Assembly: GCF_009498735.1 (NCBI RefSeq)
Contig: NZ_ML762427.1
Coordinates: 1-61,070, forward strand
Direction of reading: 5' to 3'
Origin: Gracilibacillus oryzae
GTDB taxonomy: Bacteria > Bacillota > Bacilli > Bacillales > Amphibacillaceae
Length of the DNA: 61,070 bases
The position numbers and the translations under genes were made by a program. Positions within the stretch are counted from its first letter, which is position 1. Each line of letters begins with the position of its first letter. Of this stretch, positions 1-61,070 are shown one piece after another. Below the pieces are notes generated by a model that saw nothing but the letters and a program-made list of their open reading frames with translations, was not told where the DNA came from and did not search any database.

Positions 1-72
1 CTCCACAGGTAGGATTCGAACCTACGACCGATCGGTTAACAGCCGATAGCTCTACCACTGAGCTACTGTGGA
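1..72 (-). tRNA. tRNA-Asn (anticodon GTT)
   Basis: The minus strand folds into a cloverleaf: a 7-bp acceptor stem TCCACAG/CTGTGGA, a D arm AGCTCAGTGGTAGAGC, an anticodon loop CTGTTAA with anticodon GTT, and a T arm GGTTCGAATCC. The discriminator G is base 1 of the window, so I cannot see whether CCA is encoded. In B. subtilis a tRNA-Asn gene lies at the same place, next to ydcK. Confidence 0.95.
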
Positions 73-256
73 ATAATGTAATAACTTTATTAGCGACGTT
101 AAATATAATATAACATTTAAAACAAATTGTCAATACATTTTAAAATATTTTTTTAATTTGTTTCAGAGGACATGTTGTCCTTAAAAACGAAGCTAATATA
201 ACTTACCACATTTTTTAATATAAAGTCAATAGAATTCCGCAAAAAATATCAAAATT

Positions 257-709
257 CTATAACTGCACCAGTTTTCCGTGACATTTTCCGCACCGATATC
301 GCTTCAGATCAACCCTTCTCTTTCTTTGATAACGATGCGAACAATCCACACATTTATATGAATATTTGTACTCTTTTTTCATTGAAGGCAGCGGATTACA
401 GAATCTCGGAGAACCTGTTTTTTTAAGAAGCTCTCTAAATTCTTTGTCACGATGTTGGAATCCTTTCCCCTCAATATGCAAATGATAATGACATAACTCA
501 TGCTTTATTATACCAATAAACTCATCATGATCTGATTCTGTCACATACTTTGGATTTAGTTCAATCTTTCTTTTCGCAGGCAGATATCTTCCACCTGTTG
601 TCCGAAGTCTTTTGTTAAAAGTGACTTCATCGCGAAATGGTTTATGGAAAAATTCTTTAGATATACTATTAACAAGAGTAAATAGTTCTTCTTGATTTGG
701 CAGTACCAA
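257..709 (-). CDS. SprT-like zinc metallopeptidase family protein (YdcK)
   Basis: A 150-residue protein of the SprT/SprT-like family. The HELCH motif in 'IIKHELCHYH' near residue 67 is the HExxH zinc site, and the C-terminal CVDC and CGKC pairs form a zinc ribbon. The family resembles the protease domain of eukaryotic Spartan, but the substrate in bacteria is unknown. The frame opens at a TTG (707-709) with AAGGTG seven bases upstream; no ATG is better placed. It sits between tRNA-Asn and cmpA/tex, as ydcK does in B. subtilis. It is a monocistronic or tail gene; no terminator is obvious downstream. Confidence 0.85.
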   Translation of the reverse strand: MVLPNQEELFTLVNSISKEFFHKPFRDEVTFNKRLRTTGGRYLPAKRKIELNPKYVTESDHDEFIGIIKHELCHYHLHIEGKGFQHRDKEFRELLKKTGSPRFCNPLPSMKKEYKYSYKCVDCSHRYQRKRRVDLKRYRCGKCHGKLVQL

Positions 710-768
710 TTTATCACACCTTACTCACTTTTTCATACTATAAGTAATAAATATTATCATTAAGAGGA

Positions 769-952
769 TATTCAAAAAGTAACCAAAAGATAAGCAGCGA
801 ATCTAGCGGAGCTTCAACTAAGAACCGACACGTCGTGTGTCGAACGTTGAAGTCACCACATCCTGTGGAAGCTCATTCGTTTGCGAGTCCGCTCCTCACG
901 TATTAAAACCATACGTTCCGATGCTCCTCTTTGCCGACTTTTTGAACACGCA
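769..952. repeat. MITE-like repeat family 1, copy A
   Basis: This non-coding segment is bounded by ATTCAAAAAGT (770-780) and ACTTTTTGAACAC (937-949), which are inverted repeats of each other. Inside, bases 888-919 (TCCGCTCCTCACG then TATTAAAACC and ATACGTTCC) match the core of the copy at 38690-38838. A second internal hairpin GACACGTCGTGTGTC lies near 828. No protein is encoded. It lies 24 bases upstream of the cmpA start, so any cmpA promoter must be inside it or further upstream. Confidence 0.7.
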
Positions 953-975
953 CATTAAATAATGGAGGTTTTATT

Positions 976-1089
976 ATGCCCACATGGCTAAAACGACAGC
1001 TAACGGGTGCTTTTTTGCACAAAAACAAACAGCAAATAAGAATACTCAATCAATGTTGGTTCTTTTACTGTAATGAATTGGAAGATTAG
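976..1089 (+). CDS. cmpA: Cortex morphogenetic protein CmpA (37 aa)
   Basis: A 37-codon frame on the plus strand starts at ATG 976 and ends at TAG 1087-1089, with a strong GGAGG at 964-968 seven bases upstream. The protein begins MPTWLKRQLTGAF and contains LNQCWFFY, closely resembling the B. subtilis CmpA protein (MPNWLKKQM..., LNQCW.FYRK) as I recall it. CmpA is an adaptor that, with ClpXP, removes the coat/cortex scaffold SpoIVA in cells that assemble the spore envelope badly. It lies between tex and the sprT-like gene, the same place as in B. subtilis, and is convergent with tex. The C-terminus (CNELED) differs from the usual basic end. I see no clear SigE promoter. Confidence 0.85.
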   Translation: MPTWLKRQLTGAFLHKNKQQIRILNQCWFFYCNELED

Positions 1090-1124
1090 TGGCTTTCCGA
1101 TTAATTGATACTCGAAAAGCCACT
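1088..1124. terminator. Bidirectional hairpin between cmpA and tex
   Basis: The 13-bp stem 1088-1100 / 1112-1124 (AGTGGCTTTCCGA pairing with TCGAAAAGCCACT, one mismatch) lies exactly between the two convergent stop codons. The T-tracts are weak on both sides, so termination strength is uncertain. Confidence 0.6.
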
Positions 1125-1129
1125 ATCCA

Positions 1130-3289
1130 TTATTCTTTCACCATCGTTAAAGCAATTCTTTGTTTTTGCTGATCAACCTGATCTACCCAGACTGTTACCA
1201 CATCACCAACAGAAGTGATATCCATCGGATGTTTTACATATTGATTAGACATTTTTGAAATATGAACAAGACCATCTTGTTTCACACCAATATCGACAAA
1301 AACACCAAAATCGACTACATTCCGTACCGTTCCCTGCAGTTCCATTCCTTCCTGCAAATCTTCCATCGATAAGACACTTTTCTTTAATAATGGTTGAGGA
1401 AAGTCATCCCTTGGGTCACGATTCGGGCTTATTAATGCTTTTATTATATCCTCTAATGTCGGAACACCTAAATCCAGTTTCTCTGCCATCTGTTTGATGT
1501 CGACATGTTGAAGGGCCGTTTTTAATTGCTCTGTCCCTAGATCAGCTGTTGTGAAGCCTAACTCTTTTAATAAGCTTTTCACTGCATTATAACTCTCAGG
1601 GTGAATTGGTGTGCTGTCCAGTGGTTCTTTCCCCTCAGTCACCCGTAAAAAGCCAATACTCTGCTCATATGTTTTATTTCCAAGACGCGGGATTTCTTTT
1701 AATGTTCTTCTGCTAGGCAATTTTCCGAACTCATCTCTATATTTTACAATGTTATTAGCAACCGTCTTATTCAGCCCTGAGACATACTGTAATAGGGAGG
1801 CAGAAGCTGTATTTACATTGACACCAACTTGGTTAACAGCAGTCTCGACAACGAATGTTAGAGATTCATTTAGTTGTTTCTGGCTCACATCATGCTGGTA
1901 TTGCCCTACCCCGATTGATTTAGGATCAATTTTCACAAGTTCTGCTAACGGATCCTGAACTCTCCTCGCGATAGATACAGCACTCCGCTCTTCTACCTGC
2001 AGCTCTGGAAACTCTTCTCTTGCCAGCTTTGATGCAGAATAAACACTTGCTCCCGCTTCATTTACGATAATATAAGCCAGATTCAGCTTATTCTTCTCAA
2101 TCGTATTGGCAATAAATTGTTCCGTTTCTCTGGATGCCGTCCCATTCCCTATTGCGATCAATTCAATTGGGTAGTCTTTTAAGAATTTTAACACTTTTTG
2201 TTCCGAACCTGCTATATCATTTTTGGGTGCTGTCGGGTACATAACATCCACTTGTTTCATTTTCCCAGTGTCATCGATCACTGCCAGTTTACAACCTGTC
2301 CTGAAGGCTGGATCCACTCCAAGAACATATCTCCCCTTTAATGGTGGCTGCAGTAACAGATTTTTCAAATTTTTCGAGAAAATATCGATTGCCTGAGCCT
2401 CTGCCTTCTCTGTTAAGCTCGAACGAACTTCTCTTTCAACAGATGGCTGAATAAGTCTTTTGAAGCTGTCCTCTGCTGTTACCTGCAGGAATTCTCGCAA
2501 GTCTCCTTTCACACGATCGCCGATGACTTGTTTATTCAAATAGGTCAAGATATCATCTGCAGGAGCTTCTATGGCAACCTTCAATACACCTTCCTTCTCC
2601 CCCCGATTTAGGGCAAGGGTTCGGTGCGCAACAATAGAACGTACCGCTTCACTGTATTCATAATACATTTCATATACTTTCTTCTCATCCAGTTCTCCTT
2701 TTTTCAGAGAGGACTGGATCATTCCTTTTCGATGAACCTGTGAACGGATGGCTTCGCGATATGACGGCTCGTCCGCTATCCATTCGGCGATTATATCTTG
2801 GACACCTGCTAACACATCTTCTACTGTATGTAATTCATGTTCTTCCGATAGATAATCCTTGGTATGTGACAGTACAGTATCCTCTGTCTGTTTATATACT
2901 TGTTCTGCTAATGGTTCTAATCCTTTTTCCTTCGCAATTGTTGCTCTTGTGCGTCGTTTTTGTTTATACGGACGGTAAAGGTCTTCAACTTTCTGCAATT
3001 GTGCAGCTTGCTCTATCTCCTGTTTTAATGCAGCTGTAAGCTTCCCTTGCTCTTCTATTAAGCGAATAACCTCCACTTTCCGGTCTGCAAGTGTATTCAT
3101 GTAATTCCAGGTTTCCTGGATTTCTTTGATCTGGACTTCATCTAATGAACCTGTCTGCTCTTTACGATATCTTGCAATAAATGGAACTGTATTACTTTCT
3201 TCTAATAACTCAATAACACTTTTCACTGATGATAATTTGATTTTCGTTTTATCAGCAACAGATTGTATCAAAAATTGTTTATCTGGCAC
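1130..3289 (-). CDS. tex: Tex family RNA-binding transcription accessory protein (YdcI)
   Basis: This 719-residue protein has the full Tex architecture. It has an N-terminal helical region, a YqgF/RNase H-like domain with GVDPAFRTGCKLAVID near residues 325-340, helix-hairpin-helix segments around residues 490-560 (NTASASLLQYVSGLN), and a C-terminal S1 RNA-binding domain (residues about 645-719, GTVRNVVDFGVFVDIG). Tex binds nucleic acids and acts with the elongating RNA polymerase; its exact job in Bacillus is unsettled. The start is GTG 3287-3289 with GGGAGG seven bases upstream. It lies downstream of the SigB operon but is separated from it by a terminator and a repeat. Confidence 0.93.
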   Translation of the reverse strand: MPDKQFLIQSVADKTKIKLSSVKSVIELLEESNTVPFIARYRKEQTGSLDEVQIKEIQETWNYMNTLADRKVEVIRLIEEQGKLTAALKQEIEQAAQLQKVEDLYRPYKQKRRTRATIAKEKGLEPLAEQVYKQTEDTVLSHTKDYLSEEHELHTVEDVLAGVQDIIAEWIADEPSYREAIRSQVHRKGMIQSSLKKGELDEKKVYEMYYEYSEAVRSIVAHRTLALNRGEKEGVLKVAIEAPADDILTYLNKQVIGDRVKGDLREFLQVTAEDSFKRLIQPSVEREVRSSLTEKAEAQAIDIFSKNLKNLLLQPPLKGRYVLGVDPAFRTGCKLAVIDDTGKMKQVDVMYPTAPKNDIAGSEQKVLKFLKDYPIELIAIGNGTASRETEQFIANTIEKNKLNLAYIIVNEAGASVYSASKLAREEFPELQVEERSAVSIARRVQDPLAELVKIDPKSIGVGQYQHDVSQKQLNESLTFVVETAVNQVGVNVNTASASLLQYVSGLNKTVANNIVKYRDEFGKLPSRRTLKEIPRLGNKTYEQSIGFLRVTEGKEPLDSTPIHPESYNAVKSLLKELGFTTADLGTEQLKTALQHVDIKQMAEKLDLGVPTLEDIIKALISPNRDPRDDFPQPLLKKSVLSMEDLQEGMELQGTVRNVVDFGVFVDIGVKQDGLVHISKMSNQYVKHPMDITSVGDVVTVWVDQVDQQKQRIALTMVKE

Positions 3290-3320
3290 AATTAGTCCTC
3301 CCTTTTCTTATCATCATTAT

Positions 3321-3397
3321 TTTATCACAGTGCTAACCGTCTGTAACACCCTCGCGGGCCAAAGTCTCTCTTTATCAAGGCGTTAAGCATCTGTAAT
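3321..3397. repeat. Repeat family 2, copy a (degenerate)
   Basis: TTTATCACAGTGCTAACCGTCTGTAA is the reverse complement of the block found at 53161-53188. It is followed by CAAAGTCTCTCTTTATC, matching the GATAAAGTGAGACTTTG block there. It fills the gap between rsbX and tex and encodes nothing. Confidence 0.65.
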
Positions 3398-3401
3398 CGT
3401 A

Positions 3402-3431
3402 AAAGAAACCCCCTGATTAATCTCAGGAGGT
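3402..3431 (-). terminator. Rho-independent terminator of the SigB operon
   Basis: On the minus strand GAAACCTCCTGA pairs with TCAGGGGGTTTC (one mismatch), followed by TTTCTTTTAC. The rsbX stop codon TGA (3423-3425) is itself part of the left arm, so the coding region runs into the terminator. Confidence 0.8.
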
Positions 3432-4028
3432 TTCTTTGCTATACTTCATCGCAATTAATGTTGTATCATCATCCAGTTTTTTCTCATATAAATAAGCAAA
3501 TGTATCTGTTATCTGCTGTACTTCTTTACTAAGGAAAAAAGAATTAGAAATATCCTTTGATGAGACACCATCAGAAAACATAATAAATTTCATGTCTTCT
3601 TCTATGGAACCTTCCAGTACTTTGAAAGGACGGTCAAATCCACTAAGATAACCAGGTTGCGGTATATTTCTCTTCTTTATGGAGTCTGACGAAACTGTCA
3701 TTAAACCGATATTGCCAATAGATGAGTAATAGTACTTTTCACGAACTAGATCCATTTGGAGAATCCCTAATACTGCACCTCGTTTACCTAACAACTTTTG
3801 ATTACATTTATGCAAAATAGCCCTGATGGACATTTCACTGCTTTCTTTTATTGTATCGATCACTATTTGAGAGGATTCCTTTGCATATTCTCCACTGCCT
3901 AGTCCGTCTGCTAACGCACAGATGAAAGTACCGTCTTGTTCCAGATAGAAATAACTATCTCCACAATAGTAATTACCGTTTTTCGCTTTTTGAAAGACTG
4001 ATACTTCTACTTGCTGACTATTGGGCAT
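3423..4028 (-). CDS. rsbX: RsbX, PP2C-type serine phosphatase, SigB negative feedback
   Basis: A 201-residue PP2C/SpoIIE-type phosphatase. The metal-binding aspartates sit in FICALADGLGSGEYA (about residue 40) and FIMFSDGVSS (about residue 150). RsbX dephosphorylates RsbS and RsbR, returning the stressosome to its resting state after stress. Its ATG (4026-4028) overlaps the sigB stop TAA by one base, so the two are translationally coupled. It is the last gene of the operon, so SigB raises the level of its own inhibitor through the promoter before rsbV. Confidence 0.93.
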   Translation of the reverse strand: MPNSQQVEVSVFQKAKNGNYYCGDSYFYLEQDGTFICALADGLGSGEYAKESSQIVIDTIKESSEMSIRAILHKCNQKLLGKRGAVLGILQMDLVREKYYYSSIGNIGLMTVSSDSIKKRNIPQPGYLSGFDRPFKVLEGSIEEDMKFIMFSDGVSSKDISNSFFLSKEVQQITDTFAYLYEKKLDDDTTLIAMKYSKETS

Positions 4029-4819
4029 TAGCGCATGGCCTCCATATTTTCTGCTTGCAGTGCTTCACGTAACTTCTTTAATGCATGTCGCTGAATGCGT
4101 GACACATGCATTTGAGATATTCCAATCAGCTCACCAGTTTCTTTCTGGCTTTTGTTTTCAAAATAAGTGTATTGCAGAATTTGCTGTTCTCTCTCATTTA
4201 GCATTGGGATAATTTTCTCAAGCAATAATTGCCGGTCAATATCTTCATAGCCCTTGTCCTGATTTCCTATAAGGTCAAGAATAGATACTTCACTGCCATC
4301 AGAATCCGCCTCTAGTTTACGGTCAACAGACAATGCATTATAGCTTTGGCTCATTTCCATTGTCTCGAGCACCTCTTCTTCAGAAACTTCCAGGTATTCT
4401 GCAATATCCTTCACTGTTGGCGATTTTTGATTTTCCGTTGTTAACACATCAATTGAATTTTTAATCTTCGGACCCAATTCTTTTATTCTTCTAGGTACAT
4501 GAACACTCCATGTTTTGTCACGTATAAATCGTTTTATTTCACCAATAATCGTAGGAATAGCAAATGATTCAAATGATTTACCCATATCTGGATCATACCT
4601 TCTGATCGCAGCTAACAAACCGAGCATGCCTACTTGTTCAAGATCTTCATAGATCATACTATTTTTCGCGTATTTCCTTGCTAATGACTTAACAAGTTTC
4701 TCGTAGGCCAAGACGATTTTTTCTTGTATATCTTTATCATCAGGGTTTAATTGAAAATCTCTAATCCATTGGTAAATCTCATCCTCCCGATTATGGTGCG
4801 GTTGAGATTTGGTCGTCAT
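4028..4819 (-). CDS. sigB: RNA polymerase sigma factor SigB (general stress)
   Basis: A 263-residue SigB/SigF/SigG-type sigma-70 factor. Region 2 contains YEDLEQVGMLGLLAAIRRYDP. Region 3 follows (DKTWSVHVPRRIKELGP), and region 4 ends in QMHVSRIQRHALKKLREAL. I prefer the ATG at 4817-4819 (protein MTTKSQPHH) because GAGGTGG lies eight bases upstream; a longer reading from 4840 lacks a ribosome site. The gene overlaps the end of rsbW. SigB is held inactive by RsbW until dephosphorylated RsbV releases it. Confidence 0.95.
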   Translation of the reverse strand: MTTKSQPHHNREDEIYQWIRDFQLNPDDKDIQEKIVLAYEKLVKSLARKYAKNSMIYEDLEQVGMLGLLAAIRRYDPDMGKSFESFAIPTIIGEIKRFIRDKTWSVHVPRRIKELGPKIKNSIDVLTTENQKSPTVKDIAEYLEVSEEEVLETMEMSQSYNALSVDRKLEADSDGSEVSILDLIGNQDKGYEDIDRQLLLEKIIPMLNEREQQILQYTYFENKSQKETGELIGISQMHVSRIQRHALKKLREALQAENMEAMR

Positions 4820-5267
4820 TAATATCCACCTCATTTTCATGGAGGTATTTCGTCATTAATACAATTACTCCATAGTCGTTCTTGATTTCTACTTTATCCA
4901 TCAAAGCTTCAATGAGGAAAAGCCCAAATCCGCCTTCTCTTAAATTTTCGACAGATTGCGTATTTTTATATGGGCCAATTTCTGATTTAATCTGCTTCAA
5001 ATCAAAACTTTCCCCGCGATCTGCAACCATTACTTCTAAGCGGTCTTCATAAAGACCAAAACCTATCGTAACCTCTCCGCCTTCTTTTGCTTCATAAGCA
5101 TGTGTCGTTGCATTGGACATTGCCTCAGATATCGCCACTTTTAAGTCCTCAATCTCTTCGAAGCTAAAGCCCATTCTGTTTGCGATTCCTGATGTACTTA
5201 ACCTTACTACTCCTACATATTCGGCTTTTGCCGGTACTTTCATTTCGATGAAGTCAAAGGATTCCAT
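4791..5267 (-). CDS. rsbW: RsbW, anti-sigma-B factor and serine kinase
   Basis: A 158-residue GHKL-fold kinase that binds SigB and phosphorylates RsbV. The N box is AISEAMSNATTHAYE (about residue 50), the G1 box is VADRGESFD, and the G2 region is EGGFGLFLIEALMD. The ATG at 5265-5267 (MESFDFIEMKVP) follows GAGGTGG by seven bases and starts one base after the rsbV stop. An in-frame GTG four codons upstream overlaps the ribosome site and is less likely. Confidence 0.94.
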   Translation of the reverse strand: MESFDFIEMKVPAKAEYVGVVRLSTSGIANRMGFSFEEIEDLKVAISEAMSNATTHAYEAKEGGEVTIGFGLYEDRLEVMVADRGESFDLKQIKSEIGPYKNTQSVENLREGGFGLFLIEALMDKVEIKNDYGVIVLMTKYLHENEVDINDDQISTAP

Positions 5268-5268
5268 T

Positions 5269-5598
5269 TTATTTCCCACCTCGTACAGTTGAATCGATAT
5301 TTATAATATTTTCTAACCCTGTAATTTCAAATAAACGATGGACACGATCTTGCAAGGATACTAACTTAAGTTCACTTTCGTATTCTTTCGCAGCCTTCAA
5401 TGCACTGATAAAGACACCTAATCCTGTACTGTCCATATAATTCACATGTTCCAAATCTACAATCACGGTAACGTTTGCTTTTTTAACTAATGGTAATAAT
5501 GCTTCTTTCAGTTTTGGTGCTGTATATGCGTCAATCTCTCCTGCTAACTTCACTGATTGGGTTAGCCCTTGATCATTTACTTCAATATTGAGATTCAT
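5269..5598 (-). CDS. rsbV: RsbV, anti-anti-sigma factor
   Basis: A 109-residue STAS-domain protein. Ser57 in NYMDSTGLGVF is the residue phosphorylated by RsbW in this family; dephosphorylated RsbV binds RsbW and frees SigB. An AGGAGG lies just before the ATG. A SigB-type promoter directly upstream (5691-5715) gives autoregulated transcription of rsbV-rsbW-sigB-rsbX. Confidence 0.95.
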   Translation of the reverse strand: MNLNIEVNDQGLTQSVKLAGEIDAYTAPKLKEALLPLVKKANVTVIVDLEHVNYMDSTGLGVFISALKAAKEYESELKLVSLQDRVHRLFEITGLENIINIDSTVRGGK

Positions 5599-5690
5599 TG
5601 TGCTATACCTCCTAATCTATTCATTAACTCATTTTCACAGAGTAATAAGTATATTCAACTGTCCTATAAATATATGCCACTTAACACAAT

Positions 5691-5715
5691 ATACCCTTTT
5701 TCCATGACAGTAAAC
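5691..5715 (-). promoter_or_regulatory. SigB-dependent promoter upstream of rsbV
   Basis: On the minus strand GTTTAC (5710-5715) is followed after 13 bases by GGGTAT (5691-5696). The SigB consensus is GTTTAA-N12-15-GGGTAT, so only the last base of the -35 differs. The -35 lies immediately after the rsbU stop codon, as in the B. subtilis operon. Confidence 0.9.
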
Positions 5716-6720
5716 TCACTTTTTTAAGAAAATCAATGTAAAGTCATCTCTAAGTTGAAAGTCTTGTAATTTCTCAAAGTGTCTGTATACACGCTCAACT
5801 GCTTCTTGTGCAGGCAAGTGCATGTATTCCCTTATTACCTTCAGGACCTCGTCTGATTCAATGAATTGATCCCCAACTCGGCATTCTGTTACCCCATCTG
5901 TTAATAAGATCACGATGTCTTCCTGATCCATCTCTATTTCATATTGTTCATACGTTGAATCACTTGTAACACCTAATACCATTCCTTTAGTAGTAATCTC
6001 AAAAAATTCATCTGACTTGGCACAATAATAAAAACCAGGTTCATGGCCAGCAGAAGCGTATTGAAGTTTACTCGATTCCGCATCAAATAACCCATAGAAC
6101 ATTGTAATGAACATACTGGTATCTACATTTCTTTCCACAACTCTATTAAGATTCTCTAAAATGATGCTCGGATTTCTTTGCGTTTTTGGAAAACTGTCTA
6201 AAGAATATTTGATCATAGACATCGCAAGTGCTGCCGGAATGCCTTTACCAATCACATCTGCAACGGCAATTCCTAAATTGTTATTTTGATCTGTAACGAA
6301 ATGGTAATAGTCACCATTCATGATATTGGCAGGTACACTAACAGCGCCAATATCCAACCCTTCAATTTTCGGTTTGTATGTTGATAACAATGTCTGCTGC
6401 ATATTTGCCGCAATCGATATTTCTGATTCTAACTCCCCTTGCTTTTGTCTTAATGTCTGGAACTGCTGATAGGCTAGTCCATAGGAAATCATTGTTTCCA
6501 GCAGAAAATTAAGGGAAGCATCAATTTCTTTTGGCAGCTCTGGATAAAGATCCTTTAATGCCTGAATATGAATATTAATAATCTCTTCCGGCAGTATATT
6601 ATTCTGCATCGACAACTTGCTAAATTGTTCTGCTTGATACAGGGAAGACTCGTCCTCCGTATTAATATAACGTTCCAGTACTTTCCGGTAATTTTCTAAA
6701 TTAAATTGAAAGGGTTCCAC
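5716..6720 (-). CDS. rsbU: RsbU, PP2C phosphatase activating RsbV
   Basis: A 334-residue protein with an N-terminal RsbT-binding helical domain (residues 1-110) and a C-terminal PP2C/SpoIIE catalytic domain. The metal aspartates are in MNGDYYHF (about residue 135), AVADVIGKGIPAALAM and ILLTDGVTE. RsbU dephosphorylates RsbV-P once bound by RsbT released from the stressosome. The start is GTG 6718-6720 with GGGAGG eight bases upstream. Confidence 0.94.
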   Translation of the reverse strand: MEPFQFNLENYRKVLERYINTEDESSLYQAEQFSKLSMQNNILPEEIINIHIQALKDLYPELPKEIDASLNFLLETMISYGLAYQQFQTLRQKQGELESEISIAANMQQTLLSTYKPKIEGLDIGAVSVPANIMNGDYYHFVTDQNNNLGIAVADVIGKGIPAALAMSMIKYSLDSFPKTQRNPSIILENLNRVVERNVDTSMFITMFYGLFDAESSKLQYASAGHEPGFYYCAKSDEFFEITTKGMVLGVTSDSTYEQYEIEMDQEDIVILLTDGVTECRVGDQFIESDEVLKVIREYMHLPAQEAVERVYRHFEKLQDFQLRDDFTLIFLKK

Positions 6721-6797
6721 TATTGCTACCTCCCAGCTAAGTCTTGTTCTACATTGCTAATATTCATTACAGTTTAATAGGAAGCAAAACTAATATA

Positions 6798-7205
6798 CTA
6801 CTTACGAACCCATTTGATTGCAGTGATGGTTGTTCCATTATTTTCTTCTGAGTCAATATCAAAATCATCCATTAACCTCTTCACACCAGGCAGACCTGCG
6901 CCCAGCCCCCCTGACGTAGAAAAACCGTCTTCCATCATTTTGCTGATATCTGAAATACCTGGCCCATTATCGCTTGCAATTATTTTCAAACCAACTCTGT
7001 TCAGGTCGCTAACAACTTCATAATAAATCTTGCCAGTCTCTGCATAAAGATATATATTTCTTGCTAATTCTGAAATTGCTGTAGCAATCCTTGCTTGGTC
7101 AACCGTTCCGAAGCCTAACTCTTTCGCCTTCTCGCGTCCCATTTGTCTCGCTCCAACGATATCCCATTCTTTTTTTATATGCACACAGGTTTGAGTAGTT
7201 GACAT
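6798..7205 (-). CDS. rsbT: RsbT, switch serine/threonine kinase
   Basis: A 135-residue GHKL kinase. It phosphorylates RsbR and RsbS on stress, leaves the stressosome and activates RsbU. Motifs include ATAISELARNIYLYAETG (N box) and SDNGPGI followed by GLGAGLPGVKRLMD. The ATG at 7203-7205 has GGAGG seven bases upstream; the GTG two codons earlier is only one base from it. The start overlaps the end of rsbS, so the two are coupled. Confidence 0.94.
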   Translation of the reverse strand: MSTTQTCVHIKKEWDIVGARQMGREKAKELGFGTVDQARIATAISELARNIYLYAETGKIYYEVVSDLNRVGLKIIASDNGPGISDISKMMEDGFSTSGGLGAGLPGVKRLMDDFDIDSEENNGTTITAIKWVRK

Positions 7206-7207
7206 GT

Positions 7208-7564
7208 TCACTCCTCCAATTCCTGGCGAAGTTTAATCAATCCTTGTTCTAAATCAAGTGCTGTTGATACTTGCTGCATATGGATACCTAATTCAATTAA
7301 GGTCATCGCAACTGCTGGTTGAATGCCTGTTAAAACTACTTTTGCCCCCATTAAATCTGACATTGAAACAACGTCACCAAGCACCTTCGCAATGAAAGAA
7401 TCAATAATATCTACAGAAGTTAAATCAATAACTACGCCTGTTGAACCACTCTTATGTATTTTGTTTAACAAATCCTCCTGGAATTCAATTGCCGATTGAT
7501 CATCAAGATCAATTTGTATTGATACCAATAGATAATTATGCAATTTCAATATTGGTATTCTCAT
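7208..7564 (-). CDS. rsbS: RsbS, stressosome STAS scaffold and RsbT antagonist
   Basis: A 118-residue single STAS-domain protein. Ser56 in [11 protein letters not shown] corresponds to the residue that RsbT phosphorylates (Ser59 in B. subtilis). Together with RsbR it forms the large cytoplasmic stressosome that sequesters RsbT. Confidence 0.94.
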
Positions 7565-7577
7565 TCAGAGCACCTCC

Positions 7578-8444
7578 TTATTTTATCGAATCTAAAATCG
7601 CAGTAATTTCTTTCTCTTTCTCATGAGAAAGTTCTACAACTTCTCTGTTTGTTATTTTTAGTGCTGTATTGAACCCTTTTCGTAAAGAACTTTTGGTTGG
7701 GAATTTGCTGAGATCAATTCCTAAGTTAACAATTGTCTGAGCAATTTCCGGACGAATCCCTACAAGAATACATGTTGCACCAATTAAGCGCACAGCTTCA
7801 GCTGCCTGAATAATATGATGGGCAACCATTGTATCCACTACTGGTACACCTGTAATATCAATTAATACTACCTCAGAATTATGTTTGATTACACCTTCTA
7901 AAAGATTCTCCATAATTAACTTCGCACGCTCTGTATCAATTGTACCAATTAAAGGCATGATTGTAATATTATCCATCACAGGGATTAACGGGGCAGATAA
8001 TTCTTGTAAAGCAAGCCTTTGAAGAGATACAGTGTTTTCCCAGCTGCCCGTATACTCATTGACCAGCTGATTAATAATCGGGCCTACCCAATCATCCACT
8101 ACATTTAAGATACTGGCAAGACTTTCCGAATCGACTGTTTCAGATTGACTTAAAATAAAATCTATTGTTACCCGGCGGAATGTTTGCAGACCATCTGTAA
8201 TATAACTTAACGGCCAGCCTAGATTGATTAGTCTTTCCGAAAAATCATTTAATGCTGTAGTATTTCGCTGGCGATTGATACTTGAAAATATAACATTCAC
8301 AAATTCTCTGTTAGTCGTTTGATATAACTCCTCAGAGATCGTATTCGTATAGTCATCTTCTTTTTTTCTGGATATTTGCTCAATCCATTTCTTTGATATC
8401 TCATCACTATTCTCTACCACAATTTTACGTAAAGATTCTGGCAT
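7578..8444 (-). CDS. rsbR: RsbR, stressosome sensor subunit
   Basis: A 288-residue RsbRA-type protein. Residues 1-140 form the globin-like N-terminal domain that projects from the stressosome; it has no obvious haem ligand motif. Residues about 155-270 form a STAS domain with LIDITGVPVVDTMVAHH, carrying the phosphorylatable Thr, and a second conserved Thr in RLIGATCILVGI. GGGAGG precedes the ATG. It heads the rsb operon; the gap to mazF (8445-8612) is AT-rich and must hold the operon promoter, which I could not fix with confidence. Confidence 0.93.
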   Translation of the reverse strand: MPESLRKIVVENSDEISKKWIEQISRKKEDDYTNTISEELYQTTNREFVNVIFSSINRQRNTTALNDFSERLINLGWPLSYITDGLQTFRRVTIDFILSQSETVDSESLASILNVVDDWVGPIINQLVNEYTGSWENTVSLQRLALQELSAPLIPVMDNITIMPLIGTIDTERAKLIMENLLEGVIKHNSEVVLIDITGVPVVDTMVAHHIIQAAEAVRLIGATCILVGIRPEIAQTIVNLGIDLSKFPTKSSLRKGFNTALKITNREVVELSHEKEKEITAILDSIK

Positions 8445-8612
8445 TTTTCTTCCTCCCGATAGATCTTCTATTTTATTCGTTATAATAATTTTACATGATA
8501 ACGTAACATTTTACGATTAATTGTGTTTAAATTAGGAATTTTAATTTAGGAGAAAATGAAATTATGTAACAATTCCTGTCGTTCGCTCAGATATTTCCCT
8601 GTTTTGTTATTG

Positions 8613-8648
8613 TAAAAAAAACACCCTTGTCAGTGCTGGACAAGGGTG
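8613..8648 (-). terminator. Rho-independent terminator after mazF
   Basis: On the minus strand CACCCTTGTC (8639-8648) pairs perfectly with GACAAGGGTG (8622-8631) around a 7-base loop, followed by eight T. It separates the alr/mazEF transcript from the rsb operon. Confidence 0.92.
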
Positions 8649-8708
8649 ATTTTATTTGCTCTCCATAAACAAGCGATCCACTATAGCATTCTATAGCAAA
8701 ATAAAGCA

Positions 8709-9059
8709 TTAGAACTCAGTTAATCCTAAACTAATTTCTAATCCTTTATCGATCTTCTCCATCATCGCACTGTCTAAATGTGTTATTTTATCAGTAAGCC
8801 TTTGTTTATCTATCGTACGAATCTGTTCTAATAAAATAACGGAATTTCGTTCAAAACCATATTTTTTGGCATCAATCTCTACATGAGTCGGTAATTTAGC
8901 TTTTTGTATCTGCGCAGTTATCGCCGCAACTATAACAGTTGGACTAAAACGATTACCAATATCATTTTGAAGAACTAATACTGGCCTTACACCGCCCTGT
9001 TCAGAACCAACAACAGGAGAAAGGTCGGCGAAATATACATCGCCTCTTTTCACAATCAA
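8709..9059 (-). CDS. ndoA: MazF/EndoA type II toxin, mRNA interferase
   Basis: A 116-residue MazF/PemK-fold endoribonuclease that is nearly identical to B. subtilis EndoA, which cuts at UACAU. The signature [19 protein letters not shown] is at the N-terminus, followed by [12 protein letters not shown]. The frame opens with TTG (9057-9059), the same start codon I recall for the B. subtilis gene. It follows its antitoxin gene by three bases. It lies directly upstream of the rsb operon, as in other Bacillaceae, but a terminator separates the two. Confidence 0.95.
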
Positions 9060-9062
9060 AAC

Positions 9063-9347
9063 CTACACCCCGCCGCTCACTAGGCGCTCAAGAGTTATTT
9101 CTGCCTCCTCTTCAGCTTGAAAAGCTTCTGACGCTATGTGTAGATTAATTTTTGCCATTTCCATATAGCCTCTTTGCATCGACTCTTGAATATGGCGCTT
9201 TTTCTTTTCACGCAGGTACGTTTTCGTTGCTTGACAAATAAAATCACTTAAATTGCTATCCTCATTCTTCATCAAGCCGTCCACCTCATTCAGCAGGTTT
9301 TTAGGTAATCTTACAGCAATTTCTTGTAAGTCTTCAGACAACACCAT
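9063..9347 (-). CDS. ndoAI: EndoAI/MazE-type antitoxin
   Basis: A 94-residue ribbon-helix-helix antitoxin. The N-terminal EIAVRLPKNLLNEVDGLM is the DNA-binding part, and the C-terminal RGYMEMAKINLHIASEAF and ERLVSGG match the EndoAI region that blocks the toxin. The ATG at 9345-9347 is only three bases from GGAGG; the GTG in the next codon is better spaced, so the true start may be one codon later. It is upstream of alr's 3' end and cotranscribed with the toxin. Confidence 0.93.
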   Translation of the reverse strand: MVLSEDLQEIAVRLPKNLLNEVDGLMKNEDSNLSDFICQATKTYLREKKKRHIQESMQRGYMEMAKINLHIASEAFQAEEEAEITLERLVSGGV

Positions 9348-9509
9348 ACACCTCCACCAACATTGACAAGCCTAAAATATTAATCCCCTAATATCATACC
9401 ATTCCACGATCACATTGCAAAGAGATTTCAACAAATTTATTAACTTTTTTACACTAGATTCATTTTGTCACATTTTATCTAAATTCGATGAAGTAACACA
9501 AATTAGTAA

Positions 9510-9600
9510 CTCCCGCTATGCATCCTGATAAGTTTCGCTAAAGATGTGTTCATAGACCAACCCTCATCAAAGTCTCACTTTATCACAGCGCTAAGTGGCT
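9510..9600. repeat. Repeat family 2, copy b
   Basis: Read on the minus strand this is TTAGCGCTGTGATAAAG, TGAGACTTTGATGAGGG, a variable loop, then TAGCGAAACTTATCAGGATGC, which matches the tandem units at 53041-53257. It occupies the alr-mazE gap. The inner arms GATG/CATC replace the GATCAGAGGG/CCCTCTGATC pair of the other copies. Confidence 0.75.
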
Positions 9601-9606
9601 GTATGT

Positions 9607-10737
9607 TCAGTGAAGTTTCACTTTATCTGGATAAACGCGTGGTACCCTTGAACTTATCATACAGGCAATTTCATAATTTATTGTCTCTAATTTATCTGCA
9701 AGTTCATCCATTTCAATTGTTTCTTCTCCTTGCGTCCCGATCAATGTTACTTTGTCACCAACAGATGCGTTCTCTGGCAGGCGAACCATAAACTGATCCA
9801 TACATATGCGCCCAATTATTTCACAACGTTCTCCATTTACGAGAACCTCTGCACCCTGTAATCCTCTCCTTATACCATCAGCATACCCTAACGGCACCGT
9901 TCCTATCCATTCCTCTTGTTTCGATACATAAGTTGCACCATAGCTTATGGTAGTGCCTTTCTTAACCTTCTTCACATGTATTAACCTGCTGTGCAGCGAA
10001 AAAGCAGGCTTCAAGTCAATTGGCCGTTCATTTTTTGCAACAGTTGAAGGGTATAAACCATACATACTGATACCATAGCGAACATAATCAAACATTTTTT
10101 CGGGAAATCGCATACTTGCCGCACTGTTTCCTGTATGGAGAATGACTTCTTCCTGCCAATTTTCTTTAAATACTTGCAGCAATTGATCAAAACAAGCAAG
10201 CTGGCTTTCAAAGTGTAATGTAGACTCTTCATCAGCAGTTGCAAAGTGTGTAAAAATACCCTCTAAATTAAATATATCGTTTTTAAGCAATGGTATTACT
10301 TCTAATAATTCTTCTTTACTTCTTATCCCTATTCTCCCCATGCCTGTATCCCATTTTAAATGAACATTCACTTCCCTGGTCAGGTTAAGAGAAATAACTT
10401 CTTCCAGCCATTCTTTTTGATAACATGTAACGGTTATTTCATACTGTGCCGCTACTTCCGCGTATTCAGGTCTAATCCACCCCATCACTAAAACCGGGGC
10501 TTCTATCCCCTGATCTCTGAGCAGGACCGCTTCATCCAATGTCGCAACTGCGAGACGCTTTGCACCAGCACAGATTGCCGCACGAGCAACCTCTGCATCT
10601 CCATGCCCGTAAGCATTTGCTTTTACAACTGCATAAATTTCTGTCGTTGATTTTAATCTTTGTTTTAATTGTTTTATATTATATATAATATTCGCCAGAT
10701 GAACTTCTACCCATGAATCTCGATAAAATTTTTCCAT
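9607..10737 (-). CDS. alr: Alanine racemase
   Basis: A 376-residue fold-type III PLP enzyme making D-alanine for peptidoglycan. Lys39 in AVVKANAYGHG forms the Schiff base with PLP, and the second catalytic tyrosine lies in SKQEEWIGTV/ISYGATYVS, with the YGISMYGLYPS motif earlier. The length is typical. It sits between a LolA-like lipoprotein gene and mazEF, as in B. subtilis. A minimal copy of repeat family 1 lies just upstream. Confidence 0.96.
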   Translation of the reverse strand: MEKFYRDSWVEVHLANIIYNIKQLKQRLKSTTEIYAVVKANAYGHGDAEVARAAICAGAKRLAVATLDEAVLLRDQGIEAPVLVMGWIRPEYAEVAAQYEITVTCYQKEWLEEVISLNLTREVNVHLKWDTGMGRIGIRSKEELLEVIPLLKNDIFNLEGIFTHFATADEESTLHFESQLACFDQLLQVFKENWQEEVILHTGNSAASMRFPEKMFDYVRYGISMYGLYPSTVAKNERPIDLKPAFSLHSRLIHVKKVKKGTTISYGATYVSKQEEWIGTVPLGYADGIRRGLQGAEVLVNGERCEIIGRICMDQFMVRLPENASVGDKVTLIGTQGEETIEMDELADKLETINYEIACMISSRVPRVYPDKVKLH

Positions 10738-10772
10738 AAAAGTGTGGTTCCTCTCATTTTATTGCTAATAGT

Positions 10773-10801
10773 GCGTGTTCAAAAAGCCAGCTTTTTGAAC
10801 A
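10773..10801. repeat. Repeat family 1, minimal copy C (ends only)
   Basis: GTGTTCAAAAAG and CTTTTTGAAC face each other with only CCA between them, preceded by GTGC. It is as if the interior of a family-1 element had been deleted, leaving the two terminal inverted repeats. The remaining gap between alr and the lipoprotein gene (10802-10932) shows nothing else. Confidence 0.6.
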
Positions 10802-10932
10802 TCGTCTAATATTTTATTATACATCAAAAAAAATAAACAGTGGAAGAAGAAATTCACATACAATTGAGAAAAACCACGCATTCGCTTCGTCTTTTAGCGA
10901 GTGACGAAGATCTTCCTCTATTTCCTAACGCG

Positions 10933-10964
10933 AAAAAAGCAGACCTGCTAAGAGTCTGCTTTTT
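10933..10964 (-). terminator. Rho-independent terminator of the lipoprotein gene
   Basis: AAAAAGCAGAC on the minus strand pairs with GTCTGCTTTTTT around a 9-base loop, directly after the stop codon at 10967. Confidence 0.9.
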
Positions 10965-10966
10965 CA

Positions 10967-11983
10967 TTATTTAGCCGCCTGGGCATGTACCGATGTTGCT
11001 ACATCAATAAGTTCCTGTTTCGTTAATTGATCACTTGCTAAATAATAGTTTATTCCGTTATACTGCCATTCTAATGATGCTTCGGACATCGCACCAACTG
11101 TAAAGCCTAAGTCAGCAGGCTCTCCATTTACTAATTCCGGTGACTGGGTACTTGCAGGATAGGATGTTACCAGTTCCTGAATAAGGGTAAAATCTCTTTC
11201 GCCCTCATATGACAACATCACTCGTTTCCCATTTTCTGTATCCATTTGATCTTCTTCCACTAATTCAGCACCAAGTGAATTTGCCGGATAATAGATCGTT
11301 AATTCCTGTGGCAGCTCTTCTTGCGCCATAACCGGAACCCCCAGCACACTGCTTGTCATATTTTTCTCCATACTAAATGTATCTTCAGGCAATTCCGGAT
11401 CAATTTCAAATGAGGCATAATCAACTTCCACTAATGTGTTTTTATCATGATCCATAACTTCTACTCTGACTGGTGTGAAATTCTTTTTGTCAAAGTATAT
11501 TTTCTGATATGGCAGATTGCTGTTGCTTTCATAACTTGTTTTGGTTTCAAATACATAATAATTTTCCGTTTGAGTAAATACCGCTTCCCCATCATCTACC
11601 ACATCTTTAATCAAAGATTGGAACAAATATGGCTGGCTGTTGTTAGCTGGCCATTCGCTTTGAAACTTAAAGCTTTTATTCAATGCAGGTGTTAAAACAA
11701 ACACTCCCTCTTCATTTCGCAAAATGATTTGGCTGTTCCCTTCATCCTGCTCGTTTTTCAACAACACTCTGTAAAAATCCTTTTTCTTATGCGCTACTTC
11801 GATATGGTAAACCTGCTGTTCTTTCCCTGTTGATAATGTCATCACTGCTTGTGCCTGGTATCCATTCATCTTTTCCGCCATATCCTCTAACTTACCCACA
11901 ACATCTTCTTTTGACTTTTCCCCACATGCTGCCAACAAAATAACAAAACACAAACCAATAACTATGCTTATATATTTTTTCAT
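10967..11983 (-). CDS. LolA-like outer-membrane-lipoprotein-sorting family lipoprotein (YdcC)
   Basis: A 338-residue predicted lipoprotein. The ATG at 11981-11983 has AAAGGAG upstream and gives a signal peptide MKKYISIVIGLCFVILLAAC with lipobox LAAC (Cys20). The rest is a beta-rich LolA/RseB-like fold; the C-terminal part (about residues 220-330) resembles the DUF4367-type module (ELTIYYPANSLGAELVEE). B. subtilis YdcC lies in the same place next to alr. Its function in Gram-positive cells is unknown. Confidence 0.85.
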   Translation of the reverse strand: MKKYISIVIGLCFVILLAACGEKSKEDVVGKLEDMAEKMNGYQAQAVMTLSTGKEQQVYHIEVAHKKKDFYRVLLKNEQDEGNSQIILRNEEGVFVLTPALNKSFKFQSEWPANNSQPYLFQSLIKDVVDDGEAVFTQTENYYVFETKTSYESNSNLPYQKIYFDKKNFTPVRVEVMDHDKNTLVEVDYASFEIDPELPEDTFSMEKNMTSSVLGVPVMAQEELPQELTIYYPANSLGAELVEEDQMDTENGKRVMLSYEGERDFTLIQELVTSYPASTQSPELVNGEPADLGFTVGAMSEASLEWQYNGINYYLASDQLTKQELIDVATSVHAQAAK

Positions 11984-12028
11984 CGCGATAACTCTCCTTT
12001 GTCTCAAGTAAGAGGACAAAGGGAACAA

Positions 12029-13555
12029 TTACACGTCAGATAATGTACGAAAAACATTGGATAGACCATCAATTACATCGGAAGCAAGCAAGTCAATTTC
12101 TGTATTCTCCCCTGATTTCACTCTCATCTCAGCTGAAAGCCCATGAATATAGCAGGCGTTACCTAAAGCAGCCATTGTAGACTGGTTCTGCATGATCATC
12201 GCTAACAGGATGCCTGATAGCACATCACCTGTTCCTCCTTTAGCTAATCCTGCATTTCCGGTATCATTCACGATTTGATCACCGTAAGGAGAAGTGATAA
12301 TGGTAAACTTCCCTTTCAAAACGACGTACAGCTGATATTGATCGGCAAACTCTTTTGCAATCGAAAATGGTTTCCGTTTCATCTCGTCTATCGTATATCC
12401 TGTGAGCATGGCCATTTCGCCAAAATGCGGCGTAATTATGATGGGATGATTTCTTTCGGAAACTGTATTCAGTATTGGTTTTAAATGATGCAATCCATCA
12501 GCATCGATCACCATCGGCATATCTAATGCTTGAATTAATTTTTGAGAGAAATTTGCTGTTACCTCATCTCGGCCCATTCCCATACCAATTGCTAATCCAT
12601 CAAATGCTTTGAAAAGATCAGTATGATTTTTTGTGATGACTCCATCACGATCTTCTAACACTTGATACATAGCCTCTGTACACTTACTGGCAATAATAGG
12701 GATGTTGTCCTCTACTGTAGCGATTGTTAACAGACCTGCACCTGACTTTAGTGCAGCACTTGCTGTTAATGTCACCGAACCAGGCATTGTCCGCTGCCCG
12801 CCAATTACAGCACCCTTTCCATGTGATCCTTTATGAGAATAGGTATCACGTTTAGGGAAAGTGGAGACAAATGCTTGTTTCCCCCATCTTTTAAGTGACG
12901 AATGGTTAGAATAGGCCTGTTCTGGTATACCAATCGGCACAACTTCCCACTCTCCATAGTATGGTGCACCCCATTCTGTAAAAAGGCTCTGTTTTGGTGA
13001 TTCGACTACATAAGTGAAATCTGCTTTGACCGCAATATCTTTATCGATCCCTTCATTTGCTGGTAAGCCGCTGGGAATATCAACAGAGATTACTTTTTTG
13101 TCAGATTTGTTTAGCAGGTCAATAAATGGTCTGATCGATGAACGAATCTCTCCTTTCACCCCAATACCCAGTATCGCATCAACGACGAAATGATAGTTTG
13201 GCAGATCGTCCTGCAGCATTTCTGCATCAACATTATCTTCTATGAGTCCTTGCTGGTTGATAAATAATTGTTTATGATAGAGTGCATCTCCTGTTATCTT
13301 CTGATTTGAGGCCAGCTGATATACTTTTACACGAAAACCAGATTGCAATAAATACCTCGCAATAACGAATCCATCCCCGCCATTATTGCCGCTGCCAACT
13401 ATAACAGCTGCAGCTTGACTGCCTGCCTCCTGCTTTATCAACCGCTCTGCAATGGCTCGTCCTGCATTTTCCATAAGGATCCTGCCATCTATGCCCCCAT
13501 GTTCTATCGCATATCGATCAATTTCGTACATTTCCTCCGCGGTTACGATGTACAT
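12029..13555 (-). CDS. nnr: Bifunctional NAD(P)HX epimerase / ADP-dependent NAD(P)HX dehydratase
   Basis: A 508-residue fusion that repairs hydrated NADH and NADPH. The N-terminal YjeF_N epimerase domain (1-215) has GSGNNGGDGFVIARYL and VDIPSGLPA. The C-terminal carbohydrate kinase-like dehydratase (230-505) has KGSHGKGAVIGGQR and GTGDVLSG. I chose the ATG at 13553-13555 (MYIVTAEEM) with GGAGGG six bases upstream, over a 13-codon longer frame. It is between acpS and the lipoprotein gene. Confidence 0.94.
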   Translation of the reverse strand: MYIVTAEEMYEIDRYAIEHGGIDGRILMENAGRAIAERLIKQEAGSQAAAVIVGSGNNGGDGFVIARYLLQSGFRVKVYQLASNQKITGDALYHKQLFINQQGLIEDNVDAEMLQDDLPNYHFVVDAILGIGVKGEIRSSIRPFIDLLNKSDKKVISVDIPSGLPANEGIDKDIAVKADFTYVVESPKQSLFTEWGAPYYGEWEVVPIGIPEQAYSNHSSLKRWGKQAFVSTFPKRDTYSHKGSHGKGAVIGGQRTMPGSVTLTASAALKSGAGLLTIATVEDNIPIIASKCTEAMYQVLEDRDGVITKNHTDLFKAFDGLAIGMGMGRDEVTANFSQKLIQALDMPMVIDADGLHHLKPILNTVSERNHPIIITPHFGEMAMLTGYTIDEMKRKPFSIAKEFADQYQLYVVLKGKFTIITSPYGDQIVNDTGNAGLAKGGTGDVLSGILLAMIMQNQSTMAALGNACYIHGLSAEMRVKSGENTEIDLLASDVIDGLSNVFRTLSDV

Positions 13556-13603
13556 CTTGTTCCCTCCTACCCGCACTAAAATATTATGAGACAACCTCTC
13601 TCA

Positions 13604-13969
13604 TTATGCCGAATCTCCTTCAATTATTACTTGAGCTACCGCATAAGAATCACTATGTGAAATGGAAACAAAAACGCTGTTCCCTTCTACGACACGGGAT
13701 TGAACAACTGGAGCACCTCTGTTATCTCGTAAAATTTCAATATCCTGAAAACTCAATTTGCCAATCCCTGTACCTAATGCTTTGGAAAAAGCTTCTTTCG
13801 CCGCAAACCTTCCGGCAAAAAATTCCACCTTCCTTTTTGCTGATTCTAATTGGTTATATAATTTTTTTTCGTTTTCTGTTAAGATTCTGTCCAAAATTCT
13901 CGGTTGTTTTGCTATTATTTTCTCTGCACGTTCCAGCTCAATAATATCAATTCCAATCCCTTTTATCAT
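13604..13969 (-). CDS. acpS: Holo-[acyl-carrier-protein] synthase
   Basis: A 121-residue AcpS-type phosphopantetheinyl transferase that activates ACP with coenzyme A as donor. The metal-binding Asp is in IKGIGIDIIELERAE and the second motif is FAGRFAAKEAFSKALG. The length matches the family. It is divergent from the rhomboid gene. Confidence 0.95.
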   Translation of the reverse strand: MIKGIGIDIIELERAEKIIAKQPRILDRILTENEKKLYNQLESAKRKVEFFAGRFAAKEAFSKALGTGIGKLSFQDIEILRDNRGAPVVQSRVVEGNSVFVSISHSDSYAVAQVIIEGDSA

Positions 13970-14101
13970 CGCTATACCCTCATTTATTATGTTTTATTCA
14001 ATGTGTTTCTTGCCAGAAACGACAGACTTTATTATCACTATATATTATAAATGATATTATGTTAATATAGAGCTATCTAAACTCGAAGAAGGAAGTGTTC
14101 T

Positions 14102-14863
14102 ATGTTTACTCGAACAGAGAGTTTCAAAGATTTTCTCCGGTTCTATCCGGTTACTTCTGTAATAGTTGGCTTACAAATCGGCATATGGCTTATCAGTATT
14201 CTATTTGAACCGATTGGAGATTATATTTACTATTACGGGACTGGTATGCATTACTTTATTTTACAAGGTGAGTATTGGCGTCTTCTCACATCTATCTTCT
14301 TACATGCAGGTGTTGGACATATTTTCTTCAACTCATTTTCCCTTATTCTGTTTGCACCAGCGCTTGAGCAGATGCTGGGAAAAGTGAAATTTATTTTTTC
14401 TTATTTATTCGCAGGGGTTTTGGCCAATGTTTTAACATTATTTGCGATTACTCAACTAACCTTTAACCATGCAGGTGGATCTGGTGCTATTTACGGACTG
14501 TTCGGTCTTTACTTATTTATGGTGTTGTTTGAGAAGAAACTAATCGATCAAGGCAGTGCGAAATTAATTACTATTATTATCATCATTGGCCTTGTGATGA
14601 CGTTCATTAATGCCAATATTAATATTGCCGGTCATTTATTCGGTTTTATCTCCGGTTTTGCACTAGGACCTGTTGTCTTGCGCAATGTGAAACCTTTCTC
14701 ACCATACCGAAATGTAAGAAAACCGAGAGCAGATGGGGAGATTGGCTTTGATCCAAACCGCTGGAACAAGAAAAGATATCGCTACAAAAAATTCATCGCA
14801 CCAGTTATTACTGTCATTTTTATTATTTTAGTAATTTTGGGAATAGTTTCATCATTTTTTTAG
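14102..14863 (+). CDS. Rhomboid family intramembrane serine protease
   Basis: A 253-residue protein with six or seven membrane helices. The catalytic Ser is in GGSGAIYGLFG (about residue 128) and the His is in NINIAGHLFGFISGFALG (about residue 180). HAGVGHIFFNSF in helix 2 is the conserved HxxxHxxxN region. It corresponds to B. subtilis YdcA by position beside acpS. Substrates are unknown. It is followed nine bases later by a small membrane protein gene. Confidence 0.9.
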   Translation: MFTRTESFKDFLRFYPVTSVIVGLQIGIWLISILFEPIGDYIYYYGTGMHYFILQGEYWRLLTSIFLHAGVGHIFFNSFSLILFAPALEQMLGKVKFIFSYLFAGVLANVLTLFAITQLTFNHAGGSGAIYGLFGLYLFMVLFEKKLIDQGSAKLITIIIIIGLVMTFINANINIAGHLFGFISGFALGPVVLRNVKPFSPYRNVRKPRADGEIGFDPNRWNKKRYRYKKFIAPVITVIFIILVILGIVSSFF

Positions 14864-14872
14864 GAGGTTATC

Positions 14873-15310
14873 ATGTTATCTGTATGGGCTTTTACTATAG
14901 CAGCAATTATTGCAGGAATTGGTATTCTGATTAATTTCAAAAGTCTGATCAACAAATTGATCCGGAGAATTGAGCAGAATGACTTTCACTTTCACGGTGT
15001 TCAAAAGGATCAGTCGAAATATTTTATTATGGTAGCCGTAATTGAGGCAATCCCAATCTTTCTGTTTGTTTTAGCATTTATCTCAATGGAGGATAGCACC
15101 GTCTCATTATCGGCAAAAATCATTCCACTGCTTATTATTATCGGCATTATCGCTCTATGTATTGCACAAGTGCTGTCCGCAAATCATGATATACCGAAAG
15201 ATAAATTATCACAGCAAGAGAAAGGCTTAATCAGGACGACTACTTTTGTCGGCTTAGGAACAATTCTCGCCATTCCTATCGCTTCTTTGATACTGCTCTT
15301 CATTGTCTAG
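14873..15310 (+). CDS. Small four-helix membrane protein, unknown function
   Basis: A 145-residue protein with about four hydrophobic helices arranged as two pairs (residues 3-23, 50-72, 85-105, 122-144), resembling proteins sometimes annotated as F-type ATPase subunit c-like. AGGAGG seven bases before the ATG and nine bases from the rhomboid stop suggest cotranscription. I do not recognise a function. Confidence 0.7.
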   Translation: MLSVWAFTIAAIIAGIGILINFKSLINKLIRRIEQNDFHFHGVQKDQSKYFIMVAVIEAIPIFLFVLAFISMEDSTVSLSAKIIPLLIIIGIIALCIAQVLSANHDIPKDKLSQQEKGLIRTTTFVGLGTILAIPIASLILLFIV

Positions 15311-15348
15311 CATTAGAGACATAACAAAATAGATGAAGCAGGGTCCGC

Positions 15349-15413
15349 GGTGAAAGCGAGTATTTTCCCCAGCGGTGTTAGCATTATCTATATTAGTACA
15401 TAGTGTGGGACTA
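15349..15413. repeat. Repeat family 3, partial copy (3' end)
   Basis: GGTGAAAGCGAGTATTTTCC, CCAGCGGTGTTAGCA and ATCTATATTAGTACATA match bases 55014-55072 almost base for base. Only the right end of that element is present here. Confidence 0.7.
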
Positions 15414-15442
15414 CTATGAGAGATCCTTTCCTGTTTTCCGAA

Positions 15443-15488
15443 TGCAAATAATCCGGACGAATTCAATTATGAAATCGTCCGGATTATT
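15443..15488 (-). terminator. Hairpin downstream of cshA
   Basis: AATAATCCGGACGA (15447-15460) pairs perfectly over 14 bp with TCGTCCGGATTATT (15475-15488). The following T-tract on the minus strand is short (ATTATTTGC), so it may be an intrinsic terminator or a processing-blocking stem. Confidence 0.7.
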
Positions 15489-15521
15489 GTATGGACAAAC
15501 TGCTTTTGCCCTGTCTTCTAT

Positions 15522-16985
15522 TTAACGTCCTTGTTTATTATTGTTTGAGCGTTTGTTCTGGAACTTGCGGTTGCGTCCTCCGCCTTTACGTCCGTTGAAT
15601 CCGCCGCGTTTGTTGTCACCTCTGAAGTTTTTCTTTCCACCCTTGTTCTTGTTTGCTTGTTTCACACTCACAGGTTGAACAGAGCTTAATGTAACAGGTG
15701 TCAGACGACGTTCTTTTGTTAACATTTTTAATGCTGCAGAGACAATTGTTACAGAATCATACTCCTCTAATAATTCTGTTGCCGTTTCGCGGTAATCCGC
15801 TAAGTCTTTCTTTTCAATTGTTTTGATTAATTTCTGTACAGTTAATTGTTGCTGGCCGCGTTTTGCTTCATCAAAGCTAGGCGGAGTCATTCTCTTCATT
15901 TTACTCTTTGTCACTTTTTCAATTAAGTGTAAATGTGGTGTCTCTCTTGGTGTAATGAATGAAATTGCTTCACCCATTTTACCAGCACGTCCAGTACGTC
16001 CGATTCGGTGAACATAGCTCTCCGGATCTTGTGGAATATCGAAATTATAAACATGTGTAACACCAGAAATATCTAAACCGCGGGCAGCTACATCTGTCGC
16101 TACAAGAATTTCGATACGGCCGAATTTAAATTTGTTTAATACAGAACTACGTTTCCCCTGTGTTAAGTCACCATGAATCCCTTCCGCTCTGAAACCTCGG
16201 GCCTGAAGACCTTCTGTTAACTCATCCACACGCTTTTTCGTACGGCCGAAGATGATAGCAAGCTCTGGTACATGTACATCCAACAGGTTTGTTAATGTAT
16301 CGAACTTTTGTTTTTCGTGAACTTCAATGAAATACTGATCGATATTTGATACCGTCATTTCTTTTGACTTCACTTTCACTTCTTCCGGATCTTTCATTAA
16401 TGTTGCTGCAATATTGCGGATTTCTTTCGGCATTGTCGCAGAGAAAAGTAATGTTTGTCGCTCATCAGGAATGGCCTTCAAAATATCACGGATATCATCA
16501 ATGAATCCCATGTTTAACATTTCGTCTGCTTCATCTAATACTGCGATTTTCACATCATCTACACGAATTGTACGACGACGTAAATGATCCAGTAAACGAC
16601 CAGGCGTTGCCACTACGATATGCGGGCGGTCTTTTAATGCTCTGATTTGGCGTTCCATATGCTGTCCGCCATAAACAGGCAATGTTTTAACACCTTTGAC
16701 TTTTCCTAGCTTGTGTAACTCTTCAGAAACCTGAATGGCTAATTCTCTAGTTGGTGCAACAACTAACCCTTGAATTTTACGTTCGTTAGAGTCTACTTGT
16801 TCAAGCATCGGAATTCCGAATGCAGCTGTTTTCCCCGTACCAGTCTGTGCTTGTCCAATAACATCTTTCCCTTGGATACCTAAAGGGATTGTTTGAGCCT
16901 GAATTGGAGTTGCCTCTTCAAAACCCATCTTCTCTAATGCTTTCATAATCGATGCTGAAATACCTAATTCATTAAAATTTGTCAC
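15522..16985 (-). CDS. cshA: DEAD-box RNA helicase CshA
   Basis: A 487-residue DEAD-box helicase acting in mRNA decay and ribosome assembly, notably in the cold. It has Walker [15 protein letters not shown] (about residue 44), DEAD in [16 protein letters not shown], and [13 protein letters not shown] (motif VI). The tail from about residue 430 is rich in Lys, Arg, Gly and Asn ([19 protein letters not shown]), typical of CshA and RNA-binding. The start is GTG 16983-16985, with GGAG 12 bases upstream. The leader is long and AT-rich (16986 to about 17290), as often for cold-responsive helicase genes. Confidence 0.94.
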
Positions 16986-17292
16986 TATTTCGCTCTACTC
17001 CTTTTTTTCTAAAAATCTCATCTATTATCATTTTTCTTCGTTATCATTAGTTTACCCATTTATTCCTTGATCCTATCGGAAAATCCTAAGGTTTTTAAGG
17101 AAGAAAATAAATTATCAAAATCATCCTAATTTATCAGTAATTACACTATCATAAAATTTTAATGTAATGGAAGATAGTATAAGCAAAACTAAGACTTGCC
17201 GACAAGCCAAGTTTACTAACAGAAGTTCTCACTAAGTGGCAGATATTGTGAAAGTATTGTGTATGTAACACAACAATATATGGGATGTTCCA

Positions 17293-17332
17293 ATGAAAAA
17301 AGCCTTCCTCCACATTCATTTGGAAGAGGCTT
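17293..17332 (-). terminator. Rho-independent terminator in the cshA upstream gap
   Basis: On the minus strand AAGCCTCTTCCA pairs with TGGAGGAAGGCTT, followed by six T. No annotated gene ends here, so it may end a short RNA transcribed from about 17376. Confidence 0.75.
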
Positions 17333-17411
17333 ATAAATGACCAATCAATGGATTATTATATCATATCACACTCTTCTGTTTTATTCTATATAAATTTTTC
17401 CTCTAATTCAA
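17293..17411 (-). ncRNA. Candidate small RNA with own promoter and terminator
   Basis: TTGAAT (17406-17411), a 17-base spacer and TAGAAT (17383-17388) form a reasonable SigA-type promoter on the minus strand. Transcription would start near 17376 and end in the T-tract at 17293, giving about 80 nt. The span holds no good coding frame. This is inference from promoter and terminator only; it could instead be the start of the cshA leader with an attenuator. Confidence 0.35.
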
Positions 17412-17434
17412 ATATTAAAGTTGCATTTTTATTA

Positions 17435-17537
17435 TGTGTTCAAAAAGGAGGATAAAATGGATCGAGAAGTTCAAGGCAGCGGATACCAAGCCATTGAAGA
17501 AATACGATGTGTCAATTTTACCGGACTTTTTGATACC
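17435..17537. repeat. Repeat family 1, internally deleted copy D
   Basis: GTGTTCAAAAAGGAGGATAA at the left and CATTGAAGAAATACGATGTG then ATTTTACCGGACTTTTTGAT at the right match the reverse complement of the copy at 38690-38838. The central part, including the ACGTATG hairpin, is missing. The right end has decayed (TTTTTGATACC instead of TTTTTGAACAC). Confidence 0.75.
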
Positions 17538-17616
17538 TTTACTAGTTAACTTTTTTTAATTTTCTCTAAATACTGTATACTGAAAAGAAAACAGATCATG
17601 TTTGGCAGGTGAAAAA

Positions 17617-18516
17617 GTGAAAAGTAAACGATTCTATCCATATCTAGCTATTATCATCGGAGTTATCTCAGTATCAACCTCTGCAATTTTTGTGAAAATA
17701 GCAGGAGATGCACCTGCTGCAATAATTGCTAACTATCGCTTACTTTTTGCAGCAGTAATCATCCTTCCATTTGTTTTGGTAAACAAGCAGGAATTAAGAC
17801 AGCTTCAGGTGCGTGAATGGACGATGACAATACTGGCAGGCATCAGTCTTGCCATTCATTTTATTGTTTGGTTTGAATCATTAAATTATACATCTGTGGC
17901 CAGTTCCGTCGTGTTGGTAACATTGCAGCCAATCTTCGCATTTATCGGAACATACTTATTTTTTAAAGAGAGATTTTCATCAGGAACAATCATCAGTATG
18001 CTCATCACTATTTTCGGCAGTATTATCATTGCCTGGGGAGATTTTCAGCTTGCTGGCAAAGCTCTTTATGGTGACATACTGGCATTAATCGGAGCATTGT
18101 TTATAACGATTTACTTCCTTTTAGGGCAACGTACACGCAACAAGATATCGATGACAGCCTACACCTGTATTGCCTATTTCAGTGGCAGTATCGTGCTTGT
18201 CGTTTACAACGTTATCGCTGGTAATTCTTTTGTTGCATACAGTGGTGATCAATGGCTTATTTTTGTCCTAATCGCTATTATTCCAACAATACTCGGGCTT
18301 AACTTGTTAAATTGGGCTTTGAAATGGGTCAGTGCTTCTGTTATTTCGATGGGGATTGTGTTTGAACCTATTGGTGCCGCCATCCTTGCTTATTTTATCC
18401 TTGGCGAACAGGTCTCCTCGTCACAATGGCTTGGTGGAATGATTATTATCTTCGGACTCTTGCTGTTTATTGCAAGCACAAGAAGAAAACGAAGAATGAA
18501 AGTAACAATAAAATAG
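17617..18516 (+). CDS. EamA/DMT superfamily transporter
   Basis: A 299-residue protein with ten predicted membrane helices and two EamA repeats (about 10-140 and 155-290), the drug/metabolite exporter fold. Substrate cannot be told from sequence. I prefer the GTG at 17617-17619 (VKSKRFYPY) because AGGTG lies five bases upstream; a TTG five codons earlier has no ribosome site. The C-terminus is very basic (STRRKRRMKVTIK). The gene stands alone, convergent with the esterase gene. Confidence 0.85.
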   Translation: MKSKRFYPYLAIIIGVISVSTSAIFVKIAGDAPAAIIANYRLLFAAVIILPFVLVNKQELRQLQVREWTMTILAGISLAIHFIVWFESLNYTSVASSVVLVTLQPIFAFIGTYLFFKERFSSGTIISMLITIFGSIIIAWGDFQLAGKALYGDILALIGALFITIYFLLGQRTRNKISMTAYTCIAYFSGSIVLVVYNVIAGNSFVAYSGDQWLIFVLIAIIPTILGLNLLNWALKWVSASVISMGIVFEPIGAAILAYFILGEQVSSSQWLGGMIIIFGLLLFIASTRRKRRMKVTIK

Positions 18517-18545
18517 TGTGAGACTTGGATCTTACAGACGATTAA

Positions 18546-18571
18546 AGCCTTAGCCATTTTCGGCTAAGGCT
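18546..18571. terminator. Shared hairpin terminator between EamA transporter and esterase
   Basis: AGCCTTAGCC (18546-18555) pairs perfectly with GGCTAAGGCT (18562-18571). It includes the last codons and the TAA (18550-18552) of the esterase gene and serves convergent transcripts. Confidence 0.75.
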
Positions 18572-19278
18572 GTTTCGTCAGGTGATTCGATTAGAAATTG
18601 ATATACAGCTTTAATGACAACATCTTTATCCTCCCCTAAGCAGATCAGATGCTTCGAATCATGAAAATAGATAATTTGGGCATCTACTGGAATCTCTTTA
18701 TCCAAATAGTGGACAGCCTTATAGGGAACCATACCGTCCTGTATCCCCTGAGCAATAAAAACGGGACAGGTGATCTCTTTTAAATATGGTTTGGTGAATT
18801 TCATACACTTTAAAAATTCCATTGTGGCACGGACAGGGACAGATCCGTACTTTGTCATATAATGCTGATACAGAGGATCTGATTTCAACTTTCTTTTCAG
18901 CGCTTTTTGACCAAAATTCAAAATATCCATTGTCATTCGAGGAATACTTATGTATCTGCGGGATGTAGACAGGAGAACCAATTTCGCACACCCATACTTT
19001 GCTGCCAGATAAGCTGAAATCATTCCACCCATTGAGAAACCAATAATATAAATGGTTTCATGTCGCTCCTGCAGGTCCTTGTACGCTTTTTCACACGCAT
19101 CAATCCAATCCTGATACGTGACTGCCGTTAAATCCAAGTCGCGACCAGATCCCAGACCATGACCTGGGAGGCTTGGTGTGACAATCTCCCATTCTGTTGC
19201 ACTCTCTAAATGTTCTGCTAACGGCAATACTTCATACGGACCGCCAGTAAAGCCATGAAGTACAAGACATCCAGACAT
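18550..19278 (-). CDS. Alpha/beta hydrolase, Est30-type carboxylesterase
   Basis: A 242-residue serine hydrolase similar to thermostable carboxylesterase Est30 of Geobacillus. The oxyanion-hole LHGFTGGPYEV is near the N-terminus, the nucleophile is in IIGFSMGGMISAY (about Ser92), the Asp is in IAQGIQDGMVP, and the His in FHDSKHLI. I chose the ATG at 19276-19278 (MSGCLVLHG), with GGGAGGAG five bases upstream. Natural substrate is unknown. Confidence 0.88.
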   Translation of the reverse strand: MSGCLVLHGFTGGPYEVLPLAEHLESATEWEIVTPSLPGHGLGSGRDLDLTAVTYQDWIDACEKAYKDLQERHETIYIIGFSMGGMISAYLAAKYGCAKLVLLSTSRRYISIPRMTMDILNFGQKALKRKLKSDPLYQHYMTKYGSVPVRATMEFLKCMKFTKPYLKEITCPVFIAQGIQDGMVPYKAVHYLDKEIPVDAQIIYFHDSKHLICLGEDKDVVIKAVYQFLIESPDETALAENG

Positions 19279-19377
19279 TTCATCTCCTCCCTCTCTTATC
19301 ATACTTTACCCTGTACCATTCGTATTTACGCCACAGAAATATCCTTGCCGGTTGAGACAAGGATCGATAGAGAATTA

Positions 19378-19698
19378 TTAAGCTTTGAATGATTTTACAA
19401 TATTGCTTACATTTTTAAACAGTGGAGAAACTTGCTGATAAGTAGCAGCTAATTGATTAACTGTCTGAAACACTTTATCAAAATCCATTTCACCATCTTT
19501 TGTCTGAAAATAACTTACAATAGAATTAGCTTGCTTGCCAAATGGCGGCAGTGTTTGCTGGTTTTGCTGATAATAAGGTGGTGGCAGATTTGGTTTCTGA
19601 TAATACTGAAATGGTGTCATTGGAACTTGATTCGGGTATGGCTGCTGCATTTCATGATAGGAATAAGGCTGCCTTGATTGGGCGTTCGCGCGATGCAC
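19378..19698 (-). CDS. YppG-like proline/glutamine-rich small protein
   Basis: A protein of about 106 residues. The first 60 are rich in Pro, Gln and Tyr (QPYPNQVPMTPFQYYQ). The C-terminal half (SIVSYFQTKDGEMDFDKVF, ending LFKNVSNIVKSF) resembles the YppG family of spore-former proteins. The start is unclear: GTG 19698 follows GGAGGGG by six bases, while ATG 19725 has no ribosome site. Function is unknown; YppG in B. subtilis has been linked to the spore coat, if I recall correctly. Confidence 0.6.
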   Translation of the reverse strand: MHRANAQSRQPYSYHEMQQPYPNQVPMTPFQYYQKPNLPPPYYQQNQQTLPPFGKQANSIVSYFQTKDGEMDFDKVFQTVNQLAATYQQVSPLFKNVSNIVKSFKA

Positions 19699-19771
19699 AT
19701 CAATCCCCTCCATTTCTTTACACATGTTTAGCTATTATAAGGCTATGCAAAGAAAGGAAAGATTGTGCTTG

Positions 19772-20008
19772 TTATAAGCCTAAAACCTGGTTTATTTGTT
19801 TTGTTTGAAAACCCTGCACCCATTTCCCGCGAACATTCATCACAGGAGTCATATATATATTTTCTTTTTGCATTTCTTCTAGATATTCTTTATTTTTTGA
19901 CGTATTTTTTGAGATATGTTTTACATTTTTCTCTTCAAGGAAATCAAGTAAATCATCACATTCTTTACAATCTTCACTAACATAAACATGTACTTCATGA
20001 TGCTTCAT
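19772..20008 (-). CDS. Glutaredoxin-like thiol-disulfide protein
   Basis: A 78-residue protein with the thioredoxin-fold signature VHVYVSEDCKECDDLLDFL. It has a CxxC pair (CKEC), a cis-Pro in MTPVM and a beta strand before a C-terminal helix, as in glutaredoxin/NrdH-like small proteins. Bacillaceae generally lack glutathione, so the partner is probably bacillithiol or thioredoxin reductase; this is inference. The gene is monocistronic. Confidence 0.8.
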   Translation of the reverse strand: MKHHEVHVYVSEDCKECDDLLDFLEEKNVKHISKNTSKNKEYLEEMQKENIYMTPVMNVRGKWVQGFQTKQINQVLGL

Positions 20009-20072
20009 AACGGTCCCTCCTAGCGGTAATTATACCTACTAAGATATACCCAAATTCACCGAGTAGTAAACA

Positions 20073-20543
20073 TTAATTTCTGTCTGATAATTTACTCGCA
20101 TACAAGCCTAGCTTTTTCAGTAAGTCTATTGCAGCTTCTTTTTCTTCCTGAGTTAATCCGGCAGTAATTGCTTCAATCTGTTTCCAATGATCAGGGAAGA
20201 TATCATTTAAAAGCTCTTCTCCTTCTTTCGTGATGGAAGCAAATGTGATTCTCCGGTCTTTTTCATATGGTGTTCTTTTGACATACCCTTTTTTTTCTAA
20301 TTTATCGACAACATATGTAATACTTCCGCTTGCTAATAGTATTTTATCGCCAATTTTTTGCAACGGTTGTTCCCCTTGGTGATATAATAATTCCAATACA
20401 CCAAAATCTGTCGTGTTAAGTCCATAGCTTCTAATATCATCTGCTACTTGATCAGATACGGCCCGGTAAGCTTTCGATAAAACAACAAATAACTTAAGCG
20501 AAGGGTCTTGTTTTTTCTTTGTGTATAATTCTCGATCGTCCAT
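20073..20543 (-). CDS. MarR family transcriptional regulator (MhqR/YkvE-like)
   Basis: A 156-residue MarR-type winged-helix repressor. The recognition helix and wing are in DKILLASGSITYVVDKLEKK and TPYEKDRRITFASITKEG. Sequence style resembles MhqR/YkvE regulators, which sense quinones or diamide. The ATG at 20543 (MDDRELYTK) is best spaced; a GTG six codons earlier is possible. A palindrome covering a strong promoter lies 30-60 bases upstream, pointing to autorepression. Confidence 0.85.
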   Translation of the reverse strand: MDDRELYTKKKQDPSLKLFVVLSKAYRAVSDQVADDIRSYGLNTTDFGVLELLYHQGEQPLQKIGDKILLASGSITYVVDKLEKKGYVKRTPYEKDRRITFASITKEGEELLNDIFPDHWKQIEAITAGLTQEEKEAAIDLLKKLGLYASKLSDRN

Positions 20544-20574
20544 CCCTTTCATCCTCTCCACACACTCTCTATTC

Positions 20575-20607
20575 CCGTATTATAGAAAAACTATAATACG
20601 GCGTCAA
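20575..20607 (-). promoter_or_regulatory. Promoter with palindromic operator for the MarR gene
   Basis: On the minus strand TTGACG (20602-20607), a 17-base spacer and TATAAT (20579-20584) form a near-consensus SigA promoter. A perfect 11-bp inverted repeat CCGTATTATAG / CTATAATACGG (20575-20585, 20591-20601, 5-base spacer) covers the spacer and the -10 box. This is a likely MarR operator. Confidence 0.85.
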
Positions 20608-20616
20608 TCAAAGTTT

Positions 20617-22020
20617 TTACAAATTTTTTCTTTTTACATGAAAAATTTTGTAAATGAATAAAAATACTACATATAATGATGCAAAAGGAGTGACAAAACT
20701 CGCCATAATCGCTAAATAACTTAAAGGACCAATCAGCCAGTTCCCGATTGGTGTAGTATACCATTTATGATTAATCTTATGAATCGAGATATCTAACTGA
20801 TGATTTAAGAGAATATAGGCTGTCACGGAAAAATGAATAAACTGTAACAGTGTCATTAGTTGCAACCCTTGATGGATCCATAACACTGCGCCAAGAATAA
20901 TGCCAAGTACAGTTAATACTGGATAGATCCAGTAAAGATATGCCCGCTTCATCACATCCATATTCCAGGGCAGACTGTGAATCAGTTTATCCTTCAGACC
21001 TTTATGAAAGTAACTTGCTGACATTTTGCTAAATGCAAATATGGCTAAAACTATGGATAACCCTTGAAGTATATCATTTTGAAAGCTTAAAACAACTAAA
21101 CAGAGTATGATAGTGACGACTGTCTGAACAAAATGTTGCTTTTCCTCCATTAAATTCTTCCGCCACAATTTTCTAAAAATCATTTTATCACGATGATATG
21201 GAAATGGTTTTCTCTCCTTTTCAGAACGGAAAAGCTGTTGTAATAATGGCTTCCTGACAGGTTTTATCTCCATTTCGCTCATGCGGTTGACAAAGAACAT
21301 ATTCCATACCTTTGTGTCATTTACATCAATCACACGCATCCAGTCTACCTTTGATAAACGTTTCCCCCAAAGCCATATATTACAAACAAGTAAAATTAAA
21401 ATTACACTAACTAAAAAGTACCATTGACTGGTAAACTGTGTGAACAAAAGGCGCAAAACAGTAATACTAGTTAACCCGGCAATAGATATGAGGATTTTTT
21501 TCTTCCCATTTACTTGATATAAGCACCACTGCGGTAAAATTAATAAAAGCACTGCAACCATAATAATACAAGCCCACTTAATAAGGAACAAGGTGGATAT
21601 TGGTGTAAGAATTAGTAAAGTAAAAAATAGTAATAAAAAGGAAATAAGCGCCTTTGCTATCGCTTCAATAAATGTATGGAACCATACATGCTGCTTAAGA
21701 TAAGGTAATGTAGTCATCTTATATTCAGCACTCGTAAATAAGATGCCAGGCGAATGAAACGACAGAATAATAGTACGGATAAATAATCCAAGAATAACAA
21801 TTGGCATAAATGGTTCTGCTGCAGCTTGCATCTTTTCAAACAATGGTTGAAATTGGATCAGCTGATCATAAATCATAAAAAAGGCCATAACGAGAAAGAA
21901 ACTAAGGTAGATTGCAATCGTCTTGTCCAGCGCTACACCGAATGCCAGTTTATAGAGTTTCTGCTTCTTTGTCCTTCGGCTTTTGCGAATAAACCGAATG
22001 AGCTCCCACGTTCGTTTCAT
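20617..22020 (-). CDS. ABC transporter permease, EcsB-like
   Basis: A 467-residue membrane protein with around ten hydrophobic helices and basic loops, resembling the EcsB/YthQ family of ABC permeases. It overlaps the preceding ATPase gene by four bases (ATGA), so the two form one transporter. EcsAB in B. subtilis affects secretion and intramembrane proteolysis by RasP; whether this pair is Ecs or its paralogue YthPQ I cannot tell. Confidence 0.75.
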   Translation of the reverse strand: MKRTWELIRFIRKSRRTKKQKLYKLAFGVALDKTIAIYLSFFLVMAFFMIYDQLIQFQPLFEKMQAAAEPFMPIVILGLFIRTIILSFHSPGILFTSAEYKMTTLPYLKQHVWFHTFIEAIAKALISFLLLFFTLLILTPISTLFLIKWACIIMVAVLLLILPQWCLYQVNGKKKILISIAGLTSITVLRLLFTQFTSQWYFLVSVILILLVCNIWLWGKRLSKVDWMRVIDVNDTKVWNMFFVNRMSEMEIKPVRKPLLQQLFRSEKERKPFPYHRDKMIFRKLWRKNLMEEKQHFVQTVVTIILCLVVLSFQNDILQGLSIVLAIFAFSKMSASYFHKGLKDKLIHSLPWNMDVMKRAYLYWIYPVLTVLGIILGAVLWIHQGLQLMTLLQFIHFSVTAYILLNHQLDISIHKINHKWYTTPIGNWLIGPLSYLAIMASFVTPFASLYVVFLFIYKIFHVKRKNL

Positions 22021-22709
22021 TCTGTCGACCTCCTGGTCAACTCCGCAAAATCCTTCATTATTCCTTTTTCCGTAATGACTCCTTTATGCAGCATAATATA
22101 ACTGTCCGCAAATTCCCCTACCCTGTCGAGCTGGTGGGAAGTGAGCAGGATACTCGTTCCATTCTTCGCTTTGTCTATGATTAATTGCTGGAGATCAGCA
22201 GCAGCATGAACATCCAGTCCCATAAACGGCTCATCAATCAACATTAAGGCAACATCAGGCAATAACGCACAAATAGTCTGAACTTTTTGCCTCATTCCTT
22301 TGGACAATGATTCAGGATATTCGTTTAGCTTATCTTCAATTTCGAATAATCTGGTTAAATGTTCCACCCTTTGGTTCAATTGCTGCTCTGACAGACCATA
22401 GCTTTGACCGTATAATTGAAAATGCTGCATTGCTGTCAGCTCTGATAATAGAAATGGCTCCTCCGGTATGTAAGCAATCTGTTTTTTATATGTTAAAAAT
22501 GAATCATCTTGATTAATTCCATTAATAGAGATGTTTCCCTGCTTTTTCTCTTGCCATCCCATTATCGTCTTCATAATGGTTGATTTACCAGCACCATTAT
22601 GTCCTATCAGTGCCACAATGTTCCCTTGTTCCAAAGAGAAATCTATATCTTGTAAAATCGTGTTTTTCCCTATTTCCACACGCACTCCCTCAAACTTCAA
22701 TGTCTCCAT
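22017..22709 (-). CDS. ABC transporter ATP-binding protein, EcsA-like
   Basis: A 230-residue ABC ATPase. It has Walker A GHNGAGKST, a signature SLSKGMRQKVQ, Walker B VALMLIDEPFMGLD, and a switch His in LLTSHQLD. Two adjacent ATG codons are possible; the second is seven bases from AAGGAGG. It is paired with the overlapping permease gene downstream. Confidence 0.88.
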   Translation of the reverse strand: METLKFEGVRVEIGKNTILQDIDFSLEQGNIVALIGHNGAGKSTIMKTIMGWQEKKQGNISINGINQDDSFLTYKKQIAYIPEEPFLLSELTAMQHFQLYGQSYGLSEQQLNQRVEHLTRLFEIEDKLNEYPESLSKGMRQKVQTICALLPDVALMLIDEPFMGLDVHAAADLQQLIIDKAKNGTSILLTSHQLDRVGEFADSYIMLHKGVITEKGIMKDFAELTRRSTE

Positions 22710-22863
22710 CATTTCCCCTCCTTCTTTTTATACGGAATAACCCGGTAAAAAGTTCCCATTGATTTAATTCAATACCGCTGCAGGTAAACTTGGGACAAAC
22801 AAATCATAAGGAAGACCAAGGCGAATTTGTCGATTAAACAGAGATTAATCCCCTGGAAAACCA

Positions 22864-22910
22864 ATAAAAAAAACGAGTATAAAATCTTTGTGCGCGATTT
22901 TATACTCGTT
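22864..22910 (-). terminator. Rho-independent terminator of the thioredoxin-like gene
   Basis: A perfect 15-bp stem: AACGAGTATAAAATC (22872-22886) with GATTTTATACTCGTT (22896-22910), followed on the minus strand by at least eight T. Confidence 0.93.
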
Positions 22911-22915
22911 CGAAA

Positions 22916-23245
22916 TTAGCTTAATTCCTGCTTTAGGAATTCCAGTACGTCATCTGGCGTTTTGGTGTAGGCACTGTGGCGGTGGGCAGTTTTTTCACCA
23001 TTTTGGAAAATTAACAGACTCGGGATACCCATTACATCATATTTCTGTGCCAGACCTTCCACTTCGTCACTATTTACTTCATACCAATCATAGTTGTTGT
23101 ATTGCTCCATGATCTCGCCAATAAACATATCCATTCGTTTACAATCTGGACACCAGTCAGCATAGAACTTAATAATAACAGGCTGATCTGATTGAATAAT
23201 CTGATTAAATTGATCTATTGTTTTGATTGCTTTGATTGCTTCCAT
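22916..23245 (-). CDS. Thioredoxin family protein (YtpP-like)
   Basis: A 109-residue thioredoxin-fold protein with active site YADWCPDCKRMD and a cis-Pro in MGIPSLLIF. The CPDC site differs from the CGPC of TrxA and is seen in YtpP/YdbP-like proteins, which may work with bacillithiol. It has its own terminator. Confidence 0.85.
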   Translation of the reverse strand: MEAIKAIKTIDQFNQIIQSDQPVIIKFYADWCPDCKRMDMFIGEIMEQYNNYDWYEVNSDEVEGLAQKYDVMGIPSLLIFQNGEKTAHRHSAYTKTPDDVLEFLKQELS

Positions 23246-23314
23246 TTGTCTACCCCTTTATATTATTATGATCAAAATCTAACACGCTTCTCTGGACTTA
23301 GCAATTTATTTGTT

Positions 23315-24127
23315 TTATTTGTATTCTACTTTACCAAGTAAGTATGCAAACAATAATCCACCGGCAAATGTAAGAATACTGACAACTGTCTCCATCACAT
23401 CAACTGGCCAGCCAGGAAAAATAACAAAAACAGATCCAATTACCATGCCAATAACAAAGGCATAAGTAACGTATGGGAAATTTTCCAGAAAATAATGAAT
23501 CAGCTTACTCATTATTAGAATACCTAGTAATATCCCGATGCCGACTACTAAAATAACAACAATATTTAAATTCTTAATAGAACTGATGATCGTTGTATAA
23601 GAGCCAATTACTAAAAGCAGAAAAGAGCCGCTGATCCCTGGTAAAATCATTGCCGCACTTGCTATGAATCCTGAACCGAATAACCATAAATAAGTAGCAG
23701 AGGTGAATTCCGTTACAGGTTCTGGTTCACCTGTTTGAAAAAAAACCATAGAACCAACAATTGCGATCCCAATCAAAATAAACACATAATGATTGACCTT
23801 GAAATTTTTCTTTGCATTCGATTGATTGAACAAGAATGGCAGCACACCGATAATTAATCCCAGAAATGCAAATTGAGTTGGTCTGGGATAATGCTCAAAT
23901 AACCATTCAATCAAACCAGCCAGAATAAAAATGGCTGATAACACACCAATTCCTAATGGGATTAAAAACAGTAAATGCTTTTTAAAATCTTTGCTGAACA
24001 GTCCATTTATTGCCTCTATTAATCTGTCATATATACCTAGTACAACCGCTATTGTTCCGCCACTCACACCTGGTACAACGTCACTTGCTCCCATCAGTAA
24101 GCCGCGATAGATATTTTTCCATTCCAT
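23315..24127 (-). CDS. popT: DUF368 / PopT undecaprenyl-phosphate transporter
   Basis: A 270-residue polytopic protein of the DUF368 family. It has the signature GASDVVPGVSGGTIAVVLGI at the N-terminus and a related repeat ASAAMILPGISGSFLLLVIG in the middle. DUF368 proteins (PopT) have been shown to return the C55-P lipid carrier to the inner leaflet for cell-wall synthesis, alongside DedA-type UptA. It is separated by about 16 bases from the CapA-like gene upstream, so the two are probably cotranscribed. Confidence 0.85.
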   Translation of the reverse strand: MEWKNIYRGLLMGASDVVPGVSGGTIAVVLGIYDRLIEAINGLFSKDFKKHLLFLIPLGIGVLSAIFILAGLIEWLFEHYPRPTQFAFLGLIIGVLPFLFNQSNAKKNFKVNHYVFILIGIAIVGSMVFFQTGEPEPVTEFTSATYLWLFGSGFIASAAMILPGISGSFLLLVIGSYTTIISSIKNLNIVVILVVGIGILLGILIMSKLIHYFLENFPYVTYAFVIGMVIGSVFVIFPGWPVDVMETVVSILTFAGGLLFAYLLGKVEYK

Positions 24128-24143
24128 AAAGTAACATTCTCCT

Positions 24144-25319
24144 CTATTTTTTTATTATTTCTAACTCTGGTAACCATTGCTTCATGTGATTGTCTATTTC
24201 GATAAAGTGTTCGTCACTATCAGGTAATTGTTTGTCTGTCACTTCACTTAGCGGCATTATGGAAAAATTGGTCATTCTTCCATCTTCCAGATCATAATCA
24301 ACAAAGGTTGGGAGAAAGGATGGGCTATGCACCTGAATGGTCTCCTTACCTTGATGAATCTCTTTTTCTACCGCAAATTGAAAGATCCCGCCAATTCTGC
24401 GATACAGCTTATCTTGTCCTGATAAGAAGTTTCCTAACGAATAGGCAACTAATGTGCGATCACCATTCTCCCCTTCCACCCATTCCATTGGCTGCAGGAC
24501 ATGTGGATGATGTCCAATCACAACATCAACACCCAGATCTGCAGCAAATTGCGCTAATTGTTTTTGTGTCTGATTTGGATATCTTTCATATTCCTCACCA
24601 AAATGATAACTTACTACCGTTACATCTGCTTTTTTCTGCGCTATTTCTATATCTTTCTTTATTTGGTTCCGATCAATTAGGTTGACTAAATAATCCTTGC
24701 CTTCAGGTACCGCAATTCCATTCGTTCCATAAGTATAACTTAAAAACGCAACAGAAATCTGTTCCTCTGTTTCAATCACACGTATTCTCTCTTGATCATT
24801 CTTATTTTTAAAACTGCCCGTATATTCCATCCCGATTTTTTCGTAATACTGGATGCTATTATTTATAGCAATTTCGCCACGATCCAATGTATGATTGTTC
24901 GCCATTGTAACAAGATCTACCCCTATTTCCTGGAGATTGGCTGCTAATTCGAAAGGGCTGTTAAATCTCGGATAACTTGATAAACCTATATCCGTTCCTC
25001 CTGTTATGGTTTCCTGATTCGCTATTGTTATGGCTGGCTCCTTTAAATATTTTTGCACATTTTCAAACATTGGCAGAAAATTATATCCAGCCTCGGTTTT
25101 TGCTGTGTTGTAGACTCGGTCATGAATCAGCAAGTCCCCTATCGCTGCAATCTGGATTGTCTTCGTCTCTGGCCTTAGTGACTTTGTAAATGTGTGATCT
25201 GTTTCTTTCTCTGCCAGCACAAACGACTTTTTATCATGTTCCATTCCCCTTAAATTCTCGCTAGAACAACCAATAATAAATATTAACAATAAGCAACTAA
25301 TCAACTGTAGGAGACGCAC
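24144..25319 (-). CDS. CapA family lipoprotein (metallophosphatase-like)
   Basis: A 391-residue secreted protein. The signal peptide MRLLQLISCLLLIFIIGC carries a lipobox (IIGC, Cys18). The CapA/PgsA-type calcineurin-like domain has AIGDLLIHDR (about 58), NQETI, MANNHTLDRG, VSYHFGEEYERYP and VIGHHPHVLQ. CapA proteins act in poly-gamma-glutamate synthesis; without pgsBC nearby this paralogue's role is open. It lies next to popT, suggesting cell-envelope work. Confidence 0.85.
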   Translation of the reverse strand: MRLLQLISCLLLIFIIGCSSENLRGMEHDKKSFVLAEKETDHTFTKSLRPETKTIQIAAIGDLLIHDRVYNTAKTEAGYNFLPMFENVQKYLKEPAITIANQETITGGTDIGLSSYPRFNSPFELAANLQEIGVDLVTMANNHTLDRGEIAINNSIQYYEKIGMEYTGSFKNKNDQERIRVIETEEQISVAFLSYTYGTNGIAVPEGKDYLVNLIDRNQIKKDIEIAQKKADVTVVSYHFGEEYERYPNQTQKQLAQFAADLGVDVVIGHHPHVLQPMEWVEGENGDRTLVAYSLGNFLSGQDKLYRRIGGIFQFAVEKEIHQGKETIQVHSPSFLPTFVDYDLEDGRMTNFSIMPLSEVTDKQLPDSDEHFIEIDNHMKQWLPELEIIKK

Positions 25320-25461
25320 CGTTGTCCTGCCCTTCTCTATTTAATTTGCAAAAACCTATTTTATTTTATCATAACTGCATTATTTTTTTTCAAAAAAGAT
25401 GAAGTAGTTTTCTTATTTATATCGTCATTAGTAATAGAGAGAAATGATGAGGAGGAAGAAA

Positions 25462-26154
25462 ATGATTGAAGTAAAAGGATTAAATCAGACTTTTATGCTT
25501 GGCAAAAAGCACAATCAGACAAAATTACAAGTACTAAAAGATGTCTCGTTCACTGTAGAGAAGGGAGATATCATGGCAATCACCGGACGAAGTGGTTCAG
25601 GAAAATCGACATTATTAAACTTAATTGGCGGGTTTATGAAGCCATCAGGCGGGCAGATTTTCATTAATAACCAGAATGTGAGTGAGTTCAATGAAGGGGA
25701 ATTTTCTGATTTTCGCTTACAGCATATTGGCTTTATCTTTCAAAACTTTCAGCTGATCACCAGTATGACAGCATATGAGAATGTTGAACTTCCGCTTGTC
25801 CTCAAAGGGGTTCCCGAAACACAAAGAAATGAACTGGTAATAAACACGTTGGCAAAAGTAGGGTTAGCCGATTATCAAAACCATTATCCTAGTGAACTAT
25901 CTGGCGGACAGCAGCAGAGGGTGAGTATTGCCCGCGCATTAATTATTGAACCACCCATTATTTTAGCTGATGAACCAACTGGAAGCTTAGACAGTGAAAC
26001 AGAACAGGATGTCTTAGCATTTATTCAACAGCTTAATCGTGATTATGGGATTACATTTTTAATTATCACACATGATGAAGAAGTCGCTCAAATCGGAAAT
26101 AAACAAATCCATTTACATGATGGGAAAATAGTGAAAGAGGAGCTTGCACGATGA
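25462..26154 (+). CDS. ABC transporter ATP-binding protein (MacB/LolD type)
   Basis: A 230-residue ATPase. It has Walker [14 protein letters not shown]-loop FQNFQLI, signature [15 protein letters not shown], Walker [15 protein letters not shown] and His switch ITHDEE. The ATG at 25462 follows GGAGG by seven bases. Its stop overlaps the start of the FtsX-type permease gene by four bases, so the two form one transporter. Confidence 0.92.
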
Positions 26155-27488
26155 CATGGAAAGATAAATGGCGTTTTGTCCGGAAGAATATGAAAAAGAG
26201 TAAGTCAAGAATATTTATGACAGTGCTGGCAACTGCAATGGGCGTTACTTTTCTCATTGTATTAGCATCCGTTGGCTTTGGTCTGCATGATTCTATTATT
26301 AAAGAGCAGCTGCAGGACCGTGCAGTCACACAGATGGAAATTGCAGGATTAGAAACAGAGGGAGCCTTTCAGCTAATTACTGATAAACAAATAGAAGAAC
26401 TGGAAAATATCGAAGGAATGAGAGCAGTAACCAGAAGAGTTGAATTACAGCAAACACCATCCTTTCAGATAGAAGACTACGAAGGAAGTGGATCAACCGT
26501 TGTGGCACATTTTCCTTCTGAAATAGAGGCAGGACTGGAACTATCAGAAGGGAAATTACCCGAAAATGATCATCAGGTAATTGTGGGACATCACTTTGCT
26601 CAGAATCTTCACCAAGCCAATGTGGAGCCAGATGAATTATATAATGAGAATGGCGAAATAAAGGATGAATACCAATATAGTGAATCAATTGTAGGAAAAG
26701 AAATCGAAATGATGATCACCCAAATGGTGGATGGAGAAGAACAGCAGCATTCTATTTCGTTAACTGTTTCCGGTGTGGCGGAAGCCCCGGCAAGAGACTG
26801 GATGATAGACACTACTGTCTTTATATCAGAAGCTGTATTAGCAGAAGTAGAAGAGTTTACCGGAACACCACGAGGAGCACGGAATGACCCGGATTATCCT
26901 CTTCCGGAAGAAGAGACTCTAGGCTATCATCAAGTAATTGGTTATGCTGATAGTTTAGAAGAAGTTGAGACAATCAGCGATATGCTAAAAGAAAAGAACT
27001 ATTACGTCTATTCTGTTGCGGACGAACTTAGCCAGATTAATGTTATTTTCACGATTGCTAAAGCCGGCTTGATTTTTATTGGAACGATTGCGATCATTAT
27101 TGCTTCGATCGGTATATATAATACGATGACAATGGCTGTTACAGAAAGAACTCAGGATATCGGTATCATGAAAGCAATAGGAGCACACCCGAAAAAGATA
27201 AAACAAATCTTCTTAATTGAAAGCAGTTATATCGGGGTGCTTGGGGCCATTATCGGGACAGCTGTTGCCTATGCGATCAGCATTTTAGTAAATGCGGGCA
27301 TTCCACTGATTATCAGCGGCGCAATGGGCGAAGAGCTGCCTGAAGGCTTTCAGTTCTCTGCCATCCCATGGTCACTTGTTGCCATTTCCACTGCTATCTG
27401 TTTAATTGTTACGATTCTTTCTGGTTTAAAACCAGCGAGACGTGCTACACAAGTAGATGTATTAAAAGCAATGCGACGGGAAATCTAA
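26151..27488 (+). CDS. ABC transporter permease, FtsX/MacB type
   Basis: A 445-residue permease with four membrane helices: one near residues 20-45 and three in the C-terminal FtsX domain (about 300-435). The large extracellular domain between them (residues 55-290) is acidic. The GIYNTMTMAVTERTQDIGIM segment is typical. Such pairs export peptides or lipids or sense antimicrobial peptides; no adjacent membrane-fusion or two-component gene narrows this. Confidence 0.9.
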   Translation: MTWKDKWRFVRKNMKKSKSRIFMTVLATAMGVTFLIVLASVGFGLHDSIIKEQLQDRAVTQMEIAGLETEGAFQLITDKQIEELENIEGMRAVTRRVELQQTPSFQIEDYEGSGSTVVAHFPSEIEAGLELSEGKLPENDHQVIVGHHFAQNLHQANVEPDELYNENGEIKDEYQYSESIVGKEIEMMITQMVDGEEQQHSISLTVSGVAEAPARDWMIDTTVFISEAVLAEVEEFTGTPRGARNDPDYPLPEEETLGYHQVIGYADSLEEVETISDMLKEKNYYVYSVADELSQINVIFTIAKAGLIFIGTIAIIIASIGIYNTMTMAVTERTQDIGIMKAIGAHPKKIKQIFLIESSYIGVLGAIIGTAVAYAISILVNAGIPLIISGAMGEELPEGFQFSAIPWSLVAISTAICLIVTILSGLKPARRATQVDVLKAMRREI

Positions 27489-27505
27489 ACTGATTAAATA
27501 ATTTT

Positions 27506-27542
27506 ACAAGTATAGGAGAGACAGCCTTCCTATACTTGTTTT
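27506..27542. terminator. Bidirectional terminator between ABC permease and racemase-like gene
   Basis: ACAAGTATAGG (27506-27516) pairs with CCTATACTTGT (27529-27539), followed by TTTT on the plus strand. It includes the end of the convergent gene at 27530. Confidence 0.8.
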
Positions 27543-28165
27543 GCTATTTGCCGTACAATATGTTTCTCTAATGAATCAAGCGGGTGACCAATTTCTTTCT
27601 TTGATAGACGAGCTGCCTCCACCATTGATAACTGGGCAACAGAGATAATTGTATCGTTATCGCAGGTATCAAGATAATCCATAATTACTTGATTATAGGC
27701 ATCTTTTCTACCACTCATAATTAATTCAAAGCTGTTCTCTATTACACTTACCTCTACATTTATTGTTTTTTTCTTCTTATCTGCGTATTGATGAAGCCGG
27801 GCCATTGTACCTGAAACAGTCGCAGGATTAGTGAATAAAAGCAGTTGCTCGTGATCGTGCTTACAAATCTGTTCAAAAAAAGGCTCATCTATTTTGATAA
27901 CAGGTATGTTTGTTTGAAACGGAATTTCATCCAGCAGGGCGATATAATTAGTACATGTAATGAATATCGCATCAACCTGGCAAGACAAAATCCAGTTCAA
28001 TTGTTCTTTTACTTTTATTGCTAGTTCGTATTTCGGCTTCCAATTGATGTGATAGATTAAGCCGGGATCAACAAAGTGAACCAGTTCTGCTTCAAGTGCT
28101 GTCAGTGTTTCTTCTATGTATTCAATATTGGAGTAATGTGCATGGAGACATCCGATTTTGATCAT
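27530..28165 (-). CDS. Asp/Glu racemase superfamily-like protein
   Basis: A 211-residue protein with the Asp/Glu racemase fold. The first half keeps the catalytic-type motif IFITCTNYIALLD (Cys about residue 70). The second-half motif is SVAQLSMVEAA, in which the usual second Cys (as in ACxGM) is replaced by Gln. Loss of one of the two catalytic cysteines resembles decarboxylases and isomerases of the superfamily rather than a two-base racemase, so I do not assign a reaction. It is followed by an acetyltransferase gene upstream on the same strand. Confidence 0.7.
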   Translation of the reverse strand: MIKIGCLHAHYSNIEYIEETLTALEAELVHFVDPGLIYHINWKPKYELAIKVKEQLNWILSCQVDAIFITCTNYIALLDEIPFQTNIPVIKIDEPFFEQICKHDHEQLLLFTNPATVSGTMARLHQYADKKKKTINVEVSVIENSFELIMSGRKDAYNQVIMDYLDTCDNDTIISVAQLSMVEAARLSKKEIGHPLDSLEKHIVRQIAKQV

Positions 28166-28193
28166 ATCAAACCTTCTTTCTATGGACTCTGCC

Positions 28194-28646
28194 TTACAAT
28201 TCTTTCGATAACCTTAACATATCCACACACTGAATCCCATTTTCGAAGATTTCTTCCTTATAATTTTTCAGGAAAAAGTCTCGATCAATTCCTGTAATGC
28301 GAAAACCCGCCTTTTGATAAAAAGCAAGCTGCATGATACTTGAATTTCCTGTTCCCACTTCGATCGTCTTATATCCTGCCTTTTCAGCACGCTCTATCGC
28401 ATCACTAATTAGTTTTTTCCCGATGCCTTTTCCTTGCATTGCTTCCGAAACGGCAATGTTAACTAGTTCCACCGCTTGTGGTCTTGTTGGCAATAAGACA
28501 TAGGCACCGACAACTTGGTCTGCCTCTTCTGTAATATAGCAATCTCCTCTTTGGAGATAATCCAATACATGTTCTCTTGATGGATCTGCCAGCAGCAGCA
28601 GTTCCAGTGGCTTAACTTCATTGGCTCCTAGTTTTCTGATGATCAT
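28194..28646 (-). CDS. GNAT family N-acetyltransferase (YvbK-like)
   Basis: A 150-residue acetyltransferase. The acetyl-CoA-binding loop is VSEAMQGKGIGKKLISDAIE (about 66-85), and the C-terminal FYQKAGFRITGID is typical. It resembles B. subtilis YvbK. Substrate unknown. It lies 28 bases upstream of the racemase-like gene and may be cotranscribed with it. Confidence 0.85.
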   Translation of the reverse strand: MIIRKLGANEVKPLELLLLADPSREHVLDYLQRGDCYITEEADQVVGAYVLLPTRPQAVELVNIAVSEAMQGKGIGKKLISDAIERAEKAGYKTIEVGTGNSSIMQLAFYQKAGFRITGIDRDFFLKNYKEEIFENGIQCVDMLRLSKEL

Positions 28647-28659
28647 GTTAATTGCTCCC

Positions 28660-28857
28660 TTACTTTTTCGTTCCTTGGTCCTCGTCTTCCGCTCTTATTT
28701 CCTGCTCTTCATGAAACTCAACTTCTGTTTGACCTGTAATGTCATCAAACGGGGTATAGAATGGAGTCACATTCTTTTTTTGGATAAATACTTTGTAAAA
28801 CCCTGCCAGCACTAATATGATAATGGCTAGAGAAATTCCAAGCGTTAAATAAAGCAT
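28660..28857 (-). CDS. DUF3951-type small membrane protein
   Basis: A 65-residue protein: one membrane helix (residues 2-22), then the conserved PFYTPFDDITGQTEVEFHEE and an acidic tail. The PFD-ITGQ motif matches small Bacillus proteins annotated DUF3951. No function known. Confidence 0.75.
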   Translation of the reverse strand: MLYLTLGISLAIIILVLAGFYKVFIQKKNVTPFYTPFDDITGQTEVEFHEEQEIRAEDEDQGTKK

Positions 28858-28870
28858 AAAACCCCTCCAC

Positions 28871-29149
28871 TTATTTTACATCGATTTCATATTTCTGCCG
28901 AATAGAAGCTGGAGCCATTTTGACAATCTGCTGCAGGATAATGGTAGCGAGCATAATATCATCAAAAATACCGAAGAAAAGCAAGAAATCCGGGATCACA
29001 TCAAAAGGAAAAGCAGCATATGCAACAATCAGCAAAATGGAGGCTAATTTTTTTGTTAATGCTACATCTTTCGATAAGAAGAACTCCTTAAAAAATGGGA
29101 TCGATTTACGAAATTTAAAGATAAATTTAAAACGGCGCCAAAAACGCAT
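28871..29149 (-). CDS. YkvA/DUF1232 family membrane protein
   Basis: A 92-residue protein with the DUF1232 signature LLIVAYAAFPFDVIPDF then FGIFDDI, a helical hairpin in the membrane, and a strongly basic N-terminus (MRFWRRFKFIFKFRK). Function unknown. Confidence 0.85.
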   Translation of the reverse strand: MRFWRRFKFIFKFRKSIPFFKEFFLSKDVALTKKLASILLIVAYAAFPFDVIPDFLLFFGIFDDIMLATIILQQIVKMAPASIRQKYEIDVK

Positions 29150-29208
29150 GAATTATTCCTCATTTCTTCTTTCATTCTTGTACTTAATCATACCCTTTGA
29201 GATATTAG

Positions 29209-29326
29209 AAAAGCGCAAAGCGTCCGTTCTGCCCCGACAAGCTTAAGCGAAACTGCGACGTGGCGATCTCTGCCACATAGCAGGATCGCTTAAGACCTCG
29301 AGGGGCAGGCGCTTGGAGCTAGACAT
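29209..29326. repeat. Repeat family 4, palindromic intergenic element
   Basis: The element has nested inverted arms: AAGCGC / GCGCTT outside, TGCCCC / GGGGCA next, and CTTAAGCG (29243-29250 region) / CGCTTAAG within. The centre is GTGGCGATCTCTGCCAC. It resembles a repeat I have seen scattered in Bacillaceae genomes, with the phrase GACCTCGAGGGGC; I know no name for it. It occupies the gap before typA and is non-coding. Confidence 0.7.
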
Positions 29327-29352
29327 CTCCGTTTATACTTTCTTACATTATA

Positions 29353-29389
29353 AGAAAAAACCAGCGAAGGTTACTCTCTCCGCTGGTTT
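29353..29389 (-). terminator. Rho-independent terminator of typA
   Basis: On the minus strand AAACCAGCG pairs with CGCTGGTTT, with the run TTTTTTC following. Confidence 0.88.
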
Positions 29390-29404
29390 GTATGAAAGGC
29401 TATA

Positions 29405-31234
29405 TTAGCTTGGTTTCTTTTTCGCTGCTTTTTCCCGTTCGTTTTTGTTCAGGATTTTCTTACGAAGACGAATTGCTTCTGGTGTTACTTCACAATATTC
29501 ATCTTCATTTAAATATTGGATTGCTTCTTCTAATGACATTTTACGTGTCTTACGGATAGTAGATGTTTGATCTTTATTGGCAGATCGAACGTTTGTTAAA
29601 TGTTTTTCTTTCGTAATATTCACTGTTAAGTCATTTTCACGATTGTGCTCACCAACAATCATCCCTGCATAAACATCTGTACCTGGATCAACAAAAATGA
29701 TCCCACGGTCTTCCAGGTTCATAATTCCATAAGTGGAAGCTTTCCCGTTTTCCAATGAAACGAGGACACCTTCACGTCTGCCGCCGACCTGGCCTTTTAC
29801 AAATGGGGCATACTCTTCAAATGTATGGTTAATAATTCCATACCCTCTTGTCTGTGTCATGAATTCTGTTGCATATCCGATTAATCCACGAGAAGGGACT
29901 TTGAATTCCATTCTAACTTGTCCATTTCCGTGATTCACCATGTCGATCATTTCACCTTTACGTGCACCAAGTGATTCCATAACAGGACCTGTATAATCTT
30001 CAGGAACATCGATTTGCACACGCTCAACAGGTTCACATTTCACGCCATCGATTTCCTTAATGATTACTTCGGGTTTGGATAATTGTATTTCATATCCTTC
30101 ACGACGCATGTTTTCCACAAGGATAGAAAGGTGTAATTCCCCGCGCCCTGAAACGATCCAGGCATCAGGAGAACCAGTTGATTCCACACGCAAACTTACA
30201 TCAGTTTCTAATTGGGATAACAGACGCTCTTCAATCTTACGGGAAGTGATATGCTTACCTTCTCGTCCGGCAAATGGGCTGTTGTTCACAACAAAAGTCA
30301 TTTGAAGTGTTGGTTCATCAATTCTTAAAATCGGCAAGGCTTCCTGATGCTCTGTCGGACAAACCGTTTCTCCAACGTTAATGTCCTCCATACCCGCAAC
30401 CGCGATAATATCACCAGCTTTTGCCTCTTGAATTTCCACACGTTTTAGACCGATAAAACCAAATAGTTTAGACACACGGAAGTTTTTCACAGAACCGTCT
30501 GTTTTCATTAAAGAAACTTGCTGACCTACTTTAATGGATCCACGGAAAACTCGTCCAATTCCGATACGTCCTAAATAGTCATTATAGTCTAATAATGTGA
30601 TCTGGAATTGAAGCGGTTCTGCCGTATTGTCAACAGGCGCCGGAATATTATCGATAATTGTTTCGAAAATCGGTTCCATTGTTTCTTCCTGTGTATCCGG
30701 CTCATAGCTTGATGTTCCATTTAATGCAGAAGCATAAACAACAGGGAATTCTAACTGATCGTCATCTGCACCTAATTCAATAAATAAATCAAGCACCTCA
30801 TCGATTACTTCTCCTGGTCGTGCATTCGGGCGGTCAATTTTGTTTAAAACAACGACAGGATTTAATTTCTGTTCTAATGCTTTTTTCAGTACAAATCGTG
30901 TCTGAGGCATACAGCCTTCATATGCATCAACAACTAAAAGCACCCCATCCACCATTTTCATAATACGTTCAACTTCTCCACCAAAGTCAGCGTGCCCTGG
31001 TGTATCAAGAATGTTGATATGTTTATCTTTATAATCAATCGCTGTATTCTTCGCTAAAATCGTAATACCGCGTTCTTTCTCAATATCATTTGAATCCATC
31101 GCTCGTTCATCAACCTGTTCATTGTCACGGAATGTTCCTGATTGATGAAGTAACTGGTCAACTAATGTCGTTTTACCATGGTCAACGTGGGCAATAATCG
31201 CAATATTGCGGATATCTTCTCTCAATTGCGTCAT
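29405..31234 (-). CDS. typA: Translational GTPase TypA/BipA
   Basis: A 609-residue GTPase related to EF-G that binds the ribosome and helps large-subunit assembly at low temperature and under stress. G1 is AHVDHGKTT (about residue 18), G2 [11 protein letters not shown]3 [11 protein letters not shown]4 NKIDRP. Domain II, the EF-G-like domain and the TypA-specific C-terminal domain (with GRRDGVL-like [10 protein letters not shown]) follow. The C-terminal tail is lysine-rich. TATAAT with an extended TGA (31283-31291) lies about 50 bases before the ATG. Confidence 0.95.
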
Positions 31235-31282
31235 GTTTATATTCTCTCCTTAATTAAAGACGTTCATTTTAACAACTTATTA

Positions 31283-31291
31283 ATTATATCA
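31283..31291 (-). promoter_or_regulatory. Extended -10 promoter element for typA
   Basis: On the minus strand TGATATAAT is a consensus extended -10 box about 50 bases upstream of the typA start. I see no good -35. Confidence 0.5.
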
Positions 31292-31313
31292 CAAATGCAC
31301 ACTAATAATATAG

Positions 31314-32657
31314 CTATTTCTCATTTTTAACAAACTGTAAACAAAAAACCGCTCCGCCTTCCGGGTGATTCTCTGCCTTAATTGTCCCTCCAGAATGTTC
31401 CACAATGGCCCGGGCAATCGCCAGACCCAGTCCTGTCTCCCCGCTGTCACCTTTGACAAATCGATGAAAAAGCTTCTGTAATAGTTCTTCTTCTATTCCA
31501 TTCCCGTTATCTCTAACTTCTATTCTAATTTGTTTATTCTTTTCATAGACAGAGATTTCCACTTTTGATCTGGTATGTCGAATGGCATTAGTGACAATAT
31601 TCATTACAGCTTGAAGCATTTTCTCATAATCAAAAGTCAAGGTATGGTTTTCTAACGTTTTTAACTCCACTTCCACACCTTTCTCATTCGCAATCGGGAT
31701 TGCTCTTGCCATCACTTGATCCATAAAATCTTGTAGTGCAATTTTCTCTTCATTATATATATTGGCCTGACTGTCTAACTTGGCTAATAAAATAATTTCA
31801 TTAATGATCTTTTTCAATCGGTTGATTTCTTCCACCATTACACTCAGTCCGCGTTCTGCATCTTCCCCTTCAAAGATACCGTCACGAATTCCCTCGGCAT
31901 ATCCCTGGATTGTCATTAATGGTGTTTTCAACTCATGACTGGCATTTTGGAAAAAGTGACGCTGTGACTGAATGAAGCTGTTTAGTTCATTCGCCATTTC
32001 GATCACACTTTGTTCTACTTCTTTTATTTCTCCGGTTGCTTTAATCTCTTCCATTTCATCAAACTTCCGCCGCTCAATTTTCTTCAACTGGTGGCGCAGT
32101 TTCGTAAGTGGTGTAACCAGTTTTGTTGTCAGATAATGACTGATTAATACCGCCACAATGATCCCGATAAAGAAAATAAGCATCAATCTTCCAATAAGAC
32201 TTTGCCTTACTTCATGCAAATCATCCAGTGGTGTCAGAAGCACGAGATACTGATGGGAAAATGTTGAATAAATAGGAAGAATGGATACTACAAACCTTTC
32301 ATTACCTGCCTGCCACAATGGTTGACTTGTATCATTCAGATCATAGCGATCAACCCATGTTTCTAATGTATTCATACCAACAGATGTAAATATTATTTGA
32401 TCAGAGCTTTCATCATATGCAAAAACTTGTAAATTATATTCATTTAGCATACTTAAAAGCCGTTGAGCATTGTGCGTACTGTTTAAATTTTCCGATAAAA
32501 TAAAATTAACAATGAGTTCCCCTTTATCTTCTAACTGGCGTTGTTCATCTTTGATAAGCATCTGCAGCATTTGAGAATATATCGTAATACCCGCTATTGT
32601 CATGATGATAACAAGCAGTGTTGTAAAGGCGATCGTTAGCTGGTACTGAAGTTTCAT
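31314..32657 (-). CDS. Sensor histidine kinase, CssS-like (secretion stress)
   Basis: A 447-residue membrane kinase. Helix 1 (about 8-30), an extracytoplasmic sensor domain (31-160), helix 2 (about 162-182) and HAMP (183-235) precede the H box FFQNASHELKTPLMTIQGY (His about 239). The ATPase domain has N box QAVMNIVTNAIRHT, DNGNGI and GETGLGLAIARAI. The sensor domain does not look much like B. subtilis CssS, but the paired regulator and the divergent htrA gene match the cssRS-htrB arrangement. It overlaps the regulator gene by four bases. Confidence 0.85.
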   Translation of the reverse strand: MKLQYQLTIAFTTLLVIIMTIAGITIYSQMLQMLIKDEQRQLEDKGELIVNFILSENLNSTHNAQRLLSMLNEYNLQVFAYDESSDQIIFTSVGMNTLETWVDRYDLNDTSQPLWQAGNERFVVSILPIYSTFSHQYLVLLTPLDDLHEVRQSLIGRLMLIFFIGIIVAVLISHYLTTKLVTPLTKLRHQLKKIERRKFDEMEEIKATGEIKEVEQSVIEMANELNSFIQSQRHFFQNASHELKTPLMTIQGYAEGIRDGIFEGEDAERGLSVMVEEINRLKKIINEIILLAKLDSQANIYNEEKIALQDFMDQVMARAIPIANEKGVEVELKTLENHTLTFDYEKMLQAVMNIVTNAIRHTRSKVEISVYEKNKQIRIEVRDNGNGIEEELLQKLFHRFVKGDSGETGLGLAIARAIVEHSGGTIKAENHPEGGAVFCLQFVKNEK

Positions 32658-33346
32658 GCTTCTGCCTCATCAATATGCAGCCTGTATCCATATCCCCAAA
32701 CCGTTTCTACAGGGAGTCCGTCCAGTTTTTTCCTTAACCGTTTGACAAGGTCGTCAACCGCACGGTCACTGCCGAAATAATCATCGCCCCATACAATGTT
32801 AAGTAATTCCTCTCGCGAAAAAGCGCGGTTAGGCTGCTTCGCAAATATCTCAAGCATATCGAATTCTTTTGTCGTAACATCAATTTCTTCATTTTTCCAA
32901 TAAACCTGCCTTGCCGCCTGATCCATCTTTAACATATCAATTTCCAATACTGTTTGATTTGGATTAGGCGAGGCCGGCTTTACTTCCGATCGCTTAAAAA
33001 GCCGTTTGACCCTGGCAACCAGTTCTCTTGGACTGAATGGTTTGGTTAAATAGTCATCACTGCCTAATTCCAATCCCAGAATTTTATCTACTTCCTCATC
33101 CTTTGCCGAAATGATAATAATCGGGACTTCACTTTCCTGTCTGATTTTCTTGCATAATTCATAACCATCCATCCCCGGCAGCATGATATCTAAAATCCAC
33201 ATATCGGGTTGTTCATTCTGTGCTTTTTCCCAGGCATCTTCTGCCCGTTCCGTCAGTGTTACTTGATACCCTTCCTTCTTTAAGTATGCTTGTACAATAT
33301 TGCGAATGTTCGGATCATCTTCTACCAGGTATATATGCTGATTCAT
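32654..33346 (-). CDS. cssR: Response regulator, CssR-like OmpR family
   Basis: A 230-residue OmpR-type regulator. The receiver domain has acidic pocket VEDD (residues 8-11), phospho-acceptor Asp in MWILDIMLPGMDGYEL, and Lys in LTKPFSPREL. The winged helix includes VWGDDYFGSDRAVDDLVKRL and VETVWGYGYR, strikingly similar to B. subtilis CssR. ATG 33344-33346 (MNQHIYLVEDD) follows GGAAGGTGG. CssRS responds to misfolded secreted proteins and induces htrA/htrB; the divergent htrA gene supports this. Confidence 0.85.
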   Translation of the reverse strand: MNQHIYLVEDDPNIRNIVQAYLKKEGYQVTLTERAEDAWEKAQNEQPDMWILDIMLPGMDGYELCKKIRQESEVPIIIISAKDEEVDKILGLELGSDDYLTKPFSPRELVARVKRLFKRSEVKPASPNPNQTVLEIDMLKMDQAARQVYWKNEEIDVTTKEFDMLEIFAKQPNRAFSREELLNIVWGDDYFGSDRAVDDLVKRLRKKLDGLPVETVWGYGYRLHIDEAEA

Positions 33347-33536
33347 CTGCAAAAGTCCACCTTCCCTTGTTTCATTTATCTTCATTTTCGCACAACTCGC
33401 AAAAAAAATTAAGCAGAGTGTGAGAAGAATGCAATCTTACACAATTTTTCTACAATTATTTCATTATTATTCCATTTGAACTGTTTACAATAAGGGTATA
33501 GTAAAAATAAATACACACGAAAGGATGGACTTAAAT

Positions 33537-34790
33537 ATGAACGAAGAAAACGAAAGACAATCATATACGAATACGAATGAGCCAACTGACCATAAGAAGA
33601 AAGACCGAAATGTCGGAGGTATGCTGCTAAGCGGTATAGCCGGAGGTTTAACAGTTGCGCTGTTCAGTGGCGGAATCTTCTTATCTGTATTAAATGACGA
33701 TGGTCAAACAGAAACAGCCAGTACAGAACCAGTTACTGAAGAAACACCCACAACAGAAACTCAATCAGATGATACAGTCACTGCAACCAATGTGGTTAAC
33801 AATGGCGAAGAAGTAAATTCTCTCTCTGAGGCAATCAACAATGTATCAGATGCAGTTGTCGGGATATCTAACATGCAACAAGTAAACCTTTGGGAAGAAT
33901 CAGAAGCATCCGGAACTGGATCTGGTGTCGTTTATAAAAAAGAAGGCGACTATGCTTATGTTGTAACAAATAATCATGTGGTAGAGGGAGCCCAAGAGTT
34001 AGAAGTTGTTTTAACAAATGGCGAGCATGTGCAGGCACAAGTGTTAGGGACAGATGCTTTAACAGACTTAGCTGTATTACGTATTGCAAGTGATAAAGTG
34101 ACAACAGTTGCTGATTTAGGATCATCTGACAGTTTATCAGTTGGGGACACAGCCATCGCGATTGGGAACCCGTTAGGCACAGAATTTGCCGGTTCTGTGA
34201 CAAGAGGAATTATCAGCGGTCTGGATCGTGCAGTGGATGTAGACTTAAATACTGATGGAATGCCTGATTGGACAACACAAGTTATTCAAACAGACGCAGC
34301 GATCAACCCAGGTAACAGTGGTGGTGCCTTAATCAATTCAAAAGGCGAAGTAATTGGGATTAATTAAATGAAAATTGCTTTAGAAGCTGTAGAAGGTATT
34401 GGATTTGCGATACCGATTGATGATGCAAAACCAATTATTGAACAACTGGAAGCAGGAGAAGAAGTACAACGACCATTTATTGGTATTAGTGCCGTAGATC
34501 TTGATACAGTGCCAGCAAGACATAAACAAGAAACACTAAGATTAGATGAAACCGTTCAGAAGGGTATTGTAATTGCAGATGTAGAAGCTGGTTCTCCAGC
34601 GGAAAGCGCAGGTCTTAAGCGTTATGATGTTGTGACAAAAATAAATGATCAAGAAATGACATCAATGCTTGACCTTAAAACGTATTTATACCGCGAAACG
34701 AATATTGGAGATGAAGTTGATGTGACTTTCTACCGTGATGGCGAGGAACAAACGACAACATTAACACTTAGTGAGCAGAGCGGTCAATAA
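33537..34790 (+). pseudogene. HtrA/DegP-type serine protease, split by an in-frame stop codon
   Basis: One reading frame of 418 codons is interrupted by a single TAA at 34365-34367 (codon 277). Before it are a cytoplasmic N-terminus, one membrane anchor (about residues 25-45), an acidic Thr/Glu linker and the trypsin-like domain. The catalytic His147 lies in NNHVVEGA, Asp177 in DLAVLRI, Ser261 in PGNSGGAL. After the stop, the frame continues with MKIALEAVEGIGFAIP (last strands of the protease barrel) and one PDZ domain. Homologues read GINS here, so TCA to TAA is the simplest change. ATG follows the TAA directly (TAAATG), which could allow reinitiation of a 140-residue PDZ fragment. ATG 33537 is preferred as the gene start. 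It is divergent from a CssRS-like system. Either a real null mutation, a split protein, or a sequence error. Confidence 0.85.
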
Positions 34791-34800
34791 AATCTCTATA

Positions 34801-34845
34801 GAGCTCTACTTGTCAATCTTATTTGATAAGCAGAGCTCTTTTTAT
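34801..34845 (+). terminator. Rho-independent terminator of htrA
   Basis: GAGCTCTACTTGTCAA pairs with TTGATAAGCAGAGCTC (two mismatches), followed by TTTTTATTTT. Confidence 0.88.
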
Positions 34846-34874
34846 TTTCATACCTGGGGTCATGTGAAGTGAGG

Positions 34875-35046
34875 TTGATGTTTAAAGTGCTTTTATTCTT
34901 TAGTGCCTCTCTCATTGCGGCTTAGTTTGATGTTTAAATCGCTTTTATTCTTCATTCACTCTCTTTTTGCGGCTGTGTTTGATGTTTATATCACTTTTAT
35001 TCTTCAGTCCCGCTCTCATTTTGGCTGCTTTTGATGTTTAAACGCG
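34875..35046. repeat. 52-bp tandem repeat array 1 (3+ units)
   Basis: TTGATGTTTA recurs at 34875, 34927, 34979 and 35031, exactly 52 bases apart. Each unit continues with GCTTTTATTCTTCA and a CTCTC tract. Units differ at about a quarter of their positions. It is a non-coding array between the htrA terminator and the DksA-like gene's terminator. Confidence 0.9.
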
Positions 35047-35084
35047 CTTTACTTTAACTCCCACGAAAGATGATATTTATTCAA

Positions 35085-35137
35085 CAAAAAATAAGGACGG
35101 TTCCATAAGTACAAGAGCTATGGAACCGTCCTTATTT
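35085..35137 (-). terminator. Strong terminator after the DksA/TraR-like gene
   Basis: A perfect 19-bp stem (35089-35107 with 35119-35137; core AAGGACGGTTCCATA) followed on the minus strand by TTTTTTG. Confidence 0.93.
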
Positions 35138-35160
35138 ATAATCAGCAGGGGGCTCATCAG

Positions 35161-35517
35161 TTACCCCCTGGTGGTTTGACTTGCATGATCTTTACAGTAC
35201 CTTGTTGTTGGTATTGTCAGCAGTCGCTCTTCTTCAATTTCCCTGCCGCATACCACACACAAATGATAAGTTCCGTCATCAAGTGCTTCTAAAGCCCTGT
35301 TAATATCTTCTAATTCCTGTTCTTCGAAAGTTTCCAATGTGAAATCCCGTTCACGTTCATATAATTCTGTCCCTAAATCAGCGGGATGGTTATTAAAAGA
35401 AGTTAACTCTCCAGCTTCTTCAGTCAGAGCCTCTGTTGATTCTTCTGTATTTTGGACAATATCATCTCTTCTTGCTTCTAGCATATCTCTGCATCGTTCA
35501 ATTGTTGTTTGGTCCAT
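35161..35517 (-). CDS. TraR/DksA zinc-finger family protein (YteA-like)
   Basis: A 118-residue protein. A coiled-coil N-terminal region (residues 1-70) is followed by a zinc-finger-like segment LCVVCGREIEEERLLTIP and RYCKDH. The last ligand would be His instead of Cys, as I recall in YteA-type proteins. DksA/TraR proteins bind the RNA polymerase secondary channel; the Bacillus YteA role is unclear. ATG 35515-35517 has AAAGGAGG upstream. Confidence 0.85.
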   Translation of the reverse strand: MDQTTIERCRDMLEARRDDIVQNTEESTEALTEEAGELTSFNNHPADLGTELYERERDFTLETFEEQELEDINRALEALDDGTYHLCVVCGREIEEERLLTIPTTRYCKDHASQTTRG

Positions 35518-35623
35518 TTTGTCTTCCTCCTTTATCGTTTCTATTCCCATATAGACAAAATTAAAACAAAATGACACCCTGATATATTTTTGCTAAAGTA
35601 ATAGAAAAAGGAGTGTTTGTCTT

Positions 35624-36493
35624 ATGTCAAAAACAATTGGTTTTATCGGGACAGGTGTAATGGGACGAAGCATGGCACAAAATTTAATGAACCACGGACA
35701 CGAAGTTCATGTTTACACAAGGTCAAAGGAAAAAGCGGCTGATGTTATCAAGAATGGCGCGATTTGGCAAGACACTGTTGCCGATCTGGCGGGCAAAGCT
35801 GAAATTATTATCACTATTGTTGGTTACCCAAGTGATGTCGAGCAGGTTTATTTCGGTCAGGAAGGAATTATCGAGAATGCTCAACCAAACAGTTATCTCA
35901 TTGATATGACAACCTCCGACCCTTTACTTGCAGAGAAAATTCATCAACATGCAAAAGAGAAGCAACTCCATGCATTAGATGCCCCTGTTTCAGGTGGCGA
36001 CATTGGTGCAAAAAACGGGAAACTCTCGATTATGGTTGGTGGAACGAAGGATGCCTATCAAGCAGTCCTTCCGATTTTAGAATGTATGGGTGAAAATATT
36101 GTTCATCAAGGTCCTGCCGGTGCGGGACAGCACACTAAAATGGCGAACCAAATAACGATCGCCTCTAATATGATCGGTGTTTCTGAAGCCATTATGTATG
36201 CCAGAAAAGCAGGTCTGGATCCTGCTCAGGTGCTTAAAAGCATCTCTTCTGGTGCGGCCGGAAGCTGGTCGCTCAGTAACTTAGCACCAAGAATGATGGA
36301 ACAAGACTATGCACCCGGCTTTTATATCAAACATTTTATTAAGGATATGAAGATTGCGCTCCAATCCGCTAAAAATATGGGATTAAGCACACCCGGACTG
36401 GAAATTTCGTTAAAGTTATATGAAGAATTAGCGGAAAAAGGGGAAGAAGACAGCGGTACACAGGCACTGATCAAATGGTTTGAGCAAAATTAA
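35624..36493 (+). CDS. NAD(P)-dependent beta-hydroxyacid dehydrogenase (YkwC-like)
   Basis: A 289-residue 3-hydroxyisobutyrate dehydrogenase family enzyme. The N-terminal Rossmann motif is GFIGTGVMGRSMAQNL, the substrate loop is DAPVSGGDIGAKNGKLSIM, and the catalytic Lys is in GAGQHTKMANQ. The length fits YkwC of B. subtilis. The true substrate is uncertain (3-hydroxyisobutyrate, tartronate semialdehyde or another beta-hydroxyacid). Confidence 0.88.
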   Translation: MSKTIGFIGTGVMGRSMAQNLMNHGHEVHVYTRSKEKAADVIKNGAIWQDTVADLAGKAEIIITIVGYPSDVEQVYFGQEGIIENAQPNSYLIDMTTSDPLLAEKIHQHAKEKQLHALDAPVSGGDIGAKNGKLSIMVGGTKDAYQAVLPILECMGENIVHQGPAGAGQHTKMANQITIASNMIGVSEAIMYARKAGLDPAQVLKSISSGAAGSWSLSNLAPRMMEQDYAPGFYIKHFIKDMKIALQSAKNMGLSTPGLEISLKLYEELAEKGEEDSGTQALIKWFEQN

Positions 36494-36531
36494 GTGGTGA
36501 AGAGCATCCATCTTTGTGATAGATGCTCTTG

Positions 36532-36858
36532 TTAACTTTCTGCTGATAAGATATTGTCTAATGTTATGGTGATTCGTTCAGCGCCTTCGTTCTCTACCCT
36601 GATTGTCTGGCTATAGCGATCAATCCGGATAATAGATACATGATCTGTTTTATATTGACGTTGTTGATAATAAGTGATAGTCACCTTTTTACGCTGGGCA
36701 TAAGCTTCTACAAGAATGCGCGCATTTTCCTCCAGCTGCTGATCATCAATTTCTTTCTTCTCTTCTATGTGATCTTCCTGCCACATTTCTCTTAATATCT
36801 TCACATGCTCTGGCAACATGAGTGATGCCCATTTAATGCTTCCTCTATCGTTATGCAT
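36532..36858 (-). CDS. YolD-like protein, partner of Y-family polymerase
   Basis: A 108-residue YolD-family protein (IKWASLMLPEHVKILREM... and the strand-rich ITITYYQQRQYK). It overlaps the 3' end of the polymerase gene by eight bases, as yqjX follows yqjW in B. subtilis. YolD proteins resemble UmuD-like modulators by context. The ATG at 36856-36858 has AGGTGG six bases upstream. Confidence 0.88.
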   Translation of the reverse strand: MHNDRGSIKWASLMLPEHVKILREMWQEDHIEEKKEIDDQQLEENARILVEAYAQRKKVTITYYQQRQYKTDHVSIIRIDRYSQTIRVENEGAERITITLDNILSAES

Positions 36859-38104
36859 AATGTCCACCTATCTTTCTACTTCTTTCCAGCGTAATTCCCT
36901 GGTCAGTATAACTGCTTGCCCTTAAGATTGCGGTCGATCCATATTTATCACGAATAGCATCCATTACATAACCAATATTGGTCTGGCGCTGGTCTTCAAA
37001 TAAAGATAACTGGATACCGACATCTCTGCTTAAATTCGTCAACGAGACAGTTGCACGTCTTATTTCACTGTAACCATCATAAAACGTATCAAATAATTGC
37101 ATACAAATCTGATGCATCGCCATTGTTATATTCGTCGGAGCATCAATCGACATTGAACGGCTGAATCCCCCTCCCACCTCTTGCGCATAACCAATGGAGA
37201 GGTGAATCGTCCGGCCATACATATGATCTTTTCGCGCCCGTCGGCATGCTTCTTCACATAATTCCAACAATACTGTTCGAATTTCTGATCCTTTATAGTT
37301 TCTTAACAATGTAATCCCATGGCCATAACCCTTCTGTTCTGCTTTGGTAAAATCCCCTTCTACCGGACTTAAGTCAATTCCCCACGCATGCCAGTATAAC
37401 TGCTCTCCAATTACTCCAAACCGCTTTTTCAATTGTTCTAATGGATGGGTCGCGAGCTGCCCTAATGAGAATATCCCCATTCGGTTTAAATGTTTTCGCA
37501 AACGGCTGCCGATCCCCCAGATTTTCCCTATTTCAACAGGCCATAATAACCTTTCAATATCTTCATACCGGCATTCTGCAATTCCATTCGCCGCTTTTTT
37601 GGCATGAATATCCATTACAACCTTTGCTAAAAATTTGTTTTCGCCAATACCAATGGCACTGGGAATGCCAAACTGGTCTAAAATCCTTTGCTGGATCATT
37701 TCCGCAGCATCCGCCGCAGATCCATATAACTTTTCTGTACCATCAAGTGTTACCCATAATTCATCAACGGAATATACGTGAATCGCCTCTTTTGGCACAA
37801 TTGTCTTCATCATTTTCGTGATTGCCAGGCTGACTTTTAAATACATCCCCATCCTTGCCGGAGCAATAATAATATTCGGGTCATTCGGTAATTCAAAAAA
37901 TCTGCTGACATTGCTTACACGATACGTTTTTTTTAATGCTGGCGAGGCTGCTAAAACGATGCTCCCCGACCTGTTCGGATCTCCCACAACAGCAAGCATC
38001 GTCTTCATCGGATCCATCCCTCTATCTACACACTCGACACTTGCATAAAAAGACCGCATATCAATACAAAGGACATTGTGTCTAGGATACGTTGAATAAT
38101 CCAA
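36851..38104 (-). CDS. Y-family (UvrX/YqjW-type) translesion DNA polymerase
   Basis: A 417-residue Y-family polymerase of the ImpB/MucB/UvrX subgroup. Catalytic acidic residues sit in CIDMRSFYASVECV (about residue 15) and VYSVDELWVTLDG (about residue 115). The thumb and little-finger domains follow (GIGSRLRKHLNRMG, GHGITL). The start is TTG 38102-38104 with GAGGAGG seven bases upstream. A LexA box lies 20 bases upstream, so expression should belong to the SOS response. Confidence 0.9.
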   Translation of the reverse strand: MDYSTYPRHNVLCIDMRSFYASVECVDRGMDPMKTMLAVVGDPNRSGSIVLAASPALKKTYRVSNVSRFFELPNDPNIIIAPARMGMYLKVSLAITKMMKTIVPKEAIHVYSVDELWVTLDGTEKLYGSAADAAEMIQQRILDQFGIPSAIGIGENKFLAKVVMDIHAKKAANGIAECRYEDIERLLWPVEIGKIWGIGSRLRKHLNRMGIFSLGQLATHPLEQLKKRFGVIGEQLYWHAWGIDLSPVEGDFTKAEQKGYGHGITLLRNYKGSEIRTVLLELCEEACRRARKDHMYGRTIHLSIGYAQEVGGGFSRSMSIDAPTNITMAMHQICMQLFDTFYDGYSEIRRATVSLTNLSRDVGIQLSLFEDQRQTNIGYVMDAIRDKYGSTAILRASSYTDQGITLERSRKIGGHYA

Positions 38105-38124
38105 TGTCACTCCTCCTCTAAATA

Positions 38125-38147
38125 AGAACACTTGTTCTAATTATACC
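38125..38147 (-). promoter_or_regulatory. LexA (SOS) box with extended -10 promoter
   Basis: AGAACACTTGTTCT (38125-38138) is a perfect palindrome of the GAAC-N4-GTTC form bound by Bacillus LexA. It lies just downstream of an extended -10 box TGGTATAAT (38140-38148 on the minus strand), where bound LexA would block initiation. Confidence 0.88.
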
Positions 38148-38233
38148 ACGGAACTCATGTTTGTATACGTGTAAAATTATCCCATATCTTCTATAGGAGG
38201 AAGAGCAGGCACACCGCGGCTGTTGGGTAAAAT

Positions 38234-38545
38234 AAATGCCTTGAGGTTTTCCTTTTCTTCTTCTGAAGGCATTTAAAGCTGGTCTGAATACCTTCAACTC
38301 TCTTCCTCCTTCCTCTCATGGCATTTAGAGCACGTCTGAATACCTTCAACTCTCTTCCTCCTTCCACTCATGGCATTTAAAACTCGTCTGAATACCTTCA
38401 GCTCCCTTTCTCCTTCCACTCATGGCATTTAGAGCACGTCTAAATACCTTCAACTCTCTTCCTCCTTCCTCTCATGGCATTTAATACTCGTCTGAATACC
38501 TTCAGCTCCCTTCCTCCTTCCTCTCATGGCATTTAAACAAGTCCA
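38234..38545. repeat. 52-bp tandem repeat array 2 (five units plus partials)
   Basis: GGCATTTA recurs at 38268, 38320, 38372, 38424, 38476 and 38528, each exactly 52 bases apart. Units read GGCATTTAGAGCACGTCTGA, then ATACCTTCAACTCTCTTCCT and a pyrimidine-rich end. A degenerate leading unit makes a 9-bp hairpin AAATGCCTT / AAGGCATTT (38234-38242, 38266-38274). No unique spacers, no coding frame. Confidence 0.92.
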
Positions 38546-38689
38546 TTACCTTGAGCACGAGCTTCGTTTTCTAACCCGCCAAAGTAAAATGTCAACATAT
38601 TGACACTTTCTTACAGGGTCCTCTTCAAAATAGATTGAGAACTGACAAGAAACGTGATAAAATATCTTCTTGCAAGAATATAAAAGAGG

Positions 38690-38838
38690 TTGTTCAAAAA
38701 GTCCGGTAAAAATGACACATCGTATTTCTTCGTTGGCTTGGTTCTCCGCTGCTCACGTATGAAAAGCATACGTCCGCTGCTCAAACCTGCGCCGCATTGA
38801 ACTACTCGGTCCTTTTCATCCTCCTTTTTGAACACGCA
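38690..38838. repeat. MITE-like repeat family 1, full copy B
   Basis: TGTTCAAAAAGTCCGGT at the left and CTTTTTGAACACGC at the right are the inverted ends. The centre has TCCGCTGCTCACGTAT, GAAAAG and CATACGTCCGCTGC, which forms an ACGTATG/CATACGT hairpin. The copies at 769-952 and 17435-17537 share these blocks. It lies 65 bases upstream of trhO. Confidence 0.8.
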
Positions 38839-38904
38839 GTAAAAGAATAAAACCAACCTAAAACATTTATATCTTGCAAATATGAATTGATAGGTGGTAG
38901 AAAA

Positions 38905-39882
38905 ATGGAAAACCAAGAAAAGTATCAAGTATTGTTGTATTATAAGTTCGTGACAATTGAAGATCCGGAAACATTTGCTCAGGAGCACTTAGCATTCTGT
39001 AAAGACCTAGAGCTAAAAGGCCGTATTCTGATAGCAGAAGAAGGTATTAATGGTACTGTTTCTGGAACAGTGGAACAAACAAACAAGTATATGGAAGCAA
39101 TGCACAATGATCCGAAATTCAGTGACATGGTATTCAAGATCGATGAAGCAGAAGGACATGCATTCAAGAAAATGCACTGCCGTCATCGCCCGGAACTGGT
39201 AACCCTTCGTTTAGGTGAGGAAGACGTAGATCCGCGCGAAAAGAACGCAGACTTCTTAACACCGAAAGAATTTTATGAAGCAATGAAAGAAGAAAATACC
39301 GTAATTTTAGATACGAGAAATGACTATGAATATGAATTAGGCCATTTTCGCGGGGCAATTAACCCTGATATTGAGACTTTCCGTGACCTTCCTGAGTGGA
39401 TTGAAGATCACCGCGAAGAATTAGAAGGCAAAAAAGTATTAATGTATTGTACTGGCGGAATCCGCTGCGAGAAATTCGGCGGATGGATGAAAGAAAAGGG
39501 ATTTGATGATGTCGGTCAGCTTCACGGCGGAATTGTCACATATGGGAAAGATCCTGAAGTACAGGGCGAATTATGGGACGGACAACTGTACGTGTTCGAT
39601 GAGCGTATTACAGTACCTGTTAACCGAAAAGAGCATGTGATTGTTGGAAAAGATTATTTCGATGGACAGCCATGCGAACGTTATATAAATTGTGCTAACC
39701 CGGAATGTAACAGACAAATGTTAGCATCTGAAGAAAATGAACATAAATACATGCGCGGATGTTCACCTGAATGTCGTGTACACCCTCGCAGCTTATATAT
39801 AAAAGAGCATGAGTTAACAGAAGAAGAAGTTCAAGCACGTCTTGACCGTATTGCAGAAGAAGACGGTGTGACTCACGCATAA
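38905..39882 (+). CDS. trhO: tRNA uridine(34) hydroxylase TrhO (rhodanese family)
   Basis: A 325-residue protein that makes 5-hydroxyuridine at tRNA position 34. It has an N-terminal acylphosphatase-like domain (LEAEGI..GTVSG-like [16 protein letters not shown]), a rhodanese domain with active Cys in [18 protein letters not shown], and a C-terminal Cys-rich segment ([16 protein letters not shown]). The ATG at 38905 has AGGTGG upstream. It is equivalent to YbfQ of B. subtilis. Confidence 0.93.
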
Positions 39883-39886
39883 TTGG

Positions 39887-39916
39887 AAAGGCATGCCATT
39901 ATGGCGTGCCTTTTTG
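39887..39916 (+). terminator. Rho-independent terminator of trhO
   Basis: AAAGGCATGCCAT pairs with ATGGCGTGCCTTT (one mismatch), followed by TTTTTG. Confidence 0.88.
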
Positions 39917-39983
39917 TTATGAGCATAATACGATCAATTGCTGTAAGATTATGCTAACATCTTGATTAAAAGGAGGAATGACT

Positions 39984-40463
39984 ATGTCAGTCTTTGATAT
40001 CTCAGTTGAAACAGTAAACGGAAGCGAAAAAAAGGTAAATGACTATAAAGCGAAAGCTATCATTGTTGTTAATACTGCGAGCAAGTGCGGCTTTACCCCT
40101 CAATTCGACGGACTGCAGGAATTATATAATAAATATAAAGAGGATGGATTGGAGATTTTAGGTTTTCCAAGCAGCCAATTTATGAACCAGGAACCAGGTT
40201 CAAGTGAAGAGGCAGAGGAATTTTGCCGGCTAAACTACGGGGTAAGTTTCCCGATGTTTGCCAAAATCGATGTACGCGGAAAAAATGCCCATCCGCTCTT
40301 TAAGCATTTAACCAAAGCTGCCCCCGGCATTATCTCTGATCAAGTAAAATGGAACTTCACAAAATTCCTCATTGACGGGGAAGGCAATGTAATCAAACGT
40401 TACGCTCCAAAGACAGAACCAAAAGATATAGAAGATGATATAAAAGAACTAATTTATAAATAG
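39984..40463 (+). CDS. bsaA: Glutathione peroxidase-like thiol peroxidase (BsaA/Gpx)
   Basis: A 159-residue Gpx-fold peroxidase. The catalytic Cys is in [16 protein letters not shown] (about residue 35), with [16 protein letters not shown] and [10 protein letters not shown] forming the Gln and Trp/Asn parts of the catalytic tetrad. Bacillaceae enzymes of this type are cysteine-based and probably use thioredoxin. The ATG at 39984 follows AGGAGG by seven bases. Confidence 0.9.
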
Positions 40464-40471
40464 CAACTAAC

Positions 40472-40504
40472 TTGACGGAGTTTTTTATACTTCGTCATTT
40501 TTCA
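40472..40504 (+). terminator. Weak hairpin after bsaA
   Basis: TGACGGAG pairs with CTTCGTCA (one mismatch) before TTTTT. The remaining gap to 40706 shows nothing I recognise. Confidence 0.5.
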
Positions 40505-40706
40505 TGCCATTGTCTCCCTCTCCTTCACAATCTAACCCTGTTAATCCATTCTCATTTGTTAACCAATGAAATATACTGTCAGATAATCTCCCAATAAACA
40601 TGACGTTTTATCTACCTATATAGTAATATCGACTCACGTTATAATTCTATTTAGTAATAAATACAGCATAGACTTCATAATTCACTATTTCGAAGGGATG
40701 ATCTTT

Positions 40707-42990
40707 ATGGAAACGTTGCAATTGCACTTGGACTTTGTATGGTTAATACTTGCCTCCATATTAGTCTTTTTTATGCAGGCCGGTTTTACCGCCTTAGAAG
40801 CAGGCCTTGTCAGAGCAAAAAATTCGATCAATGTCGCAATTAAAAATGTCAGTGATTTATTAATTGCATCCGTAGTCTTTGCATTGTTTGGATTCGGCAT
40901 TATGTTCGGAGATTCAGCATCTGGCTGGTTTGGAACAGATTTATATTTCTTTCAAGGATTAGATACAGACCCATGGAACTGGGCTTTTTTATTTTTTCAA
41001 ATTGTATTTGCAGGTACTGCTGCTACCATTGTATCTGGTGCCATAGCAGAAGGCGTGAAGTTTGGTGTTTATTTAATCGGAACATTCTTTATTGTCCTCA
41101 TCATTTACCCTGTATTCGGTCATTGGGCATGGGGAAGTTTGCTAAATCCTGACCAGGCTGGCTGGTTAGAGCAATTGGGCTTTGTCGATTTTGCAGGTTC
41201 CACTGTCGTTCATTCCATTGGCGGCTGGGTGGCATTAGCAGCAGCGATCGTTGTCGGTCCACGAGTAGGAAAGTATGTTGACGGAAAAGTCCATTCAATG
41301 AAACCATCTAATGTTGTCCTGGCGGCACTTGGTGTATTTATTTTATGGCTGGGATGGTTCGGTTTTAATGCCGGTTCTACTGCGACTGGTGATACATCCA
41401 TTGCCCAGATTGCATTAAATACACATTTAGCTGCAGCTGCCGGGGGATTATTCGCCATGATTACTAGCTGGATACTGTTTCAACAACCAAAAGCAGAGGA
41501 TATATTAAATGGAGTTCTGGCTGGATTAGTTTCTGTAACAGCAGGTGCTGCCGTATTAACACCATTAATGGCACTAGTAGTTGGAGCAATAGGCGGGATT
41601 ATAGTTGTATTCTCTCTTATTTTTATCGACAAGGTATGGAAGATTGATGACGCAATTGGCGCTATTTCCGTTCACGGCGTGTGCGGGGCATGGGGTACTT
41701 TAGCTGTCGGATTATTTGGCACAATGGCTTTATTACCCAACGAAACAAGAATGGAACAGATTCTAGTGCAAGGACTTGGTGCAGCTGTGGCATTTGTATG
41801 GGGGTTTGTCCTTGGATGGATTGTTTATAAAACGCTTGGATTATTTATGACCATTCGCCCCAAAAAAGAAGAAGAGATTCAAGGTCTTAATGTCAGTGAA
41901 CATGGAGCATCGATCGCTATGGTTGATACAATTCAGTCCATGCAGGATATCGCGAATGCAGCAGGTGACTTAACCAAAACAATGAAAGTAGAGCCAGGTG
42001 AAGATACTTATGAATTAAATCATGCTTTTAATAAATTATTAAGTCAACTGAACACATTGATAAATAAAGTAAAAAAAGCGTCCTATTATGTTGAATACTC
42101 TTCTGTAGATTTAATCAATGTAACAACAGATCTTAAAGAAAAAAGTAAAGAACAAGTAGAAACAATCGAAACGACCCATCAAGTGTTTTTGAAAACTGAT
42201 AAGAAGCTGGAAGAAGAATTAGAGCGAGAAAATGAAGTGATCGCAAGCAACCATTCAGCAATTCTTTTCTTCTGTCGAGCATGTCGGCGAAAAGGTGGAA
42301 ACATTAACAGAAGAAATGCAAAACATCCGAACAATTATGGATGAAATAACCCAAACCAATGGTGAAGTAAACAAAACGATTGATCATTATCAAAAACAAA
42401 CAGCTCAAGTACAGCAGTTTTCGGATAGAAGTGATACAGTTATGCAAGCAATTCATGACATTGCAGAACAAATCAATCTGTTAGCATTAAATGCGGAAAT
42501 TGAAGCAGCACATGCCGGAGAGTTTGGGAAGGGATTCGCTGTTGTTGCTGCAGAAGTACGGAAATTAGCAAAGCAGTCTAAACAATCTTCATTAGAGATT
42601 AAAGAAATCATGGAAGGTACTGTTCATACGATACAAAAAGAACAAACAGGATTTACGAGATTGTCATCCAAGTTACAAAAACTCTCCAATCAATTGCTCT
42701 TTATGCCAGATAAATTTCATCAGATGGATGATGAAGTGAATGACATTCATGCTATTATGAATGATTTTTCGGTGAATCTGCAATTAATGAGCAAGGATAC
42801 ATCTGAAATGCTTGAAAGCAAACATGAGCAAAAAATTAATTTCCAGCATATGAGTGAAAAAATAGAAAAGATATTTGAACAAATGAAAGAAAGTGATGTA
42901 TCGATTGAAGATATGACTGAGAAAATCAGACATATGAAAGAGGAAAGCATGACACTATCACAAACAGTCAAAAAGTTTAAAACAACCTGA
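40707..42990 (+). pseudogene. Ammonium transporter fused to methyl-accepting chemotaxis signalling domain, frameshifted
   Basis: About 760 codons in two frames. Residues 1-378 are a complete Amt/AmtB channel: eleven helices, twin histidines in FAGSTVVHSIGG and ISVHGVCGAWG. A linker follows (EIQGLNVSEHG..., then a coiled coil, about 379-515). At the TTTT run 42265-42268 the frame is one base too long: the first frame ends at 42344, while the +1 frame continues without a stop to 42990. Dropping one T restores [20 protein letters not shown] and the chemoreceptor hairpin tip [19 protein letters not shown] then [15 protein letters not shown] (about residue 585). There is no HAMP and no periplasmic sensor. 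Ammonium passage through Amt would be read by CheA/CheW. The second part could start only at the ATG 42295. Not certain whether the shift is real or a sequence error. Confidence 0.85.
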
Positions 42991-43021
42991 TATTAGTAGA
43001 AAAACTTGCTTTGAGTATAAG

Positions 43022-43064
43022 AAAAGAGCTGTAAAAACGCCATACACGTTTCACAGCTCTTTTT
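43022..43064. terminator. Bidirectional terminator between amt-mcp and ribH
   Basis: AAAAGAGCTGTAAAAACG (43022-43039) pairs with CGTTTCACAGCTCTTTT (43047-43063). It has T-tracts on both strands and serves the two convergent transcripts. Confidence 0.88.
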
Positions 43065-43068
43065 CCTT

Positions 43069-43536
43069 TTAGCCAATTTCTTTTAACAGATTCGCCATTT
43101 CAATCGCAGAAACAGCCGCTTCTGCTCCTTTATTCCCTGCTTTCGTACCAGCTCGTTCAATTGCCTGCTCAATGGTATCTGTTGTTAAGACACCGAAAAT
43201 CACCGGAATGCCTGCATCCATTGATACACTTGCCACACCTTTTGATACTTCATTGCTCACATAATCAAAGTGCGGAGTAGAACCTCTGATCACTGTCCCT
43301 AAAGTTACCACTGCATCATATTTTCCTGATGCCGCCATTTTCTTCGCAACCAGTGGGATTTCAAATGCTCCAGGTACCCAGGCAACATCTACATCATTTT
43401 CCACTACGCCATGGCGACGGAACGCATCTTCCGCACCGCTCAGTAATTTACCTGTAATAAACTCATTAAATCTCCCAACAACAATCCCTACTTTTAACCC
43501 TGTACCTACTAAATTCCCTTCGAATGTTTTACCCAT
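43069..43536 (-). CDS. ribH: 6,7-dimethyl-8-ribityllumazine synthase
   Basis: A 155-residue lumazine synthase joining the ribE, ribAB and ribD products into the riboflavin pathway. Motifs [28 protein letters not shown] and [14 protein letters not shown] are seen; His in TPHFDYV is the proton donor. ATG 43534-43536 has GGAGGAGG upstream. It is the last gene of the FMN-riboswitch operon. Confidence 0.95.
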
Positions 43537-43615
43537 GTTAAATTCCTCCTCCATTTTGGTTGTGTTTTACATGTAATAAATGATCTAGTTTTTCCACTTT
43601 TGTTTGTAAGTATTT

Positions 43616-44758
43616 TTAATTGTTTTTATTGGAGGGAATTTCGATTTCTTTTCTTCCAACCAATTCCAGTCCGTACTCTTTCATGCTGGATAATTTACGC
43701 GGATTATTTGTCAGCAAATCAATTTTGCCAACACCTAAATCTCTTAAGATCTGCACACTAATCGCATAATCTCTTAAGTCGTCAGGAAAACCGAGCTGAT
43801 GGTTCGCTTCCACCGTATCATAGCCTTCTTCTTGCAGTTTATATGCTTTCATTTTATTAATAAGGCCAATTCCTCTGCCTTCCTGACGCATATAGACAAG
43901 AACACCTTTTCCTTCTTTTTCAATTTCGCGCAATGCTTTTTCGAGTTGCGGTCCGCAGTCACAACGCTCGGAACCAAACGCATCACCAGTCAGGCATTCC
44001 GAATGTACCCGTACAAGTGTAGGTTCTTCTGGCGTTATCTCCCCTTTATATAAGGCAACATGCTCTTGGCCTGTATATTTTTCCGTATAGGCAACCAGTT
44101 TAAAGTCACCATAAGCTGTTGGCAGATTAATTTCCGTTTCCTTGACGATCAGCTGGTCATATCGCTTCCGATATTGAACTAGTTCACTGATCGAGATCAT
44201 CGGCATCTGATGGGTTTCCGCAATCTTCTCTAAATCAGGTCTGCGCGCCATTGATCCATCTTCCTTCATAATTTCACAAATGATCGAGACTGGTTTCGCA
44301 CCAGCTAAACGAGCTAAGTCGACTGCTGCCTCTGTATGACCTGTTCTTTCCAAAACGCCAGCATCTCTTCCAACTAGAGGGAATATATGCCCTGGCCGTT
44401 TAAAATCAAAAGCAGTTGTTTCATCATCCACTAATTTCTCGATCGTTAATGATCTTTCCTGAGCGCTTATTCCTGTATGGGTTGTATGATAATCGATACT
44501 GACTGTAAAATTTGTGCCATGATCATCCGTATTTCTCGCAACCATTGCCCCAAGCTGAAAGCGATCGGCATACTTTTGTGACATTGGCACACATATAAGG
44601 CCTCGCCCTTCTTTTGCCATAAAATTAATAACCTCTGGAGTGACCTTGTCTGCTAATGCCAAAAAGTCTCCCTCATTTTCACGATCTTCATCATCTACCA
44701 CAATAATGATCTCACCATTTTTCAATGCTTCAATTGCTTCTTCCACCGTATGTTTCAT
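43616..44758 (-). CDS. ribBA: Bifunctional DHBP synthase / GTP cyclohydrolase II
   Basis: A 380-residue fusion. The N-terminal DHBP synthase domain (1-200) has VDDEDRENEGDFL and RTGHTEAAVDL. The C-terminal GTP cyclohydrolase II (205-380) has zinc ligands in HSECLTGDAFGSERCDCGPQ and YMRQEGRGIGL. It supplies both precursors for riboflavin. ATG 44756-44758 is seven bases from AAGGAGG; a GTG one codon earlier is also possible. Confidence 0.95.
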   Translation of the reverse strand: MKHTVEEAIEALKNGEIIIVVDDEDRENEGDFLALADKVTPEVINFMAKEGRGLICVPMSQKYADRFQLGAMVARNTDDHGTNFTVSIDYHTTHTGISAQERSLTIEKLVDDETTAFDFKRPGHIFPLVGRDAGVLERTGHTEAAVDLARLAGAKPVSIICEIMKEDGSMARRPDLEKIAETHQMPMISISELVQYRKRYDQLIVKETEINLPTAYGDFKLVAYTEKYTGQEHVALYKGEITPEEPTLVRVHSECLTGDAFGSERCDCGPQLEKALREIEKEGKGVLVYMRQEGRGIGLINKMKAYKLQEEGYDTVEANHQLGFPDDLRDYAISVQILRDLGVGKIDLLTNNPRKLSSMKEYGLELVGRKEIEIPSNKNN

Positions 44759-44770
44759 CACAGTACCTCC

Positions 44771-45406
44771 TTAAAAGCCGTACTGCTTTAATTTGTCTTC
44801 TGTTAATCCTGTTGGTATGTTATCAGAAGTTTGCAGTAGTCTTTCCATATATTTTGCTAACATATCATATTCTACATTGACAATATCTCCGCGACCCTTT
44901 TCCCCTAAAATAGTTGCCGCCTGTGTTTCGGGAATCAATGAAATGGTGAAGCCTTGCTCATCAACTCCAAAAACAGTCAGAGAAGTACCATCAACACTAA
45001 TCGAGCCTTTCATTGTAATATACCTTGTTTCCGGTACAGTAATAGCATAGTATTTCGCATTATCTTCCAACCAGGTTCTTGCAATGGTTCCTACAGCATC
45101 AATATGGCCTGAGACAAAATGCCCGCCAAATCTGCCATTAGCATGCATAGCCCGTTCCAGATTAACAATCGATTGTGTTTTTAACCGGGACAAAGAAGAA
45201 CCTCGAAATGTTTCTGGAATCACATCTACGGTGAACCAATCAGCAGCAAAGTCTGTTACGGTCAGACAGACACCATTAACAGAAATACTGTCCCCAATCG
45301 ACACATCTTCTGTCACCTTTTTCCCTGATATCTTCAGCTGCAATGCTTGATTTGACTGGTTAATTGATTCAATTTTGCCTTTTTCCTCAACAATCCCTGT
45401 GAACAT
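44771..45406 (-). CDS. ribE: Riboflavin synthase alpha subunit
   Basis: A 211-residue protein of two lumazine-binding repeats: MFTGIVEEKGKIES with SVNGVCLTV, and a second half with GHIDAVGTI and SVDGTSLTVFGV. It dismutates two lumazines to riboflavin. The start abuts the ribD stop. Confidence 0.95.
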   Translation of the reverse strand: MFTGIVEEKGKIESINQSNQALQLKISGKKVTEDVSIGDSISVNGVCLTVTDFAADWFTVDVIPETFRGSSLSRLKTQSIVNLERAMHANGRFGGHFVSGHIDAVGTIARTWLEDNAKYYAITVPETRYITMKGSISVDGTSLTVFGVDEQGFTISLIPETQAATILGEKGRGDIVNVEYDMLAKYMERLLQTSDNIPTGLTEDKLKQYGF

Positions 45407-46500
45407 TAAGACTCCTCCTTCCGTTTCGCAATAACTTTCAGATCTGGACCAATTTGTTCATAAGAAGTAAATTCCAGCTCCTCTGCCTCTTTCATTAGTA
45501 AAGGAGAGTTGCCGCCAACAACGGAACGTGCATCTTGTCCTCCTAATAATTTGGGCGCAATATACCAATGGCATTCATCGAAAATTTTCGCTTGAAGAAA
45601 TGCCTTGTGAATCGTGCCGCCGCCTTCTACATAAAGAGACTGAATCTCATGCTCTGCCAGGATTTGCATTAAGTCAGGCAGGACAATTTCGTCAGTGATC
45701 ATTTGCAAAACTTTTACATTAGGATAATTCTGCTCAAATTCCGCTTTATTTGCATGAGCACCGCAGACCACCCACGTTGATGCTTCGTCATTAAAAACAG
45801 CATAAGAACCTTCCAATGACAAATGTGTATCTAATATGATACGTACAGGATTTTTTCCGCCTTGAGGCAGTCGGGTTGTTAAACTGGGATTATCATATTC
45901 CACTGTCTTCCTGCCAACCAAGATCGCATCATGACGGTGTCTTTCTTTATGTGCATCCATGCGTGCTTCGGTTGAGGTGATCCATTTACTGTCACCAGTA
46001 ACCGTTGCTGTCTTGCCATCAAGTGTCATTGCTGCTTTCAAAGTGACAAAAGGACGCCTTGTTTTCATATAATGGAAAAAGTGTTGATTTATTTTCAAAG
46101 CCCGTTCTTCCTGAATACCTGTTTCTACTGGGATACCTGCAGCTTCGATAATCGCTATCCCTTTCCCCGCTACTTTTGGGTTAGGGTCAAGACAAGCAAT
46201 AAATACTCTTTTGATCCCTTTTTCAACAATTAACTCTGCACATGGCGGGGTCTTGCCATAATGAGCACAAGGCTCTAAAGTAACATAGATATCAGCACCC
46301 TCTGCCCTATCACCTGCTTGTGCAATGGCATGCACTTCTGCGTGCGGCCCGCCAGCCTGCAGATGTGTTCCGACTCCAAGCAATACCCCATCTTTGACCA
46401 CAACAGCACCAACGGAAGGGTTAGGGCTTGTTTGTCCAATGGTAGCTTCTGCAAGGCTTAACGCAAGATCCATCCACTCTTCTTTTGTTCTCACATGCAT
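45406..46500 (-). CDS. ribD: Bifunctional pyrimidine deaminase / reductase RibD
   Basis: A 364-residue fusion. The N-terminal deaminase (1-145) has zinc site HAEVHAIAQAG and PCAHYGKTPPCAE. The C-terminal reductase (148-362) has TLKAAMTLDGKTATVTGDSK and VEGGGTIHKAFL. ATG 46498-46500 fits AAAGG five bases upstream. It is the first gene after the riboswitch. Confidence 0.95.
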   Translation of the reverse strand: MHVRTKEEWMDLALSLAEATIGQTSPNPSVGAVVVKDGVLLGVGTHLQAGGPHAEVHAIAQAGDRAEGADIYVTLEPCAHYGKTPPCAELIVEKGIKRVFIACLDPNPKVAGKGIAIIEAAGIPVETGIQEERALKINQHFFHYMKTRRPFVTLKAAMTLDGKTATVTGDSKWITSTEARMDAHKERHRHDAILVGRKTVEYDNPSLTTRLPQGGKNPVRIILDTHLSLEGSYAVFNDEASTWVVCGAHANKAEFEQNYPNVKVLQMITDEIVLPDLMQILAEHEIQSLYVEGGGTIHKAFLQAKIFDECHWYIAPKLLGGQDARSVVGGNSPLLMKEAEELEFTSYEQIGPDLKVIAKRKEES

Positions 46501-46524
46501 CAACACCTTTAATCAATAAAATCA

Positions 46525-46554
46525 CAAAAAACCCTAGGATAATATACCTAGGGC
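46525..46554 (-). terminator. Riboswitch-controlled terminator in the rib leader
   Basis: On the minus strand CCCTAGG pairs with CCTAGGG with T6 following (TTTTTTGTG). It sits between the FMN aptamer and ribD, so it is the expected OFF terminator. Confidence 0.85.
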
Positions 46555-46683
46555 TAAAATTTATATTCATAGTAAAGAACTTGGTTTTAAGAATGCAATT
46601 TTTCATCGAGGAATAAAAGCACAAAGAAACAAATGTGCTCTCATCATTTTCCCACAGAAAATAAGACACTTCTCCACCATTTT

Positions 46684-46830
46684 CCTTTTCCCATCCAGAC
46701 TTTCACTGTCGGCTTTGGATTCACACCAAATCCACCTTCACATTTTCACAAATGATCCGGGTCACGGACTTAAAAGCAGATTTGCTTTCTCACCGTCGGT
46801 CGGGAATTGCACCCTGCCCCAAAGGAATCA
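46684..46830 (-). promoter_or_regulatory. FMN riboswitch (RFN element)
   Basis: The minus strand has the conserved aptamer blocks in order: TTTGGGGCAGGGTGCAATTC, CCGACCGACGGTGAG, AGTCCGTGACCC, GGATTTGGTGTGAATCC, GCCGACAGTGAAAGTCTGGA and TGGGAAAAGGA. FMN binding is expected to favour the downstream terminator and switch off ribDEABH. Confidence 0.95.
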
Positions 46831-46851
46831 TGTACGTATTTAATTGTTTTT

Positions 46852-46880
46852 AGTATATAGAAAAATCGTTAAGATTGCAA
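46852..46880 (-). promoter_or_regulatory. SigA promoter of the rib operon
   Basis: TTGCAA (46875-46880), a 17-base spacer and TATACT (46852-46857) on the minus strand, about 25 bases before the aptamer. Confidence 0.8.
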
Positions 46881-46892
46881 AGAAAGAGTTTC

Positions 46893-47873
46893 TTATTTAT
46901 CCTTTCTCCCTAAAATAGCATAAGCACCGCTGAACATGGCAGATATCAATGCCGCGATCGGGAAAATGATCCAGTTAATATGCCATAAGTGATAAATGAA
47001 ACCACTTATCAGGAAAATAATGACGGCTAATGGCCAGATAATTGAAGCTACAGCATCATTCATACGCTCTTCATTATGGTCTTGATTAGTCCAGCCATTT
47101 GCTTTCTTAGTTTTTAATAACCTGTTGTAGGCATCATATACACTGCCAAAATAGACAAACAAATATACCGCAATCGAAACAAGGATTAACATAATAACGA
47201 CACTAAAAATAGCAAAATTTTCTCCAAATGTCAGCAAAGTAAATAACACAACTGGTGATAAGATAATTAAAACAACGCCAATAATTAATGTCAGCATAAA
47301 AGTTGGCTGAAAAGCCCTTTTCTCATCTTCGATCCTTTCTCTAACTTGATAGGATAAATCAAAATTGCCTTTCGAACCAATATGCTTAAATTTATCTAAT
47401 TTCAACCCGCCATAGATAAATAAACCAACTGCTGTCGCTACAAAAACTAACAGAATACTTATACCTGCTAAAACCCCAATTTCTTCACTGATTTTAAGAA
47501 GGCCGCTTTCCATCAGTCCAATAATCAGAACAAGTACTGCACTACCTAAGATACATAAAACTGCACCCACTCCTATCCATTTACTTGCTGTTCTTGTTGA
47601 GTGGAGATAGTTGTCGACCTCTGATTCTGTTAATACTTGCTTCGCTTCCTCATCTTTTATTTCCGACAACCCAAACTCCTCAATTATCTCATCAATGTTA
47701 CCGAATTCCGAAATGACAATTCCGATTGCTTCATTTTCCGATTTACCTGCCTGTTTTAATTCATAGTATTTATCTTCCATGTTATTAAAAAGCTCATCTT
47801 TTAACTCTCTCATTTGCCTTGTATTTGGCAATGAAGCAAACATGTTATCTAAGTAACTAATAATGGTATCCAT
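46893..47873 (-). CDS. HAAS/DUF1700-domain membrane protein, PadR partner
   Basis: A 326-residue membrane protein. The N-terminal helical module (1-70, LPNTRQMRELKDELFNNMED) is the HAAS/permease-prefix type that usually pairs with a PadR regulator. About six membrane helices follow (about 95-325). It overlaps the padR stop and forms a two-gene operon. Such pairs modulate envelope or antimicrobial responses; the signal here is unknown. Confidence 0.8.
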   Translation of the reverse strand: MDTIISYLDNMFASLPNTRQMRELKDELFNNMEDKYYELKQAGKSENEAIGIVISEFGNIDEIIEEFGLSEIKDEEAKQVLTESEVDNYLHSTRTASKWIGVGAVLCILGSAVLVLIIGLMESGLLKISEEIGVLAGISILLVFVATAVGLFIYGGLKLDKFKHIGSKGNFDLSYQVRERIEDEKRAFQPTFMLTLIIGVVLIILSPVVLFTLLTFGENFAIFSVVIMLILVSIAVYLFVYFGSVYDAYNRLLKTKKANGWTNQDHNEERMNDAVASIIWPLAVIIFLISGFIYHLWHINWIIFPIAALISAMFSGAYAILGRKDK

Positions 47874-48205
47874 TACAGAAATTCCTCCTTAATAAATCGA
47901 TTGATAACTTCTTTTGTCAGTTTCCACTCTTGGCACTTCTCTTGATAGTACTGCAAACCCAAACCGGTAATCTTATAATATGTCCGTTTTTTTCCATGAG
48001 TTTGCTTTTGATGAAAAGATTCAATATAACCGTTTTTCATTAACCGGTTGAAAGCAGAGTAAAGGGTTGTCTCCTTGATCACATACTTTTCATCTGATAA
48101 TTCTTTAATTTTCTTTGAGATTTCATAGCCATATGATTCTTTCTCTAATAATAAATATAGAATAATGGTGTCATTGTACCCTCTAATCACATCACTGCTG
48201 ATCAA
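47873..48205 (-). CDS. PadR family transcriptional regulator
   Basis: A 110-residue winged-helix regulator: ILYLLLEKESYGYEISKKI, the TTLYSAFNRLMKNGYI recognition region, and GKKRTYYKITGLG wing. The frame opens at TTG 48203-48205 behind a G-rich site. A long palindrome upstream is the likely operator. Its gene precedes the HAAS membrane protein, the usual arrangement. Confidence 0.88.
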   Translation of the reverse strand: MISSDVIRGYNDTIILYLLLEKESYGYEISKKIKELSDEKYVIKETTLYSAFNRLMKNGYIESFHQKQTHGKKRTYYKITGLGLQYYQEKCQEWKLTKEVINRFIKEEFL

Positions 48206-48250
48206 AAGCTGATCCCCCCTTTCTTTTCAACCAACTATTGATTTTACTAT

Positions 48251-48313
48251 GTCTGTCGTACTTCATCTGTCGTAGTAATTTTATTTTACCACAATTACTA
48301 CGACAGGTGAAGT
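48251..48313 (-). promoter_or_regulatory. Palindromic PadR operator overlapping promoter
   Basis: ACTTCATCTGTCGTAGTAAT (from 48260) and its inverted partner ATTACTACGACAGGTGAAGT (to 48313) form a 21-bp inverted repeat with one mismatch and a 12-base spacer. The spacer carries an extended -10 like TGGTAAAAT, with TTCACC 17 bases upstream, so repressor and polymerase would compete. A third half-site GTCTGTCGTA lies at 48251-48260. Confidence 0.85.
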
Positions 48314-48351
48314 AAAATATTACAAAACAAACCAAAAAGGGTAAATGGCCT

Positions 48352-48390
48352 AAAAAAAAAGCCGTCTAAGGAAACCTATTTCCTTAGACG
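48352..48390 (-). terminator. Rho-independent terminator of the SLH protein gene
   Basis: CGTCTAAGGAAA (48363-48374) pairs with TTTCCTTAGACG (48379-48390); on the minus strand it is followed by eight T. Confidence 0.92.
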
Positions 48391-48403
48391 ACAGTCCTTG
48401 TAT

Positions 48404-50650
48404 CTAATCCACTGACCCTCTTACTGTTAAATACTGATAAAAAATCTGAGCTGCCTGAGCACGAGTTACTTCCTGTTCTGGCTTGAATTCATCGCTGGTT
48501 GTTGACATGATATTTAAATAATGTACAATCGCAACATATCCTGCTTGTTCCTCTGATGAAATATCTTGATAAGGGTGCTGGAACATATCAGCATAACCTG
48601 CTATTTGATCATACTCCAGTGCATGGACAAGTAATTGAGCTAATTCCATTCTTGTTACAAGCTCATTCGGTTTAAAATTCTCATCTTCCTGATCTAGGAA
48701 TCCTTTGCGAATCGCTTCTTCTACATAGGAGAAATATTCGTTTGTTGCAGTAACATCATCGAAGCTTCCTTCAGAATTGGCATATTTGGCACCCATATCA
48801 TAATAGTATAACGGATCAGGATTATTAGCTAACATGAGCATTTTTACCATCTCACCTCTTGTGATTGGCTGTTCCGGGTGAATATTTCCGTTTTCGTCAA
48901 TTGGAATTGCCCCGTAAGCGATCATAAGCTTCAATGCTTCTTCTTCCAGCAGTCCTTCAATATCATTTGCTTCCGGATTTACTGTCACAATTTCATCCGT
49001 CAGGCGCGAATGCCAATTTCCGGTTTTCGCATTCAAATATACAGCCTGATCAAACACATGCAAATTATCGAGGAAATAAACTTTGCGATAAGTTTCCTTA
49101 TTTTCTTGAGAATCATCTGCTATCATTTCCCATCCCAGGTCGATTTCATACCTTTCCAAAAAGCGCTCAAAAGCAGTCTCTTTTGAAATCACGTCATCAA
49201 ATGAAGGGAATGTCACATTATTTTGCCAGCTTTGATAATAATCAACTAATTTTCCGTCAATCGCTGAAATACTGACATTTATCGAGTCACCACGCACCGG
49301 AATTCCATTCTCTTTGCGTTGGAAAGTGAACAGATGATGTTTGCTTCTCCCATTATTGTTATTATATTCTGTCGCATTATAGTATATATTGTCAGCTTTT
49401 TCAGGTGCAAACTGTTTGATGATTTCTATCGCTTTGGCTTTTGCCTCTTCGTAACCGACAACAGCCTCATCAGCTTCCAGATCTCCATATAATTGCGGAT
49501 CATTCACAAAATAGTGATAAACCTCTCCTGTCGTTGCATTTAAACTTATGCTGACAGAATATGTGTCATAATTTTCCTGTCCCTCTGTCGTTTCAGTAAA
49601 TGTTAAATCCCATGTTGCCGGTTGATGGTCATCTTGGTAGTACTGAATATTATCTATAACCATTTCTTCTGGAATGCCGGCAATCTCTCTCGCTAATGTC
49701 TCTGCTTCCTGTTCTGTCATGATGCTTTGAATCATACGTTTTGGCTGAAGCGGTTCACTTACAACAGCTTCCTGGTCAATTTCTTCTCCATGCTCCTCTG
49801 TTTCACCCTGTCTATTGATCCATTCCCCTGTCGTTGCATCCAAGTATGGATAATTATCGTTTAATGCATATTCCAGAATCATTTCACCTGATCCATCATT
49901 TGCCGGTCGGTAAAATCTATCCAATGAGTTGTATTGTAGTTCAACAGGCAATTTTTCCTGAAATAAAGAAAGCGCCTCGTCTGTTGTATAATTGACCGCA
50001 TTTGATTCAAGTTCAATATGGTGGTCCCAGCTGCTGTTAAAAGATACTAATTCATTACTTCCATTTATATTAATCTGTACTTGATTGTTAGAAAGCGGAA
50101 CACCGTCAATTACTCTGTTATATTGGTAGGTGTGAACAACTTGGTCTGTCAGTGCTGGCTTTTGTGGCTTAGTAGAAGGATCGAGCTTGATTTCTCCCTT
50201 AATATCTGAAAAATATTGATTAATGATTTCGTCTGCTTTTTCCTTTCCTTCCTCCCATGTCACTTCAGGAGGGTAGGAAGGCGGCTCTTCTCCCTCTACA
50301 TTCCTGTCATAACTCGTTTCTAATACCTTGCCGTTCGTCGCATTAATGGTAATATGATAGAATTCCCAATTTTCCCCTTCATTCTCTTCATAGTGGATAT
50401 TCCAGACAGGGATATTATCACGGTACCAATTCTGCTCATAATAGTACTGAGCATTTGCTAACTCTTCCCCAAAGAAAGCTTCTGCAATTTGCAGGGCCTC
50501 TTGTTGTCCGATTGCCTGGTTTTTCTCTTCCACCTGTTCTTCGACTGCTTTTTCACTTGTTATCTCAGCATATGTAGTAATAGGTGACAATGGTGTAAGA
50601 ACGGATAAACTGATTCCAGCAGTAAATAAAGCGATTACTTTTTTATTCAT
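48404..50650 (-). CDS. S-layer-anchored protein with YcdB/PepSY-type repeats
   Basis: A 748-residue secreted protein. The signal peptide is at residues 1-29 (ITTYA-EI cleavage likely). Four similar modules follow (about 45-560) of the YcdB/YcdC-PepSY kind, with repeating themes such as QALQIAEAFFG / AETLAREIAGIP / AKAKAIEIIKQFA, each followed by a TTGEVYHYF-like strand (NATNGKVLETS, SATTGEVYHYF). Three SLH motifs end the protein (about 590-748, PITRGEMVKMLML, ELVTRMELAQLLVH, EVTRAQAAQIFYQYL). These would hold it on the cell-wall polysaccharide. PepSY-like modules often restrain proteases, but no protease domain is present. Function unknown. Confidence 0.8.
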   Translation of the reverse strand: MNKKVIALFTAGISLSVLTPLSPITTYAEITSEKAVEEQVEEKNQAIGQQEALQIAEAFFGEELANAQYYYEQNWYRDNIPVWNIHYEENEGENWEFYHITINATNGKVLETSYDRNVEGEEPPSYPPEVTWEEGKEKADEIINQYFSDIKGEIKLDPSTKPQKPALTDQVVHTYQYNRVIDGVPLSNNQVQININGSNELVSFNSSWDHHIELESNAVNYTTDEALSLFQEKLPVELQYNSLDRFYRPANDGSGEMILEYALNDNYPYLDATTGEWINRQGETEEHGEEIDQEAVVSEPLQPKRMIQSIMTEQEAETLAREIAGIPEEMVIDNIQYYQDDHQPATWDLTFTETTEGQENYDTYSVSISLNATTGEVYHYFVNDPQLYGDLEADEAVVGYEEAKAKAIEIIKQFAPEKADNIYYNATEYNNNNGRSKHHLFTFQRKENGIPVRGDSINVSISAIDGKLVDYYQSWQNNVTFPSFDDVISKETAFERFLERYEIDLGWEMIADDSQENKETYRKVYFLDNLHVFDQAVYLNAKTGNWHSRLTDEIVTVNPEANDIEGLLEEEALKLMIAYGAIPIDENGNIHPEQPITRGEMVKMLMLANNPDPLYYYDMGAKYANSEGSFDDVTATNEYFSYVEEAIRKGFLDQEDENFKPNELVTRMELAQLLVHALEYDQIAGYADMFQHPYQDISSEEQAGYVAIVHYLNIMSTTSDEFKPEQEVTRAQAAQIFYQYLTVRGSVD

Positions 50651-50790
50651 TATTTTTCCTCCTCTTACATTATTTTAACTCTACCTATATGTCGATTGTA
50701 CCATAAGAAAAGTTACAACAAACTATTATTTTCAAAATAAAGGAAGAATTTGATCAGGAGTGATTAGAGTTGCGAAAAATTGTGGGTAAT

Positions 50791-50823
50791 AAAAAAGCCT
50801 GCACCAGTCAAGAGTGCAAGCTT
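50791..50823 (-). terminator. Rho-independent terminator of the SEC-C gene
   Basis: AAGCTTGCAC pairs with GTGCAGGCTT, followed on the minus strand by TTTTTT. The gap 50700-50790 is otherwise bare. Confidence 0.85.
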
Positions 50824-50827
50824 CATA

Positions 50828-52960
50828 TTAATCTATATCAAAGTAAATTGTCTCTATATAGACACTTTTCCATGAATTCGTTGTTTTGTCCTTCCCAATG
50901 TTTGTAACTAGTACCATGCCTTTTTCAGCAAATGGGACAGAATTCTCATTTAATAAAATGGTCTGTTTTTTCTGGTCATCTAAATTAATCGTTACAACGG
51001 AATCTTTTTTAATCTCAGTCACTTTGTACTGGCCTTTCTTTAACTCGGTAACTTCCAGGCCGTAATTTGACAGTTTCTCTAAGAGAACCTGATTATTCAG
51101 GCTTTCTTCAGGAATTTCGAAAAGCATTTCTGCATCCCATATTTGCGCGATTTTTATCAATATTGGTTCATACTTTTTGGCAAGTTGATTGATTTCATCT
51201 TCCAGCATAACTTTTTTCTGATCCTGCAGCCATTTCCCTAATGCTTTGACTGTTGTAATAATTGTTTTAATATAAGATTTCGTAATATAGGTGTACATTC
51301 TCACAATATCTTTTGCAAGTAAACTCTCCCAGAAATGGAGATCGCACTGTTCCCAGCTTGTAATCGCACGAATCTCCAGTACATCAATTATATCTTTAAT
51401 GGCATTACGATATTTCCGCTCGGTCGCTTTCGCTTTACCGTCGGTTTTCTCTTGGTAGAAAGTAAGTAAATCCTTTGCATAGAAAGAATAAATCATTCTA
51501 TCTCTAATCCCTAAGATGTCGTATTCAGATGCTTCACCTTCTATATTTGTCCTCTCATTCTGGTTTGGAATGGTTGTCAGGATGAATTTAGAAGCTCTCT
51601 CCTCACCACCTGTTACAAATGGAGAAATCGGTAAACCAACTTCTTTTCTAGGTGTATTAAAGTCAGGAGAAATACCTGCATCAGTGAAGTGTTCATTCAC
51701 TACTTTCGTTACTTCATATTCCATTTTTCTGAACCAGTTTTCTGCAACCTCTTTCTCACCATTCTGAACTAGCTCTCTTAATGATTGGCCATACTCCGGG
51801 ATAGTTTCATCCGGTTTAATGACTGCCATTGTTTGAGCGTAAATACTAAAATATTCAGGAACATTTTTACTTGGATTGGCGACATATTGCTGGATATCCA
51901 GTTCACTATAAGTAGTAATCTTTTTTTGTTTATTTTCAATTAACTCAATTGATCCTTCAAGTGACTCAACTTTCTTTATAAATCGTTCGTTTATATCGGG
52001 ATCATAGGTTGTGAATGTAAGAATATCTTCCACTAATTCTAGTGTTCCATTCACTTTAGCCAATAATACTTCACCATCTATTTGGTTATCTTTATAAATA
52101 CTTGTATCACTCAGCCAGATATATCTTTTCTTGTTGGCGTTAACCGCTTCTAATGCTAAGTCATGATCATTGCTGATATAATTTTCTACCGTACTTCTAT
52201 CAAGCAATTTATAACGATATTCATATAATGTTATGGCATTATCAGCATTATTTGTTTTCTCATCATTGGAATAAAAGGCAGCAAGTACTTCTGGATAATA
52301 ATCTGTCATCACCTGCTCGTTATTCAGACCTGTTTCTTTCATCTTCTCGTCTATCAGCTGTTTGGCATTCTGCAGAGCTTTCGGACTGACGAATGTTCTC
52401 ACACCGTTCAAATAATACAACTCATTAACAGGTTCTAATAAACCGATTGTGCTTGTCCATGGCAAAACATGTGGTATATTATCTTTAGACTTTGGCAATT
52501 GGTAGGTTTGTTTTGAAAAACAATCCATTGCAGTGACCATTTCATTATCCCGCTTTATCATCTGCAATAACTGCGGCTTCATACTAACCCATCGTTGAGC
52601 CATTTCTTTCTCTTCGCTTGTTAAACGATTCTCCTCATCTTTTAAGAACCATTCAATTCCGCGAAGACCGTTATCATAACGATAGAAGAAGTGTAACCAG
52701 AACAGAAAGAAACCTTTGCTGTTTTTCTCAAAGATATTATTGGTTCTTCTATTGAATTCTGCTTCCAATGGAGCATAAATATTTAACGTTAAATAAGAAA
52801 CTAAGAATGCATTTAACTTTCCTGCTAATGTTTCTTTCAGTTTATAAAATTTTTCCTCCTTAGATATTTTCAGTTCAACAATTTGATCCTTCTTCATACA
52901 ACATTTCTTGTATTTCTTGCCACTGCCACAGGGACATGGATCATTTCTACCAACTGTCAC
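50828..52960 (-). CDS. Large SEC-C zinc-domain protein, function unknown
   Basis: A 710-residue cytoplasmic protein. The first residues, VGRNDPCPCGSGKKYKKCC, are a SEC-C zinc motif (CxCxnCC), as found at the end of SecA and the start of YecA/YchJ-like proteins. The rest is mostly helical and acidic, with long charged stretches and no recognised domain. A possible helix-rich module with TPR-like spacing lies between 60 and 330. The C-terminus (about 600-710) may be a small beta domain (KGQYKVTEIKKDSVVTINLD). I chose the GTG at 52958-52960 because GGGAG lies eight bases upstream. It stands alone, with its own terminator. Confidence 0.75.
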   Translation of the reverse strand: MTVGRNDPCPCGSGKKYKKCCMKKDQIVELKISKEEKFYKLKETLAGKLNAFLVSYLTLNIYAPLEAEFNRRTNNIFEKNSKGFFLFWLHFFYRYDNGLRGIEWFLKDEENRLTSEEKEMAQRWVSMKPQLLQMIKRDNEMVTAMDCFSKQTYQLPKSKDNIPHVLPWTSTIGLLEPVNELYYLNGVRTFVSPKALQNAKQLIDEKMKETGLNNEQVMTDYYPEVLAAFYSNDEKTNNADNAITLYEYRYKLLDRSTVENYISNDHDLALEAVNANKKRYIWLSDTSIYKDNQIDGEVLLAKVNGTLELVEDILTFTTYDPDINERFIKKVESLEGSIELIENKQKKITTYSELDIQQYVANPSKNVPEYFSIYAQTMAVIKPDETIPEYGQSLRELVQNGEKEVAENWFRKMEYEVTKVVNEHFTDAGISPDFNTPRKEVGLPISPFVTGGEERASKFILTTIPNQNERTNIEGEASEYDILGIRDRMIYSFYAKDLLTFYQEKTDGKAKATERKYRNAIKDIIDVLEIRAITSWEQCDLHFWESLLAKDIVRMYTYITKSYIKTIITTVKALGKWLQDQKKVMLEDEINQLAKKYEPILIKIAQIWDAEMLFEIPEESLNNQVLLEKLSNYGLEVTELKKGQYKVTEIKKDSVVTINLDDQKKQTILLNENSVPFAEKGMVLVTNIGKDKTTNSWKSVYIETIYFDID

Positions 52961-53039
52961 TATATATTCTCCCTTTCCTATAGAAAATAACAAATAATCT
53001 CTAACATTAACTTAACGTGCACGAAGTTTTATTTTACCA

Positions 53040-53260
53040 TAAAGTGAGACTTTGATCAGAGGGGGTTTTACCCTCTGATCACTAGCGAAACTTATCAGGA
53101 TGCTTAGCGTCTGTTTATCCCCAGTAACTTCCTTGTGTTACTTAAAACTAAGCGGGGATATTACAGACGGTTAGCGCTGTGATAAAGTGAGACTTTGATC
53201 AGAGGGGTTTTTACCCTCTGATCACTAGCGAAACTTATCAGGATGCTTAGCGTCTGTGAT
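53040..53260. repeat. Repeat family 2, tandem copies c and d
   Basis: Two 74-base units (53041-53114 and 53184-53257, period 143 bases) start AAAGTGAGACTTTGATCAGA and end TATCAGGATGCTTAGCGTCT. Each holds a perfect hairpin GATCAGAGGG / CCCTCTGATC. Between them is another stem TATCCCC / GGGGATA. Outer TGATAA / TTATCA blocks allow nested folding. They fill the gap between the SEC-C gene and murB (52961-53444). Confidence 0.9.
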
Positions 53261-53370
53261 AGTAGAATACCCATATTATGAGCTTTTTGTCAGAAATTAT
53301 TTGTAGAATAGCATTAATATTGAGAATCGATCACCTCTAAAAATCAATAATAGCATAATTTAATCCAATC

Positions 53371-53413
53371 AAAAAACAAAAACAGTCATTAAAGTTGCTA
53401 AATGACGGTTTTT
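53371..53413 (-). terminator. Rho-independent terminator of murB
   Basis: AAAAACCGTCATT on the minus strand pairs with AATGACTGTTTTT (one mismatch), followed by GTTTTTTG. Confidence 0.85.
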
Positions 53414-53444
53414 GTTAATTAATCTGTTTCTTTTTTAGAAAATG

Positions 53445-54356
53445 TTAATCCTCGCCCAGAATTCTCACTTCACGTTCCAGGTCTACACCAAATCTCTCTT
53501 TGACAGCTTTCTGAACCATTTCTATTACAGCAATATAATCCGTAGCAGTTGCATTTGTTTTATTTATAATAAAACCAGCATGTTTTTTCGATACTTCCGC
53601 TCCTCCTACACCTTTGCCCTGCAATTCACTGTCCTGAATCAGTTTCCCTGCAAAATAACCCGGCGGACGCTTAAATACACTGCCGCATGATGGATATTCT
53701 AATGGTTGTTTCGACTCTCGTTTAAACGTTAAGTCATCCATCTCTGCTTTAATTGCGTGATAGTCTTCTTCCTGGAGACGGAAAGTTGCTTCTAACACAA
53801 TATACCCTTTTTCAGCAATATTACTTGTTCGATAGGCCAAGTCAAAATCTTTCGCTTCCACTCTCTGTACATCGCCTTCCATGTTTACAACTAAAGCATG
53901 ATCCAGACAGTCTTTAATTTCACCGCCATAAGCGCCCGCATTCATATATAATGCGCCGCCTACTGTACCGGGAATTCCACAGGCAAATTCTAATCCAGTC
54001 AAATGCTCTTCTAAGGCAAAACGGGATGCATCAATAATTCTGGCACCACTCTCTGCTATAACGCTGTTCCCGTCTCTTTTTATTGCATTGAATTTCTTTA
54101 AACTTAAGACAATTCCCCGAATCCCGCCATCTCTGACGATCACATTCGAACCGTTCCCTAATAATGTGAAGGGGACATTGTTATTTTTTGCATAGCGTAT
54201 AACTTGCTGTACTTCCTCTATTGTAGCTGGTGTCACAAAAAAATCGGCTTTGCCACCGAGTTTAGTATACGTGTGATTTTTTAGTAATTCATCTACGAGA
54301 ACATGATCACTATTGATTATTTGTTGTAATTCTTGCTCAATAAGTTGTTTATTCAT
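53445..54356 (-). CDS. murB: UDP-N-acetylenolpyruvoylglucosamine reductase
   Basis: A 303-residue type IIb MurB flavoprotein that reduces UDP-GlcNAc-enolpyruvate to UDP-MurNAc in peptidoglycan synthesis. The FAD motifs [13 protein letters not shown] and [20 protein letters not shown] are seen, as are [11 protein letters not shown] (catalytic Ser) and Glu in the C-terminal EVRILGED. The start is ATG 54356 or a TTG two codons earlier, close to AAAGG. It is monocistronic. Confidence 0.94.
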
Positions 54357-54463
54357 TCGCAATCAATCCTTTACGATTCTATTGTGCATGAATGCTACAC
54401 AATTAATCTTTATTATAGCAATAATGAAATATGAACTGCAACACACGAAAAAAGAAGAATTTA

Positions 54464-54548
54464 TCCATGGAAGGCATAAGTGCTAGGTCCACTCAATAAT
54501 GCGAGTACAAATCGTCTTCTTTACTAAAGCACTGCGGACTGCTAACTT
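54464..54548 (-). repeat. Repeat family 3 core, degenerate inverted copy
   Basis: Its reverse complement begins AAGTTAGCAGTCCGCAGTGC and ends CTTATGCCTTCCATGG, matching the copy at 54931-55015 (AAGTTAGCAGACCGACGTGC, CTTATGCCTGTGG). Both cores are 85 bases. The central hairpin differs in sequence but remains paired (ACTC / GAGT instead of CTACTCAAG / CTTGAGTAG). Confidence 0.75.
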
Positions 54549-54856
54549 TTCCAAGTTAAGGAGGATTATGAACTAGTGTATGGCAACAATTCAGGAGATT
54601 GGTTCTTAAAACGAAGATTATGATTAATGAAGAAGATCACAATTTGATTTTCTATACGTTATCCGGATTCATAATGCTGTCCTGATTATTTGTTTTCTAA
54701 AAACAGGATTTATCTTTTCTCTAATTAATCTCAGGTTCCTGCTTTGGAAGAGAGACTTTCAACGAAATAAATGATCGTGCCCAAACTTACCTTAAGTGAC
54801 GCTGCCTTTACACGGTAATATTCGTTCCACTCATTATTCTAGAAAACCATGAAAAG

Positions 54857-55076
54857 CTGGGGGAAAATGCGAGACTCCTATGGGAAAAGCGCGAGCTGAA
54901 AATCCACTTGGTAAAGTGACCTTCTTTACCAAGTTAGCAGACCGACGTGCCCATGGTAAAGAAGACACTACTCAAGTGCAATTTGCTTGAGTAGATGTCG
55001 CCCTTATGCCTGTGGTGAAAGCGAGTATTTTTCCCCAGCGGTAAGCTAGCACTATCTATTTTAGTACATAAGTGAA
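54857..55076 (+). repeat. Repeat family 3, long copy with hairpins
   Basis: Outer arms GCTGGGGGAAAATGCGAG and GCGAGTATTTTTCCCCAGC (with few mismatches) enclose two strong hairpins: ACTTGGTAAAG / CTTTACCAAGT and CTACTCAAG / CTTGAGTAG. The tail (ATCTATTTTAGTACATAAGTG) is also found at 15376-15410. The element is non-coding. Confidence 0.8.
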
Positions 55077-55146
55077 TGACAAACTTGTGTATTTATTGTT
55101 CGTTACTTAGATTAACTACCTTTGTTACGCCTCAACCTCTTTCCCC

Positions 55147-56085
55147 TTACCCCATCAATGCAACCATCAATGCTTTTTGTGCATGAAGTCTGTTCTCTGC
55201 TTCCTGGAATACAACAGACTGTGGTCCATCTATAATTTCCGATGTTACTTCTTCCCCTCTATGTGCTGGCAAGCAGTGCATGAAGATTGCATCATCTTTC
55301 GCATAAGAAAACAGTTCAGTATTCACCTGGTATGTCGCTGCAAATGCTGTTTCACGTGCCTTTTGCTCTGCTTCCTGCCCCATACTTGCCCAAACATCAG
55401 AATAAATGACATCCGCATCTTTCACTGCTTCAATCGGATCTTCTGTTACAAGTACCTCTGTTCCTTCAGCAAATGATTGTGCAAGTTCCTGAATCTCCTG
55501 CTTAGGCTGGTAGTCTTTTGGTGCAGCAATTGCCACATCCAATCCCATTTTCGCACATCCAATCATTAAAGAATGAGCCATATTATTGCCATCACCAATA
55601 TAAGCAAGCTTTAATCCTTCTAATTTTCCTTTTGTTTCTTTGATTGTCTGCAAGTCTGCTAATACTTGGCATGGATGATAATCATCAGTTAAACCATTAA
55701 TCACGGGAATTGATGCATTTTCCGCTAAATCTTCCACATCTTTTTGCGAAAAAGTACGGATCATAATCCCATCCAAATAGCCTGATAATACTTTTGCCGT
55801 ATCCGAGATTGGCTCTCCTCGCCCAATTTGAATATCATTTGAGCTTAAAAACAATCCGGTCCCGCCAAGCTGATAGATTCCAGCTTCAAAGGATACACGC
55901 GTCCGGGTAGAAGATTTTTCAAAGATCATTCCAAGGGTTTTCCCTTTTAATGGTTCATAAATTTCGCCATTTTTTCTTTTTTGCTTGATTTGGGCAGCCA
56001 ATTCTAAAATATATGCAATCTCTGCTTTGGAATAGTCTGCTAAGGTTAGTAAGTCTTTGCCTTTTAATTTCTCTTTAAAACTCAC
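55147..56085 (-). CDS. argF: Ornithine carbamoyltransferase
   Basis: A 312-residue OTCase making citrulline from ornithine and carbamoyl phosphate. The carbamoyl-phosphate motif is FEKSSTRTRVSFEAG, the ornithine motif FMHCLPAHRGEEV, and HPCQVLAD is present. It appears intact. Its GTG overlaps the carB stop by four bases, so it is translationally coupled to carB, whose own reading is broken. Confidence 0.95.
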   Translation of the reverse strand: MSFKEKLKGKDLLTLADYSKAEIAYILELAAQIKQKRKNGEIYEPLKGKTLGMIFEKSSTRTRVSFEAGIYQLGGTGLFLSSNDIQIGRGEPISDTAKVLSGYLDGIMIRTFSQKDVEDLAENASIPVINGLTDDYHPCQVLADLQTIKETKGKLEGLKLAYIGDGNNMAHSLMIGCAKMGLDVAIAAPKDYQPKQEIQELAQSFAEGTEVLVTEDPIEAVKDADVIYSDVWASMGQEAEQKARETAFAATYQVNTELFSYAKDDAIFMHCLPAHRGEEVTSEIIDGPQSVVFQEAENRLHAQKALMVALMG

Positions 56086-59000
56086 GCTTCGGCACGCTCC
56101 TTTACATTCTCTATATTCTGGTCCTGTCGGTATGTCTGGATCGATGCAGGCAAGTCTAACTCTTGCTTCGTTGCCTGAAGGTATGCAGTTAGTGTGTCAT
56201 TTGATGTAAAGCATAATGTGTCAGATTTCAAACCAGCTTCTCTTAAAGAAACGTGCTCATCTTTTTCTCCCGTACGATTTGTATCAGCAATAAAGACATA
56301 CTGCTCATTCATACAATTCTCTTCTGCTTCTTCCACGCTAATAACATCCTTCGTTTGAATGCCAGCATTGATTAACAGGTCACTTGTTCTTGGATCTGCT
56401 ACAATTTCTGCTTCTGTCGCTTTTAGAACTTCTGTAAGTTCATCATCCAATTTCGTTAAAGATAAGAAAATGACATCATTTGCCGTTACAGCTTTTAAAC
56501 TATTTTCTTTCCAGCCGAACGCTTTCGCCATTGCTTGCTCGACTGTTGTACCAATTCCGATTGCTTCACCCGTTGACTTCATCTCAGGTCCGAGAATCGG
56601 ATCGACACCTGGCAGCTTGTTTGTTGAAAATACAGGCATTTTCACAGCATAATATGGAACTTCTTTATGCAAGCCAAGCTTCCATTCCTGATCCTTTAAT
56701 GATTCACCCATTTGCACTCTTGTTGCAAGGTCAACCATCTGGACACCCGTTACTTTGCTGGCAATCGGAACCGTTCGTGAGGCACGCGGATTTACTTCTA
56801 ATACATAGACAGTTTCGCGGTCTTCACTTAATACAAACTGTATATTCATAATTCCTTTTACATTTAATGCTTTCGAGATAAGCTTTGCATATGTTTCAAT
56901 CATCTGCTTATGTGTTTCTGTTAAATTCGGTGCAGGGAAGATGGCAACACTGTCCCCTGAGTGAATACCTGCTTTTTCCACGTGTTCAAATATACCAGGG
57001 ATCAAAATATCTTCTCCGTCACAGATCACATCAATTTCGACTTCATAACCTTCAATATAGCGATCAATCAATAATGGGAAGATACGGCTGTCATGAGCTT
57101 TCTCCTGCAGATCAGCTAAATATTCAACAAGCTGTTTTTCATTGTGCAAAATAACCATCCCTTGGCCGCCAATAACATAAGATGGACGTAATAAGATTGG
57201 ATAACCAATTTTTTCTGCCACTGCTTTGGCATCATCTACTGCCATTACAGTATCTCCAGGAATATGCGGAATGTTCAGTTTTTGCAACAGCTGATAAAAC
57301 AAATCTCGATCTTCTACTGCTTCAATTGATTCTAATGCCGTTCCAGCAATGGTTACTCCTGCCTTTTGCAGGCCATCTGCTAAATTGATGGCTGTCTGCC
57401 CGCCAAATTGTACAAGTACACCCTGAGCTTTTTCTTTCTCCACAATATGAAGCACATCTTCTACTGTCAGCGGTTCAAAGTATAAATGATCGGCCGTGTT
57501 GAAATCTGTACTGACTGTTTCGGGATTGTTGTTGATAACAACTGCATCGATTCCCTGTCCTTGCAAGGATTTCGCTGCATGTACCGAGCAGTAATCAAAC
57601 TCTACCCCCTGGCCAATACGGATCGGACCGGAACCTAATACAACCATCCGCTTGTTGCCAGTTAAGGCTTCAACTTCATCCCATTCGTTCCACGAACTGT
57701 AGAAATACGGTGTCTCGGCAGAAAATTCAGCTGCACATGTATCGACCATTTTATAAGATGGAGCTAATTGATCCTGTTTAATTTTTTGCTGAATTTCTTT
57801 TATATCCACTTTTAACAGTTTAGCTAGAGTAATATCAGAAATGCCAAATCCTTTTATTTCCTTTAGATCCTGTGCATCGATTTCTTCAAGACTCTTTGAA
57901 GCAATTTCCTTTTCCTTCTTAATCAGTGCTTCCAATTCATATAAAAAGTAATTATTAATCTGTGTTATATCATGGATTTGATCGACTGTCATTCCGCGTC
58001 TTAATGCTTCTGCTACAACAAACAGTCTTTCATCAGTTGCTTTATCCAGTTCATAATGCAATTCTTCTTCAGATAATTTCTCCACACCTGGCAGATGAAG
58101 GGAATCTAAGCCGATCTCAAGCGAACGAATCGCTTTATTAATTGCTGTCGGAAAATTACGGGCAAGTGCCATAACTTCTCCAGTTGCCTTCATCTGTGTT
58201 CCTAACAGACGATCAGCTTGCGTAAATTTATCGAAAGGCCAGCGCGGAATCTTTGCCGCAATATAATCAATCGCTGGTTCAAAGCTGGCATAAGTATCTC
58301 CTGTAATCGGATTGATTACTTCATCCAAATGGTAACCCAATGCTACCTTTGCAATGCACTTGAACGACTTACACGAGGGTTTACTTCAATAATAATATAA
58401 TCATCATTTTCCGGATTTAAGGCAAATTGGATATTACAGCCGCCAATTACGCCAAGTTCACGAATTACCCTGACAGAAGAGGTACGGAGCATTTGATACT
58501 GACGATCTGTTAATGTCTGAGAAGGTGCGACAACAATACTGTCTCCAGTATGGACACCAACCGGATCAAAATTCTCCATATTACAGACTATAATACAAGT
58601 GTCGTTGGAATCACGCATAACTTCATATTCGATTTCTTTCCAGCCTTTTACACTTTGTTCAATTAACACTTGATTAATCGGACTATAATGAAGACCGTTT
58701 TTTACAATTCGGCGCAGTTCTGATTCATCATCAGCAATCCCCCCGCCGGCACCACCTAATGTATAAGCAGGGCGAACGATCATTGGGTATCCGACTTTAC
58801 CGGCAAATGCCACGGCATCTTCAACAGAAGAAGTCGATAAGCTTTCAGCGATTGGTTCCCCAATATCTTTCATCATCGATTTAAATATTTCACGGTCTTC
58901 CCCTTTTTGGATGGTTTCAAGCGGAGTTCCGAGTAATGTTACATCATATTTCGCCAAAACACCTGCTTCATCTAATAAAACCGCCATATTTAGACCAGTC

Positions 59001-59278
59001 TGTCCGCCTAATGTTGGTAAAATGCCATCTGGTCTCTCTTTTTCGATAATTTTCGTAATCGAATCACAGGTTAATGGTTCTAAATAGACTTTGTCTGCAA
59101 TATTTTCATCTGTCATAATCGTAGCTGGATTGTTGTTTACTAAAATAACTTCAACGCCTTCTTCTTTCAGTGCAAGACATGCTTGCGTACCGGCGTAATC
59201 AAACTCGGCTGCCTGACCAATAACAATTGGCCCTGAGCCGATTACTAATACTTTCTTTATGTCATCTAACTTAGGCAT
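56082..59278 (-). pseudogene. carB: Carbamoyl-phosphate synthase large subunit, frameshifted by an internal deletion
   Basis: The frame from 59278 ([20 protein letters not shown]) runs 311 residues through the first ATP-grasp domain and stops after [14 protein letters not shown] at 58343. The remaining 752 residues continue in a different frame from 58340 (GYHLDEVINPITG) to 56082, with the second ATP-grasp domain (NPRASRTVPIASKVTG) and the allosteric domain. In homologues SSAL is followed by ASKATGYPIAK and then about eight residues before the GxxLDE motif. Here the DNA jumps from GCATT to GCAAAGGTAGCATTGGG, which reads [11 protein letters not shown] in the second frame. About 40 bases thus appear deleted (estimate from family spacing). 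Catalysis by the first half would be lost unless the gene is restored. A pyrimidine-type CPSase elsewhere could compensate. Confidence 0.85.
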
Positions 59279-60318
59279 GCTGTTTCTCTCCCTTAGTAAT
59301 AAACTGCTGGATAAAATCTACGAATAGCTGATGTGTATCGATAGGGCCCGGATGAGCTTCAGGGTGAAATTGGACAGACATCAATGGCTTTGTTTTATGT
59401 TTTAAACCTTCTACAGATTTATCATTCACATTTACATGAGAAACGTACCAGTTTTTCATGTTAACAGAGTCATAGTCTACAACATATCCGTGATTCTGTG
59501 ATGTAATCATTACTTTGCCAGTCTGTATATCTTTGACTGGATGGTTGCTTCCGCGGTGTCCATATGGCAAACGCTTTGTTGTTGCACCATGCGCTAATGC
59601 AATCAATTGATGACCTAAGCATATCCCCATTGTCGGGAAGCTTTCTGATATACGTTTAATATTTTCTGATAGGTTAGCCAAAGCTTTTGGATCACCAGGG
59701 CCGTTGGATAATAAAACACCATCCGGATTCAACATCTGGATCTCAAGAAAACTTGCATTATAAGGCACTACTGTTACATCACAACCCAACTCTAATAGCG
59801 AATGGGCAATCGAATGTTTATAACCAAAATCCATTACGACAACATGAGGAGCAGGCGTACTTGCTGGATTACTAGTTTTATAGCTGACCTTCTCTTTAAC
59901 AGAAACAGCTGCTACAATTTCCGGATTAACATATGTGTGAATTGGTTTGTCAGCTGGATCATCTGTTATCTTCCCATAAACTTCGCCCTGTTCACGGATG
60001 ATTCTGGTTAAAGCACGAGTATCCACACCTGACAGTGCCGGTATATGATATTTCTCAAGCATTTCCATTAATGTATTCTTCGATTCATAATGTTCCGGAT
60101 TCTCACTTGGAGTGGAAACAATAAACCCTGCCAATGACGGTTCGATATGTCATTGTTACGATTTGCCCCGCATAAGACGGGTCTGTCATAACTTCCTGAT
60201 AACAAGTCATTGCTGTATTAAAAACCAGTTCACCTTCCATTTGTTTCGGTGTGCCCAGCCAATTTCCTTCCAATACATCTCCTGTATTTAAAACAAGATA
60301 TCCCTTTGTTGTTTGCAT
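59271..60318 (-). pseudogene. carA: Carbamoyl-phosphate synthase small subunit, frameshifted by an internal deletion
   Basis: The frame from 60318 (MQTTKGYLVLNTGDVLEG) reaches PSYAGQIVTMTY and then reads out of frame to a stop at 60103. A second frame covers LAGFIVSTPSENPEHYES through to 59271, including the glutamine amidotransferase domain (GICLGHQLIALAHG with catalytic Cys, and VQFHPEAHPGP). In homologues TMTY is followed by PLIGNYG and about nine more residues before the GFIV motif. Here ACATAT is joined to CGAACCGTCATTGGC, which reads EPSLAGF in the second frame. About 47 bases look deleted (estimate). The end overlaps the carB start by eight bases. Confidence 0.85.
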
Positions 60319-60394
60319 TACTTTCTCCTCCTTGTCAGACCGAGAATGTGCCTTCTATTTTATACATGTGTATCGTCAGACCACACGTTTATTT

Positions 60395-60432
60395 TCTATA
60401 ATTATACTATAATATTTATATTTATGCATTAA
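60395..60432 (-). promoter_or_regulatory. Possible carA promoter with ArgR-like AT-rich site
   Basis: On the minus strand TATAAT (60401-60406) lies about 80 bases before carA, in an AT-rich palindrome-like stretch with TGCATAAATAT (60418-60428) that loosely resembles an arginine box. No good -35 is seen. The rest of the gap 60433-60633 shows nothing I recognise. Confidence 0.35.
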
Positions 60433-60633
60433 CTAGATAAAAAATTACGCTAACTTCTTATTTATCAGCATCGGATCCGGGCAGAGATGTTATTTCAATC
60501 TGTGCCAATACCTATATTATGTTGAAGGGAATGACATGTGCCTATCACTTTAATCTGTTATCCCCTTCCTTATACCACCTATGCTAAAGGTTAAACTTAC
60601 TTTTTTAAAAAATGTTATCGTTCATTTCAAAAG

Positions 60634-60672
60634 AAAAACTAAGCCTCTCGCTGGAGGCAGAGACTTAGTTTC
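60634..60672 (-). terminator. Rho-independent terminator of argH
   Basis: AAACTAAGTCTCTGCC pairs with GCGAGAGGCTTAGTTT with a few mismatches, followed by TTCTTTTG on the minus strand. Confidence 0.75.
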
Positions 60673-60681
60673 TATTATCAC

Positions 60682-61070
60682 TTATTTTGTTAAGACATTT
60701 ACCTTTTCAGCAAATTCCTCAATCCATTTCTTACTGTCTGCCAGCCTGCTGCTTGATTGATTTAATTGTTCTTCTACTCTGTTTTTCGCTGTTCCGCCAG
60801 CAATATCTCTTGCATTTACTACGGTCTCTGGTGCAAGTACATGATAGATATCCTCTTCAATTAACTCAGAAAATTCTTTGAATTCCTCTAGTTTTACATC
60901 TAATAAATACTTATTCTCCTGTATGCAGTGAAGTACTACCTGCCCCACAACTGCATGAGCTTCACGGAATGGCAGATCTTTATTCACAAGGTAATCAGCC
61001 AAGTCTGTCGCATTGGAGAAATCCTCCGCCACAGCTGCATACATGTTGTCTTTCTTCACTTCCATTGTAG
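60682..61070 (-). CDS. argH: Argininosuccinate lyase, C-terminal part (cut by window edge)
   Basis: The last 127 or so codons of argH. The motif TMEVKKDNMYAAVAEDFSNATDLADYL, read from the window edge, and FREAHAVVGQVV match the C-terminal helical domain of argininosuccinate lyase. The catalytic parts lie beyond base 61070. The ATG at 61065 is internal (TMEV), not the true start. ArgH, ArgF and CarAB belong to the arginine pathway. Confidence 0.9.
   Translation of the reverse strand, partial: TMEVKKDNMYAAVAEDFSNATDLADYLVNKDLPFREAHAVVGQVVLHCIQENKYLLDVKLEEFKEFSELIEEDIYHVLAPETVVNARDIAGGTAKNRVEEQLNQSSSRLADSKKWIEEFAEKVNVLTK

Follow-up and report, generated by a model that had tools for sequence, protein, structure and literature searches.

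Two kinds of protein in which an ammonium transporter (Amt) fold carries an output domain are already known and solved, an Amt-kinase (6eu6) and an Amt-GGDEF protein (8qj3), and Amt as a sensor was reportedly reviewed by Tremblay and Hallenbeck in 2009. The kinase, Ks-Amt5, has an internal ammonium site formed by Q24, E31, N47, D50, T51, T109 and T112 (PMC5764959); it is reported to bind ammonium without translocating it, and its authors describe it as having no HAMP. A full-text literature search, with most subscription journals outside its scope, gave papers on ammonium chemotaxis that mostly concern Chlamydomonas, one being on Clostridium strains (PMC9689628), and found no paper on an Amt joined to a chemoreceptor signalling domain (Amt-MCP). 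Here we set beside the solved architectures an Amt followed by a chemoreceptor hairpin, present in public records. The locus considered lies in the window, the whole analysed stretch of 61,070 nucleotides from Gracilibacillus oryzae, for which a sequence-only reading had proposed a single protein whose ammonium transport or binding drives chemotaxis directly. It is probable that intact members of the family are nitrogen-regulated ammonium chemoreceptors, judging by their Amt fold, their HAMP and a hairpin of the host's length; we infer that ammonium would be the ligand and its binding the trigger, and that the protein would be incorporated into the receptor array and give an attractant response.

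A frame-broken copy and its open-frame relatives

The 5' ORF of the locus (40707-42344, + strand), terminated by a stop codon of the broken frame, encodes the Amt domain, a linker, a HAMP-like segment and the start of a coiled coil; the start Met of orthologous proteins is equivalent to the ATG at 40707, and a further in-frame ATG lies at 40698. Its Ammonium_transp domain (40737-41909, +) carries the Trp/Ser selectivity filter, the Phe gate and the twin His, and has QEND at four positions of the Ks-Amt5 site. The earlier description of a complete Amt with both twin histidines holds, as PF00909 matches at near full length (residues 11-401, profile 1-396 of 399, E 1.4e-112, 376.8 bits, cut-off 23.2), TIGR00836 reaches 394 bits (cut-off 343.3), and the histidines align with H171/H326 of Ks-Amt5, the gate with F103/F223 and the selectivity residues with W144/S227. 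The 3' ORF (42295-42990, +), in a frame differing from that of the Amt ORF, encodes the remaining chemoreceptor signalling domain, with a Pfam MCPsignal match at 42364-42810 (+; PF00015, E 2.1e-30, 106.3 bits, cut-off 34.6). The conserved hairpin tip of the sequence-only reading is also there, as a 19-residue motif at 42466-42522 (+) that we take to be the CheA/CheW contact region. Pfam finds no kinase family (DHp/CA) in the window ORFs, and none appears for 14 fusions among the 25 of 98 Pfam families listed.

The ORF map and homology to relatives place the frame-change zone of this assembly at 42230-42295 (+), homology switching frames between ~42230 and ~42260. The window amt-mcp is two ORFs in different frames, not one polypeptide in this genome, and the copy as assembled is unable to make the fusion protein. 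The single protein proposed earlier does exist in relatives: the gene is one uninterrupted ORF of 759-760 aa in five Gracilibacillus congeners and one Aquibacillus (these relatives include Gracilibacillus lacisalsi, G. suaedae, G. massiliensis and Aquibacillus albus), and another eight Bacillales copies have open frames of 767-803 aa. Two ORFs could also mean that a plain amt merely stands next to a truncated mcp and that the pair resembles a fusion. The uninterrupted ORFs of the relatives, gamma- and alphaproteobacteria among them, show that the fusion is not chance, and the FN-to-tip and GDLT-to-tip spacings described below are constant in 12 Bacillales fusions, 11 of which are 45-79% identical to the first. 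Nor is the MCP part a separate truncated gene in relatives, being one ORF with the Amt in 5/5 fusion-bearing congeners and in further genera, or a plain amt followed by an unrelated MCP the arrangement of close relatives. The chance that two adjacent genes were mistaken for a fusion is therefore negligible, and this candidate was rejected on the single ORFs.

What the break in this strain represents is harder to judge, and the window copy may be a recent pseudogene or a sequencing or assembly error. We put loss of function at slightly below an even chance. Besides the frame change itself, a recent pseudogene would fit the divergence of the MCP half (dN to relatives 0.28-0.30, where intact copies from separate species groups differ by 0.19-0.24), the Amt half having hardly drifted (0.11-0.13 against 0.10-0.12 among intact copies), and would fit the mismatch in the upstream regulator box. 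Both halves, however, are free of further stops, and non-synonymous differences are far fewer than synonymous ones in both, at synonymous sites that are saturated, for which reason dN/dS was set aside as a pseudogene test. One box mismatch also occurs in two congeners with intact genes, and a sequencing error could be present in this draft of 53 contigs.

A glutathione peroxidase gene (39978-40463, +) lies upstream of the fusion and convergent riboflavin genes, lumazine synthase first, lie downstream, so that the fusion gene is probably its own transcription unit. Riboflavin genes follow the fusion in 5/5 congeners; in Aquibacillus, Halobacillus and Salibacterium the available DNA around the fusion showed none of the genes that flank it in the window, and at two loci (L046 and L047) a peroxidase gene stands on the strand opposite the fusion. 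An FMN riboswitch (46679-46830, -, Rfam 110.5 bits) precedes the adjoining riboflavin genes. Elsewhere in the window Rfam reports a Bacillaceae-1 RNA (802-869, +, 60.2 bits) and, at the very edge, a tRNA (1-72, -, 73 bits), ARAGORN reporting no tRNA in the window.

The family was searched with the junction segment alone as query (159 genomes, no more than 25 candidates being scored in each), and 36 genomes matched at E <= 0.001: this genome and six others at E <= 1e-30, the remaining 29 at 1.3e-6 or worse. Six of the 17 genomes in the genus match, this one included; the 11 others gave no junction match among at most 25 candidates per genome (two genomes being <90% complete), and the gene thus seems dispensable. 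Across the order, 9 of 397 genomes, again including this one, match at E <= 1.2e-34, while at 1e-6 the number rises to 116, those beyond the nine being receptors without Amt-sized frames. Both parts were matched in 2 of 398 genomes of a class sample (this one and one of the nine) and in 3 of 321 gammaproteobacteria, where a fourth locus (L176) has the MCP tip by sequence. With 8, 2 and 3 candidates scored per genome in the order, class and gammaproteobacterial searches, respectively, an absence in them carries little weight.

Two short junction patterns run against GTDB species contigs returned 16 loci. Six are Bacillales Amt-MCPs (G. lacisalsi, G. suaedae, G. massiliensis, Aquibacillus albus, Halobacillus litoralis and Salibacterium qingdaonense) and four are of the Nitrincola type (L056 truncated where its contig ends, L055 a short ORF); by motifs read by eye, four more are Halopseudomonas/Pseudomonas Amts with PAS-GGDEF-EAL-like tails and two are Amts with kinase-like tails. 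Plasmid records of Tritonibacter mobilis (two) and Phaeobacter inhibens (one) match over 98% of the protein, a domain scan confirming one Tritonibacter record and the Phaeobacter record, so that two roseobacters (alphaproteobacteria) join the Bacillales and the Nitrincola-type gammaproteobacteria as carriers. Viral contigs queried with the MCP half gave no relative. On the Phaeobacter plasmid, pP88_b (L247; typed conjugative), a recombinase gene and an IS481 transposase gene come after the Amt-MCP gene, and the sensor may be mobile in roseobacters. Nitrincola schmidtii (L199, G903) has two fused Amts, an Amt-MCP of 761 aa and an open frame of 1167 aa that groups in the tree with PAS-GGDEF-EAL-like fusions; in this species ammonium may control swimming and a second messenger alike.

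The HAMP, the hairpin and the host's receptors

The sequence-only reading had seen no HAMP between the two parts. We find a degenerate one (GDLT...EDTYELNHAFN) at about 41934-42053 (+), recognised by its position, its spacing and profile comparison. Among 14 fusions, PF00672 matches eight at E <= 1, the best of them at 8.2e-6; given the segment alone, it scores 27.8 bits on one Nitrincola protein (cut-off 25), 18.7 on Halobacillus, 17.9 on L068, 15.2 on Salibacterium and 14.2 on the window, the last below the cut-off, and does not match L067. An unrelated model, HsbA, is higher on the window segment (19.2 bits), yet below its own cut-off of 33.5. The Phaeobacter protein reaches 17.5 bits with PF00672, and the Tritonibacter protein has no match at E <= 0.01. 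When a profile of nine fusion segments was aligned by hhalign with a profile of nine clear, hand-chosen HAMPs from the genome's own receptors, 48 columns were paired at a probability of 96.5%, against 0.4% for a control in which the coiled coil just behind the segment was compared with the host HAMPs.

Distances to the tip point the same way. The FN of the second HAMP helix stands 148 residues before the tip, and GDLT 169 residues before it, in 12/12 Bacillales fusions. The host's other receptors (20 of 21, L006 being missed by the tip pattern) have an FN, LN or YN motif at the 148 spacing in six cases, a looser motif at 141 or 160 in three and none in the rest; GDL or GNL stands at 169-171 in ten, at 154 in two and is absent from eight. 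The stretch behind the tip measures 171 residues in the window ORF; 12 relatives have 171-182 there, and 17 of the 20 host receptors 170-173. By these sequence measures, a degenerate HAMP joins Amt and hairpin at the host-receptor spacing from the tip, and the hairpin is of the host's own receptor length class.

The Nitrincola fusions have their own distances, GDLT and FN lying 155 and 134 residues before the tip instead of 169 and 148. Nitrincola receptors have GD or GN at 153-157 in 9 of 25 rows and FN or LN at 134 in three, the rest having no motif or other spacings (two of the rows are the same protein, and the tip pattern missed L216 and L228). In a tree built from 150 residues surrounding the tip, 13 Bacillales fusions make up one clade (support 96), which falls on the Gracilibacillus receptor side, and four of five gammaproteobacterial fusions fall with Nitrincola receptors (split support 92); several branches of this tree are long. 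The hairpin tree and the host-specific spacings together suggest that the cytoplasmic half was taken locally.

The host genome has 22 MCPsignal matches over the cut-off, the window fusion included, and a che locus in the order cheB-cheA-cheW-cheC-cheD-sigma factor. The hairpin could instead signal elsewhere than to flagellar chemotaxis, for example to a pathway for pili or a second messenger that has a CheA of its own; we hold this to be very improbable, since just one of three CheW-domain matches is in a CheA-sized ORF, within that same cheB-A-W-C-D locus with its sigma factor, and since the hairpin has the length of most other host receptors.

Probable nitrogen regulation and a proposed mode of sensing

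An exact TGTNAN7TNACA is present within 300 bases upstream of 9/15 Bacillales fusions, and the remaining six, the window included, have a site with one mismatch; that of the window is at 40577-40593 (no strand given), 130 bases 5' of the ATG. This is the TnrA/GlnR consensus, and TnrA activates nrgAB (amtB-glnK), according to a published study (PMC6191146). Exact boxes were found in 64 of 5000 random 300-base windows and 29 of 3000 letter-shuffled upstreams, and before 0 of 108 other ORFs (>=150 aa) of the same loci, 18 of which have a one-mismatch site. The scan used automatically set start codons for L067-L073, and L014 also has an equally good site elsewhere. As the 15 upstreams are non-independent, the count per genus is 7/10, with Gracilibacillus (3/6) taken as one and all genera assumed distinct. 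Across six 20-kb neighbourhoods the sole exact boxes are four that precede amt-mcp, the other two neighbourhoods having none. As a positive control, a plain amt of this genome (L113) has two boxes just 5' of its probable start. The genome encodes both TnrA (NF053740, 169 bits, cut-off 140) and GlnR, each with its namesake as the nearest PDB chain, and the tnrA and glnR genes each have an upstream box. A sigma-D promoter was also considered and rejected, relaxed matches alone being found, on the opposite strand, in 2/9 upstreams. Judged by these boxes, amt-mcp is probably switched on by nitrogen shortage.

That no glnK is adjacent, as the sequence-only reading remarked, is correct, but weighs little: a whole-genome PII search gave a single match, on another contig, to the C-terminal part of a 220-223-aa protein (L115, 2035-2703; G000:C13), and no stand-alone GlnK. 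The PII-domain protein adjoins a large ORF resembling a membrane protein.

Among PDB entries the window Amt is closest to Ks-Amt5 (6eu6, 387.8 bits), followed by 8qj3/8qpf (317), Af-Amt1 (170) and AmtB entries (118-152). At the seven positions of the Ks-Amt5 ammonium site it has Q, E, N, D, L, T and S, so that five are identical, one is conservatively replaced (S for T112) and T51 is lost to L. The QEND set is found in all 13 distinct Bacillales fusions compared, the window included (14/14 alignment rows), and in none of the plain Bacillota Amts examined. It failed as a mark of sensors only, however, being present in a plain Puniceicoccaceae Amt (L146) and in 12 of 15 plain gammaproteobacterial Amts (L181-L183, L185, L187-L193 and L201; L192 is cut by a contig end); four other plain gammaproteobacterial Amts (L161, L162, L167 and L168), from outside those 15, lack it, and two fused Amts deviate from it (L186 QENN, L119 QENT). 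QEND thus marks a clade and is no proof of sensing. Most plain gammaproteobacterial QEND Amts have GLDYSEHYEVGYPEFQ-like tails, and the nine QEND Amts of this kind that the tree includes are sister to its fused Amts.

Quick trees of the Amt domain, made without bootstrap from a selection of fetched Amts, unite all output-fused Amts in one clade (SH-aLRT 97 with 68 rows, and 98 with 62 rows, 31 fused and 31 plain, after six rows with long branches, two GGDEF rows among them, were removed). Bacillales fusions form one clade (96) and gammaproteobacterial fusions group with one GGDEF protein (99); alphaproteobacterial Amt-MCPs lie outside these trees. Bacillales and gammaproteobacterial Amt-MCPs are separated, although their joint grouping is not rejected (p-AU 0.059). 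A single origin of all Amt-MCPs was set aside on this split, and two origins are likely. A 648-aa Amt of class Bacilli (L119, G714), with a kinase-like tail resembling, by eye, the NarX/DesK type, pairs with Ks-Amt5 in the tree. An AlphaFold2 model built on ten rows (pLDDT 63.7) was too poor for use.

Between transport and binding, a choice left open earlier, the balance tips to binding, since the closest company of the Amt part is Ks-Amt5, a binder that does not translocate; by this analogy the fusion would sense by binding more than by transport. Transport may nevertheless occur, as two of the three Ks-Amt5 residues that block the channel are not kept (F27 is retained, whereas Y30 and F34 are both L). 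The Amt part could then be a transceptor, with the hairpin reporting flux or charge movement and one protein both feeding and steering the cell. Its complete set of canonical transport residues (selectivity Trp/Ser, Phe gate and twin His), the retention of only one of three channel-closing residues and the QEND set of plain gammaproteobacterial Amts, presumably transporters, would all fit. We nonetheless consider it unlikely, given that the Amt part clusters with output-fused rather than plain Amts, that the genome's four Amt genes, this fusion among them, leave three others that could handle uptake, and that Ks-Amt5, a clade member of described function, is reported not to translocate ammonium (PMC5764959).

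A proposed relay and its known counterparts

The ammonium chemoreceptor that we favour would work as follows in an intact relative. Under nitrogen scarcity TnrA, or the release of GlnR, would raise amt-mcp expression, as the box suggests; ammonium would enter the Amt vestibule and bind an internal acidic site resembling that of Ks-Amt5; the Amt C-terminus, which adjoins loop 5 of the neighbouring subunit, would move on binding; the movement would be relayed via the GLNVSEHG segment and the HAMP to the hairpin; and the hairpin, within an ordinary receptor array, would alter CheA activity. The steps after induction are proposed by likeness to Ks-Amt5 and to chemoreceptors generally. The proposal that ammonium drives chemotaxis through one protein finds support in the architecture, the matched receptor length and the nitrogen-regulator box, for the family rather than for the broken window copy.

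The main puzzle is how dimeric hairpins could be driven by a trimeric sensor. Amts are trimers, HAMPs and hairpins are dimers, and receptor arrays are built of trimers of dimers. The mismatch is shared by Ks-Amt5, for which transient dimers were suggested (PMC5764959). The subunit count is equal, at six, in two Amt trimers and in one receptor trimer of dimers. It is possible, and we offer this only tentatively, that each HAMP/hairpin dimer is shared by two Amt trimers, the three dimers reading one trimer's binding cooperatively, and that a transporter fold was repurposed at least twice (in Bacillales and in proteobacteria) by way of a local receptor's cytoplasmic half. If the two-trimer arrangement is true, the symmetry mismatch would be settled and a chemoreceptor with three-fold sensor symmetry would be at hand.

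Ammonium is a main nitrogen source, and in the intact family there is now a specific candidate for a bacterial chemoreceptor dedicated to it, one that comes with a likely regulator and with the host chemotaxis locus identified. Certain halophilic soil bacteria and a number of marine ones are the carriers, and their cells could steer by ammonium. Annotation hides such proteins, the intact Phaeobacter inhibens Amt-MCP being named merely 'ammonium transporter'. Amt sensing without transport becomes testable in a genetically easy Gram-positive, and a trimeric sensor driving dimeric hairpins would be a sharp test of symmetry in chemoreceptor signalling.

Compared with bacterial chemoreceptors of the host's length class, the fusion has the same HAMP position, hairpin length, tip sequence and after-tip length; where they have a periplasmic ligand-binding domain between two helices, its sensor is an Amt, an 11-helix trimeric transporter fold. 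AmtB/NrgA transporters share with it the fold, the twin His, the Phe gate and the selectivity residues, whereas AmtB has neither the QEND set nor an output domain and is at the bottom of its PDB matches, at the 118-152 bits given above. The TnrA/GlnR box of the fusion genes is likewise what one would expect for nrgAB (PMC6191146). The Amt-GGDEF proteins (8qj3/8qj4/8qpf) have a related Amt part and a similar exit from it (GLNFGEFG in 8qj3, GLNVSEHG in the fusion), but end in a GGDEF (residues 439-628 of 8qj3, also in 8qpf) rather than a CheA-facing hairpin; relatives of the Amt-GGDEF(/EAL)-like kind occur in Halopseudomonas and Vibrio sp. THAF191d (GGDEF 158.5 bits), several with a HAMP-like stretch by eye. 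Closest of all is Ks-Amt5, the Amt-histidine kinase of Candidatus Kuenenia stuttgartiensis, which is the fusion's best PDB match and belongs to the same clade. Its Q24, E31, N47, D50 and T109 are identical in the fusion and T112 is represented by Ser, while T51, Y30 and F34 are not kept. Both proteins bear their output at the C-terminus and combine a trimeric sensor with a normally dimeric output, which in Ks-Amt5 is a histidine kinase and in the fusion a HAMP and chemoreceptor hairpin.
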